DNA of 56,328 nucleotides, from the NCBI GenBank assembly GCA_019308785.1, contig JAFDHL010000002.1, positions 1-56,328 on the forward strand, in the 5' to 3' direction. Source of the DNA: Deltaproteobacteria bacterium. Its GTDB lineage: Bacteria; Desulfobacterota; DSM-4660; Desulfatiglandales; Desulfatiglandaceae. Every line of letters begins with the position of its first letter. Position 1 is the stretch's first letter. Positions 1 through 56,328 of the stretch are shown piece after piece. The notes beneath the pieces were generated by a model that made no database searches, had not been told where the DNA came from, and saw nothing but the letters and a program-made list of their open reading frames with translations. A program made the translations under genes and the position numbers.

Positions 1-30
1 GTCCCGTTTCCCGCTCCAAAGAAAGGATAA

Positions 31-103
31 GGCGGCATAGCCAAGTGGCTAAGGCAGCGGTCTGCAAAACCGTTATTCACCGGTTCGAATCCGGTTGCCG
101 CCT
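31..103 (+). tRNA. tRNA-Cys (anticodon GCA)
   Basis: A full cloverleaf can be folded. The acceptor arm GGCGGCA pairs with TGCCGCC at 96-102, the anticodon loop reads CTGCAAA (anticodon GCA, cysteine), and the T arm contains GGTTCGAATCC. The discriminator base is T103 and a CCA end is encoded at 104-106. A strong hairpin terminator follows directly. Confidence 0.96.
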
Positions 104-116
104 CCACAATAATAAC

Positions 117-165
117 AAGGGTTTGCAAGAATTATCAATAACTTGCAGGCCCTTTTTCTTTTTCC
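117..165 (+). terminator. Rho-independent terminator of tRNA-Cys
   Basis: The arm AAGGGTTTGCAAG pairs, with a small bulge, with CTTGCAGGCCCTT across a loop of about 12 nt, and a T-rich run follows. It lies about 10 bp after the tRNA 3' end. Confidence 0.85.
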
Positions 166-348
166 ATCCCTTCTCTTCATCAAAATCATGCTTAAACCGC
201 GATCCTTCCGTTTTTTAGCCCCCTTATACCTCCCCTATTGGTTTAAAAACTCTCGTATTTGGTAACTCAGAGTCATGAAACATAACTATTTTTAAACCAG
301 ATTTCCTGTTATTTCCAAGGGAATACGTTACCTTTATGCCAATATTTC

Positions 349-377
349 TTGACAAAACATATGGTTACGCATAATCT
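349..377 (+). promoter_or_regulatory. Sigma-70-type promoter of the HU/IHF gene
   Basis: A perfect -35 box TTGACA (349-354) is followed by a 17-bp spacer and TAATCT (372-377), 26 bp before the ATG at 404. The preceding stretch 166-348 holds no convincing gene. Confidence 0.6.
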
Positions 378-403
378 CAGAAAAAACTGCAAGAGCTTCC
401 GCC

Positions 404-691
404 ATGACCCTTACCAAAGCCCACATCATTAACAGCATTTACAACAACACCGACCTGAATAGACCCCAAGCCACAAGAGCAGTCGAAACCTTTCTTGAAT
501 CAATCAAGAAAGCACTCGAAAGCAGCGAAGATGTCCTTATCACCGGATTCGGGAAATTCTATGTGAATGAGAAAAAGGAACGGCGAGGAAGAAACCCTGC
601 AACCGGTGAAGGCTTGATGCTCCTGCCAAGAAAGGTGATTGCATTCAAGTGCTCTCCAGTGCTCAGGAAGAAGGTAAATGGGGAAAGGTGA
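404..691 (+). CDS. ihfA: HU/IHF-family DNA-binding protein (IHF alpha-like)
   Basis: This 95-residue protein has the length and layout of IHF/HU subunits. Two N-terminal helices (MTLTKAHIINSIYN onward) are followed by the signature ITGFGKF near residue 47 and a DNA-binding beta arm with RRGRNPATGE, where Arg-Asn-Pro is the intercalating tip. Such proteins bend DNA as dimers in the nucleoid, and IHF is also the usual co-activator of sigma-54 promoters; rpoN lies in this window. The N terminus resembles IHF-alpha more than HU, but the alpha/beta/HU choice is not certain. It sits between tRNA-Cys and the left end of a gene-cassette array and has its own promoter. Confidence 0.85.
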   Translation: MTLTKAHIINSIYNNTDLNRPQATRAVETFLESIKKALESSEDVLITGFGKFYVNEKKERRGRNPATGEGLMLLPRKVIAFKCSPVLRKKVNGER

Positions 692-897
692 GGTTTTTAT
701 TTCATTCACTATTGTTTAACAGAATTGGTTTTATGATGGCGGCGCTTGCATTTGGCAAGCAGTCTTTAATAACCAAAGAACGCTTGTAAGAGTTGTGTAC
801 TGCAAAATAATGAAAGCAGTATTTACGGGCATAATACGTTATTATGCGGAAAATATATAGTGTTAATATACAAAATTTTTTCTGCTTAATACAATAC
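692..897. other. Non-coding left border of the cassette array, with two hairpins
   Basis: No gene is seen. GTTTAAC at 714-720 resembles an attC R'' box and is followed by an inverted pair TTGGTT/AACCAA enclosing CTTGC-ATTTG-GCAAG, but no matching R' box follows. A second perfect inverted repeat GCATAATA/TATTATGC lies at about 820-840. This could be a decayed attC or attI region. No integrase gene is present. Confidence 0.3.
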
Positions 898-929
898 GTT
901 AGCCGACATCCTCATATTGGAGAAACAAA

Positions 930-1583
930 ATGTTTAAGAAATACACAATCGCTGGGGAGAACAATCCCATTTGGCAGCTCGTGGAACCGGTAATACTCAA
1001 GACATGGGCGGGTGGAATGTCCAAAGCTTCTTATCCTCGTCTTTATCTAATTCATTTTATGTCTTTGCTGATAGCCCTAGTCACGTTTCTTGGAGGATTT
1101 GTGCTAAGGATATTACTTGTTGGGGCCATTCTTTTTTTGGGATACGCAGTCTTTGAGGAATCTTTAACTTTGGCATTTAGTGCTGTTTTTCCATCGTTTG
1201 GAATGGATACAACCATAATGAATAATGGTGACAAAAGTAGTTTGTGGATATATCACGTGTTGGGGTATGTAATTCTAATTAAAAGCGTGATTTTCGTTTT
1301 CGGGAAGAATTTTACCGACTGCATGCAAGATACCGCACTGTATCTGTTGTTTATGGTTACCGGAATGATTCCACTAAAATGGATAGCCCGAGGTCTTATC
1401 AAAGAGAACTATTTCGTGCAGTTGTTTGCGAAAAAACGCTTTATGGGTATGCACATAGCTCAAACGATTTCAGCGGCACCACCTGAGATTGAACAGCTAT
1501 ACGATAAGATCTTCGACTTATATCAAAAATCGAATGATGAGAATGCAAGAAAGCAATTGGAAGAGCTGTGTGCAACTTACTGA
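930..1583 (+). CDS. Cassette 1: multipass membrane protein of unknown function
   Basis: This 217-residue protein is not recognised as a known family. Hydrophobic segments at about residues 42-75 (probably two passes), 105-125 and 133-152 suggest four membrane spans. They are followed by a soluble C-terminal tail of about 60 residues (IARGLIKENYFVQLFAKKRF onward) that is helical and charged. The gene is the only one in its cassette, which starts at the GTTAGCC box (898-904) and ends with the attC at 1630-1687. The short leader between cassette start and ATG contains GGAGAAAC, a reasonable ribosome site. No promoter is evident, as is usual for integron cassettes. Base composition is AT-rich compared with the housekeeping genes downstream, fitting acquired DNA. 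Confidence 0.75.
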   Translation: MFKKYTIAGENNPIWQLVEPVILKTWAGGMSKASYPRLYLIHFMSLLIALVTFLGGFVLRILLVGAILFLGYAVFEESLTLAFSAVFPSFGMDTTIMNNGDKSSLWIYHVLGYVILIKSVIFVFGKNFTDCMQDTALYLLFMVTGMIPLKWIARGLIKENYFVQLFAKKRFMGMHIAQTISAAPPEIEQLYDKIFDLYQKSNDENARKQLEELCATY

Positions 1584-1629
1584 AAAATCAATGAGCCCCC
1601 GTAGAGTTTAGGCATGTCACATCAAAATC

Positions 1630-1687
1630 GGCTAACAATCAAATCCAGCCGACCTCCTTCGTCGTCGGCTGATTTGAAGCGTTAAAG
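1630..1687 (+). other. attC site of cassette 1
   Basis: The R'' box GGCTAAC (1630-1636) and R' box GTTAAAG (1681-1687) flank an imperfect palindrome with arms CAAATC/GATTTG and CAGCCGAC/GTCGGCTG. GGCTAAC is the exact reverse complement of GTTAGCC at 898-904, the start of the same cassette, as expected for an excised circular cassette. Confidence 0.9.
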
Positions 1688-1718
1688 CGCAAAGAAATAA
1701 TACTTTAGGGATAGCGAT

Positions 1719-2510
1719 ATGATGAAGGAGAGAGATCCATCATATAATCATCCAGCTTTTCCGCAACCGAATGACACCACCATATCCGTTTGGCGGTACA
1801 TGGATTTTGAAAAATTCGAGTGGATTGTGAACAACAGCCGTCTATTTATGCCACCCACTGCCCGGCTTGGAGACCCATTTGAAGGGACAACCCCCAGAGG
1901 TGAATTGCAGTGGTGGCAACGCAAGGCAGAGAACACTGATTCAGATGAACAAAGACAGATCATGAAATACAATCGAGGCCTGATCTCCCGCATGGCTAAA
2001 CAATTTCGTGAAAACTACTATGTGAGTTGTTGGCACATTAACGAATTCGAAAATTATGCTATGTGGCAGTGCTACACAAAAAGCATTAATGCAGTAGCAA
2101 TCAGAACCAGTTATGCATCCCTAAGAGCCTGTTTGCCAAGCTATGTCGAGATGGGATTGGTCCGGTATATCGACTACGCCATAGAGCGCCTTCCTTCACT
2201 GAACCTATTTGAGTACATCATGCACAAGGATATATACTACAGCTATGAAAATGAAGTTCGGGCTGTAGCGGCTTCCTTCATCGCATATGAAGAGTGGCAA
2301 AAGCATTTTAGTGAGAACCATTTCGAGTTAAAAAATTCCCCAGGATTTCTATTTTATGCGCCAACTATAGATTTAACTCAATTAATTGTTGGCGTAGTTC
2401 TTCATCCTGAAATTCCATCGGATGTTCAAGCAAAAGCCGTTGATCTTTGTATAAAAAACGGGCTAAGCCAGCCTACGTTGTCACGCAGAGCACAAGAGCC
2501 AGTATATTAA
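1719..2510 (+). CDS. Cassette 2: DUF2971-family protein
   Basis: This 263-residue protein has the DUF2971 layout. An N-terminal WRYMDFEKFEWIV segment is followed by LFMPPTARLGDPFEG, then YVSCWHINEFENYAMWQCYT, and later DIYYSYENEVRAVA. The family is widespread in mobile contexts; its biochemical role is not established, and DUF2971 genes recur near defence genes. It is the single gene of a cassette whose start (GTTAAAGC, 1681-1688) and end (GCTTTAAC, 2562-2569) are exact complements. The start ATG at 1719 is followed by a second ATG, and either could be used. Confidence 0.8.
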   Translation: MMKERDPSYNHPAFPQPNDTTISVWRYMDFEKFEWIVNNSRLFMPPTARLGDPFEGTTPRGELQWWQRKAENTDSDEQRQIMKYNRGLISRMAKQFRENYYVSCWHINEFENYAMWQCYTKSINAVAIRTSYASLRACLPSYVEMGLVRYIDYAIERLPSLNLFEYIMHKDIYYSYENEVRAVAASFIAYEEWQKHFSENHFELKNSPGFLFYAPTIDLTQLIVGVVLHPEIPSDVQAKAVDLCIKNGLSQPTLSRRAQEPVY

Positions 2511-2562
2511 AGGCCTATTTTAATAAAGAGAAAATGCTCCATTAATTTTTTAAAAGAGAGCG

Positions 2563-2737
2563 CTTTAACAAGGCTCTTGCAGCCGATCGCTAAAAGCGTC
2601 GGCTGAAGAGCAGCGTGTGTGCCAGGCATGGCACGTAGCTAGTGAGGTGAAAGTCCTCATATCAGGTGTTCGCGGAGCCTAAGGTTAGGAGAAGGGCAAG
2701 GGCGTCGTCGTGAGGCTCCTCCCTATCCCGATTATGC
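2563..2737 (+). other. attC site of cassette 2, interrupted by an intron remnant
   Basis: The R'' box CTTTAAC (2563-2569) and a palindrome with arms GCTCTT/AGAGC and CAGCCGA/TCGGCTG end at GCGT (2613-2616). The R' box is split. Removing 2617-2732 joins GCGT to TATGC and restores GTTATGC, the exact complement of the R'' box GCATAAC of cassette 3 at 3305-3311. The reconstructed site is 59 bp. Confidence 0.85.
2617..2732 (+). mobile_element. Internally deleted group II intron (group IIC-attC-like) remnant
   Basis: The first bases GTGTGCC and the following stretches CAGGCATGGCAC, AGGTGAAAGTCCTC and GGGCAAGGGCGTCGTCGTGA match, as I recall them, the 5' part of domain I of bacterial group II introns. 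The last bases CCCGAT match an intron 3' end (AY). There is no reverse transcriptase and no recognisable domain V, so only both tips remain, 116 bp in total. Excision in silence restores a perfect attC R' box, which fixes both boundaries. Group IIC-attC introns are known to insert into attC sites of integron cassettes. Confidence 0.75.
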
Positions 2738-2791
2738 TTTAAAGTACTACTACAAAAAGATGTGCTGTTCTCCCTTATTTAGAAGCTTGGC

Positions 2792-3280
2792 ATGGGGGCA
2801 AACAAAATGAAAAATGAATCCCAAGAAAAAGGATTTATTGAAGAACGGATCCAAAGTTGTGGAGAGATTGAACAACGATTAGCTACCCTAGATTTTAACA
2901 ATTGGTCAAAAGAGGTTGGTCTTTTGGGCAATCATCAGAGTTCAATGTCAAAGATTCATTTCATGATGGATGAATTAAATTTATACAATAAAATCCATGA
3001 ATATAAATTCCATTTACGTGGCAACAAAATTATACGTTTCTGGTTCACTGGCAGTAGCGGAGAAATAGATTTTGATGAGATGGATATTAATGATTTTTTA
3101 GATCAGAATGAATACAATTTCAAAAATACACACTATATGCACCTATTTTTGTCTATATTTACATTGGGGTTATATCGCCACATCATTCCATGGTTAATAA
3201 AGCGGCAAGAGAGACAAAACAAAAAACAAATTGAAAAACTTAAACAAAAAATCGGAACATGGAAACCCCATAAGATTTAA
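2792..3280 (+). CDS. Cassette 3: small unknown protein with C-terminal membrane segment
   Basis: This 162-residue protein belongs to no family I recognise. The first 110 residues are soluble, charged and predicted mixed helix and strand (KIIRFWFTGSSGEIDFDEMDINDF). A hydrophobic stretch near 113-137 (YMHLFLSIFTLGLYRHIIPW) could be one membrane span. It is followed by a strongly basic tail rich in Lys, Arg and Gln. Start choice is uncertain: ATG 2792, or ATG 2807, which has GGGGG about 8 bp upstream. It is the sole gene of the cassette that begins at 2733, right after the intron remnant. Confidence 0.65.
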   Translation: MGANKMKNESQEKGFIEERIQSCGEIEQRLATLDFNNWSKEVGLLGNHQSSMSKIHFMMDELNLYNKIHEYKFHLRGNKIIRFWFTGSSGEIDFDEMDINDFLDQNEYNFKNTHYMHLFLSIFTLGLYRHIIPWLIKRQERQNKKQIEKLKQKIGTWKPHKI

Positions 3281-3304
3281 CTGCTTGCTTTGTATATCCT
3301 AGAA

Positions 3305-3376
3305 GCATAACAAGTTGCTGGAGAATCGACGGGAAAACGCTGGCGCGTTTCCCACGTCTCAGCTCCAGCGTTAGAG
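3305..3376 (+). other. attC site of cassette 3
   Basis: R'' GCATAAC (3305-3311) and R' GTTAGAG (3370-3376) flank L-box arms GCTGGAG/CTCCAGC and an inner imperfect stem around CGCTGGCGCG. It is closely similar to the attC at 4203-4274, so the two share an origin. Total length 72 bp. Confidence 0.92.
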
Positions 3377-3383
3377 ATGAATT

Positions 3384-4208
3384 ATGGAAGAAATAACGGT
3401 TGAAACTTGGGAAGAATTTGAAGCGAAACTGGCAGACCTGCTTAAGCAGCGGGAAGAATGGACAGAAAGGACTTCTCTGTACATTTCCGATCTTTTGTAT
3501 AGGGGGCAATCGAATTCCAGTTGGAAGCTTAAAACAACTTTAGAAAGAGTTGTGCATACGCAAATGAGTATGTATAAATACTACAAAACTATCCATTCTT
3601 CGAGATATAGAGTGGAAACTTTCACTGAAACATCTTGGGATATTCCTGCTCCTGAGAAATACAAAGATTGGCTTGAAAATGAAGTCAATTTATTCTTGGA
3701 CAGTTTACCTGCCACCAACTACATGGTCTATCTGAGGCATCTAGGATTCCCGTCACCACTTTTGGATTGGACTTCTTCACCGTATATTGCCGGATTCTTC
3801 GCATTTGACAAAGCAAACGATGAAATCCCTTTTGTGTCTATATACGTTTTCTTGGAATATATGGGAGAGGGGAAAGAGGCATCAAGCTGGGAGCCAAATA
3901 TTTCTACCATTGACGAATATGTCAAAACTCACAAAAGGCATTTCTTACAACAAAGCAAGTACACTATTTGTACAGAAAAAAAAGAAGATGAATTGTTATA
4001 TTATGCTCACCACGAAGATAAACCAAATCGCAACGGCCGAGATCAAGACCATTTATGGAAATTCAATATACCAATCCGAGAACGAATAAAGGTGTTGAAA
4101 AAACTTGACAGTTTCAACATCAATTCATTCTCTCTATTTGGCTCAGAAGAAAGTCTCATAGACACGATAGCAACGAGGGAATTCATTATAAAGGAAAGGC
4201 ACCTCTAA
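3384..4208 (+). CDS. Cassette 4: FRG-domain protein
   Basis: This 274-residue protein has the FRG domain, named for the Phe-Arg-Gly-type motif, here DLLYRGQSNSSWKLKTTLER (residues about 32-51). It also has the downstream conserved LRHLGFPSPLLDWTSSP and an FFAF segment near residue 140. FRG proteins are frequent in mobile and defence neighbourhoods and are suspected enzymes or toxins, but no reaction is firmly assigned. The ATG lies only 14 bp after the cassette recombination point at 3370, and the stop codon TAA overlaps the R'' box of its own attC, a compact arrangement typical of cassettes. Confidence 0.85.
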   Translation: MEEITVETWEEFEAKLADLLKQREEWTERTSLYISDLLYRGQSNSSWKLKTTLERVVHTQMSMYKYYKTIHSSRYRVETFTETSWDIPAPEKYKDWLENEVNLFLDSLPATNYMVYLRHLGFPSPLLDWTSSPYIAGFFAFDKANDEIPFVSIYVFLEYMGEGKEASSWEPNISTIDEYVKTHKRHFLQQSKYTICTEKKEDELLYYAHHEDKPNRNGRDQDHLWKFNIPIRERIKVLKKLDSFNINSFSLFGSEESLIDTIATREFIIKERHL

Positions 4209-4274
4209 CCTTTCGCTGGAGGTCGACGTGGGAAACGCTGGCGCGTTTTCCGCGTCTCAGCTCCAGCGTTGGGC
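4203..4274 (+). other. attC site of cassette 4
   Basis: R'' CTCTAAC (4203-4209) is the exact complement of GTTAGAG at 3370-3376, the start of this cassette. R' is GTTGGGC (4268-4274). Arms CGCTGGAG/CTCCAGCG and an inner stem around AACGCTGGCGCGTT give a 72-bp site. Confidence 0.93.
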
Positions 4275-4364
4275 AGCAAAAAAAGCATATCATTCAAGGG
4301 GGTAATATGGCCATAAAGAAAATTATCGGTATAATTGTTGTTCATTACATATTACTGATGCATA

Positions 4365-4850
4365 TTGCTGGCGTATCGTGTATCGTTTTCTTTTGAGAAA
4401 GAAAGCTATGTAAATGGAATTCCATGTGGAGGATATGCCGCAGAGCTTGGAGTTGGACAAAAGTGCGAAGAACTAAAAGCTTTCTTTGAGAAGTGGGCAC
4501 CAAAAGCAGAGCAATGTGATCCCGAGGCTCAAGAACTTCTTGGTCTTACATATTCACATTCTTCAGCCACATGGCACAAGGCTGTTGAATGGTTTAGGAA
4601 AGCAGCAGAACAAGGTTACGCACCAGCTCAATTTGAATTGGGTGTGCGGTATGAGTATGGCGAGGGAGTCTTACAAGATTTTGTGTTTGCCCACATGTGG
4701 TACAACATCTCAGCTAGTAAAGGATACAGCAAAGCAAGGTCCGCCTTATCCGAACTTACTCAAAAAATGACACCTGCATCTATAGCCAAAGCACAAGACA
4801 TGGCAAGGGATTGGAAACCAAAACCTTGTCAGAGCGATAGCACAAAATAA
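4365..4850 (+). CDS. Cassette 5: Sel1-repeat protein, probably frameshifted near its start
   Basis: This frame gives 161 residues with Sel1-like (TPR-related) repeats: PEAQELLGLTYSH, then AVEWFRKAAEQGYAPAQFELGVRYEYGEGV and a third partial repeat AHMWYNISASKGYSKA. Such solenoids mediate protein contacts and are often secreted. The first codon here is TTG with no ribosome site. In another frame, an ATG at 4307 behind GGGGGTAAT encodes a hydrophobic leader (MAIKKIIGIIVVHYILL onward) that stops at about 4396. A one-base indel between about 4365 and 4396 probably separated a signal peptide from the repeats. The cassette runs from 4268 to the R'' box at 4867. Confidence 0.65.
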   Translation: MLAYRVSFSFEKESYVNGIPCGGYAAELGVGQKCEELKAFFEKWAPKAEQCDPEAQELLGLTYSHSSATWHKAVEWFRKAAEQGYAPAQFELGVRYEYGEGVLQDFVFAHMWYNISASKGYSKARSALSELTQKMTPASIAKAQDMARDWKPKPCQSDSTK

Positions 4851-4866
4851 AATTTCAAGGTAGATT

Positions 4867-4885
4867 GCCCAACAATGGGAAAATA
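4867..4885 (+). other. Truncated attC at the right end of the array
   Basis: The R'' box GCCCAAC (4867-4873) is the exact complement of GTTGGGC at 4268-4274, the start of cassette 5. No palindromic L boxes or R' box follow, so the site and the array are cut off here. Confidence 0.7.
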
Positions 4886-5198
4886 GGGGTCCGTAAAAAA
4901 GTAAGTAACTCAACACATCCAGCATCAATCCGATTCTTTAATGGAATTAGCCGGGCAACCAACGCGGCTGCCACAAATCTATTGTATTGATTTTTGCGGG
5001 GGCAAAGCTGCGTGAACATCTTCTTAAATAAAGCAAGGAGTTCTATTTAAAATTTTTGTGCAAGATATGTTTTTTGCGCAACTAATGAAAAACAGGGTAT
5101 AAAATTCCGATTGTTATGTAGGTCTTTACACCAAAGATTGTCTTATGATATACAAAAAATTCCTTCCGAACGCGAAATGAAATGCTAATCATAAATAG
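4886..5198. other. Gene-free stretch after the cassette array
   Basis: I see no gene here. A weak promoter-like pair TTGCGC (5074-5079), an 18-bp spacer and TATAAA (5098-5103) could serve the gene at 5199. The stretch is AT-rich and marks the junction between truncated array and the next module. Confidence 0.35.
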
Positions 5199-6005
5199 AT
5201 GATATCATTAATGTTTGTTATGGATATTTCCAAAGTAGATCTCCTCCTGCAATATGCCCTTGCCATTGCTGGCCAGGGCGATGAGTATTTCCAGCGGCAG
5301 TTGGGACCCATCCATCTGGTCAAATATGTCTACTTAGCCGATCTTTCTCACGCTGAACGCAACCAAGGCAGAACTTATACAGGCATTGAGTGGCGTTTTC
5401 ATAAATTTGGCCCATGGTCCACCGAGGTTTTCAAAAGAATTGAGCCTGCTCTTACAGTGGTAGGAGCCACAAAGACTGAAATCAGTCATCCAAAATACGA
5501 AGATGATTTTGTCCGATGGATTTTAACTGATGACGATTTAGTATTACAGTTGGCGGCCAAATTGCCTCTGTATGCTTGTTTGGCAATTCAGAGTGCAGTT
5601 CGCCAGTTCGGTTCTGACACTCCATCCCTTCTTAATCATGTCTATTTGACAAGACCGATGCTACGCGCTGCACCTGGGGAATTCTTGGATTTTTCTCCTG
5701 AAGAGAAAAATGAGCAAGCTTTCCCCGAATCTCCTTCAGTTAGGTTAACCAAAATGCAAAAGGAACACCGCAAAAAAGAGCTACAAGATTTAAAGGCTCG
5801 CATCCAAGCAAAGCTCGCAGAGAAGAAAAAATATAGAAGATTAGTTCCCCCTGATCCGCCTCCTCGATATGACGAAATATTCATAGAGGGGCGGAAATGG
5901 CTTGATGAGCTGGCTGGTGCCTCGATTGAGGCACGGGAAGAGAGGGCACGCTTTTCCGAGGATGTTTGGAAATCACCGGCACGGTTTGACCCTGATGTTT
6001 CCTGA
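5199..6005 (+). CDS. Panacea/SocA-like (DUF4065-like) putative antitoxin
   Basis: This protein has 268 residues. The N-terminal 130 resemble the SocA/Panacea domain: HLVKYVYLADLSHAERNQGR followed by a TYTGIEWRFHKFGPWSTEVF block, the Y-x-x-H-x-F-G-P-W type core. The C-terminal third is very charged (KMQKEHRKKELQDLKARIQA) and likely a long helix. Panacea domains neutralise many unrelated toxins in toxin-antitoxin pairs. The next gene starts inside this one (11-bp overlap), so the two are translationally coupled. The start may be ATG 5199 or ATG 5220 (MDISKVDLLL), which fits the domain edge better. The assignment rests on motif similarity only. Confidence 0.6.
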   Translation: MISLMFVMDISKVDLLLQYALAIAGQGDEYFQRQLGPIHLVKYVYLADLSHAERNQGRTYTGIEWRFHKFGPWSTEVFKRIEPALTVVGATKTEISHPKYEDDFVRWILTDDDLVLQLAAKLPLYACLAIQSAVRQFGSDTPSLLNHVYLTRPMLRAAPGEFLDFSPEEKNEQAFPESPSVRLTKMQKEHRKKELQDLKARIQAKLAEKKKYRRLVPPDPPPRYDEIFIEGRKWLDELAGASIEAREERARFSEDVWKSPARFDPDVS

Positions 6006-6690
6006 AATATCAATCCAGAATGCAATTGATCCTTCTCCCTGGTGGATTCAGGACAACACAAAAGACTACCATAGGGGTCGTTTGATTTGGGCATTTGTGC
6101 CCCATGTTGATCAACTCCCGTATACGGTTACTCCTATAGGCAGACCTGAGGCTTCCGTACATGATGAAGCAACGGTAAGAATAGAGCCTCTCAGAATTGG
6201 ACAATATCAACCCGAAATGACTTTACCAGTTGCGGGAATGCCATGTTATTCTGGGGAAGTAAGGACGCTATATCGTGCAAAAAGACGCCCGGTCTTAGTA
6301 GTGAGTGAAGGAGGGGAACCTGTGCAAAGAGAATTGACCGTCGGGAAACCAAAATCACATACGTCACCGACATTGCTTGTAGCTCCCTATTATGGAGGGG
6401 AGGCTGACGGTAGTAGAGCTGGCTATCATCCGGAATTTCTCAAACGGGTTCGCGAATGTGAATTTCCACAGTTTATCGGCGACATGCTCCCATTAGGAGG
6501 TTCAACGGAGTCTGTTCTTAGACTCGATCATATACAGCCTATTGGAAAGCATCATGATTCTATTGCATGGACAGAGCATTGCCTAGGTGAAGATGCCATG
6601 GAAGTAGTTGATGAATGGATTACATGGATAATGACTGGCTTGTTACCAGCGGATGGAATAATTCACGATGCGAGAAAGGATTTTTTGTAA
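5995..6690 (+). CDS. Putative MazF/PemK-like partner protein of the Panacea gene
   Basis: Counting from the ATG at 5995, which overlaps the preceding gene by 11 bp, the protein has 231 residues. The frame is open further upstream but those residues lie inside the previous gene. The core GEVRTLYRAKRRPVLVVSEGG followed by TLLVAPYYG and later SVLRLDHIQPIGK resembles the beta-barrel of MazF/PemK endoribonucleases, where R-P-x-x-V-V-S is the most conserved segment. N- and C-terminal extensions are unusual for that family. Function as an RNase toxin is an inference; a non-toxic CcdB/MazF-fold protein is the alternative. Confidence 0.5.
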   Translation: MFPEISIQNAIDPSPWWIQDNTKDYHRGRLIWAFVPHVDQLPYTVTPIGRPEASVHDEATVRIEPLRIGQYQPEMTLPVAGMPCYSGEVRTLYRAKRRPVLVVSEGGEPVQRELTVGKPKSHTSPTLLVAPYYGGEADGSRAGYHPEFLKRVRECEFPQFIGDMLPLGGSTESVLRLDHIQPIGKHHDSIAWTEHCLGEDAMEVVDEWITWIMTGLLPADGIIHDARKDFL

Positions 6691-6808
6691 TTAGTGTAAA
6701 TTTTCCCCTAATCAGAGATAAAGTCCCGTTGAAATGTAAAATAGGTAAAAAGGGGAGGGTTGAAAAATAGCCAGCCAAATTAAGGGGTTAAGCAGAGGGC
6801 AGGATATG

Positions 6809-6846
6809 CAAAAAGGAGTTAGCGATTTTCGCTAACTCCTTTTGTA
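6809..6846 (+). terminator. Hairpin terminator downstream of the putative toxin-antitoxin pair
   Basis: The arms AAAAGGAGTTAGCGA and TCGCTAACTCCTTTT form a near-perfect stem with a tiny loop, and a T-rich tail follows. It lies about 120 bp after the stop at 6690 and could work in both directions. Confidence 0.75.
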
Positions 6847-7212
6847 TTTGACGGTGCGTGGCAAAGGGGGTCGGGCCGAGCTAATCAGCTTATGTTTCTT
6901 GAAATACAGGTTTGAAATGCCTTAATATTGGCCTTAAGATTGCCCTTTCAAAGGCAAGAAGAGGAATTTAGGTGAGCACAGGCACAGATGGTGTGCTCTG
7001 GTGCGCTCGCAGAGGTTTTTGCTGGTGCGGGTCTGCAACGTTTATCTTCCTCTGGAAAGAAGTCATGCCTTAAAGAAGGGGTTTCCATCGAGTAAACCCT
7101 CCTGCCACCTTTCATCAGAAAGGCACATTTCAGCAAATGCTGAAAATATATTTTTAAGTGAAAATTCTTGAGGTGAATTCACCAATGGTTTGAGAGAGGA
7201 TTTGTATAAACC
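6847..7212. other. Gene-free interval before the hydrolase gene
   Basis: No credible gene or repeat is seen. Short frames on the minus strand have poor start sites and no family features. The promoter of the gene at 7213 must lie here, but no clear boxes stand out. Confidence 0.3.
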
Positions 7213-8151
7213 GTGAAAAAAACCATAAAAAAGATATTCCTACTAGTTCCGTTGGTCATCCTTATTGGTTTGATTGGAGTCTATTTTCTATTTCCAGGGG
7301 TGACATTTGATCTACTGCGAAAAGCGGAAAGAAGCGCAGGCGGTCTTGAGCAGCGCAGCATCGATGTGAAAGGGCTGCGTATTGAGTACCTGGAAGGGGG
7401 GAAAGGCGATGCACTCGTACTGCTCCACGGCTTCGGTGCAAATAAGGACAACTGGACTCGAATCGGAAAGTACCTCACACCACATTTCAGGGTGATTGCA
7501 CCGGATCTGCCGGGTTTCGGGCAAAGCAGTCCCGACCCTGAAGGCGACTATACCATCAGCGTTCAGGCTGAGCGGGTAAAGGCATTCGTCCGAACTCTGG
7601 GAATAAAGTCGTTCCATCTCGGCGGAAATTCCATGGGGGGTAACATTGCGGGAGTCTATGCAGCAAGCTATCCGAAGGACCTCAAAAGTCTCCTGCTGAT
7701 CGCCCCGGCCGGTATTGCCTCTTCTGAACCAAGTGAAATGTTCCGCTGGCTGAAGGATGGAAAACCAAATCCCCTTGTTGTAGAAAGCGTCGAAGATTAT
7801 GAGCGCTTGCTGGATTTCGTTTTTGTGAAAAGGCCGTTCATACCCCGTCCCATTAAGAAATTCCTAGTTCAGGAAGCTATCGAGCATCGGCCGCTCAATC
7901 GCAAGATTTTCAAACAGCTACGGTCTGTGGACGTTCCGCCCTTGGAGGAACTGCTGAAAGGCCTGAAGATTCCTGCCCTAATCGTCTGGGGTGAGAAGGA
8001 CAGGGTACTTCACGTATCTGGTGCAAAGATTCTCGAATCGGTTATGCCGAAGGCAAAGGCGGAGGTTATGGATAGCGTCGGCCATCTCCCGATGATTGAG
8101 AAGCCTGAAGACACAGCGGAGTTGTATTTGAGCTTTCTTGAGTTAAGATAA
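7213..8151 (+). CDS. Membrane-anchored alpha/beta hydrolase
   Basis: This 312-residue protein starts with GTG. An N-terminal hydrophobic segment (residues about 8-28, FLLVPLVILIGLIGVYFLF) is an uncleaved anchor or signal peptide. The hydrolase fold follows: oxyanion HG motif LLHGFG at about 72-77, PDLPGFGQS, nucleophile elbow GNSMGG with Ser near 143, acidic residue in VWGEKDRVL and catalytic His in VGHLPMIEKP. It resembles MhpC/lipase-like hydrolases that cleave esters or carbon-carbon bonds. Substrate is unknown. It stands alone with its own leader, followed 57 bp later by a small gene that may be cotranscribed. Confidence 0.85.
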   Translation: MKKTIKKIFLLVPLVILIGLIGVYFLFPGVTFDLLRKAERSAGGLEQRSIDVKGLRIEYLEGGKGDALVLLHGFGANKDNWTRIGKYLTPHFRVIAPDLPGFGQSSPDPEGDYTISVQAERVKAFVRTLGIKSFHLGGNSMGGNIAGVYAASYPKDLKSLLLIAPAGIASSEPSEMFRWLKDGKPNPLVVESVEDYERLLDFVFVKRPFIPRPIKKFLVQEAIEHRPLNRKIFKQLRSVDVPPLEELLKGLKIPALIVWGEKDRVLHVSGAKILESVMPKAKAEVMDSVGHLPMIEKPEDTAELYLSFLELR

Positions 8152-8208
8152 CCTAATTCAATCCCGGATTGTGTGTAATGGCGTTATAAAGAGAGGTGCA
8201 TCGAAAAG

Positions 8209-8415
8209 ATGGGAGATATGAGAGACGATCTAATAAAAGACCTACAGGGAGCAATATCTTATCTGCAGAAGCTTAAAAATGTGTTTGCGGAAAAGCCACT
8301 TGAAGAACTGAGTGGAGAGGACATTCATGCTCACCTGGGCAAGCTTGGGATTGCAAGGAATATCATTGATGGTATTGGTATGGATTTGAAGGAAATGATG
8401 GAAAAGAAAATATAA
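8209..8415 (+). CDS. Small helical protein of unknown function
   Basis: These 68 residues are acidic and amphipathic (LIKDLQGAISYLQKLKNVFAE), probably all helical, with no signal or membrane segment. I do not recognise the family. GAGAGG lies about 15 bp before the ATG. Its coherent codon use and position behind the hydrolase support a real gene, but a chance frame cannot be excluded. Confidence 0.5.
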   Translation: MGDMRDDLIKDLQGAISYLQKLKNVFAEKPLEELSGEDIHAHLGKLGIARNIIDGIGMDLKEMMEKKI

Positions 8416-8473
8416 TTACAGGATGTCAGGGCTCAACACCCAAGTTGAATGTTGAGACCGTACATCCCGGATA

Positions 8474-9652
8474 TCACGTCCTGTCGACAGTGGGGAGCAT
8501 TTCTTGCGGCTCAGTGAGCAGGAACTCGCCCTTTTCTATCCAGCCCTTCAGGATGTGAGCGATTTCAAGGGCTCTGACATATGATGATAAGGGGACAGAG
8601 GGGACATCCTGCCCATTAAAGCGGATCATGCCGCTCTTGAGTTCCGCATAACTTACCTGGCCCAGACTGGTTGCTTCTCCTTGCGGATAATCGTTCCCGT
8701 AATCAATAATCCGGGTAAAGATTTCTTCATCGGAAATGCCTGTAAAGCGGGCCATTTCTTCATTCAGGATGGGTATTGGTATGCCCAGGCCCACTGCAAG
8801 GGAGCAACCGTAGCCAAGCATGCTCACCCCGGCCACCCATTTGGGGTCCATCTCTTTCAGGTTGCCCTTGACCATAAGTGTGCCGGCAGGTTCCATGGGA
8901 ACGCCGTTTTTCCCTCTTTTGGCATAAGCATTGTGCTGTGTCCCGGGGCCAATGATGTATCCCTTTGCGCCGCCCAGAAAGATCTTTGTGCCCAGACCCA
9001 GTGTTAGGTAGTAGGGATCGTTGAAAAGGGGACTCAACTGCCCGGATGTGGCATAGTTTGCATTTCCTGCATTGGGTTTCAAAACACCCATGTAGGTATA
9101 TTTGGTTACCTTGGATAGATTAATTGCACAATTGTAATTTTGGTAAGCATTTCGAGGATTTAGCAATAGAGCATAAGGCAGGTCCGCAAGGGTGACCTTT
9201 TTTTTGATCTCGCGGTTCGGGTAACAGTCAGTCCCATATGAGGTGGCCGTCAGATTTACTTTTTTACCTGCCACAAGATCGTGGATGACATGGCCGCCGC
9301 CATATTTGAATTGTCCCGGATGTACTCTGTTCAAGGGATCATCCTCTGCAGGCTCGGTAGCACCAATAAAAAGATCTACAGCGGCTATGCCTGCATAGGC
9401 AGGGACTGAGTTCAACCACACATGTGAGGCCTTGATAGCCGGTTTGGTGTGACCGAAGTTAATAAAAGCCCCGGATGAACACATGGGTGAGAAAGTACCC
9501 GTTGTCACCACATCAACCTCACGAGCGGCCTTTCGCGGTCCCTTCCTTTTAACGATATCCGCCATCTCATCGGCTGTTACAACGACAATCTTTCCCTCTT
9601 TTATCTTACGGTTAATGTCTTTAATTGTCCTTGAAACCTTTTTCTGGGCCAT
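8474..9652 (-). CDS. Homocysteine biosynthesis protein (DUF39, HcyBio family)
   Basis: Counted from the ATG at 9652, the protein has 392 residues. DUF39 proteins take part in a route that makes homocysteine from aspartate semialdehyde and reduced sulfur, replacing the usual acetyl- or succinylhomoserine steps; they occur in methanogens and sulfate reducers. Family features seen are VVTTGTFSPMCSSGAFINFG with a conserved Cys near residue 57, the LGTKIFLGGAKGYIIGPGTQH block, and a second Cys in YGTDCYPNREI. A frame extension to a TTG at 9682 is unlikely: the ATG at 9652 has GGGAGG 11 bp upstream. The ferredoxin-like partner often fused or adjacent in other genomes is not seen here. Confidence 0.88.
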   Translation of the reverse strand: MAQKKVSRTIKDINRKIKEGKIVVVTADEMADIVKRKGPRKAAREVDVVTTGTFSPMCSSGAFINFGHTKPAIKASHVWLNSVPAYAGIAAVDLFIGATEPAEDDPLNRVHPGQFKYGGGHVIHDLVAGKKVNLTATSYGTDCYPNREIKKKVTLADLPYALLLNPRNAYQNYNCAINLSKVTKYTYMGVLKPNAGNANYATSGQLSPLFNDPYYLTLGLGTKIFLGGAKGYIIGPGTQHNAYAKRGKNGVPMEPAGTLMVKGNLKEMDPKWVAGVSMLGYGCSLAVGLGIPIPILNEEMARFTGISDEEIFTRIIDYGNDYPQGEATSLGQVSYAELKSGMIRFNGQDVPSVPLSSYVRALEIAHILKGWIEKGEFLLTEPQEMLPTVDRT

Positions 9653-9726
9653 TCCTTGTTTTCCTCCCGGGTACGAATTCAAACGGTACTATAAGGTTTA
9701 TACCATACCATGACAAGTAAAAGTTT

Positions 9727-9864
9727 GGATCATCCGGTTAATGAGTACCGCGAAACTGTTCAGATATGAAGTTGGCAGATGGGAAGGTTGAAGAAAAGAC
9801 CACTTCAACCTTCAACCTCACAATCATGTGTTGTCTTGAGGCGTACTCATTAACCGGATGATCA
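9727..9864. mobile_element. MITE-like element with terminal inverted repeats and 8-bp target duplication
   Basis: A perfect 21-bp inverted repeat joins 9728-9748 to 9843-9863 (left arm begins GATCATCCGG). An inner inverted pair AAGGTTGAAG/CTTCAACCTT lies between. The outside bases AAAAGTTT occur on both sides (9719-9726 and 9865-9872), consistent with an 8-bp target-site duplication. No coding capacity is present, so mobility would depend on a transposase elsewhere. It sits between the divergent DUF39 gene and kdsA. Confidence 0.65.
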
Positions 9865-9948
9865 AAAAGTTTAGCCCGCCGTTCTATTCAGACTCAAAAG
9901 ATCAATAATTCGCCAAGCGCTGTGCGCTCTGCGCCTTGTGCACCGTTC

Positions 9949-9977
9949 TTGACTTTCAGGCTGTCTTTAGATAAAAA
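9949..9977 (+). promoter_or_regulatory. Putative promoter of kdsA
   Basis: TTGACT (9949-9954), a 17-bp spacer and TAAAAA (9972-9977) lie 72 bp upstream of the kdsA start. The match to sigma-70 boxes is fair. Confidence 0.45.
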
Positions 9978-10049
9978 TAACTGCGTAATCATGGGCATTT
10001 TTTAGCTCAGTTTCCCAATCAGGTATTTTTAACACCGGGCTCTGTTAAT

Positions 10050-10871
10050 ATGGAAAATGTTATTAAAATAGGTGATTTGGTCATAGACACAAAAGGCCCT
10101 TTTTTTCTGATCTCAGGACCCTGTGTTATTGAAGATGAGACCAAGACCCTGGAAACCGCACATTTTTTAAGACAGACGGCTGAGGAACTGGGGATCCCTG
10201 TTATTTTCAAGACCTCCTACGATAAGGCCAACCGAACTTCTTTGGTTTCCTACAGGGGACCTGGAATAAAGAAAGGTCTGGAGATTATTCGCAAGGTAAA
10301 AGAGGAAACCGGGTTGCCCGTCTTGTCAGATGTCCACAACACGGATGAGATTGAGGAAGTAATCGGGATTCTTGATATGATTCAGATCCCGGCATTTTTG
10401 TGCCGTCAGACCGATTTACTAATCGCTGCAGCACAGACCGGTATCCCCATCAATATTAAAAAGGGGCAGTTTCTTTCGCCTTACGAGATGGGACCGGCCA
10501 TTGAAAAGGTGACCTCCACCGGCAATCACAGCGTCATGGTTACTGAGAGGGGAAGTTCCTTTGGCTATAATAATCTGGTGGTTGACATCAGATCCATAGC
10601 CATAATGAAGAAATTCGGGTTTCCAGTAGTATTCGACGCTACCCACAGTGTACAACTTCCCGGCGGAGAGGGCACCTGCTCTGGAGGCCAGAGGGAATTT
10701 GTGAGTCACCTGTCCAGGGCTGCCGTTGCAGCGGGCGCGGACGGGGTTTTTATTGAAATTCACGCTGATCCGGATTCCGCGCTTTGCGATGGACCCAATT
10801 CACTGCCATTTGATGAAGTAAGGCCCCTGTTGAGGATGCTCAAGGAGATTCATAGTCTTATAAGATTCTGA
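10050..10871 (+). CDS. kdsA: 3-deoxy-D-manno-octulosonate 8-phosphate synthase
   Basis: KdsA condenses phosphoenolpyruvate with arabinose 5-phosphate to Kdo-8-phosphate, the first committed step to the Kdo of lipopolysaccharide core. The 273-residue protein has the family blocks SGPCVIED (about 20-27), FKTSYDKANRTS, LSDVHN, IQIPAFLCRQTDLL, KKGQFLSP and FDATHSVQ. Cys in SGPC at the metal position indicates the metal-dependent class (the E. coli class has Asn). Start ATG 10050 keeps the normal length. kdsC follows after a hairpin-rich gap, and the LPS export genes come next. Confidence 0.97.
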   Translation: MENVIKIGDLVIDTKGPFFLISGPCVIEDETKTLETAHFLRQTAEELGIPVIFKTSYDKANRTSLVSYRGPGIKKGLEIIRKVKEETGLPVLSDVHNTDEIEEVIGILDMIQIPAFLCRQTDLLIAAAQTGIPINIKKGQFLSPYEMGPAIEKVTSTGNHSVMVTERGSSFGYNNLVVDIRSIAIMKKFGFPVVFDATHSVQLPGGEGTCSGGQREFVSHLSRAAVAAGADGVFIEIHADPDSALCDGPNSLPFDEVRPLLRMLKEIHSLIRF

Positions 10872-10940
10872 ACGATCAATGTTCTCTGGAGTAAACCTGC
10901 CTCCGGTATTACTTTCCTAGATCATAATTGTTCACCCTTT

Positions 10941-10990
10941 ATGAAATCGCTGCGCGATTTCATGTAACGTCCCGCTTCGCGGGACTTTCT
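10941..10990 (+). terminator. Double hairpin between kdsA and kdsC
   Basis: Two perfect stem-loops stand in a row: ATGAAATCGC/GCGATTTCAT (10941-10963) and GTCCCGC/GCGGGAC (10969-10985), the second followed by TTTCT. They probably attenuate or end the kdsA transcript. Confidence 0.55.
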
Positions 10991-11081
10991 CAGCTCCCTA
11001 TCCCACGACCGATGGCTCTCTGAGGCGTAAGCTGGGGTTGAGCTTGCGGTGAACTATTACTCATGATCGAGGTGACATGTG

Positions 11082-11606
11082 ATGATAGAAGAAAAGGCCG
11101 CAAAAATCAGATTATTTTTTCTCGATGTGGACGGCGTCATGACGGATGGACGCATTACCCTGAATGATGAGGGAGTGGAGGAGACCAAATCGTTTGATAT
11201 CAAAGACGGGCTGGGATTGAAAATGCTGATTTCAGGCGGAGTTGAAGTGGTTATCGTTACAGGACGAAGATCACGGGCGGTGGAAACCCGTGCAAAGGAC
11301 CTGGGCATTAATGAGATATACCAGGGCGTTGCTGACAAGGGAATTATCTGCAAACAGTTGATGAATGATAAAGGCGTCAAAAAGCACGAGGTCTGCTGTA
11401 TGGGCGATGACCTTCCCGATCTCGCCATGTTTGTGGAGGCAGGCCTGTGCATAGCAGTGGCAGATGCGGTTAAAGAAGTTCGTGAAGCATCTGACTTTGT
11501 CACAAGGAATAAAGGAGGGTCCGGGGCTGTCAGGGAGACGTGTGAGTTGCTTTTAAAGTGTCAGGGAAAATGGGACCGTGCCTTGTCCGCTTTTGCCGGA
11601 AAATAG
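11082..11606 (+). CDS. kdsC: Kdo-8-phosphate phosphatase (HAD superfamily)
   Basis: KdsC removes phosphate from Kdo-8-phosphate to give free Kdo. The 174-residue protein is a cap-less HAD phosphatase. Motif I is FFLDVDGVMTDG (nucleophile Asp near 14), motif II VTGR, the lysine motif lies near ADKG, and motif IV is CMGDDLPDLAM. The ATG at 11082, with GAGGTG 7 bp upstream, is preferred to the overlapping GTG at 11079. It belongs with kdsA upstream and lptC downstream; the arabinose-5-phosphate isomerase gene often found here is absent. Confidence 0.96.
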   Translation: MIEEKAAKIRLFFLDVDGVMTDGRITLNDEGVEETKSFDIKDGLGLKMLISGGVEVVIVTGRRSRAVETRAKDLGINEIYQGVADKGIICKQLMNDKGVKKHEVCCMGDDLPDLAMFVEAGLCIAVADAVKEVREASDFVTRNKGGSGAVRETCELLLKCQGKWDRALSAFAGK

Positions 11607-11662
11607 GCTTTACAGAACAAATTTGCCGTTGATATAATGTAAAAAGCATTCAGCGGTACACG

Positions 11663-11729
11663 ACTTTTTGCGAAGTTATCAAGCAAGCGAGTAAAAAGGC
11701 GCAAAGCAACTTTTTGCGAGGTTATCAAA
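11663..11729. repeat. Two copies of a short dispersed motif before lptC
   Basis: ACTTTTTGCGA followed by (A/G)GTTATCAA occurs at 11663-11681 and again at 11709-11728. A third copy occurs at 45840-45859 as the right end of a larger repeat. These look like leftovers of the same dispersed repeat family. Confidence 0.5.
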
Positions 11730-11737
11730 TTTGATCA

Positions 11738-12307
11738 ATGAGAATGTTTTTTAAAAGGCAATGGCCGATTTTCGGGTTAGCGGTATTGCTGCTCGTGGTT
11801 GGTTTTTTCCTCATAAAACCCGGCAAAGAGGTTGCCCAGGAACCCATTGTTCACGAGACCCTGCCTGGAGATGGGCTTAAGCTCGAAGGTATCCATTATA
11901 CACAGGATGATCCGGACAAAGGGATAAAATGGGTTCTGGATGCCAGAGAGGTGAGATTTTCAGGAGATAAGACGACCCTCTCTTTTCATGACTTTCGGCT
12001 GAGAATAGAACCCGAGAACAGGGCGATCTTCAAATTAAAGGGGAAGAGGGGGGATTATTCGCGTGATTCGGGGGAGATCAAACTGTGGGGGGATTTGGAA
12101 GGATTTTCCGGAGCCGGATACAGGATCAGGACGGACGACATCCTAATCAACGAGAAGAGTGGATATGTGAGTACAGATAAACCGGTTAAGATATTCGGCC
12201 CTTCATTTTCAATTTCAGGTAAGGGTCTTTTTATGGATCTTAAGAAAAAGAGGCTCAGAATACTCTCTGATGTTGTAACAATATTAGAAAAGGGGTCTTT
12301 GATCTGA
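11738..12307 (+). CDS. lptC: LPS export protein LptC
   Basis: LptC is the bitopic inner-membrane protein that receives lipopolysaccharide from LptBFG and passes it to LptA. The 189-residue protein has one N-terminal membrane anchor (residues about 9-27, IFGLAVLLLVVGFFLI) and then a beta-jellyroll periplasmic domain (GLKLEGIHYTQDDPDKGIKW, ISGKGLFMDLKKKRLRI) typical of the OstA-like fold. Its stop overlaps the lptA start (TGATG), indicating translational coupling. Confidence 0.93.
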   Translation: MRMFFKRQWPIFGLAVLLLVVGFFLIKPGKEVAQEPIVHETLPGDGLKLEGIHYTQDDPDKGIKWVLDAREVRFSGDKTTLSFHDFRLRIEPENRAIFKLKGKRGDYSRDSGEIKLWGDLEGFSGAGYRIRTDDILINEKSGYVSTDKPVKIFGPSFSISGKGLFMDLKKKRLRILSDVVTILEKGSLI

Positions 12308-12852
12308 TGAGAAGCCTAAGATTACAGCCATGTTTTTTGTCCGCATTGCTCATATTAGGGTTAGTGTTTGCAGGCCCTATACGATCAGAGACGGTGGAAG
12401 ATAATATCAAGAAAAGTGCGCAAAGGCCCATGGTCATCAAGTCAAAAACCCTTGAAATGGATGATGTATCAAAGGTTGTGACATTTACGGGTGATGTTAA
12501 TGCTAAAATAGGTGATTTTATTATAGACAGTCAAAAAATGCGTGTTTACTATGAAAGTTTACCTACCAGTAAAAAGGCCAGTGAGGCTGATTCGAGCATT
12601 AGCAAGATTATAGCCACCGGACGGGTAAGAATTAGTCGTGCTCAGGGAGGCCTGGCAACTGCAGAAAAGGCGGTTTATTTTGAGGACGATGAAAAAATTG
12701 TTCTTACTGGCAACCCGGTTGTGAAGCAGGGAAATGATTTTGTAGAAGGTGACCGAATTACCATCTTTCTGAAAGAGAATAGGAGTGTTGTGGAAAGCTT
12801 TGTGGGCAAAAAGGTGAAGGCTATCATTTTTCCCAAACGCGAAAAGAGGTAG
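12307..12852 (+). CDS. lptA: LPS transport periplasmic bridge protein LptA
   Basis: LptA polymerises into the periplasmic bridge that carries lipopolysaccharide to the outer membrane. The 181-residue protein has a cleavable signal peptide (residues 1-27, ending about VFAGPIRS) and an OstA/LptA beta-jellyroll. Blocks include KSKTLEMDDVSKVVTFTGDV, the KIIATGRVRISRAQGGLATAEKAVYFEDDEKIVLTGNP region and a final VEGDRITIFLKENRSVVE. The gene overlaps lptC by one base and is followed 5 bp later by lptB. Confidence 0.95.
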   Translation: MRSLRLQPCFLSALLILGLVFAGPIRSETVEDNIKKSAQRPMVIKSKTLEMDDVSKVVTFTGDVNAKIGDFIIDSQKMRVYYESLPTSKKASEADSSISKIIATGRVRISRAQGGLATAEKAVYFEDDEKIVLTGNPVVKQGNDFVEGDRITIFLKENRSVVESFVGKKVKAIIFPKREKR

Positions 12853-12857
12853 CGCTT

Positions 12858-13592
12858 GTGACCGCTGCAAAAGAGATGCTCCAGGCGGAGGGCCTGGTCA
12901 AGGTTTACGACGGAAAGAGGGTCGTGGACCAGGTGAATATATCGGTCAAGAGACAGGAGATTGTCGGTCTTTTGGGCCCTAACGGAGCAGGTAAGACTAC
13001 TACCTTTTATTTGCTGGTGGGCCTTACGCGGCCATATAAAGGCAGGGTCTTTCTGGACGGACAGGATGTAACGGATGATCCGATGTATCTCAGGGCCAGA
13101 AAAGGGATCAATTACCTGGCCCAGGAACCATCCGTATTTAGGAAGTTGACGGTTGAGGAGAACCTGCTGGCCATTCTTGAGACACTGGATATCTCTGCGA
13201 ATGAGAGGAATGTTCGTCTTGAGGAGCTGTTGTCGGAACTCAACATTGCCCATCTGGCCAAACAGAAGGCTTCCTTGCTTTCGGGGGGAGAGCGAAGAAG
13301 GTTGGAGATAACGCGGGCCCTGGTCACGCAACCCAGGTTCATGCTGCTGGATGAACCGTTTGCCGGGATCGATCCTCTTGCCCTGAATGATATCCAGCAG
13401 ATTATCAGGCAGTTAAAAGACAAGGGGCTGGGCATTATCATATCAGACCACAACGTAAGGGAAACGTTAAGCGCCTGTGACACGGCGTATATCATAAGTG
13501 AAGGAAAGATCATTGAACAGGGTTCTCCGGAAAAGATCGTTAAAAGCAAAATCGCTCGGAGCATTTATCTCGGAGAGGATTTTAACATGTAA
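12858..13592 (+). CDS. lptB: LPS export ABC transporter ATPase LptB
   Basis: LptB supplies ATP hydrolysis for extracting lipopolysaccharide from the inner membrane. The 244-residue protein starts with GTG. It has Walker A GPNGAGKTT (about residue 38), a Q-loop in NYLAQEPSVFRKLTV, the signature LLSGGERRRLEITRAL, Walker B FMLLDEPFAGIDP and the switch His in IISDHNVRETL. The sequence after the Q-loop (EPSVFRKLTVEENLLAILE) is characteristic of LptB. The permease genes lptF and lptG are not in the window. Confidence 0.96.
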   Translation: MTAAKEMLQAEGLVKVYDGKRVVDQVNISVKRQEIVGLLGPNGAGKTTTFYLLVGLTRPYKGRVFLDGQDVTDDPMYLRARKGINYLAQEPSVFRKLTVEENLLAILETLDISANERNVRLEELLSELNIAHLAKQKASLLSGGERRRLEITRALVTQPRFMLLDEPFAGIDPLALNDIQQIIRQLKDKGLGIIISDHNVRETLSACDTAYIISEGKIIEQGSPEKIVKSKIARSIYLGEDFNM

Positions 13593-13690
13593 GGGCCCAG
13601 TCCGCCCGGGCCGGCCCTGCCAGCAATGGCAGAGCTTACCCCTTTACCTTAACGCGGTATTACCCGTGCTGGGATACTAAGCATTTCATT

Positions 13691-15130
13691 ATGGCTATAG
13701 AGCTTAAACAATCGTTAAACCTGACCCAGCAGCTTATCATGACTCCCCAGCTGCAGCAGGCCATTAAGCTCCTGCAACTCTCCAGGCTTGAGCTCGTTGA
13801 TACGATAACCGAGGAAATGGAAGAAAACCCGGTACTGGAAGAACAGGTTTCAGGTGAGACTGAGGAGGATAGCCAGACAGAAGACGTGAAAGATGTGGTC
13901 GAGGAGAGTACTTCTGATGTCCCGGAGGTGACGGTCGTAGAATGCGCACGGGATGACGTGGACTGGGAGAATTACCTTTCTGAGTATAATACGGGATGGG
14001 CCGGATCGCCTTACGAAGAAAGGGAGGCTCCCCCTTTTGATAATTTTACATCCACTAAAACCAGTCTTAATTCCCACCTCATGTGGCAGCTCAACATGAG
14101 TAATCTCGACAAAGAACAAAGGGAGATTGGCGTTCATATTATCGGGAATCTGGATGAAGACGGATATCTGGACATCCCGTTGGAAGAGATTTCCACAATC
14201 ACAGGATATCCGCTGGGAAAAGTGCTCGAAGCGCTCTATTTCATTCAGAATTTTGATCCGATTGGGGTCGCTGCACGAGATACGAAGGAATCATTGCTCA
14301 TTCAGGTCAGATTCCATAACCTCGGTGGGACGATCGTTGAGAGAATAATAACGGATCATCTGAAAGACCTTGAGGTCAAGAGATACGATCGAATTGCAAA
14401 AGAGCTTTCCGTGCCGTTTGAGGAGATCCTCAGAGCAGTTTTCGTAATTCAGGGGTTGGAGCCAAAACCGGGCAGAGCTTACTCGGAGGAGGAAACGATC
14501 TATATAACCCCTGACATCTATGTTTTTGAAATGGGCGATGATTATCAAATCGTGCTGAACGAAGATGGCCTGCCCAAATTACGGATTAGTGCCTACTATA
14601 AGGACATACTGCGAAATAAAAACTCTTTGTCTGAGAATGCCAGGACATATATACAGGAGAAGCTTAGATCGGCAGCCTGGCTGATAAAGAGTATTCACCA
14701 GCGGCAAAGAACCATATACCGGGTGACGGAAAGTATTGTTCGGTTTCAAAGGGATTTTTTTGATAAGGGTATGACCCAACTCAAACCTCTTGTTCTTCGT
14801 GATGTGGCTGAAGACATAGAAATGCATGAATCCACGGTCAGCAGGGTGACCACAAATAAATATGTTTTTACGCCGCAAGGGACCTTTGAGTTGAAGTTTT
14901 TCTTCAATAGCTCCATAAACAGTGTTAACGGAGAGGCGGTTGCCTCGGAAAGTGTAAAGGAACATATTCGGAATATCATTAAAGCGGAAAATAAAGACAA
15001 ACCTTGCAGCGACCAAGAGATTGTACGTATTCTGAAAAGACGGAACATAAACGCTGCACGTCGAACCGTTGCAAAATATCGGGAGTCGATGGCTATTTTG
15101 CCGTCAAGAAAGCGGAAGAACTTTTATTGA
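13691..15130 (+). CDS. rpoN: RNA polymerase sigma-54 factor
   Basis: The 479-residue protein has the full sigma-54 layout. The Gln/Leu-rich activator-response region I (LKQSLNLTQQLIMTPQLQQAIKLLQ) is followed by an acidic region II (residues about 50-100), the core-binding domain and the helix-turn-helix near residue 375 (DIEMHESTVSRVTTNKYV). The RpoN box ARRTVAKYRES, which reads the -24 element, lies near the end. It directs transcription that needs enhancer-binding ATPases. The order lptB-rpoN-hpf-ptsN is conserved in many proteobacteria. A small GC-rich hairpin (CTGCCA/TGGCAG) lies between lptB and this gene. Confidence 0.97.
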   Translation: MAIELKQSLNLTQQLIMTPQLQQAIKLLQLSRLELVDTITEEMEENPVLEEQVSGETEEDSQTEDVKDVVEESTSDVPEVTVVECARDDVDWENYLSEYNTGWAGSPYEEREAPPFDNFTSTKTSLNSHLMWQLNMSNLDKEQREIGVHIIGNLDEDGYLDIPLEEISTITGYPLGKVLEALYFIQNFDPIGVAARDTKESLLIQVRFHNLGGTIVERIITDHLKDLEVKRYDRIAKELSVPFEEILRAVFVIQGLEPKPGRAYSEEETIYITPDIYVFEMGDDYQIVLNEDGLPKLRISAYYKDILRNKNSLSENARTYIQEKLRSAAWLIKSIHQRQRTIYRVTESIVRFQRDFFDKGMTQLKPLVLRDVAEDIEMHESTVSRVTTNKYVFTPQGTFELKFFFNSSINSVNGEAVASESVKEHIRNIIKAENKDKPCSDQEIVRILKRRNINAARRTVAKYRESMAILPSRKRKNFY

Positions 15131-15192
15131 AGTATATCTTTGACATCTTGTTATTCCTTTTTTAAACTACCGAATTTTTGGAGGGGAAGTAT

Positions 15193-15732
15193 ATGGATAT
15201 CACTGTGACATTCAGACACACGGAACCAATGGAGAGTCTAAAAGCCTATGCTGAGGACAAAGTATCCAAGATAAAGAAATACCTGGATTTTCCAATGGAA
15301 GCCCATATCGTGCTGACGGTCGAGAAATTCAGGCATCAGGCTGATGTAACGTTAGATGTCAACGGGACCAGGATTAAAGCGGTCGAAGAGACAGGGGATA
15401 TGTATTCGGCAATTGATCAGGTTATGGATAAAATCGAAAAGCAGGTAAAGAGGCGTTTATCAAAGATGAGAAGACGTCGATCCGAAAACCTGAAGAGGGA
15501 GGGGGGCATAATTGGTGAGGAGGCAGACGAGATCACGGTGCTCGGTCAGGATGAGCCGGTGATTGAGGTTGAAAAAATGGTCGCAAAACCCATGGACCCG
15601 GAGGAAGCTGCCATGCAGCTTAATCTGTCAAGACGGGAGTTTTTGGTATTTAGAAATGCAGGTTCCAGTGAAATCAACGTGATTTATAAGCGAGGGGACG
15701 GAAACTTGGGGCTTATTGAACCTCTTACTTAG
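15193..15732 (+). CDS. hpf: Ribosome hibernation promoting factor, long form
   Basis: HPF binds the 30S decoding site in resting cells; long forms also dimerise ribosomes. From the ATG at 15193 (GGAGGGGA about 9 bp upstream) the protein has 179 residues. The N-terminal S30AE domain (ITVTFRHTEPMESLKAYAED to KIEKQVKRRLSKMRR) and a C-terminal dimerisation domain (PMDPEEAAMQLNLSRREFLVFRN) are joined by an acidic linker. Presence of the second domain marks the long form. It lies between rpoN and ptsN as in many Gram-negatives. Confidence 0.93.
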   Translation: MDITVTFRHTEPMESLKAYAEDKVSKIKKYLDFPMEAHIVLTVEKFRHQADVTLDVNGTRIKAVEETGDMYSAIDQVMDKIEKQVKRRLSKMRRRRSENLKREGGIIGEEADEITVLGQDEPVIEVEKMVAKPMDPEEAAMQLNLSRREFLVFRNAGSSEINVIYKRGDGNLGLIEPLT

Positions 15733-15983
15733 TCATCCATAAATGGCTGTTTTTCACAATCTCGGCGTCAATCTGCGGGATCACTTGTGCGGCGTACTTA
15801 TAGTACGTCTCCGCGTAATCCCTTGATTTCCTTGATCTTGTAAATCCCGCTGGAGCGGGACTGAATTGGAAACTATATAGTACCCAAAATTGATTTGTGG
15901 ATGGGCACTGGTTAATACCGACCCGGAAATGAAAGATTACTGAGAAGAGCCCTAATTTATTAACAGTTTGATGGATTTATGCA
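15733..15983. other. Repeat-like intergenic stretch between hpf and ptsN
   Basis: No gene is present. The palindrome GTACTTATAGTAC lies near 15795, and a perfect hairpin TCCCGCT-GG-AGCGGGA lies near 15845-15861 and may terminate hpf transcripts. The stretch is unusually long for a spacer in this normally compact operon, which suggests an inserted dispersed repeat. Confidence 0.4.
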
Positions 15984-16449
15984 ATGAAAATGTCTGAAAT
16001 TATAGAAGAAGAAAACATTATTCCTGATTTGAAGGCCAAGGACAAAAATGGCGTTCTGGAAGAATTGGGTGATATCCAATCGTGAGCCTTCAGTAAATAA
16101 AAGAGATCTTGTCAGAGTCCTTGTGGAAAGGGAACGCCTCGGAAGTACCGGTATCGGTGACGGAGTAGCCATACCCCACGGAAAGCTGAACGGTATTAAG
16201 CACCCCCTGATTTCATTTGGGAGGAGCAATAAGGGTTTGGACTTCGATTCAATGGATGGGCAGACCGCTTATCTTTTTTTTCTTCTTGTTGCACCGGAAA
16301 ACTCCTCCAGTGTCCATTTACAGGTCCTGGCAAAAATAGCAAAGATTTTGAAGAACGGTACTTTCAGGAAAAAATTGATGGAAGCCCGGACAAGAGGAGA
16401 GATTTATCAGACAATTATTCAAACCGACGAGGAATTTTCACCCGTCTAA
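15984..16449 (+). pseudogene. ptsN: PTS IIA component of the nitrogen-type system, frameshifted
   Basis: The PtsN (EIIA-Ntr) domain is split over two frames. ATG 15984 opens the frame MKMSEIIEEENIIPDLKAKDKNGVLEELGDI, which hits a TGA at 16083. The family continues in the +1-shifted frame from about 16079: NREPSVNKRDLVRVLVERE, then STGIGDGVAIPHGKL with the phosphorylatable His, to 16449. Removing a single C near 16077 would fuse the halves smoothly. Either the gene is inactivated or the read has an error. EIIA-Ntr normally regulates potassium and nitrogen-related functions, usually next to rpoN and hpf as here. Confidence 0.8.
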
Positions 16450-16467
16450 AGGACCTAAAAGGGAATC

Positions 16468-16869
16468 ATGATAGGATTGTTGATTATTTCCCATTGTGAT
16501 CTGGGAAAGGAATTACTGAACGCCGCTAAACTCATTATGGGACGGCTTGAGGCCGTTGAGTACATCTCTATTACCCAGACAACAGAGAGCTCGGAAATGC
16601 TCAAGTCGATTTCCGAGAAGATAAAGAAGCTTGACAGCGGTCAGGGGGTTCTGGTCCTTACAGATATGTTCGGCGGGACTCCATCTAATCTGAGTCTTTC
16701 CTTTCTGGAGGAAAAGAAGGTAGAGGTATTGACCGGAGTTAATCTGCCGATGGTTGTTGCCGCTGTCCAGGACAGGGAACGCCTCAAGTTGGGTGAACTG
16801 GGCGAGAAGGCCCAGCAGGCGGGTAGAAAAAGCATTGCATTGGCCGGAAAATTGCTGGAATCAGAATGA
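16468..16869 (+). CDS. PTS mannose-type IIA domain protein
   Basis: The 133-residue protein is a single EIIA-Man domain. The phosphorylatable His lies in LLIISHCDLGKELLNAA (residue 9), and VLTDMFGGTPSNLSL is the second conserved block. No IIB, IIC or IID genes are nearby, so it is probably a regulatory phosphocarrier rather than part of a sugar transporter. It follows ptsN by 18 bp and its stop overlaps the rimI start. rapZ and HPr kinase genes, frequent here in relatives, are missing. Confidence 0.9.
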   Translation: MIGLLIISHCDLGKELLNAAKLIMGRLEAVEYISITQTTESSEMLKSISEKIKKLDSGQGVLVLTDMFGGTPSNLSLSFLEEKKVEVLTGVNLPMVVAAVQDRERLKLGELGEKAQQAGRKSIALAGKLLESE

Positions 16870-17411
16870 TCTCTCTTAAAATAATTAATAAAGAGAATTT
16901 TCAGTATTTTATAGATGATATACTGGATATTGAAAAGTCCTCCTTTCCTTCTCCCTGGAGCCTGAATGCCTTTAGAGAGGAGACAAATAAGCCGGCCTCC
17001 CACCTGTGGGCACTAATAATGAATGGAGAGTTCGCCGGGTATATCTGTTTCTGGGTGTTCGCTGGTGAGATCCATTTAATGAATATTGCAGTCCATCCCG
17101 GCAGACGCGGAAAAGGGCTCGGTCGGTATATGTTAGATAGGATGATTGAGGCGGGAATATCCAGAGGGATTCAGACAGCCTGGCTGGAGGTTAGGCCATC
17201 AAACCTCACGGCGCGAAGGCTATATGAAAAAGCGCGTTTCAGGGAGGCAGGCCGCAGGCCACGATATTACAACGACACCGACGAAGATGCCATTGTAATG
17301 TCACTATCACTCCTTCAGAATAAGGATCATTGCCGGGGTCTCGGCAAAACACCGTGTTGTGACCTTGACTGTGACGGAAATGCTTCAATTCAGGTTGCTG
17401 GGGATCTTTAA
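16866..17411 (+). CDS. rimI: Ribosomal protein S18 alanine N-acetyltransferase RimI-like
   Basis: This GNAT-fold acetyltransferase of 181 residues begins 4 bp inside the preceding gene. The acetyl-CoA loop is MNIAVHPGRRGKGLGRYML (about 76-94), and the conserved LEVRPSNLTARRLYEKARF block with the catalytic-region Tyr is typical of RimI. After the domain (about residue 148) there is a Cys-rich tail (DHCRGLGKTPCCDLDCDG) not usual for RimI. Its function in N-terminal protein acetylation is inferred from family membership. Confidence 0.88.
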   Translation: MISLKIINKENFQYFIDDILDIEKSSFPSPWSLNAFREETNKPASHLWALIMNGEFAGYICFWVFAGEIHLMNIAVHPGRRGKGLGRYMLDRMIEAGISRGIQTAWLEVRPSNLTARRLYEKARFREAGRRPRYYNDTDEDAIVMSLSLLQNKDHCRGLGKTPCCDLDCDGNASIQVAGDL

Positions 17412-17465
17412 GCCGGCCTGACGGGAGTACGCTCGCTATTTTCAAAGGCAATCAGGAGGTAGAAG

Positions 17466-18464
17466 ATGTCGTTAAAAGTGGCTGTAAACGGTTTTGGGCG
17501 CATCGGTAGAATGGTTTTCAGGGCAGGATTCAACAATGACGATATCGAATTTGCGGCTGTAAATGATCTTACAGATCCTCAAACCCTGGCACACCTGGTC
17601 AAATATGACTCGGTCCACGGTGTCCTGGATGCGGATGTATCGAGCACGGACCATTCCCTTATTGTTAACGGGAAAGAAATTGAAATATTTAAAGAAAGGG
17701 AACCTTCAAGGCTGCCCTGGCAGGATATCGGCGTTGAAACGGTATTTGAATGCACCGGCCTTTTCAGGGACCGGGACAAGGCTTCCGGCCATCTGGAGGC
17801 AGGGGCAAAAAAAGTAATTATCTCAGCACCGGCACAGGGGCCTGATATCACGGTGGTAATGGGCGTGAATCATCATGAATACGATCCCCAAAAACACCAT
17901 ATTATTTCAAATGCATCCTGTACAACCAATTGTCTTGCCCCGCCCTGCAAGGTCCTGCTTGACCGTTTTGGGATTGAAAAGGGCCTTATGACCACAACCC
18001 ATTCCTATACCGGGGATCAGCGATTGCTCGATTTTCCCCATAAAGACCTGAGAAGGGCCAGGTCGGCAGCAGTTTCCATGATCCCAACTACAACAGGAGC
18101 TGCAAAGGCGGTTTCCCTGGTCCTGCCGCAACTGGAGGGCAAGCTGAACGGCATGTCTATTCGTGTGCCAACGCCTAATGTATCGGTGGTGGATCTGGTC
18201 GCCCAGCTCAGCAAACCTGCCACGGCAGAAGAAGTAAACACTGCCATGAAAGAAGCCGCCGAAACTGATCTTAAAGGGATTTTGATCTACTGTGATGAAC
18301 CCCTGGTGTCTGTGGATTTCAACGGCTCCACTGCTTCTTCAATCATAGACGCTCTTTCCACAATGGCGATCGGGGATATGGTGAAGGTTCTGGCCTGGTA
18401 TGATAACGAGTTTGGTTACTCAAACCGTATGGTGGATCTGGCAGTTTATATGGCCAATAAATAA
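17466..18464 (+). CDS. gap: Glyceraldehyde-3-phosphate dehydrogenase, type I
   Basis: This glycolytic/gluconeogenic enzyme interconverts glyceraldehyde 3-phosphate and 1,3-bisphosphoglycerate. The 332-residue protein has the NAD fold start [17 protein letters not shown], the active-site [12 protein letters not shown] with Cys near residue 151, the catalytic His in THSYTGDQ, and the closing [21 protein letters not shown] sits 8 bp before the ATG. It is followed by tpiA, forming a small central-metabolism operon. Confidence 0.97.
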
Positions 18465-18575
18465 GTTAAGCTTCGAATTTGAACATGTTATCGAGACTCC
18501 ATGCATCATTATGGGGTGCTCCTTAAAAGCCCTGTCCTGTTGTCGGGAGTTTTTTACTTAGTCGGAGGTGTGGAA

Positions 18576-19346
18576 GTGACTGGCCGGATGTCATTGATCG
18601 CAGGCAACTGGAAGATGAATCTTGACATTGATGAATCGGTGAAGCTCGTGGACGCCACCATAACCGGTATGGGCGATCTCGTGGACGTGGATGTACTGGT
18701 TGCTCCTCCGTTTACGGCCCTTTCCGCGGTGAGGCATGCAATCGGAGATTCAAGGATTTTTTTAGCGGCCCAGAACATGTATTCTGAGATGAGCGGGGCC
18801 TTTACCGGAGAGATTTCCGGTAAAATGCTGCGGGAAGCTGGGTGCACCCATGTTATCCTGGGGCATTCGGAAAGGAGAAGCATTTTCAAGGAAACAAGCG
18901 AGATGATTGATCTCAAGGTAAAGGCTGCGGTTGTTCTGGGTCTGATTCCAATTGTGTGTATAGGAGAGACCTTGGAGGAGAGAGAGGCTGACAGGACTTT
19001 TGAGGTGCTCCAGCAGCAATTGGATGGCTCATTGCAGAATTTTGCAAAAGACAGGGTTATGTCTCCCGGCGCTATTCTGGCTTATGAGCCGGTGTGGGCC
19101 ATTGGAACAGGCCGGACCGCTACGCCCGGGCAGGCCCAGGAAGCCCACGAGTTTATCCGGCGATGGATTGAAAAAAACTTTGATTCGGAAACGGCAAATC
19201 AGGTCCTGATTCTCTACGGCGGCAGCGTAAAACCTGAAAATGTCGTGGAGCTCATGTCAGAACCTGATATTGATGGTGCCCTTGTGGGTGGGGCAAGCCT
19301 GGAGGCAGATTCGTTTGTTAAGCTTATCCGTTTTAGAGAGAACTGA
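18576..19346 (+). CDS. tpiA: Triosephosphate isomerase
   Basis: TIM interconverts dihydroxyacetone phosphate and glyceraldehyde 3-phosphate. Motifs seen are LIAGNWKMN near the start, VILGHSERR with the electrophilic His, the catalytic Glu in AYEPVWAIGTG, and LYGGSVKPEN. The annotated start is a choice: GTG 18576 has GGAGG 7 bp upstream; ATG 18588 gives the standard N terminus but a poor spacing; an in-frame ATG at 18501 would add 25 residues with no homology. The frame ends at 19346 and secG follows after 170 bp. Confidence 0.95.
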   Translation: MTGRMSLIAGNWKMNLDIDESVKLVDATITGMGDLVDVDVLVAPPFTALSAVRHAIGDSRIFLAAQNMYSEMSGAFTGEISGKMLREAGCTHVILGHSERRSIFKETSEMIDLKVKAAVVLGLIPIVCIGETLEEREADRTFEVLQQQLDGSLQNFAKDRVMSPGAILAYEPVWAIGTGRTATPGQAQEAHEFIRRWIEKNFDSETANQVLILYGGSVKPENVVELMSEPDIDGALVGGASLEADSFVKLIRFREN

Positions 19347-19516
19347 TCCGACGCAAAATGCCGTTTAGGTTCAATAGGCACTTAAGAAAAATATCAGATA
19401 GCATTATATTTTTAGTGGTTTAAGTGATTTTTTGTTGCGTTTTCTTATATATGGGCTAAAATAAATAGTTTAATTATGGCCTGAACATAGGGTCGGTTGA
19501 TAAAAGAGGTCAATAA

Positions 19517-19846
19517 ATGCAAATTATATTTCTTATTGTACATGTTGTCGTCTGCCTTTCGCTGATTCTGATCATTCTTGTCCAGCAGGGAAAGGGAGCA
19601 GGCATGGGGGCGGCCTTTGGCGGATCAAGCCAGACTGTTTTTGGAAGTGCGGGCGCAACCTCGTTTATGCATAAGGTTACTACAGCCGCAGCCATTGTAT
19701 TTATGTTGACGTCACTGGGGCTTTCGATTTTCTTTGGGAGGGGGGTTACTTCCTCCATTATGGAGGGTGTCAAGCAGTCAAGTGCTCCGGTGGCTGAAAC
19801 CAGTCAGGCGCCGGCTCAACCCGGGGAGAGTCAGGAAAAGTTTTAA
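19517..19846 (+). CDS. secG: Preprotein translocase subunit SecG
   Basis: SecG is the small accessory subunit of the SecYEG channel. The 109-residue protein has two membrane spans (residues 2-20 and about 54-73) joined by the conserved loop LVQQGKGAGMGAAFGGSSQTVFGS, and a short cytoplasmic Pro/Gln-rich tail. The order tpiA-secG-tRNA-Leu is a very common bacterial arrangement, which supports all three calls. Confidence 0.95.
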   Translation: MQIIFLIVHVVVCLSLILIILVQQGKGAGMGAAFGGSSQTVFGSAGATSFMHKVTTAAAIVFMLTSLGLSIFFGRGVTSSIMEGVKQSSAPVAETSQAPAQPGESQEKF

Positions 19847-19862
19847 TTTCTGGAATGCACTT

Positions 19863-19946
19863 GCCGAAGTGGTGGAACCTGGTAGACACGCTATCTTGAG
19901 GGGGTAGTGGGCTACGCCCGTGCGGGTTCAAGTCCCGCCTTCGGCA
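19863..19946 (+). tRNA. tRNA-Leu (anticodon GAG)
   Basis: Acceptor GCCGAAG pairs with CTTCGGC at 19939-19945. The anticodon region reads CTTGAGG (GAG), a long variable arm follows as in leucine tRNAs, and the T arm contains GGTTCAAGTCC. CCA is encoded at 19947-19949. Confidence 0.96.
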
Positions 19947-19964
19947 CCATTTACGCAATAACTT

Positions 19965-20041
19965 TCTTTAACATTTTCGGGGAGTTAGGCTCAACGACTA
20001 ATTCCCCGTTTTTCTTTTGTAAACAGTTTCTGCACCAATGT
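19965..20041. repeat. Left copy of a 77-bp direct repeat (pairs with 55859-55935)
   Basis: This stretch is identical, base for base, to 55859-55935, in the same orientation, with different sequence on both outer sides. It begins 16 bp after the encoded CCA of tRNA-Leu and includes a terminator hairpin. The 36 kb between the copies hold the whole acyl-CoA catabolic locus. Confidence 0.95.
19978..20018 (+). terminator. Rho-independent terminator after secG and tRNA-Leu
   Basis: The stem CGGGGAGTTAG/CTAATTCCCCG, with one mismatch, is followed by TTTTTCTTTT. It lies inside the 77-bp repeat, so a second copy exists at 55872-55912. Confidence 0.85.
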
Positions 20042-20053
20042 CCCCCCGTCTAA

Positions 20054-20473
20054 TCATCCTTTTGGCGGCGAAACAATTGCTTGTCCCTCGACAACTACCT
20101 CGTCCTTTTGGTTCTTGCATATCGTCTTTAAAATCACGCTATTCTCAGGGACACTTACTTCAAGGACTTCGACAAATGCCGTTATGGTATCACCGATGTA
20201 TACCGGAGCAGTAAAGTTCAGTTCCTGCTTGATGTAAATCGTTCCAGGACCTGGAAGCTTGGAGGCAATAACAGTCGATATAAATCCGGCCGACAAGAGA
20301 CCATGTGCGATACGGGACTGAAAAAAGGTCTTTTCTGCATAAGACTGATTAACATGAGCTGGATTGAAATCTCCTGTGATTCCCGCGTATAGGTAGATGT
20401 CGCTTTCAGAAACCGTTTTCGAAAACCTTGCCCGGTCACCTTTTTGTATCTCATTGACCTTTTTCCCTGTCAT
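20054..20473 (-). CDS. MaoC-like (R)-specific enoyl-CoA hydratase
   Basis: MaoC/PhaJ-type enzymes hydrate trans-2-enoyl-CoA to the (R)-3-hydroxy form. The 139-residue single hot-dog domain carries the hydratase-2 motif as YAGITGDFNPAHVNQSYAEK (catalytic Asp and His near residues 35 and 40) followed by SRIAHGLLSAGFIS. The minus-strand gene begins at 20473 with GAGGTGAAAT upstream and ends only 12 bp from the left direct repeat, making it the first gene of the catabolic block. Confidence 0.9.
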   Translation of the reverse strand: MTGKKVNEIQKGDRARFSKTVSESDIYLYAGITGDFNPAHVNQSYAEKTFFQSRIAHGLLSAGFISTVIASKLPGPGTIYIKQELNFTAPVYIGDTITAFVEVLEVSVPENSVILKTICKNQKDEVVVEGQAIVSPPKG

Positions 20474-20792
20474 GGGTATTTCACCTCGAAGCTGTGATGT
20501 TCAAATGAAATAGCTCGCTTACAATCTATCCGTATTCTTTCCAGAGAGTGCTTTTCAGGATTTTTCCTATCCCCTCCCAGGGCAGTTCATGAATAATTAT
20601 TCTCATTAAACCACCAGCTCTGTTGGTTTGGACCTAATAGGCTCTGTCAGTCAGGTGATTTATAGAGTGCATAAATACGAAATCCAAATTTCGAGCTTCG
20701 ATATTCGAATATTAACCGGATAAAGAGCGCCATTTCGTTGGCTGCTTTTAGGGTCCCTCCTCAAGCCTCTGGCTATGCAGGAGGTTGCGGAC
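20474..20792. other. Gene-free gap between MaoC and SnoaL-like genes
   Basis: No credible gene is seen in these 319 bp. Overlapping frames have no homology features. The promoter for the MaoC-like gene should lie near 20480-20560. Confidence 0.3.
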
Positions 20793-21248
20793 TCAAAATT
20801 CAAAAGGGAATGCAGGTTCGGTTTGTGGACGTTCAAGCCTATTGCCAAAAAGCGCCTCTTCGGCCAGGGCCGTATCGAAGAACTCGTGTAATTCAGCAAT
20901 CTTGCCATCGTGCATTGTAAACACCTGGCAATAGGTCTGCTCGTATTCGAGCCCGTTTTTTGCGGTACCGCCCCCCTGCATGATACCAACCACGCAGTTC
21001 TCCTCGATCGCCATGATGCGCCATTTTTTGGCAAACCTGAATCTGCCGGGCACAAGCGCCCGGACGACCCGTGCCGCCACCTCTGAAAAGCATGCGGCTC
21101 TTCCCAAAAAACGTCCTGAAACCGGCGTCTTACCTATCAAGTTGAAAACCACGTCTTCGGTATGCAAAGATGCAAATGTCTCGGCGTCTCCTTCTGCCAG
21201 ACACCGGTAGTATCTCTCTATTGTTTTTCGGTTTTCCTCTGCTTTCAT
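20793..21248 (-). CDS. SnoaL-like/NTF2-fold protein
   Basis: The 151-residue protein has the cone-shaped NTF2-like fold of SnoaL polyketide cyclases and ketosteroid isomerase relatives. An N-terminal helix (NRKTIERYYRCLAEGDAETFASLHTEDVVFNL) is followed by GRFLGRAACFSEVA, and a strand-rich half ends in VFTMHDGKIAELHEFFDT. Such proteins act on cyclic or enolisable substrates, or only bind them. Its place in the CoA locus suggests a role in that pathway, but the substrate is unknown. Confidence 0.75.
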   Translation of the reverse strand: MKAEENRKTIERYYRCLAEGDAETFASLHTEDVVFNLIGKTPVSGRFLGRAACFSEVAARVVRALVPGRFRFAKKWRIMAIEENCVVGIMQGGGTAKNGLEYEQTYCQVFTMHDGKIAELHEFFDTALAEEALFGNRLERPQTEPAFPFEF

Positions 21249-21364
21249 TACAGCTCGTTCCTTTTAGTTTGGTTTATAGCAAAAAAAGACCTTTGAGAAA
21301 GAAATCTGGGAAGATTCCAGTAGGTCTTTTCGGCCGTTTAGGTGGGTGATCAAAGGGAAATCCT

Positions 21365-22537
21365 TTACCCTTTCTGGTTGGCTACTGCGGAACAGAGCAA
21401 ATCCGTTACCTTCTCGATTTCTTGCATCTTGTCAGCATTGTCGGATTCTCCGAGAATGACCCACCGAAGGGCCAGATGGCTGAACGTGCCCAGGAACATA
21501 TTTCGAAACACGCGAGCGTTCACATCAGATCGAAAACTCCCTTGCGATTTTCCGTCCTCTATGATCTCCTCGATAATCCGGATATAGGCCTGGAAATTCT
21601 TGAATGCTTTTGTTCCATAAAATCGCTTGTCCAGTTGTATTTGAAGCAGAAATACCTTCAGGAATTCTCTGTCCACAAGGAAGAGCGAAAAATGATATTG
21701 AATAAACCGCTTGAGTTTTTTTTCGGGGTTTCTTATTTCGAAAACCCCTGCCAAATCGTTCAGGTACTCCTCAAATCGCTTTGCAGGAATAGAGAGAAGC
21801 AAGTCTTCCTTGTTTTCAAAGTACTCATAAACAGTCCCCTCGGCAACTTGAGCCATATTGGCAATTTCCGATACCGTCGCCTTCGAGAAACCCTTTTTTG
21901 CGAAAACCCCTTCTGCCGCTGTGAGAATTCTGTCTGACTTGCTCACTTCATTTTCTTCTCTCCGGGTAATCATCGCATTAATGAGTGATATAATATCCTC
22001 AAGGTCCGATACGCTTTCCTTGATCTCCTGGATTGCCAAACAACTGATAGTCTGTTCGTTCAGCGTCCCCATAATGATATCGCGCATCAGGCGAATCTCC
22101 AAATCAGGACGAAACAGCCCGCTCTCCACGCCCTGTTTCAGGATATCCAATAAAACTCTCGTGTATTTTCTTACAAGCTGGTAAGCAGTAGAATTGTAAA
22201 ACGCTGGGGAAGAGCGGCATTCCAGAAGAAGAATGCGCGCGTAGCCCGGATGCATATCGTTATACCACAGATGAAACCAGGCCATCTTACTGAGTCGGCT
22301 TCCCGCATCCGGGATTCCTTGAAGCTGTTCGTCGAGGAGGGTTAGAACCTCCTTCATTTTTTCCCCGGGGATTGAAAAAAGTAGATCTTCTTTGCCCCTG
22401 AAATATTGATAAATCACTGAATCAGCGACCCCGGCCTTACGGCCGATTTCAGAAATTGTGGATTCAACAAGTCCTTTCTCAGACATTACTTCCTCGGCGG
22501 CACTGAGAACCATTTCTCTTTTGTCCTGTTTTTTCAT
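21365..22537 (-). CDS. Tandem double TetR/AcrR-family regulator
   Basis: Two complete TetR proteins are fused in one 390-residue chain. The first DNA-binding domain (residues about 6-56, AAEEVMSEKGLVESTISEIG then VIYQYFRGKEDLLFSIP) has its own ligand domain. The second begins near 200 (AAEGVFAKKGFSKATVSEIA then TVYEYFENKEDLLLSIP) with another ligand domain. The two halves are clearly related, so the gene arose by duplication and fusion. TetR regulators next to fatty acid genes often respond to acyl-CoAs. It is read away from the mutase operon; a GTCAAT-N6-ATTGAC palindrome over the -35 box of that operon is a candidate operator. Confidence 0.92.
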   Translation of the reverse strand: MKKQDKREMVLSAAEEVMSEKGLVESTISEIGRKAGVADSVIYQYFRGKEDLLFSIPGEKMKEVLTLLDEQLQGIPDAGSRLSKMAWFHLWYNDMHPGYARILLLECRSSPAFYNSTAYQLVRKYTRVLLDILKQGVESGLFRPDLEIRLMRDIIMGTLNEQTISCLAIQEIKESVSDLEDIISLINAMITRREENEVSKSDRILTAAEGVFAKKGFSKATVSEIANMAQVAEGTVYEYFENKEDLLLSIPAKRFEEYLNDLAGVFEIRNPEKKLKRFIQYHFSLFLVDREFLKVFLLQIQLDKRFYGTKAFKNFQAYIRIIEEIIEDGKSQGSFRSDVNARVFRNMFLGTFSHLALRWVILGESDNADKMQEIEKVTDLLCSAVANQKG

Positions 22538-23148
22538 CGGATAACTCTTCAGCTACAGAATCCTACCAAGCGGTTTTTCAGGGATAGGATCGGGGCTTGT
22601 GGTTCAACAGTCACTTGACCTTCATCCTTTGTTGACAGGCCCTAATTAGGGTTAATCTGGCAAAAAATATAATCAAAAGCCAATGCAAATTTCCTGGAAG
22701 GCGAATCTTTTTCTTTGCCAGGGCAGTCGCACAGATACCGGAAACCGTCGTGGCCAATGCTTTTGACAGTATTATAGAACAAAACAATGCTATAAGTAAA
22801 GAAATAAATGAGCATAATTCTAAACTAACTCAGTGTTTTGAAATTAGTTAAGCCTGATAAAGTCACTTTACACAACACATTCCAGATAATTTGTAGCTAT
22901 ATTTTCGCTAAAAAAATGAAAATAGATAGTAAAAAAAGATGTGTGAACAATAATCGGGCCAATAATAGCACACTATAAAGTATTTAAGTATAATTTATTA
23001 AGTCAATTTTTTTATTGACAAAGACTTTTTTTTGCTGTATCTGTCTAAAATAACGAATGTTGCTCGAAAATTTAGGATTCCGAGGTATATTCTAAGTTGC
23101 CGACCCTTTAGGGCGGATCAAGATCCACGTATTCGGGTTAAGAAGATC
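22538..23148. other. Regulatory interval between the double TetR gene and the mutase operon
   Basis: These 611 bp hold no convincing gene, although the mutase frame is open upstream of its ATG. An inverted pair AACTAA (22823-22828) and TTAGTT (22844-22849) is a weak operator candidate. The stronger palindrome at 23002-23019 and promoter at 23015-23043 are listed separately. No cobalamin riboswitch box was seen. Confidence 0.4.
23002..23043 (+). promoter_or_regulatory. Promoter of the catabolic operon with overlapping palindrome
   Basis: A perfect -35 box TTGACA (23015-23020) is followed by 17 bp and TATCTG (23038-23043). The -35 box is part of a perfect palindrome GTCAAT-TTTTTT-ATTGAC (23002-23019), a suitable site for a dimeric repressor such as a TetR protein. 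The start codon at 23149 would leave a leader of about 100 nt. Confidence 0.45.
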
Positions 23149-24792
23149 ATGTCGGAAAAAAGCAAGTTGAGCGAGATTAAGAAGGCCTTGAATGAGGCGG
23201 GAGTCGAGTGTAAATCAAAAGAAGTGCTAACGACTTCAGGAATCCCTGTAAAGTCCCTCTATACACCTCTTGACACCGAAGCCCTGGATTATTTTGCCGA
23301 CTTGGGCCTTCCGGGAGGGCCTCCATTTACGCGGGGTGTCTATCAGGAGATGTATCGCAGACAATTGTGGTCCCAGCGCCAAGTCTGTGGGTACGGCACT
23401 GCAGAAGAAACCAACGAAAGATTGCGATTCCTGAATAAACAAGGGCAAACAGGGTTGAATATCGTTCCGGACACGCCCACCATCTATGGTTTGGATTCGG
23501 ATAACACCTTAAGCGATGGTGAGGTAGGCAGAGAGGGCGTTGCCATAGATACGCTTTCTGATATGAGGAATCTGCTGGCCGGATTGGAGTTAGACAAAGT
23601 AAGTACATCAATAATTTACAATTACCCCATTCTTTTCTGTATGTATCTGGCTGTTGCCCAGGAAAGGGGAATCCCAGTCGAATCCCTGTCGGGAACATTG
23701 CAGAACGATCCATTTACCATTACGGCAGGAGCAAAAAGCTGGATTGTACCGCCCAAGGGTTCTCTGAAGCTTTGTGTAGACGTCATTGAGTTCTGCACCA
23801 AATCAATGCCGAGATTCAACCCCGTGAGCGTGGTAGGATACCACTACAGGGAGGCCGGATGCACAGCGGTTCAGGAGGTGGGCTTTACCTTGGCCGCCGG
23901 GCTTTCATACATTAGAGCCGGAGTGGATCGTGGGCTGGAAGTAGATGCTTTCGCGCCACGTCTTTCGTTTTTCTACAATGCCCATAACGATTTTTTTGAG
24001 GAAATAGCCAAGTACCGGGCAGCTCGCCGCCTCTGGTACAGGTTGGTCTCGGAGAAATTCAAACCCAACAATCCCCGCTCCTGCATGCTTCGTTTCCATA
24101 CTCAAACGGCAGGCTCCTCACTAACTGCGCAGCAGCCGTTGAACAACATCATGCGGACGACCGTGCAGGCCCTAGCTGCCATCCTGGGGGGCACGCAAAG
24201 CCTTCATACCAATTCCTATGACGAGGCCCTTTCCATCCCCAGTGCGGAGGCGGCAAAAATCTCTCTGCGTACGCAGCAGGTCCTGGCTTTGGAAAGCGGG
24301 GTGACCAATACGGCAGACCCTCTTGCCGGATCCTATTTTGTCGAATCGCTCACAGGTGAGATCGAAAACAGGGCTCGAAGTCTGGTCGAAAAAATTGAGG
24401 AGATGGGCGGGATGCTTGCTGCAGTCGAAAACAATTTTGTTCAGACGGAGATTACCCTCGAGGCTCACCGGGAACAGATGGAAACAGACAAGGGTTCAAG
24501 AAAAGTCGTGGGCGTGAATTGCTTTGCAGAACCTCAGGAGGAAATCAGTTTTGAAATAATGAGGGTACCGCCCGAACTTGAGAAAAAACAAATTGAAAGG
24601 CTCAATAAAGTCCGCAGAGAACGGGACGCTGAAAAAACAGAAAAGGCGCTTGCGAATCTCGAGAAAGTCGCTAGTCAGGGGCAGAACACGATCGAAGCCA
24701 CAATGGAGGCTGTCAAGGTTGGTGCAACGGTGGGAGAGATCGGGGCGCTATACCGAAAGGTTTTCGGTACGTACCAGGATCCTGGCCTTTAA
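23149..24792 (+). CDS. Cobalamin-dependent acyl-CoA mutase 1, large subunit
   Basis: From ATG 23149 the protein has 547 residues: the substrate-binding TIM barrel of the methylmalonyl-CoA mutase family, without the B12 domain. These enzymes swap a CoA-carrying group and a hydrogen by radical rearrangement. Family blocks seen are [20 protein letters not shown], the [23 protein letters not shown] stretch, [16 protein letters not shown] and [15 protein letters not shown]. Positions that set specificity differ from known enzymes: Val (RQVCGYG) where MCM has Tyr and ICM has Phe, and Ala (GAKSW) where MCM has Arg and ICM has Gln. The frame is open 39 codons further upstream, but those residues are not family-like. 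The B12 subunit gene follows. Confidence 0.93.
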
Positions 24793-24818
24793 GATTAGAT
24801 CTGATTAGGAGAGAAGGA

Positions 24819-25223
24819 ATGGGGGCGCGAGTTTTTCGTATCTTGATTGCTAAGCCCGGCCTGGACGGACATGATCGGGGGGCGCGGACGGTTGCGCTGG
24901 CCCTGCGGGACGCGGGAATGGAAGTGATTTATACGGGTTTGCACTGGACTCCGGAAATGATTGTTGACACAGCCGTTCAAGAGAATGTGGATGCCATCGG
25001 CTTGAGCGTGCTTTCAGGTGCTCATATGACGATCTTTCCCAAAGTACAAGCCCTTCTTAAAGAGAAAGGCCTTGAAGACATCCTCTTCTTTGGGGGGGGC
25101 GTGATTCCCCCTGATGACTTGAGGGCGCTCAAGGAAATGGGAATGGGCGGAATCTTTCCTCCAGGTTCTACGATGCAGACTATTATCGACTACTTAAACA
25201 ACGCACTTTCGGATGGAAAATAA
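24819..25223 (+). CDS. Cobalamin-dependent acyl-CoA mutase 1, B12-binding subunit
   Basis: The 134-residue Rossmann-like domain binds adenosylcobalamin base-off. The motif D-x-H-x-x-G is seen as [12 protein letters not shown] (axial His near residue 18), with the S-x-L motif in LSVLSGAHM and the GG motif in FFGGGVIP. It pairs with the large subunit 26 bp upstream, giving the split architecture known from isobutyryl-CoA and 2-hydroxyisobutyryl-CoA mutases. Confidence 0.95.
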
Positions 25224-25236
25224 AGGAGAAATCCCT

Positions 25237-25719
25237 ATGGAGGATCAGTGGCGGCGTGAGACAAAGCCCATTGATTTTGAGGGAGGGATATTTATGCCTT
25301 ACTCCTGGACGGTTGGGCGGGTTGGGAGCCGGTTTTTCATTGAGTTGAGGGATAACGGCCGGATCATGGCGAGTGCGTGCAGGAAATGCAAGGATATTTG
25401 GGTACCACCGAGGATGCGCTGTCCGGTTTGCTTCAGTGAGATTGATGAGGATGCTTGGGTAGAAATCGGCCCTGAAGGAACACTTCGGCATTACACTGTG
25501 GTTCGTTATGATCATAAGGCCCAGCCCATAAAGCCTCCCTTTGCCTATGCAATCATCGATCTGGACGGGGCGACCCGTGGGTTTACCCATTTAGTTTATG
25601 GCACGGAATTGGAAGATCTAAAGTCTGGCACGAGGCTCAAGCCCGTCTTTGCCTTGGATCCACAAGGTAACATCCTGGATATTGAGTACTTTACCCCAGT
25701 CGGAGGTCAGGGCGGTTGA
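25237..25719 (+). CDS. DUF35 Zn-ribbon/OB-fold protein 1
   Basis: DUF35 (ACAC-like) proteins are partners of thiolase-fold enzymes and bind the CoA tail. The 160-residue protein has four Cys in CRKCKDIWVPPRMRCPVC (rubredoxin-like zinc ribbon), then an OB fold (EGTLRHYTVVRYDH, PFAYAIIDLDGATRG, GTRLKPVFALD). Known pairs include steroid side-chain aldolases (Ltp2 with ChsH2) and the BbsAB thiolase of toluene degradation. The ATG at 25237 has AGGAGA 8 bp upstream and is preferred to 25213, which lies inside the previous gene. The stop overlaps the start of the thiolase-like gene. Confidence 0.92.
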   Translation: MEDQWRRETKPIDFEGGIFMPYSWTVGRVGSRFFIELRDNGRIMASACRKCKDIWVPPRMRCPVCFSEIDEDAWVEIGPEGTLRHYTVVRYDHKAQPIKPPFAYAIIDLDGATRGFTHLVYGTELEDLKSGTRLKPVFALDPQGNILDIEYFTPVGGQGG

Positions 25720-26858
25720 AAAAGGTAGGCGTTGTAGGAATAGCCCAGACACGTTTCGAAAGGCGAATCACAGATCGCAATTACGCAGATCTTGTCTATG
25801 AAGTTACCACCGGTGCACTTGAAGACGCCGGTATGACCATCCAGCAAATTGATAATGTGGTTACCGTCTCCAATGATTTCTTGGACGGACGGACGATTTC
25901 AAGTATGGCCGTGATGGATGCCTGTGGCGCTTATGGGAAAAACGTCAGCACGGTCGAGGGCGACGGTATGTTCGGCGTGGTCTATGGTGCCATGCGCATA
26001 TGGTCCGATTCATTTGGAACAACACTCATCGTTGCGCATTCTAAAGGTTCCGATGGGCCATCTAATCTCATTACGAATGCAATGTTCGACCCTATTTATC
26101 ATCGGCCTCTGGGGCTGGACGCAATCAGTTCCGCAGCGCTGCAGGCGAGGGCCTACATGGACCGTCTTGGAGCTGATCCGGAGGACTGGGCGAGAGCTTC
26201 GGTCAAGAACCATGGAAACGCCAAGAAGAATCCCTTTGCCCAGCTCCCTTTGGACCTGACGGTCGAAGAGGTTTTGTCTTCGCGGCCTGTGGCCGATCCA
26301 TTAAAGCTCCTTGACTGCTCCCCGATTTCCGACGGGGCCTGTGCCATTATTCTTGCCGATGAGGAGAACGCCCATGAATCCAGACAAAGGCCCGTGTGGA
26401 TAAAAGGGGTAGGGTATGCGGCTGAGCTGCACTATTTGGGTGATCGCGACCTATCCAGGCCTATTGCTCTGGTGGAAGCGGCCAAACGCGGTTATAAGAT
26501 GGCTGGCATAGGAAATCCCGGAAGAGAGATTGATTTTCTTGAGGTTTACGATGCCTTTTCCTATATGGAACCCCTCTGGCTGGAGGGGCTGGGGTTTTGC
26601 GAGGCTGGTGAGGGCGGGAAGCTGCTCAGGGATGGTATCACTGAGCTGAATGGTTCTATGCCTGTAAATGCATCCGGCGGTGTACTTTCGGCCCACGCGG
26701 TTTTGGTCGCGGGCCTGGTCCGGGTCGCCGAAGTCGTCCTTCAAATAAGAGGTACGGCCGGAAACCATCAGATTGAACGCGCCAGGATTGGTTTGGCGCA
26801 TGGTATCAATGGTCCATGCGGGCAGTCCCATTGTGTGGTGATATTAGGGGATTATTAG
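25716..26858 (+). CDS. SCP-x-type thiolase-like protein 1, nucleophilic Cys absent
   Basis: The 380-residue thiolase-fold protein starts with TTG at 25716, GGAGG 9 bp upstream, and overlaps the DUF35 stop. Fold blocks are VGVVGIAQTRFERR, LDCSPISDGACAIIL, FLEVYDAFSYMEP, the NASGGVLSAHAVLVAG segment and GINGPCGQSHCVVI. Where thiolases carry the acylated Cys (C-x-S/T-G) the sequence reads STVEGDGMFG, with no Cys. The protein is thus unlikely to be a Claisen thiolase. Together with DUF35 it may be a retro-aldolase like Ltp2, which cleaves tertiary beta-hydroxyacyl-CoAs. A second, different copy follows at once. Confidence 0.88.
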   Translation: MKKVGVVGIAQTRFERRITDRNYADLVYEVTTGALEDAGMTIQQIDNVVTVSNDFLDGRTISSMAVMDACGAYGKNVSTVEGDGMFGVVYGAMRIWSDSFGTTLIVAHSKGSDGPSNLITNAMFDPIYHRPLGLDAISSAALQARAYMDRLGADPEDWARASVKNHGNAKKNPFAQLPLDLTVEEVLSSRPVADPLKLLDCSPISDGACAIILADEENAHESRQRPVWIKGVGYAAELHYLGDRDLSRPIALVEAAKRGYKMAGIGNPGREIDFLEVYDAFSYMEPLWLEGLGFCEAGEGGKLLRDGITELNGSMPVNASGGVLSAHAVLVAGLVRVAEVVLQIRGTAGNHQIERARIGLAHGINGPCGQSHCVVILGDY

Positions 26859-26870
26859 GAGGAGATTCCT

Positions 26871-28028
26871 GTGGGTAGACGGGTTGCAATCATTGGATTT
26901 GGACAGACGCATCATTCCGCGCGGCGGTGGGACGTCAATGGTCTGGAATTGATCCAGGAAGCCGTTGTTCGGGCATTAGATGACGCAGAGATGACCCTGG
27001 AAGAGATCGATGCCGTCGTTATCGGCAACATGGATCACTTCGAAGGGATCAACTATGTGGATACCTGGAGTGTTGAAGGGGCCGGTGCTTTTATGAAGCC
27101 TATTTTCAAGGTGACCACCGGTGGGACCACAGGCACCACGGTTGCCATTGCAGCGTATTATCATGTGGCCTCAGGTCTTTTCAACAATGTTATGGCCATC
27201 GGCTGGGAGAAGAATTCAGAATCGGATACGACCGGCGCCATCATAACCTGTTCCGATCCTGTTTGGGATCGTTTTTCCTACTCAGGTGCAATCCCGAGTC
27301 TGGCGGTGGAGGCATCGGCCTATATGAGAGAGTACGGTGTCACAGAAGAAGATGGAGCCCGTGTGACAGTGCGAGACCGGGGAAATGCCATGAATAACCC
27401 TTACGCACATCTGCGTGAAGCAGTGACCATCGAAGATGTCATGTACTCCCAAATGCTGACAGAACCGATCAAGCTTTTGGACATCTGCCCCCGTTCCGAC
27501 GGTGCTGCAGCGGTGATCTTCAGTAGAGAGGATGTGGCCGAGAAAAGATGCCCTAAGCCTGCATGGATTCATGCTGTTTCAGTACGCCACGACACCACCT
27601 GGTTCGGGGACATCGACTACACACGCCTCACTTCTCTTGAGGGAGCGTCCAAAGAAGTATTTAGAATTGCAGGTATTAAAGAGCCGGTAAAAGAACTGGA
27701 TGTATGCGAGCTATACCTGCCTTATTCATTTGCCGGTCTCAAGTGGATGGAATCTATTGGGCTCTGCGGACCAGGCGAGGCCCCGCGGTTTGTTGCCGAT
27801 GGTCATACAGATATGGGCGGTACGCTTCCGGTGAACCCTTCCGGGGGCGTGTTGTCCACAAATTGTATTGGCGCTACAGGGCTCTTAAGGGTAGGAGAAA
27901 CCGCACTCCAGATATTCGGCAGGGCGGAAAAACGCCAGGTTGAGGGTGCGAGACTGGCCATGGCCACCGGTTTTGGGGGCTGCTTCTGGTCGGATGCCTT
28001 GATTGTGGGTGCGGGTAAACCGCAATAG
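26871..28028 (+). CDS. SCP-x-type thiolase-like protein 2, nucleophilic Cys absent
   Basis: The 385-residue protein starts with GTG 9 bp after AGGAGG. It resembles the preceding one (RVAIIGFGQTHHSARR, LDICPRSDGAAAVIF, LDVCELYLPYSFAGL, NPSGGVLSTNCIGATGLLRVGE, ATGFGGCFWSD). The nucleophile loop reads VTTGGTTGTTVAIAAY, again without Cys, and the usual Gly-His-Pro motif is replaced by TNCIGATG. The pair may form a hetero-oligomer of one or two thiolase-like chains with the two DUF35 proteins that flank them. The order DUF35, thiolase-like, thiolase-like, DUF35 is nearly symmetric. Confidence 0.88.
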   Translation: MGRRVAIIGFGQTHHSARRWDVNGLELIQEAVVRALDDAEMTLEEIDAVVIGNMDHFEGINYVDTWSVEGAGAFMKPIFKVTTGGTTGTTVAIAAYYHVASGLFNNVMAIGWEKNSESDTTGAIITCSDPVWDRFSYSGAIPSLAVEASAYMREYGVTEEDGARVTVRDRGNAMNNPYAHLREAVTIEDVMYSQMLTEPIKLLDICPRSDGAAAVIFSREDVAEKRCPKPAWIHAVSVRHDTTWFGDIDYTRLTSLEGASKEVFRIAGIKEPVKELDVCELYLPYSFAGLKWMESIGLCGPGEAPRFVADGHTDMGGTLPVNPSGGVLSTNCIGATGLLRVGETALQIFGRAEKRQVEGARLAMATGFGGCFWSDALIVGAGKPQ

Positions 28029-28037
28029 GGGAAAGCA

Positions 28038-28523
28038 ATGAGAACGCGTTATTGGGAACGAGATACATCCTTACTTGCTATCGAAGATGTTTCCCGCATG
28101 CCTTTCAAGTGGGCGATTGGGATTGAGAGCAGTAAGTTCTTTCAAGAGATAAGGGATCGAGAGGTTCTGGTGGGAATCAAGTGTCAGAGCTGTGGTCGCG
28201 TCTATGTGCCGCCCCGAATGGTCTGCGGACCATGTTTTGTCAAGTTGTACGATATCGTTGAGCTAGGCAACGAAGGCGTTGTGAAGGCTGTGACCCTTGT
28301 AAATTACCCCTTTATAGACCCCGATACAGGGACCCGGAGGCCCGTTCCTTATGACTACGGCTACATTCAACTGGATGGTGCCGACAATCTGTTTTCTCAT
28401 GTTGTGCGGACGAAGGCGGGCCAATCCGTAGAAGTGGGTGATCGCGTTAGGGCGGTGTTTGCATCCGTAAAAAAGGGCAATGTCCAGGACATCGCCTATT
28501 TTGAACTCGCAGATTCGAAATAA
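28038..28523 (+). CDS. DUF35 Zn-ribbon/OB-fold protein 2
   Basis: The 161-residue protein has the zinc ribbon CQSCGRVYVPPRMVCGPC and an OB fold (EGVVKAVTLVNYPF, YGYIQLDGADNLFSHV, GDRVRAVFAS). It is the second DUF35 partner of the thiolase-like pair, 10 bp downstream of the second of them. The N-terminal 45 residues (WAIGIESSKFFQEI) resemble those of the first DUF35 protein (WTVGRVGSRFFIEL), so the two are paralogues. Probably it supplies the CoA-binding half of the active site to one of the two thiolase-like chains. Confidence 0.9.
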   Translation: MRTRYWERDTSLLAIEDVSRMPFKWAIGIESSKFFQEIRDREVLVGIKCQSCGRVYVPPRMVCGPCFVKLYDIVELGNEGVVKAVTLVNYPFIDPDTGTRRPVPYDYGYIQLDGADNLFSHVVRTKAGQSVEVGDRVRAVFASVKKGNVQDIAYFELADSK

Positions 28524-28535
28524 TGGAAAGAGAAA

Positions 28536-29681
28536 ATGGAATTTGAAGAACAACAGGTGTTGCTGCGTAATACCGTTTCTCGTTTCGCAAAAGAACAGCT
28601 TGCGCCTCTGGCCTCCGAGATCGATCAGCAGGAGCGTTTCCCCAGGGAAACCTTTGAAAAGATGGCGGAACTGGGCCTTTTAGGACTGGGTATCCCTGAG
28701 GAATACGGTGGTTTCAGAGGGAAAATCGTGGAGGCCTGTATTGTGGGTGAAAAGCTTGCCCGCTACTGTGCATCAACAGCTGCGAGTTGGGGTGCCCATG
28801 TGGACCTGTGCGCGGCAAACATTTGCCGGAACGGGACCGAAGAACAAAAGAAACGATTTCTGCCGGATCTGGCTACCGGGAAAAAGCTCGGAGGAATGGC
28901 CATGACCGAACCTGATGCTGGGTCAGACGTCCTTGCCATGAAAACCCGGGCCGTCCAGGACGGGGACTTCTATGTGTTGAACGGAAGAAAAACATTTATC
29001 ACCAATGGGCCTGTGGGAGATTTGTTCCTCGTGTACGCCAGGACAGACCCTAAGGCCAGAGGGAAAGGCATAACTGCCTTTGTCGTGGAAAAAGGTTTCG
29101 ATGGTTTCACCTCCGGGAAGAAACTCGAAAAGCTGGGATGGCGGGGTTCACCCACCGGCGACTTGATTTTTGAGGACTGCCGGGTTCCCCGCGAAAACAT
29201 TATAGGAGAAGTCAACGGCGGCGTAAAGATCCTGATGTCGGGGTTGAACTCGGAACGCCTGCTTCTTGCCGCAGAAAGTTTGGGCCTGGGTAGAGCCTGT
29301 CTGGAAGATTCGGTTCAGTATGCCAGAGAGCGTGTGCAGTTTGGAAAGCGCATTGCGGATTTTCAGATGGTCATGGAGAAACTGGCTCGGATGGCGACAA
29401 AGGTTGAGGCGGTCAAGGCCATGGTCTGGTCCCAGGCATTCAAGATGTCGGAAAATGGACCTGCCGCGATGACCATGGAAACGGCGGCTGCAAAGCTGCT
29501 TGCATCAGAGATGGCCCTGCAGAACGCGCTGGATGCCACACAGATCTTCGGTGGTTATGGCTATATCCGGGAGTTTCCTGTTGAGCGTTATTTGAGGGAC
29601 GCTAGGATTATGACCATTGGTGGGGGCACCAGTGAGATCATGTGTCAGGTGATCTTCCGTGAACTAGAAAAGGGACTGTAG
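28536..29681 (+). CDS. Acyl-CoA dehydrogenase (A)
   Basis: This FAD enzyme makes a 2,3-double bond in acyl-CoA. The 381-residue protein has the normal single-domain length and motifs: AMTEPDAGSDVLAMKTRA (FAD and substrate), KTFITNGPVGDLFLVYA, LGWRGSPTGDLIFEDCRVP, ATQIFGGYGYIREFPVERYLRDA and IGGGTSEI. The last block has Gly-Gly where medium-chain dehydrogenases carry the catalytic Glu (YEGT). In the isovaleryl- and long-chain-type subfamilies the base sits on another helix, so the enzyme need not be inactive and may prefer branched substrates. It follows the second DUF35 gene closely. Confidence 0.93.
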   Translation: MEFEEQQVLLRNTVSRFAKEQLAPLASEIDQQERFPRETFEKMAELGLLGLGIPEEYGGFRGKIVEACIVGEKLARYCASTAASWGAHVDLCAANICRNGTEEQKKRFLPDLATGKKLGGMAMTEPDAGSDVLAMKTRAVQDGDFYVLNGRKTFITNGPVGDLFLVYARTDPKARGKGITAFVVEKGFDGFTSGKKLEKLGWRGSPTGDLIFEDCRVPRENIIGEVNGGVKILMSGLNSERLLLAAESLGLGRACLEDSVQYARERVQFGKRIADFQMVMEKLARMATKVEAVKAMVWSQAFKMSENGPAAMTMETAAAKLLASEMALQNALDATQIFGGYGYIREFPVERYLRDARIMTIGGGTSEIMCQVIFRELEKGL

Positions 29682-29771
29682 GATTTGTTGGATTCGTATT
29701 TTTTATCTCTCCGAGCATTGCGAACGAGAATGTATTGAGGAGGCGACAGCCTGAATCGCGTGTTGTTCAAG

Positions 29772-30536
29772 ATGAATATGTTTTCAGTGGAGGACAAAAT
29801 CATCCTTGTCAGCGGAGGAAATCGGGGCCTCGGTCGGGAAATTGCCACAGGTCTTGCGCAACAGGATGCCAATGTGGTGATCGCGGCGAGAGATGAAAAG
29901 CACCTTATTGAAACTTCGGAAGCGATTAAGAAACAGCATAAGAAATGCAGCTATGTCCGCATGGACGTGACCTCTGAAAAAGATATTCAAAACGCTGTGG
30001 CCCTGGCCCAAGAGAAAGCCGGCGGCATGATCGACGTGCTCATAAACAACGCCGGTATGAGCGTTGAGAATGTGAAGGCGGAAGATATGGAGGAGTCAGA
30101 CTGGCAGCGGGTTCTCGATGTGAATCTCAACGGTTACTTTCGCTTGGCTAGGGCCGTGGTGAAAGGGATGATCGCCAAGGGAGCCGGAAAAATCGTAAAC
30201 ATGTCCTCTGTGCTGGGCACGAATCCGGTTCCTCAGGCCGTGGCCTATTGTGTAAGCAAAGGGGCAATTAACCAGTTGACGAGGGCGTGGGCTGTAGAGT
30301 GGTCGCGATACAATATCCAGGTTAATGCCTTGGCACCCGCCTACATTCTCACCGACATAAACAGAGACCGGCTTAGCGATGGAAAATTCGTTAAAAAAAT
30401 TTTAGGGAGTATTCCCGCCGGCCGAATTGGAGAGCATGAGGACCTCATAGGTGCCGTCACGTTTTTCTCTTCTGCGGCCTCCAATTATATTACAGGGGTT
30501 GTACTGCCCGTGGATGGGGGGTGGTCTATAACCTAA
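29772..30536 (+). CDS. Short-chain dehydrogenase/reductase
   Basis: This SDR of about 254 residues (from ATG 29772; a GTG at 29760 is the other option) has the cofactor motif SGGNRGLGREIA, NNAG at about 90, and the catalytic Ser (NMSSVLG), Tyr (AYCVSKGA) and Lys. It also has the C-terminal GVVLPVDGGWS of classical SDRs such as FabG. In this locus it may oxidise a beta-hydroxyacyl-CoA or an alcohol. Asp-free TGxxxGxG and Arg in IAARDEKH suggest NADP(H) preference, which is weak evidence. It follows the dehydrogenase gene at 28536 by 90 bp. Confidence 0.92.
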   Translation: MNMFSVEDKIILVSGGNRGLGREIATGLAQQDANVVIAARDEKHLIETSEAIKKQHKKCSYVRMDVTSEKDIQNAVALAQEKAGGMIDVLINNAGMSVENVKAEDMEESDWQRVLDVNLNGYFRLARAVVKGMIAKGAGKIVNMSSVLGTNPVPQAVAYCVSKGAINQLTRAWAVEWSRYNIQVNALAPAYILTDINRDRLSDGKFVKKILGSIPAGRIGEHEDLIGAVTFFSSAASNYITGVVLPVDGGWSIT

Positions 30537-30684
30537 GGCAGCTGTGCGCTCAAATGCGCTCAATAGCGAATAGATGTCGGATCGAGGAATTCGGATGCAA
30601 AAGCAGACATGGTGGTCAATCATATTGTCATGATTTAGAGATTGTAATTTCACCAATTTAAACCTCCGAGAAAAGGCTTGTAAA

Positions 30685-31473
30685 ATGACACAGAATGCTC
30701 AATCCCACCCGTCAGAACCGGTACTGCGTACCCGGAACATCACCCTGAAGTTTGGTGCTATTCAGGTCCTTTCAGATATCTCCTTCGATATTATGCCGAA
30801 TGAGATATTGGCCATCATTGGACCCAACGGAGCAGGCAAGACCAGCGTGCTCAACTGCTTGAGTGGCTTCTATCGACCCCAACAAGGTTCTATCTTGTAC
30901 AAGAATAAAGATCTCACCAAACTCCCCTCCCATCGTATCGCCGAACTCGGCGTTGGTAGGACTTTTCAGCAAATCGAGCTTTTTTCAGGTCTTTCAGCCC
31001 TGGATAATCTCCTGGCGGGTCGTCATATCAGAATGAAGATGGGGTTGCTCTGGGGTGCAATTTATTTTGGGAAGACCAGAAACGAGGAATTAAAACATCG
31101 CCGTGCTGTGGAGGAAATTATTGATCTACTGGAGATGCAGCCGATTCGTCACGCCCATGCGGGAGTTCTCCCATACGGGTTGCGGAAGAGGGTGGAACTA
31201 GGCCGAGCTCTGGCATTGGATCCGGAGGTGCTCCTGTTGGACGAGTCCATGGCCGGAATGAATGTAGAAGAGAAAGAAGATATGGCCCGATATATTCTGG
31301 ATGTTCATGACTTAAAGAAGATCCCCCTGGTCTTGATAGAGCATGATATGGGGCTTGTCATGGATATTTCCGACCGAGTCATCGTTCTTGAATATGGAAG
31401 AAAAATTGCTGAAGGCACCCCTGATGAGGTGAAGAGCAATAAGAAAGTGATTGAGGCGTATTTAGGATCTTAA
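30685..31473 (+). CDS. HAAT-family ABC transporter ATPase (LivG-like)
   Basis: This ATP-binding subunit of a hydrophobic or branched substrate uptake system has 262 residues. Walker A is GPNGAGKTSVLN (about 50-61), the Q-loop region is GVGRTFQQIELFSG, and the signature is VLPYGLRKRVELGRAL. Walker B is VLLLDESMAGMNV with Ser-Met in place of the common Pro-Met. The H-loop is LVLIEHDMGLVM. The 211-bp gap upstream suggests a second promoter or processing site. The rest of the transporter lies downstream, separated by an acyl-CoA ligase gene. Confidence 0.9.
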   Translation: MTQNAQSHPSEPVLRTRNITLKFGAIQVLSDISFDIMPNEILAIIGPNGAGKTSVLNCLSGFYRPQQGSILYKNKDLTKLPSHRIAELGVGRTFQQIELFSGLSALDNLLAGRHIRMKMGLLWGAIYFGKTRNEELKHRRAVEEIIDLLEMQPIRHAHAGVLPYGLRKRVELGRALALDPEVLLLDESMAGMNVEEKEDMARYILDVHDLKKIPLVLIEHDMGLVMDISDRVIVLEYGRKIAEGTPDEVKSNKKVIEAYLGS

Positions 31474-31493
31474 TTAACGAGGTAGAGAGCATA

Positions 31494-33392
31494 ATGGAAG
31501 AGATAGTTGGCGAGACATTACCCCAGCTGCTGCGTTCAAGGGCAGAACAGGAGCCCGATCGTATAGCGATGCGCAGAAAGGAATACGGCATCTGGAATAC
31601 CTATACGTATGATGAATACTACGAACAAACACGGTATTTCGGCCTGGGTCTGATGGTTCTGGGCCTGGGACGGGGTGATGCTGTTTGCATCATTGGTGAA
31701 AATGATCCCGAGTGGTACTGGGCAGAGTTGGGTGCTCAGGCCGGGGGCGGACACGCTGTAGGGGTTTTTACAGACTGTACGGCCGAAGAAATCGACTATT
31801 TTGTCTCGCACTCGGATGCACGTTTTGTTGTGGCCTGTGACCAGGAGCAAGTGGATAAGGTTCTTCAGATGCTGGACCGGTTGCCCAATGTTGAAAAGGT
31901 TATTTACTGGAAGCCCAAAGGAATCTGGTTTTACGACCATCCGAAGTTGATGAGCTTTGAAGATGTTGTGGCCCTGGGCAAGGAAGAAGACCGGCACTCG
32001 CCCGGGAGAATTGAGCGGAGCATTGATGAGGGACGTTACGATGATCTCGCCATCATCTGTTACACAAGTGGTACCACCGGCGAGCCCAAAGGTGCCATGA
32101 TCTCTCACCGCAATTCCATTGAGATCTGTAAGGCCTGGCACGAGGTGGACCCGCGCCGTCCCTCTGATGATTATCTCTCCTTTATTCCACCGGCCTGGAT
32201 AGCCGAGCAGAATCTGGGGATCACGAGCAGTCTGCTGTATGGCTTTACTGTCAATTTTCCGGAAGAACCTGATACAGTTCAGGAAAACATCCGTGAGATC
32301 GGCTCCCAGTTTATCATGTATTCCGGCCGTCTCTGGGAGAACGTTTGCGCCAATGTTCAGGCCAAGATGAGTGACGCCACAGGCCCAAAGAGATGGGCTT
32401 TCGATTTTTTCCTTCCCATAGGCTTGAGGGTGAGTCGTAAGAAGCTAAAAGGTGAACGTATAGGCCCCTGGGAAAGGTTTTTGTATGCCATGGGAGGGCT
32501 TTGTTATGGGGGTCTACGGGATAAAATCGGCCTTTCAAAAATCCGATTCGCTTATACGGCGGGTGCAGCCCTGAGTCCGGAGATTATCGTTTTTTTCCGG
32601 GCCATCGGTATTAACCTCAAGCAGTTCTATGGGGCCACGGAGTCCGGCCTGGTTACCATTCATTACGATGATGACGTGAGGCCGGAGTCTGTAGGCGTGG
32701 TGGCGCCAGGTTCGGAGGTGAAGATCTCGGATGAAGGTGAAATCCTCATTAAAGGGGTCGGCGTTTTTCAGGGTTATTACAAAAACCCCGAGGCCACGGA
32801 GGAGATTCTCAAAGATGGGTGGTTCCGTTCCGGCGACGGAGGGACTTTTACGGATGACGGACACCTGATTTATATCGACAGGGTATCTGATTTTCGCGAA
32901 CTCTCCGGGGAACGGCGGTTTTCGCCCAATTATATCGAAGTGAGGCTGCGTTTTTCCCGGTACATTCAGGAATGTATTGCAGTGGGAGGACCCGATCAGG
33001 ATTTCGTGGTCTGTATCATCAGCATGGACTTCCAAAATGTCGGAAAAAGGGCTGAGAAGCAGGGTCTCGGTTACACTACTTTTCTGGATCTATCCCAGAA
33101 GGATGAAGTTGCCGAACTGATCAGAGGCGAGATTCGACAAATCAATGCGAATCTGCCGGAGGAATCCAGAGTCAAAGCTTTTGTGGTTCTGCATAAGGAA
33201 TTTGACCCGGATGAGGCCGAACTCACAAGGACCAGAAAGCTCCGGCGTTCGTACATGGAGGAACGTTATGAGACCGTGATCAACGGTATGTATACGGGCA
33301 AGGAAAGGGTTCCTATTGAAGCGGAGGTCAAATATCAGGACGGCCGCGTTCGCAAAATGAAGACGGAACTGGTGGTTCGGCCCGTGGATTAG
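31494..33392 (+). CDS. Long-chain-type acyl-CoA synthetase
   Basis: This AMP-forming ligase activates a free acid to its CoA thioester at the expense of ATP. The 632-residue protein matches the long-chain FadD15/ACSL type. The P-loop ICYTSGTTGEPKGAMISH lies near 188-205, and FYGATESG is motif A5. A truncated-looking WFRSGDGGTFTDDGHLIYIDR (usually TGD) and ELSGERRFSPNYIEVRL follow. The hinge D in RSGDGG is kept. Placed between livG and livH genes, it probably couples import to activation (vectorial acylation), so the transported compound is likely a free carboxylic acid. Confidence 0.92.
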   Translation: MEEIVGETLPQLLRSRAEQEPDRIAMRRKEYGIWNTYTYDEYYEQTRYFGLGLMVLGLGRGDAVCIIGENDPEWYWAELGAQAGGGHAVGVFTDCTAEEIDYFVSHSDARFVVACDQEQVDKVLQMLDRLPNVEKVIYWKPKGIWFYDHPKLMSFEDVVALGKEEDRHSPGRIERSIDEGRYDDLAIICYTSGTTGEPKGAMISHRNSIEICKAWHEVDPRRPSDDYLSFIPPAWIAEQNLGITSSLLYGFTVNFPEEPDTVQENIREIGSQFIMYSGRLWENVCANVQAKMSDATGPKRWAFDFFLPIGLRVSRKKLKGERIGPWERFLYAMGGLCYGGLRDKIGLSKIRFAYTAGAALSPEIIVFFRAIGINLKQFYGATESGLVTIHYDDDVRPESVGVVAPGSEVKISDEGEILIKGVGVFQGYYKNPEATEEILKDGWFRSGDGGTFTDDGHLIYIDRVSDFRELSGERRFSPNYIEVRLRFSRYIQECIAVGGPDQDFVVCIISMDFQNVGKRAEKQGLGYTTFLDLSQKDEVAELIRGEIRQINANLPEESRVKAFVVLHKEFDPDEAELTRTRKLRRSYMEERYETVINGMYTGKERVPIEAEVKYQDGRVRKMKTELVVRPVD

Positions 33393-33424
33393 GCTCGAAT
33401 TTCAAACAGTGAGGAATTTAAGAC

Positions 33425-34306
33425 ATGCAAATGATACTTCAAGGAATATTTACAGGGTTGGCTGTGGGGGCTATCTACGGGTTATGCGCCCTGGGTTTCG
33501 TGATTATCTACAAGTCAACAGGGATTCTCAATGTAGCACAGGGTGGATTGGTGATGCTTGGGTCCTTCTTGTGTTACACCTTCAGCGTCACGATAGGGTT
33601 CCCTATGTGGTTATCGTTTATTGCGTCTGTAGCTTTGGCCTTTCTGTTGGGTATGATTATTGACAGGCTGTTATTCCGCCCCATGATTGGCCAGCCTCTT
33701 TTGGGCGTGGTGATGATGACCATTGCCTTTCTATCGATCATCGAAGGCGTGACTATCTTTATCTGGAGCGTTAATTACTACAGTTACTCCACGGTTTTCC
33801 CTGAAACGCCCATCGAGGTCGGGGGCGTCATTATGTCTCACGAATACGTCTGGGCCATGGGTGTTTGTCTCTTCTTTTTTATCCTAGTCGGCTTTTTCTT
33901 CCGTTATACGCGAATTGGTCTCAAGATGCGGGCCGTTTCAGAGGACCAACTGGCGGCTCAAGCTGCGGGTGTGGGTGTGAAGACGATTTTTTCCCTTTCC
34001 TGGGCCATCGGTACGGCTATTGCCGCGGCGGGGGGTATTATCCTGGGACTCATTTCAATGGTCTATTTTGGGCTCAGCTTTATTGGCCTGAAGGCCATGC
34101 CCGTTGTCATCCTTGGGGGTCTGGAATCCATTCTGGGAGCCATTTTGGGGGGTATCATAATCGGCGTGCTGGAAAATCTGGCCGGAATATATTTAGAACC
34201 TTATCTGTCCGGAATAAAGGACGTGGCACCATTTGTGGTGCTGATGATCATACTCATAATCAAACCCCACGGTCTATTTGGATTAGAAAGGATTGAGAGG
34301 ATCTAG
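33425..34306 (+). CDS. HAAT-family ABC transporter permease (LivH-like)
   Basis: This inner-membrane channel subunit has 293 residues and about eight hydrophobic spans. LivH-type blocks include LAVGAIYGLCALGFVIIYKSTGILNVAQGGLVMLG near the N terminus and the ABC-coupling loop RYTRIGLKMRAVSEDQLAAQAAGV near residue 170. GLKAMPVVILGGLESILGAILGG marks the end. It is followed 2 bp later by the second permease. Confidence 0.93.
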   Translation: MQMILQGIFTGLAVGAIYGLCALGFVIIYKSTGILNVAQGGLVMLGSFLCYTFSVTIGFPMWLSFIASVALAFLLGMIIDRLLFRPMIGQPLLGVVMMTIAFLSIIEGVTIFIWSVNYYSYSTVFPETPIEVGGVIMSHEYVWAMGVCLFFFILVGFFFRYTRIGLKMRAVSEDQLAAQAAGVGVKTIFSLSWAIGTAIAAAGGIILGLISMVYFGLSFIGLKAMPVVILGGLESILGAILGGIIIGVLENLAGIYLEPYLSGIKDVAPFVVLMIILIIKPHGLFGLERIERI

Positions 34307-34308
34307 AC

Positions 34309-35343
34309 ATGTATCTGCCTTGCGGAACCTTCAATGAGAGCTATAGGCTGGACAGTGCCATTGTGCGCACTAAGGCGCATGTCGCCTGGTGCCTGGCAGG
34401 ATTGGTTTTCTGTTTGCTCCTACTTTTTTCCGGGAGCACGTACCTGATCCACTTTGCCACCCTGACGGCCATCACGATCATCTCTGCACTGGGCCTTCAG
34501 GTCTTAACTGGCTATGCCGGTCAATTCTCCATCGCCCACGCAGCATTTATGGCGGTGGGTGCCTACACTTCGGCGATTCTGACTTATCACGGGGTCCCAC
34601 TGTATCTGTCGCTACCGGCTGCGGCTGTGGTTGCCGGCGTCGTGGGATTGATATTCGGGCTCCCTTCTTTGCGTATCAAAGGCTTTTACCTTTTGATGGC
34701 TACCTTTGCGGCCCAGTTCATCATTATGTACATCATTACCCATTGGCAGGGCCTAACAAAAGGGGAATTCGGACACCCGGCACCAACAGCCATTCAGGAT
34801 GAGCGGGCGTATTTCATCCTCGTCATGGTCTGTCTGGTTGCTTTTACCATAGCAACGAAAAACATCCTTCGTTCCAAGGCGGGGCGCGCTTTTGTGGCGA
34901 TCAACAACAACGACCTGGCTGCGGAATTGATGGGCATCAGTCTGTACCGTTACAAGTTGCTGGCGTTCTTTATTTCATGCCTTTACGCGGGTTTTGCAGG
35001 AGGGCTTTATGCGCATTTCTATCGAATGGTGATGCCCGAGGCCTTTTCTCTGCATTCTTCCATGTGGTTTCTCGGCTACCTGCTCGTTGGGGGGCTTGGC
35101 AGTGTGCCGGGGACTTATTTTGGAGTAATTCTCATCATGGGACTGAACGAAGGTCTGACCAATGGCTTTGCTGTTTTGATCAATATATATCCGGAAGTAA
35201 CGCGGTTTCTGGCTCCCTTTAGGCAGGTTGTTTTTGGGTTGGTGGTCATTCTGTTTCTCATCTATGAGCCCAGGGGTTTGGCCAATAGTTGGGAGAAATT
35301 AAAGAAGTATCTTCACCTCTGGCCCTATCCCTATTGGCCTTAG
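34309..35343 (+). CDS. HAAT-family ABC transporter permease (LivM-like)
   Basis: The second permease subunit has 344 residues and some nine hydrophobic spans. LivM blocks are ALGLQVLTGYAGQFSIAHAAFMAVGAYTSA, GLPSLRIKGFYLLMATFAAQF and the coupling loop SKAGRAFVAINNNDLAAELMGISLYRYK. GYLLVGGLGSVPGTYFGVIL closes the core. LivM proteins usually have this first block directly after two N-terminal spans, as here. It sits immediately downstream of the LivH-like gene. Confidence 0.93.
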   Translation: MYLPCGTFNESYRLDSAIVRTKAHVAWCLAGLVFCLLLLFSGSTYLIHFATLTAITIISALGLQVLTGYAGQFSIAHAAFMAVGAYTSAILTYHGVPLYLSLPAAAVVAGVVGLIFGLPSLRIKGFYLLMATFAAQFIIMYIITHWQGLTKGEFGHPAPTAIQDERAYFILVMVCLVAFTIATKNILRSKAGRAFVAINNNDLAAELMGISLYRYKLLAFFISCLYAGFAGGLYAHFYRMVMPEAFSLHSSMWFLGYLLVGGLGSVPGTYFGVILIMGLNEGLTNGFAVLINIYPEVTRFLAPFRQVVFGLVVILFLIYEPRGLANSWEKLKKYLHLWPYPYWP

Positions 35344-35482
35344 GGGTAGAATGAGGGGAGAAGACAGAAATACTTTGAGGGGAAAGTACCAGAAAGAGGG
35401 CTTCGGTGAAGTTTTCGTTCTCCCGTGCAGGGATCAGGGGAGACGGACTCAACAATTAACCTTAAAATTGGAGGTAGAAAAA

Positions 35483-36775
35483 ATGAAACGTTTAGCAATG
35501 GTTGTCGGAATGTTTGTGGCGTTGGCTTTCGCCTTTAACCTTTTCGTCCCTGGCCATGCTTCCCATGCATTCAAACCTGGGGAAGTCGTCGTGGGAGCAG
35601 CCTGGGACTTGACCGGCCCCTTTGCCCCCAGCGGTACTCCCATCGCGGATGGGGAGCGGGACTATGTCCGTTATGTCAATGAAAAGCTGGGGGGCATCAA
35701 CGGCCATAAAGTTAAATTGATCGGCATTGACACATCCTACAACATGGACAGGGAAATTGCCGCTTACAAAAAGTTTAGGGACGAGGAAAATGTCCTTTTC
35801 ATGACCAATGTGTCATCGGGTGCTGCCATGGCCATAGAGAAGATGCAGACGCCTTACGAAAAAGGAATCTGTCACGAGCATGGGGCCGAACCTACCGCCA
35901 CATTTATCAAGGGCGGATGGTACTTCCCCAGCGTATGTATGTGGGCAGACGGTGGGGGCGCTGTGTTCAAATGGTGGCTTGAAAAACGCTGGTATGCCAA
36001 AAACAACAAGGCTCCGCGGGTTGCCTTGATGCACATGGATGCCCTGCCCGGGAGAACGAGTGCCAAGTACTTTAAAGACCAGTGCAAACAGATGAACATC
36101 CCGGTGGTGATAGAGATGTATACGCCTTTCAAGCCCACCGATACCATGTCTTTTGTGTTGGCCATGAAAAAGGAAAAGCCTGACATCCTTATCGGCATTC
36201 AGACTGCACCCTGCTGGACCGTAATGAGCAAAGACATGCGCCGGGTGGGTCTGAAAATACCCCGTATGTCACCCTATTTCGGACCACTGGACCCTGGTGC
36301 CATCAAAGGAATGGGCAAGGCAGGCATCGGCATGCTCTCTTTCCTTCCGTACGCCACCCAAGACGACAAGGATGTGGAGGCCATCAAGGTTATCCATCAG
36401 CTTGCCAAGGAATGGCACAAAGGTGTCGTGCCTACGCGTCATACCTACTACTGGGGATGGTTCCGGATGGCCATGAAACTGGAAGCCATCAAAAGGGCCA
36501 TGGACAAGGTGGGTTATGAGCGACTCACAAAGGATATCCAGGAGGGTCGCAAGGTGGTTCGCGAGGTCTGCGCCCATAATATGAAGGGATATACGGCAAT
36601 GGGAATGGTTGCCCCCATTACATTCTCCGAAGAAGACCACAGGCCTTATCAGAAGATCCGGGCCTTCGAAGTGGTCGAAGGGGCAAAGGGGCTCACCATC
36701 AAGGCGGTCTCCGGATGGATTGATGTGCCCAAACTGAGGCCGGAGCAGATGAATGCCGACTGGTGGGTGAAATAG
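35483..36775 (+). CDS. HAAT-family substrate-binding protein (LivK-like)
   Basis: This periplasmic receptor of the transporter has about 430 residues from ATG 35483, which has GGAGG about 8 bp upstream. The longer frame from 35351 is not supported. A signal peptide (KRLAMVVGMFVALAFAFNLF, cut near VPGHASHA) is followed by a type I periplasmic-binding fold: VVVGAAWDLTGPFAPSGTPI, YVRYVNEKLGGINGHKVKLIGIDTSY and a later MHMDALPGRTSAKYFKD. Its many Trp, Met and Tyr residues (GGAVFKWWLEKRWYAKNN) fit a large hydrophobic ligand. It precedes livF. Confidence 0.92.
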   Translation: MKRLAMVVGMFVALAFAFNLFVPGHASHAFKPGEVVVGAAWDLTGPFAPSGTPIADGERDYVRYVNEKLGGINGHKVKLIGIDTSYNMDREIAAYKKFRDEENVLFMTNVSSGAAMAIEKMQTPYEKGICHEHGAEPTATFIKGGWYFPSVCMWADGGGAVFKWWLEKRWYAKNNKAPRVALMHMDALPGRTSAKYFKDQCKQMNIPVVIEMYTPFKPTDTMSFVLAMKKEKPDILIGIQTAPCWTVMSKDMRRVGLKIPRMSPYFGPLDPGAIKGMGKAGIGMLSFLPYATQDDKDVEAIKVIHQLAKEWHKGVVPTRHTYYWGWFRMAMKLEAIKRAMDKVGYERLTKDIQEGRKVVREVCAHNMKGYTAMGMVAPITFSEEDHRPYQKIRAFEVVEGAKGLTIKAVSGWIDVPKLRPEQMNADWWVK

Positions 36776-36781
36776 GTCTAT

Positions 36782-37642
36782 ATGGAGTTGTTCCCTTCCG
36801 GAGGATCAAGAAAGCCCCTGGAAGGGGCTCTCCTCAATCAAAGCCTGGAGGAAGTCTTGTTAACGGTTAATAACATCGAGGTGAAGTACTTGGGGGTGAT
36901 TCTCGTCCTCCGCGGCGTGTACATGGAGGTCCGGGAAAGGCAAATCGTCAGCCTCCTTGGCGCAAACGGTGCCGGGAAAACCACGGTTTTGAAGGCCATA
37001 TCAGGTCTGCTGAAATCAGAAGAAGGTGAGGTGACCGACGGCAAAATCGAGTTCCTGGAAGAGAGGGTTGACAAGAAAAACCCGGAGGAACTGGTGCGAC
37101 TTGGAATCATCCAGATTCTGGAAGGCCGTCGTGTTTTCCAACATCTGACCATTGAAGAAAACCTATTGGTAGGATCCACGAATCCTGCGTCCACCAAGAC
37201 GGATCTGGAGAAATGCTACGGCTATTTCGAACCGCTCAAAAGAATGCAAAACCGGATCACCGGTTATCTTTCTGGGGGCGAACAGCAGATGCTTGTTATC
37301 GCCCGAGCCCTCATGGCAAGGCCAAAGCTTATGCTCTTAGACGAACCTTCAATGGGGCTGGCTCCCTTGCTCGTGCAGGAAATCTTTGGGATTGTATCCT
37401 CCCTGATGAAAGATGAAGATATGTCTGTGCTCCTGGTTGAACAAAATGCATTGGCTGCGCTTTCCATTGCCGATTACGGGTACGTCATGGAAAGCGGCAA
37501 GATTGTTCTGGACGGAGCGGCGAACGAACTCAGAGAGAACGAGGATGTTAAGGAATTCTACCTTGGACTGTCTGATCTGGGGAAAAGGAGGAGTTATCGG
37601 GAGGTCAAACACTATAAGAGAAGAAAACGGTGGCTCGGCTAA
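36782..37642 (+). CDS. HAAT-family ABC transporter ATPase (LivF-like)
   Basis: The second ATPase of the transporter has 286 residues. Walker A is LGANGAGKTTVLKAISGLL, and the LivF-specific block is ILEGRRVFQHLTIEENLLVG. The signature is YLSGGEQQMLVIARALMARP, Walker B is LMLLDEPSMGLAP, and LLVEQNALAAL holds the usual Gln in place of the switch His. About 25 N-terminal and 25 basic C-terminal residues exceed the typical LivF length. With livG, livH, livM and livK it completes a full five-part system. Confidence 0.93.
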   Translation: MELFPSGGSRKPLEGALLNQSLEEVLLTVNNIEVKYLGVILVLRGVYMEVRERQIVSLLGANGAGKTTVLKAISGLLKSEEGEVTDGKIEFLEERVDKKNPEELVRLGIIQILEGRRVFQHLTIEENLLVGSTNPASTKTDLEKCYGYFEPLKRMQNRITGYLSGGEQQMLVIARALMARPKLMLLDEPSMGLAPLLVQEIFGIVSSLMKDEDMSVLLVEQNALAALSIADYGYVMESGKIVLDGAANELRENEDVKEFYLGLSDLGKRRSYREVKHYKRRKRWLG

Positions 37643-37725
37643 ATGTCAGGAGAGATCAGCCAGAATTTTCCTTCCCGTGAGCATGGTTTGTACGTGGGGT
37701 TTTATGTTAGGAGGAGTTAAGAAAA

Positions 37726-38640
37726 GTGAAAAGAAAAGTCGTCGTTAGTGCTGCAATCACTGGAGCTATCCACACGCCCACCATGTCACCTTATCTCCCG
37801 ATTACACCCGAACAAATTGCAAGGGACGCCGTTGCTGCGGTAGAGGCGGGCGCTGCAGAGGTACATATTCACGCGCGGGATCCTGAAAATGGTCATCCCA
37901 GTGCAGATTTGTCGCTCTTTAGGGAGATCGTTCAGGAGATAAGGCGTGAATGTGACGCAATAATTTGCCTGTCCACAGGCGGCGGGCAGGGGATGAGTGT
38001 TGAGGAAAGGGTTTCCGTTGTTCCGGAGTTCAAGCCGGAACTGGCTTCGCTGAATATGGGTTCCATAAATTTCGGCATGTTTCCCCTAGCCAAGAAATAC
38101 AAAGACTGGATCTATGACTGGGAAAAGCCTTTTCTGGAGCGCACTCGTGGGTTTATATTCCCAAATACCTTCTCGGATATTGAGAGAGTCCTAAGAATCA
38201 TGAAGGACAACGGAACCAAGCCGGAACTGGAGATATATGATGTGGGACATCTCTACAACCTCTTCCATATCATGAGCGAGAATGAGGGATTGCTGGATGA
38301 ACCGATTTATATCCAATTTGTAACCGGGATCTTAGGTGGCATAGGCGCGGCCATAGAAAATCTGGTCTTTCTCAAGAGCACTGCAGATCGTTTACTTGGA
38401 TCGGATCGCTACCACTGGTCTGCTATAGGAGCAGGCCAGATGCAGTTTCCGATCTGTGCGACCGCAGCACTGCTGGAGGGCAATTGCAGAGTAGGTTTAG
38501 AGGATAACCTGAATATTGAGAAGAATGTTCTGGCCAAGTCCAATGCGGATCAGGTCATGAAAATAGTCAATATATTGAGTCAGTTCTCATTGGAAATTGC
38601 GTCTACATCAGAAGCCAGGCAGATGATGGGACTGGCATAA
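37726..38640 (+). CDS. Beta-keto acid cleavage enzyme (BKACE, DUF849)
   Basis: BKACE enzymes transfer an acetyl unit from acetyl-CoA to a beta-keto acid, giving acetoacetate and a shortened acyl-CoA. The type member acts on 3-keto-5-aminohexanoate in lysine fermentation, but most have other substrates. The 304-residue TIM barrel starts with GTG behind GGAGGAG. Zinc-ligand motif VHIHARDPENGHPS lies near 46-59, with the LSTGGGQGM and LEIYDVGHLYNL blocks. It links a beta-keto acid intermediate to acetoacetate in this pathway. Confidence 0.93.
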   Translation: MKRKVVVSAAITGAIHTPTMSPYLPITPEQIARDAVAAVEAGAAEVHIHARDPENGHPSADLSLFREIVQEIRRECDAIICLSTGGGQGMSVEERVSVVPEFKPELASLNMGSINFGMFPLAKKYKDWIYDWEKPFLERTRGFIFPNTFSDIERVLRIMKDNGTKPELEIYDVGHLYNLFHIMSENEGLLDEPIYIQFVTGILGGIGAAIENLVFLKSTADRLLGSDRYHWSAIGAGQMQFPICATAALLEGNCRVGLEDNLNIEKNVLAKSNADQVMKIVNILSQFSLEIASTSEARQMMGLA

Positions 38641-38673
38641 AGGGGAAGCACTTACGGACGAGGTTGCACAGAG

Positions 38674-39456
38674 ATGGATTCGGAACACATCTTGCTGAAA
38701 CGAATAGAGAACAAGGCGACGATCACCATAAGCAATCCGGGAAAACTGAATGCCCTGACACACGACATTATGCGAGAGTTCTCCCAAGTGCTGAAAGAGG
38801 TATCAAAAGATAGCCGGATCCGGGTCGTCATACTGACAGGGCAGGGCGACCGTGCTTTCGTGACAGGTGCGGATATCAGCAAAATAGAAAAAATGACCAC
38901 CGTCCAGATCCTGCACGAACTACCGGAAATGCAAGATATCGTGCGGCAGTTGGAGTGTCTTCCTCAACCCACAATTGCGAGGGTGAACGGTATTGCATTA
39001 GGGGGTGGAACCGAACTGACGCTTGCCTGCGACCTCCGTATTGCCTCGGAAAACGCTGTTTTCGGTCTCCCGGAAGTTAAACTGGGGATTATCCCGGGCT
39101 ATGGCGGGACCCAAAGACTGCCGCGGATTATCGGAATAGCCAAGGCCAAGGAACTTCTTTTTACGGGAGATCAGGTGAGTGCCGATGAGGCATTGCGCAT
39201 GGGGTTGGTTAATCAGGTTGTGCCATACGATCAACTCGATGCGGCCGTAGATAGTTTTTCCGAAAAGCTGCTTGCCCTGCCGCCGCTCAGCCTGAGATTT
39301 CTCAAGGAGGCAGTCAACTTCGGGATGCAGATGGATCTGGAAAGTGCCATCCGAATGGAATCTCGCCTCTTTGCCAACTGTTTTGGGAGTGAGGACAGAG
39401 TCGAAGGGGTCAGGGCGTTCCTGGAAAAGCGAAAGGCTGAGTTCAAGGGCTATTGA
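38674..39456 (+). CDS. Enoyl-CoA hydratase/isomerase (crotonase) A
   Basis: The 260-residue crotonase has both catalytic Glu residues of hydratases: GIALGGGTELTLACDLRIA and FGLPEVKLGIIPGYGGTQRLPRIIG. The CoA-binding FVTGADISKIEKM block lies near residue 68 and the C-terminal AFLEKRKAEFKGY is typical. It adds water to 2-enoyl-CoA in beta-oxidation. It follows the BKACE gene by 33 bp and precedes a 170-bp gap. Confidence 0.94.
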   Translation: MDSEHILLKRIENKATITISNPGKLNALTHDIMREFSQVLKEVSKDSRIRVVILTGQGDRAFVTGADISKIEKMTTVQILHELPEMQDIVRQLECLPQPTIARVNGIALGGGTELTLACDLRIASENAVFGLPEVKLGIIPGYGGTQRLPRIIGIAKAKELLFTGDQVSADEALRMGLVNQVVPYDQLDAAVDSFSEKLLALPPLSLRFLKEAVNFGMQMDLESAIRMESRLFANCFGSEDRVEGVRAFLEKRKAEFKGY

Positions 39457-39627
39457 AAGGGTCGGACGACGACTGCCAGCGAGTGAAGCCGAGATAAGCA
39501 GACAGAAGGACTGAAAAAATCGGCTGTCCGGGCAGGAATCACTGTTCGGGAGGAACAGAACCTCCTTGGAAATTAAAACGTCAATTTATTGTCAAGGTTT
39601 TAGCGAAACGATCTACTAGAGGAAATC

Positions 39628-41151
39628 ATGGGCGTTACTGATTTTACATTTTACAGCATAATTAATCGCAATGCTTTTTGCTTCGGGAAAAGACAAGCGT
39701 GGTTTGAGGTTGATGACGGGCGTACCTTAACTTTTCAGGAGTACAAGCAAAGGGTTGATCATCTCGCCTTGGGTTTGGAAAAACGCGGATTGGGCAAGGG
39801 CGATCGAATTGGCGTATTGGGCAAGAACAGCCTGGAGTATTTCCTGCTGTATGGGGCGGCAGCTGCCCTTGGCGCCGTTATTTTGCCGATCAACTGGAGA
39901 CTTTCGCCGGAGGAGGTCTGGTTCAATCTGAACGATTGTACCCCCAAGGTCTTATTTGCAGACTGGGAGTATCAAGGGTTGATTGAGGGAATAAGGGACA
40001 GACTTCCGTCGGTGAGTACTTATGTGAACCTAGATCTAGAAGATGGGGGTTTTCTGGATTTTGCGAACCTTATGAATAACCCCGGAGACTTCGAGCCTCC
40101 AAATGTGTCTTCTGAAGACGGATTTGTAATCATGCACACGGCGGCGGTTGGAGGGAGACCCAAGGGCGCCCTGTTGAGCCATGCCAATTTGATGGCGGCC
40201 AACATGCACCTTCATTACTTCTTACATGAAACCACCCGGGACGTAAACCTCAACGTACTGCCGATCTTCCATATTGGAGGACTGTGCGGGGTAATGGTGG
40301 CATTCCATGCCGGTGCCCTAAATTTGAATCTGAAAAAGTTCGACGCGGTAAAGGCTGTTGAACTCATTGCTAAAAGGAATGCCTCTATCCTGTTTGAACT
40401 TGGCCCCATTCTTGCTTTGATACTTGATCAAAGCGAAAAGGCCGGAAAGGAGATTCCGTGCCTGAGAGCGGTTGTGGGTATTGATGCTCCGGATGACATA
40501 GAGAGATATCAGGAAAAGACCGGGGGGACCTTCTTTACCCTTTACGGACAGACGGAGGTCTCTGCATATGCGACCTTCGGACGTTACAATGATAGGCCCG
40601 GCTCGGCAGGCAGGCCTGTCCCCTTCGGAGAAGTACGCATTGCGGACGAAAGTGACCTTCCGTTGCCGGTCAACCAGGTGGGTGAGATCATCACCCGAGG
40701 TCCCCACGTTTTCAAAGGTTACTGGAACCTTCCTGAAGACAACGCCTACACTTTCCGAAATGGATGGCACCACACCGGTGATCTGGGGCGCTTCGATGAA
40801 GATGGCTTCCTTTGGTATGAAGGTCGAAAGGCTGACAAAGAACTGATCAAACCGGGGGGAGAGAATGTCTACCCGGCCGAGGTGGAAAACGTCATACAGC
40901 AGCACCCGGCAATCAAAAGAGCCGTTGTTTTCGGGGTTCCCGATCCGAAATGGCACGAAGGTATAAAGGCTGTATGCCAGCTTAAAGCGGGTTATACTCT
41001 TGGCGCCCAGGAGTTAATAGATTTTGTAGGGGCGCGTATTGCAAGATACAAGAAACCCCAATATGTTGAATTTATAAATAATTTTCCTGTCTCTGCAGAT
41101 GGGTCGGCGGACAGGAACAAGATAAAGGAGCTTTACGGAGAAAGCCAGTAG
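39628..41151 (+). CDS. AMP-forming acyl-CoA ligase (B)
   Basis: This ANL-superfamily ligase has 507 residues. The P-loop is unusual, MHTAAVGGRPKGALLSH, instead of the common TSGTTGxPKG. Other motifs are normal: TLYGQTEVSAYA, WHHTGDLGRFDEDGFLWYEGRKADKELIKPGGENVYPAEVE with the hinge Asp and Arg, and RNKIKELYG with the catalytic Lys. It probably activates a medium-chain or aromatic-like acid. It starts a new transcription group with thiolase and mutase 2 downstream; a GTCAAT-TT-ATTGTC sequence upstream at 39580-39593 resembles the palindrome of the first operon. Confidence 0.93.
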   Translation: MGVTDFTFYSIINRNAFCFGKRQAWFEVDDGRTLTFQEYKQRVDHLALGLEKRGLGKGDRIGVLGKNSLEYFLLYGAAAALGAVILPINWRLSPEEVWFNLNDCTPKVLFADWEYQGLIEGIRDRLPSVSTYVNLDLEDGGFLDFANLMNNPGDFEPPNVSSEDGFVIMHTAAVGGRPKGALLSHANLMAANMHLHYFLHETTRDVNLNVLPIFHIGGLCGVMVAFHAGALNLNLKKFDAVKAVELIAKRNASILFELGPILALILDQSEKAGKEIPCLRAVVGIDAPDDIERYQEKTGGTFFTLYGQTEVSAYATFGRYNDRPGSAGRPVPFGEVRIADESDLPLPVNQVGEIITRGPHVFKGYWNLPEDNAYTFRNGWHHTGDLGRFDEDGFLWYEGRKADKELIKPGGENVYPAEVENVIQQHPAIKRAVVFGVPDPKWHEGIKAVCQLKAGYTLGAQELIDFVGARIARYKKPQYVEFINNFPVSADGSADRNKIKELYGESQ

Positions 41152-41167
41152 AACAGGAGTATCTCAC

Positions 41168-42382
41168 ATGGGGCAGATCGTAATCGTAGAGGGACTTAGA
41201 ACAGCGGTAGGCCGATTTGGGGGCGCCTTAAAGGATTTCCGTGCACAGGATTTAGGAGGCATAGTCATAAAGGCCGTTATGGAAAAGACCGGAATTGATC
41301 CTGAGTTGATTGACGAGGTTGTGATGGGTAACTGCCACTATAATGGCTATCCCGGGGTAGCTCGCCTCAGCCTTTTTCGAGCCGGACTCCCTTATAGCAT
41401 TCCGGCACAGACCGTGGAACGTCAGTGTGCTTCGGGTCTGCTGGCGGTGACAACCGCATGTGATCTCATTACTTCGGGTAATGCCGAGATTGTTCTTGCA
41501 GGCGGCACCGAAGCCATGAGTTCCATTCCCTATTATATGGAAGGGGCACGCTGGGGACTGCGCTCGGGGAATAAGAATTTGTTCGACGGATTTTTTGAAG
41601 GCAGTGTGAGAACCTGCGGAGACGTGGACCAGTGGGGGCTCTACATGGGAAAACGTTGCAGCATGGGGATTACCGCAGAGAACGTGGCCCGGAAACACAA
41701 TATCTCTCGAGAGTCTCAGGATCAATTTGCCTGCGAGAGTCACTTGAAGTCGGCTAGGGCGATCAAGGAGGGCAAATTCAAGAATGAAATCATTCCCGTT
41801 GAGGTGCCCCAGCGAAAAGGCGTCCCGGTTGTTTTCGACACCGACGAGGGCGTCAGAGAGGACAGCACAGTAGAAAAGCTCTCTAAACTGCCACCGGCCT
41901 TTGTGAAAGACGGAACAGTGACTGCCGGCAATTCCTCACCGCTGAATGACGGGGCAAGCTGCCTTCTGATGATGCGAGAGGAGAAGGCCCAAGACCTGGG
42001 ATTTAAGCCCCGTCTGAAGGTGGGACCCTATTCTTCGGCAGGGGTTCATCCGGCCTACATGGGGCTTGGTCCGGTTCCCGCAATCCAAAAGCTTATGGAA
42101 AAGACAGGGGTAAAGCTTTCGGATTTTGATTTGATCGAACTTAATGAGGCCTTTGCGGCCCAGTCTCTGGGCGTGATTAAGGAGCTGGAATTCACTGAAA
42201 GGGAACTGGAAAAGCTTAATGTTAACGGCGGCGCCATTGCACTGGGGCATGCGCTGGGAAATTCGGGATCAAGACTGATCATTGCGCTCATGAATGAATT
42301 AGAGAGGAAGGATCTCAAAAGAGGTTTGGTAAGTCTCTGTGTGGGAGGAGGCCAGGGCATGGCCATAATGCTTGAAAGGTAG
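41168..42382 (+). CDS. Acetyl-CoA acyltransferase (thiolase) A
   Basis: The 404-residue thiolase cleaves 3-ketoacyl-CoA with CoA. The acylated Cys lies in VERQCASGLLAVTTA (about residue 87), the His region is NGGAIALGHALGNSG (Ala where Pro is usual in GHP), and the second Cys is in SLCVGGGQGMAIM. The start ATG is 16 bp after the ligase stop. It is close to the acetyl-CoA acetyltransferase type and ends 91 bp before mutase 2. Confidence 0.94.
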   Translation: MGQIVIVEGLRTAVGRFGGALKDFRAQDLGGIVIKAVMEKTGIDPELIDEVVMGNCHYNGYPGVARLSLFRAGLPYSIPAQTVERQCASGLLAVTTACDLITSGNAEIVLAGGTEAMSSIPYYMEGARWGLRSGNKNLFDGFFEGSVRTCGDVDQWGLYMGKRCSMGITAENVARKHNISRESQDQFACESHLKSARAIKEGKFKNEIIPVEVPQRKGVPVVFDTDEGVREDSTVEKLSKLPPAFVKDGTVTAGNSSPLNDGASCLLMMREEKAQDLGFKPRLKVGPYSSAGVHPAYMGLGPVPAIQKLMEKTGVKLSDFDLIELNEAFAAQSLGVIKELEFTERELEKLNVNGGAIALGHALGNSGSRLIIALMNELERKDLKRGLVSLCVGGGQGMAIMLER

Positions 42383-42473
42383 GTGATGAGAAAGAGACCT
42401 GTGAACAAGGCGTTTTTACCGAGGTAGTATCCTGTTGGGGCCAATAGAAAATTGAAAAATCGGAGATATCCGC

Positions 42474-44159
42474 ATGTATGACGGTGATATATTAGATGAA
42501 ATAAGAAAAAGAAAGGAAGAATGGGAAAGGGAAATCCAGGACGAGCAGGGGAGTGTAAAGGAGAGAAAAGAAGCCTTTACGACCCTTGGAGAAATCCCCG
42601 TCAAGCGGGTGTATACACCTCTGGATGTGGTAGATCGGGATATTGACTATTTGAGAGATATCTCATTTCCCGGCGAGTACCCTTTCACCAGGGGCATCCA
42701 TCCAACCATGTACCGTGGAAGTCTGTGGACGATCAGGCAGTTCATGGGTTTCGGAGACCCCAGGAAAAGCAATGAGAGGTTGAAATACCTGATGAATTCG
42801 GGTGCTCCCGGTCTGAATGTGGCCTTTGACCTGCCCACCATCAATGGCGTGGGCTCTGATCATCCCCTTGCAAGAGGGGAGATCGGGAGAAACGGCGTCC
42901 CGGTCAATTCACTTGAAGATATGGAGCAACTCTTCGACGGCATCCCCCTGGGGAAAGTGAGTACCTCCCTGGTCATTGCTTACCCACCTATTCCTTGCAT
43001 GTATATCGCCGTGGCTGAAAAGCAGGGATTCAGACCTGATCAGCTCCGGGGCACCTTTCAGAATGACAGCATCTGTCGCGATGTGGGGGCAAATGTTCGA
43101 GTTGTTCCCCGCCGGGCGGAACTGAAGCTTTGCGTTGACGTGGTGGAGTATGCGACCAAGCATATGCCATTGTGGTACCCCATAAGCATCGTGGGCTACC
43201 AGATCCGAGAGAAGGGTTGCACGGCCGCACAGGAAGTGGCCTTTAACCTGTCTGACGGCATAGAATTTGTCCGGGCCTTCATTGAGAGGGGAATGGACGT
43301 GGATTCTTTTGGGCCGAGGCTGTCCTTCATGTGGAATGCACACAACGATTTCTTTGAGGAAATTGCCAAATACCGGGCGGCAAGAAGAATCTGGGCCCGT
43401 ATCATGAAGGAGAAGTTCAAGGCCAGAAATCCAAGGTCCATGCAGATTCGCTTTCACACGCAGACCTCCGGTGTTTCTCTAACCGCACAGCAGCCTTTAA
43501 ACAACGTGGCCCGCGTGGCCATTCAGGGGCTTGCAGCAGTGTTAGGTGGCACACAGTCTTTGCACACGAACTCCATGGATGAAGCCATGGCGTTGCCTAC
43601 CGAAGATTCTGTGAAGATTGCCGTGTGCACCCAGCAGATATTGGCCCATGAATCAGGGGTCACCAACACGGTGGATCCAATTGCCGGAAGTTACTACGTG
43701 GAATCGCTGACCAAAGACCTTGAAGATGAGGCAATGACCTATATTGAAAAAATCGAAGAGATCGGTGGTGCCGTTGAGGCCTTGGAGACAGGGTATGTCC
43801 AGAGGGAAGTGACCAAGGCTGCCTACGCCTACCAAGACAAGGTCGAAAAGAAACAGGAAATCATTGTGGGTGTCAACGACTACGTGGACGATAGAGAACC
43901 CAACATAAACCTGCTGGAGATTGACGAGGCATTCGAGAGGTATATGTGCGAAAAGATAGAGAAGCTTAAAGCCGGAAGAGACCCTTCGGCCGTTGAGAGG
44001 TCTTTGGATAAGCTTCGGGAGGCGGCGTTCAGAGATGAGAACCTCATGGAATCCACCATGGAGGCTGTGAAATCGTATGCCACATTGCGAGAGGTGTGGG
44101 ACGTATACAGAGAGAGGTACGGGAGTTTCAATGAAAAAGCACACATCACCGGTCTGTGA
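42474..44159 (+). CDS. Cobalamin-dependent acyl-CoA mutase 2, large subunit
   Basis: The 561-residue TIM-barrel subunit resembles the isobutyryl-CoA mutase branch: PFTRGIHPTMYRGSLWTIRQ, DVDSFGPRLSFMWNAHNDFF and RFHTQTSGVSLTAQQP. At the two specificity positions it has Phe (TIRQFMGFG, as in isobutyryl-CoA mutase) and Ala (VGANVRVVP) in place of the Gln of that enzyme or Arg of methylmalonyl-CoA mutase. The combination suggests a non-dicarboxylic, bulkier acyl-CoA. It is only moderately similar to mutase 1, so the two likely act on different substrates or steps. The small subunit and the MeaB chaperone follow directly. Confidence 0.94.
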   Translation: MYDGDILDEIRKRKEEWEREIQDEQGSVKERKEAFTTLGEIPVKRVYTPLDVVDRDIDYLRDISFPGEYPFTRGIHPTMYRGSLWTIRQFMGFGDPRKSNERLKYLMNSGAPGLNVAFDLPTINGVGSDHPLARGEIGRNGVPVNSLEDMEQLFDGIPLGKVSTSLVIAYPPIPCMYIAVAEKQGFRPDQLRGTFQNDSICRDVGANVRVVPRRAELKLCVDVVEYATKHMPLWYPISIVGYQIREKGCTAAQEVAFNLSDGIEFVRAFIERGMDVDSFGPRLSFMWNAHNDFFEEIAKYRAARRIWARIMKEKFKARNPRSMQIRFHTQTSGVSLTAQQPLNNVARVAIQGLAAVLGGTQSLHTNSMDEAMALPTEDSVKIAVCTQQILAHESGVTNTVDPIAGSYYVESLTKDLEDEAMTYIEKIEEIGGAVEALETGYVQREVTKAAYAYQDKVEKKQEIIVGVNDYVDDREPNINLLEIDEAFERYMCEKIEKLKAGRDPSAVERSLDKLREAAFRDENLMESTMEAVKSYATLREVWDVYRERYGSFNEKAHITGL

Positions 44160-44183
44160 GAGGTTGTTTCAGGGGACATTGAG

Positions 44184-44606
44184 ATGAGAGATGAGAACAT
44201 AAGGATCTTGGTAGCGAAAATCGGGCTTGACGGGCACGATCGCGGCGGGCTGATCATAGCACAGGCACTCAAGAATGCGGGGATGGAGGTGATCTACACC
44301 GGGCTAAAAAATACTTCTGAGAACGTTGTAGAAATGGCCATACAGGAGGATGTGGATATCATTGGTATCAGTATCCTGTCAGGTGCACACTTGGTATTGA
44401 TGCCTATTCTGATGGATGAACTGAAAAAGAACAATGCCGATGATATACCCGTGATCGTGGGAGGGGTTATACCTCCGGGAGATATCCCCAAGTTGAAGGC
44501 GATGAATGTCAGGGAGGTGTTTCCTGCCGGGAGCCAGGTTGTAGAAGCAGTTGCATTTATAAGGCGACTCGTACAAGAGCGCCGAAAGAGTACCAGAGCA
44601 TCATGA
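44184..44606 (+). CDS. Cobalamin-dependent acyl-CoA mutase 2, B12-binding subunit
   Basis: The 140-residue B12 domain has [14 protein letters not shown] (axial His near residue 20), ISILSGAHLVL and VIVGGVIPPGD. It follows its large subunit by 24 bp and overlaps the MeaB gene by 4 bp, so the three genes are coupled. Confidence 0.95.
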   Translation: MRDENIRILVAKIGLDGHDRGGLIIAQALKNAGMEVIYTGLKNTSENVVEMAIQEDVDIIGISILSGAHLVLMPILMDELKKNNADDIPVIVGGVIPPGDIPKLKAMNVREVFPAGSQVVEAVAFIRRLVQERRKSTRAS

Positions 44607-45592
44607 ATCTGTTTGAGAAAATAAAGGCAGGAGATATTTGTTCCATAGCCCGGCTTATTAGCAAGGTTGAGCGAAGGGACCCCGAAGTCATCAAGGCCAT
44701 TAAGGAGATTTATCCGCACTGTGGAAATGCGCACCTCATTGGAATCACAGGTCCCCCGGGTGTCGGGAAAAGCTGTCTGGTCTCAGAACTGGCCGGGAAG
44801 TTTCGAGAAAAGAACAGGACCGTGGGTATTCTGGCAGTTGATCCCTCCAGTCCCTTCTCGGGGGGGGCGCTATTGGGCGACCGCGCCAGGATGATTGAAC
44901 TGGCAGGAGACAAAGACGTTTTTATTCGTTCATTGGCATCAAGAGGCGCATCCGGCGGTCTTTCGGCAGCGGTAAGTGATGCAGCAGACATTCTGGACAT
45001 GTCTGGCAAAGACCTTGTTTTGATCGAAACGGTGGGTGTCGGACAGGGTGAAGTGGATATTGCAAGGCTTGCGCATACGGTATTGTTGGTTCTCATGCCC
45101 GGATACGGTGACGCGCTTCAGGCTATGAAGGCGGGCATCATGGAAATTGCTGATATTCTGATCGTAAACAAAGCGGACCTGTCGGGAGCCGACGAAGCTG
45201 TGGCCGAGCTTTCGACTGTGCAGGGTTTTCAAGGGATGCGTGAGGGTCAGGACAAATGGGTGGCGCCCATCATCAAGAGTTCGACTCTCGACGGAGAGGG
45301 AATTGAAGACATAGCCGGGGCAGTACTGAAGCATTTTGAATATGTCAAAGAACAAGGATTTCTTCGAAAGAAGAACAGAGACCGCCGGACAAATCAGTTT
45401 CTGGATATCTTTACCCAACAAATTCGGGATGAATTCATGAGGCTGGTAAAGGTAGACGCGGGAATTCAAAGGTGGGTTGATAAGATAGGAGATCTGGAGC
45501 TGGATCCTTATAGTGCTTCGGAGCAGGTTATAGAATTGCTGAGAAATGCGAGGGAACAAGAAAGAGACAGTCGAAAAAGAACACGGAAATGA
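44603..45592 (+). CDS. meaB: MeaB/ArgK-type GTPase, mutase chaperone
   Basis: MeaB-type G proteins guard and reload B12 mutases with GTP hydrolysis. The 329-residue protein has P-loop GITGPPGVGKSCLVS (about 48-62), switch II VLIETVGVGQGEVDIA, VNKADLSGA as the NKxD base motif, and the family-specific RDRRTNQFLDIF and helical C-terminal dimer arm. Being next to mutase 2 it probably serves that enzyme, and possibly also mutase 1, which has no own copy. Confidence 0.95.
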   Translation: MNLFEKIKAGDICSIARLISKVERRDPEVIKAIKEIYPHCGNAHLIGITGPPGVGKSCLVSELAGKFREKNRTVGILAVDPSSPFSGGALLGDRARMIELAGDKDVFIRSLASRGASGGLSAAVSDAADILDMSGKDLVLIETVGVGQGEVDIARLAHTVLLVLMPGYGDALQAMKAGIMEIADILIVNKADLSGADEAVAELSTVQGFQGMREGQDKWVAPIIKSSTLDGEGIEDIAGAVLKHFEYVKEQGFLRKKNRDRRTNQFLDIFTQQIRDEFMRLVKVDAGIQRWVDKIGDLELDPYSASEQVIELLRNAREQERDSRKRTRK

Positions 45593-45682
45593 GCCGGATG
45601 CCGAAGAGGGCATGCGAGGTAAAGAAAAACAAGACAGCCTGCGAAAAACACCGACAAGAAGTGTTTGCATTATAAATCAAAT

Positions 45683-45860
45683 ATGACGATTTCGTAAAAA
45701 GCCCTTAATGATGTCATTGCGAGCCCCGCATAGCGGGATAAACTCCGCGAAGCAATCTAATGGAATGTAACTGCTTGAAATCAGCAGATTGTTTCGTCTT
45801 CACGCCTTGGCGTGACTTCTCACAACGATCGGTGAAAAGACTTTTTGCGAGTCCATCAAA
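45683..45860. repeat. Dispersed repeat element with imperfect terminal inverted repeats
   Basis: The left end ATTTCGTAAAAAGCC and right end GACTTTTTGCGAG are imperfect inverted copies. Between them are the block TGTCATTGCGAGC and the inverted pair GAAGCAATCT/AGATTGTTTC, a pattern I associate with a repeat common in deltaproteobacterial genomes. Two fragments of the right end occur at 11663-11729. No coding capacity is seen in this 286-bp gap. Confidence 0.6.
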
Positions 45861-45878
45861 TATAATTGGGGTAAAGTC

Positions 45879-47024
45879 ATGGATTTCAGATTAACGGAAG
45901 AGCAGCAGATGCTGAAGGACATGGTTCGAAAGATCAGCGTGAGTGAATTTGCGCCGAGGGCCGCCGAAATTGACGAAAAGGAAGAATTCCCCTGGGAAAA
46001 CAATAAAATACTGGAAGACAACGGTCTCCTGGGTGTACAGATACCGGAAGAATATGGGGGTGCGGGAGCCGGGATGGTGAGCCTGGCCATTGTTATTGAG
46101 GAAGTGGCTCGTGTGTGTGCCTCTACCTCTGTGATTCTGACCACCCAGGCCCTGGCGACCGACCCTGTTCTCATTGGAGGAAATCACGAGCAGAAGCTGA
46201 AATGGCTCAAGCCCATGGCGGAGGGGGCATCTCTGGGCGCATGTGCCATTACGGAACCGGGCGCCGGCTCGGATGTCACGAGCATCCTGACCACGGCAAC
46301 GGCCAAGGACGGGGGATACGTGATCAACGGAAACAAGATATTCATCACAAACGGGGGTGTGTCTGACATTATCACGGTGGTGACCTATACGGACAAAGCC
46401 AAGGGACACAGGGGAATCAGCATGTTCGTGGTCACTAAGGACACCCCGGGATTCTCCGTGGGCAAAGAAGAGAAGAAGATGGGGATCCGGGGTTCGGACA
46501 CAAGGGAACTAATTTTTGAAGACTGCTACGTTCCGGAAGAAAACCTCCTTGGAGGGCCGGGCGAGGGATTCAAGATATTGATGAAGACCTTCAATTACAC
46601 TCGCCCGGGGGTGGCGGCTCAGGCCCTTGGGATTGCGCAGGGGGCCCTGGATGCGGTGGTGGATTACTGCAAGGAAAGGGTCCAGTTCGGCAGGGCTTTA
46701 TCGGAATTTCAGGGTCTGCAATGGATGATGGCGGAGATGGCGCTCAAGATCGAACTGGGCCGGACCATGATCTATCGGGTTTGTTCCACCATCGACAGTG
46801 AGCCGGATTCCAAGGATATACCCCACTTGGCGTCCATGGCAAAATGGTTTGCATCGGATAGCGCCATGGCGGTGACCACCGATGCGGTGCAGATGTTAGG
46901 TGGTTACGGATACTCGAGAGAATACCCGGTGGAGCGCATGATGCGGGATGCCAAGATCACACAGATCTATGAAGGGACGAATCAGGTGCAACGCATCATC
47001 ATTGCAAACTCCCTTTTCAGATAA
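45879..47024 (+). CDS. Acyl-CoA dehydrogenase (B), short-chain type
   Basis: The 381-residue enzyme resembles butyryl/short-chain dehydrogenases: CAITEPGAGSDVTSILTTA, KIFITNGGVSDIITVVTYT, KMGIRGSDTRELIFEDCYVP, MLGGYGYSREYPVERMMRDA and, with the catalytic Glu present, QIYEGTNQVQRIIIA. It introduces a 2,3-double bond and passes electrons to ETF. It stands alone between a repeat element and the large dehydrogenase gene. Confidence 0.94.
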   Translation: MDFRLTEEQQMLKDMVRKISVSEFAPRAAEIDEKEEFPWENNKILEDNGLLGVQIPEEYGGAGAGMVSLAIVIEEVARVCASTSVILTTQALATDPVLIGGNHEQKLKWLKPMAEGASLGACAITEPGAGSDVTSILTTATAKDGGYVINGNKIFITNGGVSDIITVVTYTDKAKGHRGISMFVVTKDTPGFSVGKEEKKMGIRGSDTRELIFEDCYVPEENLLGGPGEGFKILMKTFNYTRPGVAAQALGIAQGALDAVVDYCKERVQFGRALSEFQGLQWMMAEMALKIELGRTMIYRVCSTIDSEPDSKDIPHLASMAKWFASDSAMAVTTDAVQMLGGYGYSREYPVERMMRDAKITQIYEGTNQVQRIIIANSLFR

Positions 47025-47149
47025 CATTCCCCTGTAGCAATCATCCCCCATTGCCGATAGAAAGCTACTCATGCGGCTTAGGCTAGCAGTGGAACGGCTA
47101 TTCCGTTGGCAGCTTAGCGTCGGATGCAGGCAAGTTATTAAAGATAGGT

Positions 47150-49006
47150 GTGGAAATGGAAAAAAGGTTAGTTGATACACGTGACGTTCGTTTCGTTCTA
47201 TTTGAACAACTTGAAACAGAAAAACTGCTTTCGCCCGATCTGAAAGATGAGTACGACATTGAGACACTGGAAATGGTCATAAAAGAGGCCGACAAAATCG
47301 CCGTCAACGTTCTTTCTCCGGCAAATAAAGACGGAGACAGGGCAGGATGCCGTTTTGAACACGGAAGAGTGCTTCTCCCGGCTTCTTTTAAGAAGGCCTA
47401 TGATCTCCTGAGCGAAGGTGGGTGGAACGTGATATCGGATTCACCCGAAGTAGGAGGACAGGGTCTCCCAAAGGCCATCGAAATCTGCTGCAGGGAGTAT
47501 TTTGAAGCCGCTAACATGTCCATGAGCAATTACCTCAATCTGACCCATGGTGCGGCGAAACTCATTGAGATATTCGGCAGTCCCGAGCAAAAGAAACGGT
47601 ATATGGAGAAGCTCTACCTCGGGACGTGGTGCGGGACCATGTGCATCACCGAACCACAGGCTGGCTCGGATGTGGGTGCCATAAAGACATCAGCCAAAAG
47701 GAATCCCGACGGTACCTATGCCATCAAAGGGATCAAGCTTTTCATTACCGGCGGTGAGCAGGATCTGGTTGAAAACATTATTCACATGGTGCTCGCAAGG
47801 ATCGAAGGAGACCCTCCCGGTACAAAGGGACTGTCTCTTTTTATTGTCCCCAAATTAAGGGTCAGGGATGGAGAGCCCGGGGAGACTAACGATGTGGTCT
47901 GCACCGGTATCGAAGAAAAGATGGGCTGTCACGGTTCGAGCACATGCACCCTGAATTTCGGAGATGAGGACAACTGCATCGGAGAGCTATTAGGGGAGGA
48001 ACGCGACGGGATCAAAGTCATGTTTCACATGATGAACGAGGCGAGGCAGCTCGTGGGTTCCCAGGGTCTGGCCGCTGCGAGCGCCGCCTATCTTGAGTCG
48101 ATTTCTTATGCCAAGGAACGGATTCAGGGTGTTCATTACACCCAGGTACGGGATCCTGTCGCTCCCGGGGTACCCATCGTAGAGCATCCTGACATCCGGG
48201 TCAATCTGATGAAAATGAAGGCCTATGTTGAAGGGTGCCGCGCCCTTGTGTATTACCACGCCCATTGCATGGACCGCCTGAATCTGGCTGCCTCTGATGA
48301 AGAGATATCCAGGTGGCGGACGTTGATAGAACTCTTGACGCCGGTGTGCAAGGCGTATTGCACTGACAGGGGGTTTGAAGTCTGCTCCGCCGCCGTGCAG
48401 GTTCTTGGGGGATACGGTTATTCCAGCGAATTTTCCGTTGAGCAGTATTTGCGCGACGAGAAAATCACGCCCATCTACGAAGGGACCAACGGGATACAGG
48501 CCATTGACCTGGCATCAAGAAAAATCTTGATGAAAAAGGGCGTGGCGCTGGGGCTGTTTTTAGAGGAGCTGGATCGGGTACTGTCTCTGGCCGGGACAAG
48601 GGTAAATCTTACCCGGTACGTTTCTCTCATGGAGAAATATAAGGACATCCTGAAACAAGGAGTGAAATCGATTTCAGAGGAAATGATCTCGGGTAACGCA
48701 GGCCTGGCCATGGCCAAGGCGGGCAAATTCCTGGAGTTTTTCGGAGACATCACATTGGCCTGGCTCTGGCTCTGGCAGGTCATGGTTGCCGAGGAGAAGC
48801 TGGAGGCACTTCTGAGGAAAAAGGGACTTTCCAGGGAGGACCTGGAAGTCAATTTTCATCGAGACAATGAGTTCTCTTTCTATGTCGGGAAGATTCAAAC
48901 AGGAAAATTCTACCTGGAACGAATGATGCCCTCGGTTTATGGAAAGCTGGAAGAGATAAGGTCGGAGGGGGAAAATTTCCTGGAAATGAGTGCGGATTGT
49001 CTCTAG
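47150..49006 (+). CDS. Acyl-CoA dehydrogenase (C), large form
   Basis: This is a 618-residue dehydrogenase of the DmdC/FadE-like long class. An N-terminal half-domain (residues 1-140) is followed by the core with MCITEPQAGSDVGAIKTSA, KLFITGGEQDLVENI, KMGCHGSSTCTLNFGDEDN and VLGGYGYSSEFSVEQYLRDEKITPIYEGTNG with catalytic Glu, then an extra C-terminal helical domain of about 150 residues (QVMVAEEKLEALLRKKGLSR). DmdC acts on methylthiopropionyl-CoA and relatives on long or unusual acyl-CoAs. Start GTG 47150 or ATG 47156. Confidence 0.93.
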   Translation: MEMEKRLVDTRDVRFVLFEQLETEKLLSPDLKDEYDIETLEMVIKEADKIAVNVLSPANKDGDRAGCRFEHGRVLLPASFKKAYDLLSEGGWNVISDSPEVGGQGLPKAIEICCREYFEAANMSMSNYLNLTHGAAKLIEIFGSPEQKKRYMEKLYLGTWCGTMCITEPQAGSDVGAIKTSAKRNPDGTYAIKGIKLFITGGEQDLVENIIHMVLARIEGDPPGTKGLSLFIVPKLRVRDGEPGETNDVVCTGIEEKMGCHGSSTCTLNFGDEDNCIGELLGEERDGIKVMFHMMNEARQLVGSQGLAAASAAYLESISYAKERIQGVHYTQVRDPVAPGVPIVEHPDIRVNLMKMKAYVEGCRALVYYHAHCMDRLNLAASDEEISRWRTLIELLTPVCKAYCTDRGFEVCSAAVQVLGGYGYSSEFSVEQYLRDEKITPIYEGTNGIQAIDLASRKILMKKGVALGLFLEELDRVLSLAGTRVNLTRYVSLMEKYKDILKQGVKSISEEMISGNAGLAMAKAGKFLEFFGDITLAWLWLWQVMVAEEKLEALLRKKGLSREDLEVNFHRDNEFSFYVGKIQTGKFYLERMMPSVYGKLEEIRSEGENFLEMSADCL

Positions 49007-49179
49007 GCCCTCTGGGGAACAGGCGATGGTTACAGGGGGCCGAACCTTATAAGATCATTCATCTGTCTTTTGGGGCGTGAACGCTTCTTGATGAGACAAA
49101 GGCGGAAAAAAGATTCGTAGGGTTAAGGGATTGTATGTCCATGTGAATTCCACTTGAATAATTCTTGGAGGAAATGAAG

Positions 49180-50388
49180 ATGTACAAAGATATCGTTATT
49201 GTGAGTGCTGTTAGGACACCCTTTGGGCGCTACTGCGGTGCGCTGAGGGAATATGATTATTTCGAACTGGGAGCTCTGCCTATGAAGGAGGTATTGGAAC
49301 GGGTCGAGGTTCAGGGGGATCAGGTGGACGAGGTATACTGGGGGGTGGGAGACACCTCTGTGTGTAAAGATGTTTATACCTCTGTAGCTGCGCGTCAGAC
49401 CCTTATGAAGGCCGGGCTTCCCCCTGAGACGCCCTCTGTTTCCATTGACAAGGCCTGCGTGTCAGCCATGTCGGCAGTACATTACGGGTGTCGTGCCATG
49501 GTTGCCGGAGAAATACAGTGTGGCATCGGAGGTGGTGCAACCTCCTTTAGCCAGGAGCCGTTAATTGTCAGGGGTCTTCGCTGGAAAGGATTTCGTCTGG
49601 GGGATGTGAAAATGGAAGATCCGCTCTTTGCTCTAGGATACAAGGATTTCAACCCGGTCTCTGTGGACACCGATAACGTGGCCATTGAATACGGTATCTC
49701 GAGGGAAGAGCAGGATGAATGGGCTTTCAGGAGTCACCAAAATTATGGTCAGGCCTGGGAAGCAGGCAAGTTCAAAGAAGAAATAATGAGTTTGGATATC
49801 CCCCAGAAAAAAGGCGATCCCGTTACCTTAAACATCGACGAGCAGTACCGGAAAGACACGACCATGGACAGGCTTGCAGGGCTTTCTGGCATATACGGCT
49901 GCAAAGGAGTCACTGCGGGAAATGCCCCCGGATTGAACGACGGGGCCACTGCGATCCTGTTTATGACGAGATCCAAAGCTAATGAACTTGGCCTGGAGCC
50001 TTTGGCTGAGATTGTGTCCATGGCCTCCATTGCCATCAGCCCCCACCGCATGCCGGAGGGTCCTGCCTATGCGGCCATTAAGGCGATGAAGGCGGCCGAC
50101 TTGAGTCTTGATGAAATCCGTTTCATGGAAATCAACGAGGCCTTTGCCGCGGTGCCTCTTGTAAGCACCTTGCTTCTTGTGGACAGGGACATGGTGCAGA
50201 CAAAGAAGCTGCGGGAGAAGACCAATATCAACGGCAGTGCCATTGCCATCGGCCATCCGAACACCGCCAGCGGGGCCAGGCTTATCATGAATCTCATGTA
50301 CGAGTTGCGCAGGCGGGGAGGCGGGTATGCACTGGGAGCCATCTGCGGCGGGTTAGCGCAAGCCGATGCCTGTATCATCAAGGTGTGA
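49180..50388 (+). CDS. Thiolase B (acetyl-CoA acyltransferase)
   Basis: Counted from ATG 49180, which has GGAGG 8 bp upstream, the thiolase has 402 residues. Motifs: VSAVRTPFGRY, SIDKACVSAMSAVHYG with the nucleophilic Cys, NINGSAIAIGHPNTASGARL and GAICGGLAQADACI. Its end overlaps the following crotonase start (TGATG), so the two are coupled. It is paralogous to the minus-strand thiolase at 54319. Confidence 0.94.
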   Translation: MYKDIVIVSAVRTPFGRYCGALREYDYFELGALPMKEVLERVEVQGDQVDEVYWGVGDTSVCKDVYTSVAARQTLMKAGLPPETPSVSIDKACVSAMSAVHYGCRAMVAGEIQCGIGGGATSFSQEPLIVRGLRWKGFRLGDVKMEDPLFALGYKDFNPVSVDTDNVAIEYGISREEQDEWAFRSHQNYGQAWEAGKFKEEIMSLDIPQKKGDPVTLNIDEQYRKDTTMDRLAGLSGIYGCKGVTAGNAPGLNDGATAILFMTRSKANELGLEPLAEIVSMASIAISPHRMPEGPAYAAIKAMKAADLSLDEIRFMEINEAFAAVPLVSTLLLVDRDMVQTKKLREKTNINGSAIAIGHPNTASGARLIMNLMYELRRRGGGYALGAICGGLAQADACIIKV

Positions 50389-51194
50389 TGTTAAAAGTAA
50401 GGGAAAATGGAGCCATGGAAGTAAAATATGTCCGTTTCGAAAAAAAGGAAGGAATTGGTTGGATTCAATTCAACCGACCCGAAAAATTGAACGCGTTGAA
50501 CCCTTATGTGCTGAGAGACCTGGAGACGGTCGTGGTCCACTGCGAGGAGGACGAGGGCATCAAAGTCCTTGTCCTTAAGGGCAATGAGAAAGCCTTTGCC
50601 GCAGGAGCCGACATCGAAAACATGTCCAGGGGTGACATCAAGTTTGCCTATGAATTGACGGATCTGACCCTGCGCGTTCAGGAGAGGCTTGCCGATCTGC
50701 CAAAGCCCTCCATTGCAGCGATTTCCGGTTATGCCCTGGGGGCTGGCTGTGAGGTAGCCCTGTGCTGTGACTTCAGGATCGCCGCTGAAAACGCCGTCCT
50801 GGGGCTTCCAGAAATCACCCTGGGCATTATTCCCGGGGGAGGAGGGACGCAGCGCCTTCCTCTTCTGGTGGGACTTGGCCCGGCCACGGAGCTCGTTTTC
50901 CTTGGCGAAACGATCAAGGCAGACAGAGCAGAGCGGATCGGGCTGGTCAACAAGGTTGTCCCTTTGGACCAATTGGAAAGTGAAGCCAAGTCGCTTGCTT
51001 GCAAATTAATGGAGCGACCTGCAATGGCCCTAAGGGCTGCCAAAACCGCGGTACGTAAAGGATTGAGCACCTCACTGAAGGAAGGCTTGCAGATCGAGCA
51101 GGATCTTTTCTCCATGCTGTTCGGCACACATGACCAGAAGGAAGGAATGGCTGCATTTATGGAAAAGCGTAAACCTGTGTTTAAAGGAAGATAG
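50388..51194 (+). CDS. Enoyl-CoA hydratase (crotonase) B
   Basis: This crotonase of about 268 residues has both catalytic Glu residues: YALGAGCEVALCCDFRIA and LGLPEITLGIIPGGGGTQRLPLLVG. FAAGADIENMSRGD and FMEKRKPVFKGR are also typical. The start may be ATG 50388 (overlapping the thiolase stop by one base) or ATG 50415, which aligns better with the usual N terminus. The hydroxyacyl-CoA dehydrogenase gene follows after 12 bp. Confidence 0.94.
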   Translation: MLKVRENGAMEVKYVRFEKKEGIGWIQFNRPEKLNALNPYVLRDLETVVVHCEEDEGIKVLVLKGNEKAFAAGADIENMSRGDIKFAYELTDLTLRVQERLADLPKPSIAAISGYALGAGCEVALCCDFRIAAENAVLGLPEITLGIIPGGGGTQRLPLLVGLGPATELVFLGETIKADRAERIGLVNKVVPLDQLESEAKSLACKLMERPAMALRAAKTAVRKGLSTSLKEGLQIEQDLFSMLFGTHDQKEGMAAFMEKRKPVFKGR

Positions 51195-51206
51195 GAGGAG
51201 TTTGCT

Positions 51207-52067
51207 ATGGGAGATGTGAATAAAGTCGGTGTAATGGGTGCGGGAATGATGGGTGCTGAAATTGCTCTGTGTTTTGCCAAGTCCGGCTGTGATGTGGTCA
51301 TGAAAGAGACAACCCTGGAATTGGCCCAGAAGGGTAAGGACCGCCTGGCAGGTGTGCTGGATAATGCGATCCGAAAAGGAAGATTTCAGGAAGGCGACAA
51401 AGCCCCGGCACTTGAACGCATTACCCCGACAGATCAATATGAGCTTTTTAAAGATGTCGATGTTGTGGTCGAGGCTGTTTTCGAAGCTCTCGAGGTCAAG
51501 AAAGAGGTTTTCGGTCGGCTGAATGAGATTTGCAAACCGGATTGTATCATGGCCACAAACACATCAAGTATTTCCATAACCTTGCTTGCAACCACCGTGG
51601 GTACTGACCGGATTGATCGGTTTGTCGGGGCGCATTTCTTTTCTCCCGCCTCCGTGATGAAGCTTGTGGAGATCATTCCGGGACTGGAAACCAGCGAAGA
51701 AACCGTGGCTTTCATGATGGCCCTCTGCCGCAAGATCGACAAGACACCCGTTCGGGTGAAGGATGTGACCGGCTTTGCGGTAAACCGGTTGCTCCATGCG
51801 ATGTGGACCGAAGCACACCGATTGGCGGAGGAAGGCGTGGCAACTCCTGAAGATATCGACACCGCCTGCAAACTGGGCCTGGGTCACCCAATCGGTCCTT
51901 TTGCCCTCATGGATCTAACGAGCAATGACCTGAATCTGAAGGTGGGAGAAATCCTTTTCGATGCCTACGGGGAGCGTTTCAAACCAAGGCCCATTTTGAG
52001 ACAAAAGGTCTATGCCAACCACTTGGGCCGAAAGACAGGCCGAGGTTGGTATGATTACAGGAAGTGA
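51207..52067 (+). CDS. 3-hydroxyacyl-CoA dehydrogenase
   Basis: The 286-residue NAD enzyme oxidises (S)-3-hydroxyacyl-CoA to the 3-keto form. It has the Rossmann motif GVMGAGMMGAEIALCFAKSG, the catalytic region with Ser in ATNTSSISI and His-Glu pair in GAHFFSPASVMKLVEII, and the dimer domain RVKDVTGFAVNRLLHAMW. The length and the closing GRKTGRGWYDYRK match 3-hydroxybutyryl-CoA dehydrogenases. GGAGGAG lies 8 bp before the ATG. Confidence 0.95.
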   Translation: MGDVNKVGVMGAGMMGAEIALCFAKSGCDVVMKETTLELAQKGKDRLAGVLDNAIRKGRFQEGDKAPALERITPTDQYELFKDVDVVVEAVFEALEVKKEVFGRLNEICKPDCIMATNTSSISITLLATTVGTDRIDRFVGAHFFSPASVMKLVEIIPGLETSEETVAFMMALCRKIDKTPVRVKDVTGFAVNRLLHAMWTEAHRLAEEGVATPEDIDTACKLGLGHPIGPFALMDLTSNDLNLKVGEILFDAYGERFKPRPILRQKVYANHLGRKTGRGWYDYRK

Positions 52068-52173
52068 TATCCGTCTGCCGCCAAAAAGGAACAAGTTATT
52101 CGGGATCTGCTCCTTTAATCATTCTGCGACCGCATCGAAGAAGACATCGTGTACCGGTTAGCATTGCTAAAGA

Positions 52174-53004
52174 GTGGTCACGTATTCCATTACCCCTGCT
52201 GCGGGGGTAAACGGGGAGACCTATATCAAAACCAGGATATCTGAAGTGAATCCGAAGAGTCTACTTTTCGAAAAAAAAGATGGGGTGGCAGTCATTACGC
52301 TGAATCGCCCCGAGAAATTGAACGCACTGAACCACAGGATGCGCCTGGAATTCCTTGATCTGCTGGATGCACTGGCGGCGGATGATGAGGTGCGTGTTAT
52401 CGTTGTCACTGGTGCGGGCAGAGCGTTCTGTGCTGGTGCAGATATTGGTGAATTCGGAAAAGAGGATGAAGAATCGAGTCAGGACCACCTCATAGCAATT
52501 GATACTGTTAGGAAAATCTATGAGCATGAAAAACCGATCATTGGGGCGATCAACGGTGCTGCGGCCGGAGACGGCGCCCAATGGATGCTTGCGTTCGATC
52601 TAAATGTTGCCTCGGAAAACGCAAAATTGGCATGGCCTGCCACTCGCCTGGGACTTGCTTGACCGTACGGCATTATCAGGCTTCCGGTGGAAGTCGGTCG
52701 CTTCAGAGCAAAGGAACTCCTCATGACCAACAGATCCCTCAGTGCCCAAGAGGCGCATGAATGGGGTCTGGTCGCCAGGGTGGTCCCCGAAGGGAAAGTG
52801 ATGGAAGCGGCTCTGGCGCTTGCTGGGGAAATAAAAGACATGCCACCCCTGTCCATCAAGGCGGTCAAGGAGGCCGTCAACAGAGGTATGGACGGGTATG
52901 AGTATGCATGCCGGGTCTTCGAGAATTTGATGCAGACTGAAGATGCCAGGGAAGGTGCACAGGCCTTTCTTGAAAAAAGAAAGCCCCATTTCAAAGGGAG
53001 ATAA
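52174..53004 (+). pseudogene. Crotonase-family gene interrupted by an in-frame TGA
   Basis: Both halves are in the same reading frame, separated only by TGA at 52660-52662. The first half has KDGVAVITLNRPEKLNALNH and FCAGADIGEF. The second continues PYGIIRLPVEVGRFRAKELL and ends AFLEKRKPHFKGR, so the complete product would be about 276 residues, the family length. Catalytic Glu positions are changed: GDGAQWMLAFD (Gln) and AWPATRLGLA (Ala). Either a nonsense mutation killed the gene or TGA is read as selenocysteine; a small hairpin CTTCC-GGT-GGAAG lies 18 nt downstream (52681-52693). The start is uncertain. Confidence 0.75.
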
Positions 53005-53169
53005 ACGCACCTTTCGCAGGCAAACCCTGAAACAATAGGTCCTTCCCGGCGCGTCCTTCTTTTATCATTACCGCAGGCAAATACGACAAGGGTCTTTTTT
53101 CTGCCCAGAATTGAATTCGGCCAAAAAAGTCGGCTCCCGAACAACCAAATGGAAATAGGATAGAATCAT

Positions 53170-54234
53170 ATGAACGAGACGATGAAGGCGTTTGTGCACA
53201 CAGTTCCCGGGCAAGTGGGATTCACAGAGAAATCTGTACCTGACAATCCGGGGACCAATGGTGCAATCATTAAAACGAGGACTGCGCTGCTTTGTACATC
53301 AGATATCCACGCGGTTGATAGGAAGGTCGAGGCTTTGAGGAATACAACCCTGGGGCATGAAGCGGTTGGAATTGTCCATAAGCTGGGCAGCCAGGTCAAA
53401 GGTCTGAAGGAAGGGGATCGCGTGGCGGTGAGCGCCACGACCCCTTGCTTTCGCTGTGAGAATTGTCTTCGCGGTTTCCCGTCTCAATGTCAGCGCATGC
53501 TCGGCGGCGTAAAGTTCGGAAACAGCAAGGACGGGGTTTTAGCCGAATACTTTCATGTCAACGATGCCGAGGCCAACCTTGTACCCATTCAAGCGACCAT
53601 TCCGGATGAGGCGGCAGTTTATGCCACAGACATGATGCCTACAGGTATCATGGGTGCATCAAATGCCGGTATACCAGCAGGGGGAACCGTTGCAGTCTTT
53701 GCTCAAGGGCCCGTAGGACTCATGGCCACTGCCGGTGCCCGTTTACTGGGCGCGGGACTCGTTATTGCAGTTGAAAGCATTCCAAAAAGGAAAGCACTTT
53801 CAAAACAGTTCGGCGCAGATAGGGTCGTGGATTTCATAGAGGTTGACCCCGTAAAAGAGATTCTTAGGCTTACGGAAGGAAAGGGCGTTGATTCCGCCAT
53901 CGAGTCGCTGGGCGCCCAAAACACTTTTGAGGCCTGCGTGAAAGTGACCCGTCCGGGGGGGACCGTCTCGGTGATCGGGTACTTTACAAAGGGGGAATAT
54001 ATTGGGATCCCGCGAGCCGAATGGGGTTTTGGTATGGGAGAGAAGACCATCAGGACCGGGCTCTGTCCTGGCGGCAAAGAGCTGATGCGCCGTATGCTTA
54101 GGCTTCTTGAAACAGGCCGAGTGGATCCGTCACCGCTCACAACTCATGTGTTCGAATTCAGTGAGCTGGATCGGGCCTTCCGAATGATGAAGACAAAGGC
54201 CGATGACATCATAAAGCCCCTCATAAGATTCTAG
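53170..54234 (+). CDS. Zinc-dependent alcohol dehydrogenase
   Basis: The 354-residue medium-chain dehydrogenase resembles the NADP-linked secondary alcohol (isopropanol) dehydrogenases. The catalytic zinc ligand Cys is in LLCTSDIHA, His-Glu in TLGHEAVGI and Asp in DMMPTGIMG. The structural-zinc cysteines are kept as CFRCENCLRGFPSQC. The cofactor fold starts at VAVFAQGPVGLMAT. It could oxidise a secondary hydroxyl group on the substrate or an alcohol entering the pathway. It is the last plus-strand gene of the block and converges with the minus-strand thiolase. Confidence 0.92.
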   Translation: MNETMKAFVHTVPGQVGFTEKSVPDNPGTNGAIIKTRTALLCTSDIHAVDRKVEALRNTTLGHEAVGIVHKLGSQVKGLKEGDRVAVSATTPCFRCENCLRGFPSQCQRMLGGVKFGNSKDGVLAEYFHVNDAEANLVPIQATIPDEAAVYATDMMPTGIMGASNAGIPAGGTVAVFAQGPVGLMATAGARLLGAGLVIAVESIPKRKALSKQFGADRVVDFIEVDPVKEILRLTEGKGVDSAIESLGAQNTFEACVKVTRPGGTVSVIGYFTKGEYIGIPRAEWGFGMGEKTIRTGLCPGGKELMRRMLRLLETGRVDPSPLTTHVFEFSELDRAFRMMKTKADDIIKPLIRF

Positions 54235-54318
54235 TCGGATCATTTGGCGAAGCGCCCCGGGCGGTGTTTATCGCGGACCGGTACTTTTATGAAGAAATCA
54301 TCCGACAAAAGTTCGCGA

Positions 54319-55530
54319 CTACTCTGCCTCAACAACCGCCGCATCACCCTGGGCAAGTCCCCCGCAAATGGCACAGACGCCGTACCGCCCCCCGATGCGT
54401 CTGAGTTCGTAAATCAGTGTGGTCAGGATCCGCCCGCCGCTTGCTCCCACGGGATGACCTATGGCAACAGCCCCTCCGTTCACATTCGTCTTTTCTCGAA
54501 GCTCACGAATTTTTTTAGGACTCCCGTCGGCGAGGATTTTGGTGGCAACGAGGGGCATGGCTGCAAAGGCCTCATTGATTTCAATCCGGTCCATGTCATC
54601 AAGGGTGAGATCGGCCTTCCCCAGTGCCTTTCTTATGGCCGGAGCCGGTGCGGCAGCAATGTAACGGGGCTCCAGGGCGACGCTCGCAATGGATACGATC
54701 CTGGCTAGAGGTGGGATGCCCAGTTCCTGGGCGTTTTTCCTTCGCATGAGAAGGAGTGCCGAGGCCCCCGCATCCAGTCCCGGGGCGTTGCCTCCACTTA
54801 CAGTGGGACTCCCGTAAACGGTCTTGAGCCTTGATAAGGCCTCCATTGTCGTATTGGGCTTAGGGAATTCGTCTTCGTCAAAGACCACCGGATCACCCTT
54901 CGACTGAGGAACGTCAAGCGGTATGATTTCATCTTTGAATTTTCCCTGCGATTTGGCTTCCTGGTAGCGCATCTGGCTACGACAGGCCCATTGATCCTGT
55001 TCCTCACGGCTTACGCCGTACTCCAGGGCAACCTCGCCGGCATCAAGGGCCAGGTGATTAAAACCGGTATACGTGATGGGAAAAAGATGGTCCTTGATTT
55101 TGGGTTGTTCCAGCCCTGAGGCCCAGCGCACGTTGTTTAGCACAAAGGGGGTATTGCTCATATTTTCTGTGCCCACCGCCATGGCGATATCTGCTTCCCT
55201 AAGGAGAATGTCCTTGTAGCACAGGTGGACGGCGGTGAGGGAAGAGCAACAGGCCCGGTCAACGGTCAGGGAAAGGATTTCCGGCGGAAATCCGGCCCGG
55301 AGCATAGCCTGCCTGCCGTTGACATTGCTTTCGATGGCAGCCTCGGACTGGATGCACATCCCGTAATAGATGATTTCGACCATGGTTTTGTCAAGTTCGA
55401 CCCGATCCAACACGCCGTTCATCACCTGCACGGCAATATCCATACTGTGCATGTGTCGTAACGCCCCACCGAAGCGGCTGAAGGCCGAACGAACAGCAGA
55501 TACAAACACAACATCGTCATCATGTTTCAT
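54319..55530 (-). CDS. Thiolase C (acetyl-CoA acyltransferase)
   Basis: From ATG at 55530 the protein has 403 residues. The frame extends to 55671, but the extra 47 residues (LKKPLSQLERSSPGRKG) are not thiolase-like. Motifs: VFVSAVRSAFSRFGG, LTVDRACCSSLTAVHLC with the nucleophilic Cys, NVNGGAVAIGHPVGASGGRI and CAICGGLAQGDAAVV. Its closest relative in the window is thiolase B. It lies alone on the minus strand at the right edge of the block, before the inverted repeat and right direct repeat. Confidence 0.93.
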   Translation of the reverse strand: MKHDDDVVFVSAVRSAFSRFGGALRHMHSMDIAVQVMNGVLDRVELDKTMVEIIYYGMCIQSEAAIESNVNGRQAMLRAGFPPEILSLTVDRACCSSLTAVHLCYKDILLREADIAMAVGTENMSNTPFVLNNVRWASGLEQPKIKDHLFPITYTGFNHLALDAGEVALEYGVSREEQDQWACRSQMRYQEAKSQGKFKDEIIPLDVPQSKGDPVVFDEDEFPKPNTTMEALSRLKTVYGSPTVSGGNAPGLDAGASALLLMRRKNAQELGIPPLARIVSIASVALEPRYIAAAPAPAIRKALGKADLTLDDMDRIEINEAFAAMPLVATKILADGSPKKIRELREKTNVNGGAVAIGHPVGASGGRILTTLIYELRRIGGRYGVCAICGGLAQGDAAVVEAE

Positions 55531-55679
55531 GGAAAAGCATCTCTTTCCGAGGGTTCGCAGTGCGAAGTGATAAGCATAACCTTGCCCCGTCCCTGTGATC
55601 TTGAAGCATGCGCCTTTTCGCCCCGGAGATGATCTTTCAAGTTGACTCAAGGGCTTTTTTAAGTATAGCACATTAGGGG

Positions 55680-55736
55680 GTCAAATTTTCGGTTGACTTA
55701 TCTCGCCTATAAAAATAAGTCAACCGAAGATTTGAC
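55680..55736. repeat. Inverted repeat with 22-bp arms
   Basis: Arms 55680-55701 and 55715-55736 match with one mismatch across a 13-nt loop. The left arm contains TTTTCGGTTGACTTAT. It could terminate transcripts on either strand, since T- and A-rich bases flank it, or be the end of a former mobile element. It lies between thiolase C and the right copy of the 77-bp direct repeat. Confidence 0.7.
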
Positions 55737-55858
55737 ACTCGCACCGCATCCATTTTACATACGTTTTCTACGTCAGAATTGCGTAGTGATGATACCGTAC
55801 TACTTCCCGCACCTGATCCAATATTTTCCACGATTTTGGACGAAATTTTTGCTTTGAA

Positions 55859-55935
55859 TCTTTAACATTTTCGGGGAGTTAGGCTCAACGACTAATTCCC
55901 CGTTTTTCTTTTGTAAACAGTTTCTGCACCAATGT
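55859..55935. repeat. Right copy of the 77-bp direct repeat (pairs with 19965-20041)
   Basis: It is identical to 19965-20041 over all 77 bases, including the terminator hairpin and its TTTTTCTTTT tail. The bases before it (GCTTTGAA) and after it (TCCTA) differ from those at the left copy. No tRNA remnant precedes it. The stretch 55737-55858 between inverted repeat and this copy holds no gene. Confidence 0.95.
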
Positions 55936-56044
55936 TCCTATGTCTTCTAAAAGCAATTACGGCATACCAGCATTCAATCAACAATGATATAGGCTGATAA
56001 AATTCGAGAAGACCTTCAAGAGCAGGTCAAAAGATTTTGGAATT

Positions 56045-56098
56045 GAAAAAGGAGGGAATGATGGTATCCAACCATATTTGTTTATCATTCACTCCCTC
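56045..56098 (-). terminator. Terminator of the lipoprotein gene
   Basis: Read on the minus strand, GAGGGAGTGAATGAT at the very end of the coding region pairs with ATCATTCCCTCC and is followed by TTTTTCAATT. The stop codon lies inside the left arm. Confidence 0.75.
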
Positions 56099-56289
56099 AT
56101 CCCATCGCGAATAACAAAAGGATTCCCCATCAAACCGGTATCCCGTTCATTTTCAAGGGCGTATTGTCTACAAATAGACTTCTCTCTTTCAAAATCTGCT
56201 GGGCCTTTGGTCGAATGGTACATTGGTCCTCCGCAGCCTGAAAAGATTAATATGAAGCATACTGAAAAAAACATGATTACTCTCTTCAT
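56089..56289 (-). CDS. Small lipoprotein of unknown function
   Basis: The 66-residue protein has a lipoprotein signal peptide: basic start MKRVIMFF, hydrophobic core and lipobox LIFSGC with the acylated Cys near residue 19. The mature part is about 48 residues and charged (GPADFEREKSICRQYALENERDTG), probably helical, anchored in a membrane facing the periplasm. The start is firm: GGGAGG with GAAAGGAA sits just upstream on the minus strand. A terminator overlaps its end. The family is not recognised, although short lipoproteins of this pattern are common in deltaproteobacteria. Confidence 0.8.
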   Translation of the reverse strand: MKRVIMFFSVCFILIFSGCGGPMYHSTKGPADFEREKSICRQYALENERDTGLMGNPFVIRDGMRE

Positions 56290-56328
56290 TTCCTTTCACC
56301 TCCCTTCTTTAGACCAGCTTTAGAACAG

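Follow-up and report, generated by a model that had tools for sequence, protein, structure and literature searches.

Introduction

Group IIC-attC introns have been described in the bottom strand, in the orientation opposite to the cassettes, at R'' (PMC7923331). More in general, bacterial group II introns are counted by looking for the reverse transcriptase or for domain V, and ORF-less copies are described as rare; in the chloroplasts of Euglena, group III introns are about 90-120 nt long and sometimes consist of domains I and VI only, with no domain V (PMC4424553). Because surveys search for these features, copies that have lost both the reverse transcriptase and domain V remain uncounted.

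Here, we analysed a 56,328-nucleotide stretch of Desulfobacterota DNA (contig JAFDHL010000002.1, hereafter the window) that carries an array of five cassettes, the third of which is opened by an R' box split by a 116-bp insert. The insert is a real and precisely bounded derivative of a group IIC intron, and its interest comes mainly from the recurrent class to which it belongs, a class missed by surveys based on the enzyme or domain V.

The insertion site

The R' and R'' boxes are exactly complementary within each of the five cassettes (898/1630, 1681/2562, split box/3305, 3370/4204, and 4268/4867), and only the start of the third cassette is split. There, the 116-bp insert GTGTGCC...CCCGAT, at 2617-2732 on the forward strand, divides the box as GT/TATGC. 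It lies between two cassette genes, one ending at 2510 and the next starting at 2792. The features of the site are the following:

2562-2569, + strand, R'' box of the cassette 2 attC site, GCTTTAAC, complement of the cassette 2 start GTTAAAGC at 1681
2573-2611, + strand, attC hairpin in the top strand, −17.5 kcal/mol as DNA, z −5.3
2615-2616, + strand, left piece (GT) of the split R' box GT/TATGC
2617-2732, + strand, 116-bp insert GTGTGCC...CCCGAT, almost certainly an internally deleted group IIC intron
2733-2737, + strand, right piece (TATGC) of the split R' box, start of cassette 3
3305-3311, + strand, cassette 3 R'' box GCATAAC, exact complement of the restored GTTATGC

Joining the flanks without 2617-2732 gives GCGTTATGC, in which the restored GTTATGC is the exact complement of the R'' box GCATAAC at 3305. 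The two boxes of cassette 3 pair only when 2617-2732 is skipped, so the boundaries given by the first-pass annotation, made from the letters of the window, are right to the base. It had also placed the insertion at GT/T within an attC R' box, as the complementarity of the boxes in all cassettes and the upstream hairpin confirm: the hairpin (z −5.3) stands directly upstream of the insertion, and the GT/T of the attC box is the target. Paralogous attC sites on contigs C35 and C183 of the same genome are uninterrupted (GCCGTTATGG and GCAGCGTTCGG).

As for the rest of the array, a repeat of ~75-90 bp precedes the first cassette (window 813-902) and may be an attI site or part of a leader; it recurs on other array contigs (L073 58-147, 7341-7426, and 9563-9634; L015 6604-6677). 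Among the cassette genes, one encodes an FRG domain (PF08867, window 3384-4208) and one Sel1 repeats (PF08238, 4365-4850), while the other four proteins tested gave no Pfam match.

Homology to class C introns

The first 100 nt of the insert are 93% identical to a stretch of contig C342 of the same genome (E = 3.2e-37). In Rfam, this contig matches the group II intron domain RF02001 (122 bits), and it also holds the first part of a reverse transcriptase, truncated by other DNA; the E value and the Rfam domain together exclude a chance match. The first-pass annotation had made its reading depend on a resemblance between 2617-2732 and a group II intron 5' domain, and the match to C342 provides it. 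Searching the window's genome (G000) with the region returned the intron start on C342, two further short forms (C262, 99 bp, and C35, 194 bp), and intron 3' ends on C112 and C306. No intact class C reverse transcriptase is left in this genome.

Complete introns with the same ends are present in related genomes (G033, 1930 bp; G038, 1959; G044, 1812; G369, 1982; G285, 1862), and the 5' part of the insert is 87-92% identical to the closest of them. The protein encoded by the G033 intron (contig C21) is by far most similar, along its length, to the GsI-IIC reverse transcriptase (445 bits), with LtrA and the other listed non-IIC group II enzymes scoring 140 bits or less, and on this basis the intron is assigned to class C. 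Independent copies with unrelated flanks share both exact ends.

Taken as a whole, these comparisons make us highly confident that the insert derives from a class C intron by internal deletion. That it is instead an ordinary part of a cassette, or a repeat of another kind, is extremely improbable; we rejected this candidate on account of the insert's homology to Rfam-recognised and enzyme-coding group II introns, the exact ends common to many insertions, and the empty paralogous attC sites.

Structure of the 116-bp form

Aligned with its complete relatives, the insert is divided as follows:

2617-2706, + strand, retained 5' part of domain I (intron nt 1-90), 93% identical to the C342 intron start and 87-92% to complete introns
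2707-2716, + strand, junction repeat GTCGTGAGGC, found in G033:C21 at domain I nt 91-100 and at domain VI nt 1905-1914
2717-2732, + strand, 3' strand of domain VI and intron 3' end, identical or near-identical to the 3' ends of complete introns
2725, + strand, candidate branch-point A, placed by its distance to the 3' end

Nucleotides 1-100 of the insert follow domain I and the last 26 nt follow domain VI, with GTCGTGAGGC as the overlap. This repeat is present in both domains of two relatives (G033 and G261), and both of its copies would fold as hairpins with GNRA-type loops. Domain VI retains its 3' strand, its loop, and the A at 2725, while its 5' strand is replaced by domain I sequence. Thus, the domain I-like 5' sequence reported in the first-pass annotation stands, but the insert is not domain I-like only, as its last 26 nt are the 3' end of domain VI.

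The insert has lost the reverse transcriptase, domains II-V, and the greater part of domain I: coherently with what had been noted at first reading, we found no domain V motif in 2617-2732 and no ORF within the 116-bp insert. The ends of the insert follow the 5' GUGYG / 3' AY rule and are the same as in complete relatives. In complete copies RF02001 starts near intron nt 88, and nearly all of it is absent from the insert. The Rfam search suggested by the first-pass annotation, run on 2400-3000 at E ≤ 10, gave chance matches only and no group II match, because the modelled domains are gone; the homologous C342 does carry RF02001. The RNA of the 116-bp form is not more stable than its shuffles (z −0.67). 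A group II intron without domain V can neither splice nor reverse splice in cis. Judging from its sequence, the 116-bp copy is most likely a dead derivative.

Census of related copies

We searched 85 genomes of the order (the class-level set consists of the same 85 genomes) and 395 drawn from the phylum Desulfobacterota, counting the copies not located at a contig edge. The presence of domain V was decided on its sequence motif, as an Rfam domain V match at gathering score is absent even in complete copies. On this criterion, five copies were complete, with enzyme and domain V (~1.8-2.0 kb), one had the enzyme and no domain V, and five class C copies were ORF-less with domain V (442-646 bp; L061, L065, L173, L175, and L178). 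Twelve copies of 72-202 bp kept both ends and had no domain V (some of these, in which inserts kept the script from recognising the 5' motif, were assigned on visual inspection):

Window genome: window, 116 bp; C262, 99 bp; C35, 194 bp
Other genomes: G032, 193 bp; G079, 116 bp; G292, 202 bp; G173, 164 bp
Other genomes: G138, 188 bp (twice) and 177 bp; G101, 72 bp; G201, 72 bp

Furthermore, domain V was broken in two copies (G201, 219 bp, and G228, 616 bp), the 5' end was eroded in two (G033:C294 and G239), and about 13 non-edge copies had lost one end. Nearly all insertions are at CGT/T and reconstitute GTT; many or most of them follow attC hairpins, while C262, G033:C21, and G030:C5 show none. 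The first-pass annotation had suggested looking for the short form in other attC sites, and similar gutted copies indeed recur, mostly at attC. Of the two options offered at first reading, internal deletion clearly holds, while a miniature form is found only in the sense of many gutted copies.

A second 116-bp copy, in G030, was discarded as independent evidence: the 3155-bp contig on which it lies matches window 268-3422 with 100% identity over its whole length. The contig (G030:C85, JAFDDR010000278.1) belongs to the assembly of another genus, which indicates mis-binning or a very recent transfer. Likewise, two genomes of different families, G014 (L064 2114-4022) and G078 (L090 980-2888), share a 1909-bp intron that retains the enzyme and has domain V deleted, and its immediate flanks are also the same in both, which again indicates mis-binning or transfer.

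Pattern scans of viral contigs gave no short forms; among genome contigs, the one identical to the window was the sole match. The exact pattern, run over the 395 phylum genomes, found the window genome's two short forms only, being too strict for diverged copies. None were found in phages, and plasmids gave intron heads and no short forms, the intron being complete where inspected (pEC732_IMP14).

REP-like palindromes lie inside domain I of several copies (L015 20-213, L057 322-514, and L061 859-1438) and are abundant elsewhere in the intron-bearing genomes. The middle of one 188-bp short form (L188 1779-1966) resembles, as judged by eye, the beginning of a Y1 transposase gene of the REP-associated type.

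In the searched genomes, copies without domain V and enzyme are at least as common as complete introns. In cassette arrays, such gutted copies are the traces of old insertions; they reveal the points at which DNA repair or the copying enzyme fails, and their presence changes the boundary to be cut by the integrase. They are also natural material for asking if a two-ended group II intron can be rescued in trans.

Origin of the short form

The favoured history starts with a group IIC attC-type intron inserting into the R' box of an attC site, on the strand of the cassette genes and just past the attC hairpin. The core would be lost while the RNA is copied into DNA: the class C reverse transcriptase would start in the 3' exon, copy domain VI, stop at structured RNA, jump to the matching domain I hairpin, and finish the copy. 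Such a jump from domain VI to domain I would leave both intron ends in place. The product would be the 5' part of domain I fused to the 3' strand of domain VI, predicted to be unable to splice or move alone, and left as a scar at the cassette boundary.

We lean modestly towards this origin, a reverse-transcriptase jump during insertion. The main rival is a DNA deletion at the same repeats: the full intron would have inserted, and ~1.8 kb would later have been lost in place between direct repeats in domain I and domain VI. We judge this possible but rather unlikely. The junction sits on a repeat common to the two domains, and either process would give an identical sequence. Indeed, in G033:C21 the 10-bp direct repeat lies at nt 91-100 and 1905-1914, and a deletion between its copies gives the window junction; the other joins likewise use 1-9 bp of shared sequence, and the loss of every intact reverse transcriptase of the class from G000 also speaks for deletion in place. 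A repeat of 9-10 bp is not longer than expected by chance for stretches of such size (shuffles: mean 7, maximum 9-12).

Against a deletion in place stands the frequency with which both ends survive. Both exact ends are kept in 12 of about 25 deleted non-edge copies, while a single deletion of ~1.7 kb, placed at random so as to touch an intron of 1.93 kb, would spare both about 6% of the time, a rough estimate that assumes single, independent, and neutral deletions, where some copies are related, deletions may be stepwise, and selection may remove those reaching neighbouring genes. Hotspot repeats could explain part of the surplus, which points to a process that respects the ends. Several joins lie at the domain V/VI border or in the domain VI loop, and these are plausible take-off points for an enzyme halted by structured RNA. 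Group II intron reverse transcriptases are known to switch templates (PMC5566474).

The 116-bp form of G079, a genome of another family, has the same domain I/domain VI join as the window form. In the tree, the 5' part of the G079 form clusters with another complete intron, that of G014 (bootstrap 94), and a common origin of the two forms is disfavoured (deltaLnL 14, AU p 0.053). Having the same join and another parentage, the two forms suggest that the join is likely a hotspot.

A further explanation is that the short forms are non-autonomous units, needing only their two ends and mobilised in trans by a complete intron in the cell that carries them. This reading could apply to three pairs of short forms that have inner features in common. 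The same 72-bp form occurs with about 94% identity and different immediate flanks in two species (G101 and G201), but the pair has a homologous block of 935 bp located 1.1-1.7 kb upstream and may be one ancestral locus. The 193- and 194-bp forms (G032 and C35) are 90% identical, have three inserts in common, and occupy unrelated attC sites, one in each of two genera; a single origin for these two forms and the window form is neither favoured nor excluded by the AU test (p 0.25). Finally, the G138 188-bp and G201 219-bp copies share a domain I deletion and inserts over their 5' 140 nt at different sites. These pairs could result from short forms that moved, from parents that underwent deletion twice, or from a single locus whose neighbourhood has changed. 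It is established ribozyme knowledge that reverse splicing should be impossible with domain V and most of domain I missing, and no multi-copy burst was seen, so that we consider movement in trans improbable. Slightly more doubtful still is the broader idea that class C introns keep a standing set of tiny derivatives, ended by domains I and VI and spread in trans by complete introns. If true, bacteria would have their own counterpart of group III introns, which could serve as a model of how self-splicing introns shed their catalytic core.

Comparison with known systems

The window insert departs from the bottom-strand, opposite-orientation rule described for IIC-attC introns: it lies in the R' box, in the orientation of the cassettes, next to a top-strand hairpin. 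The first-pass annotation had reported this orientation, which is real and also found in the class 1 integron of the Escherichia coli plasmid pEC732_IMP14, where a complete intron occupies the aadA1 attC site (GCGT/TAGATGC) in cassette orientation. The orientation is thus not special to the window copy, and the variant is already present in clinical integrons.

Compared to the group IIC-attC introns of the S.ma.I2 type and Kl.pn.I3, the complete relatives of the window form have a class C enzyme as well, and the target (the GT/T of an attC box past a hairpin) and the ends (5' GUGUG, 3' AU) are alike. Unlike them, the window copy has no domain V, no enzyme, and little of domain I, and it stands in the R' box in cassette orientation. 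With the bacterial ORF-less group II introns it shares the absence of an enzyme gene, and the same phylum holds copies of 442-646 bp with domain V; those introns, however, keep domain V and may splice with help, whereas the window copy lacks it. The group III introns of Euglena lie inside genes and are removed by splicing with trans factors, while the window form lies between cassettes and is predicted not to splice; in its 116-bp length and its build, the 5' part of domain I joined to the 3' part of domain VI, the window form resembles them.
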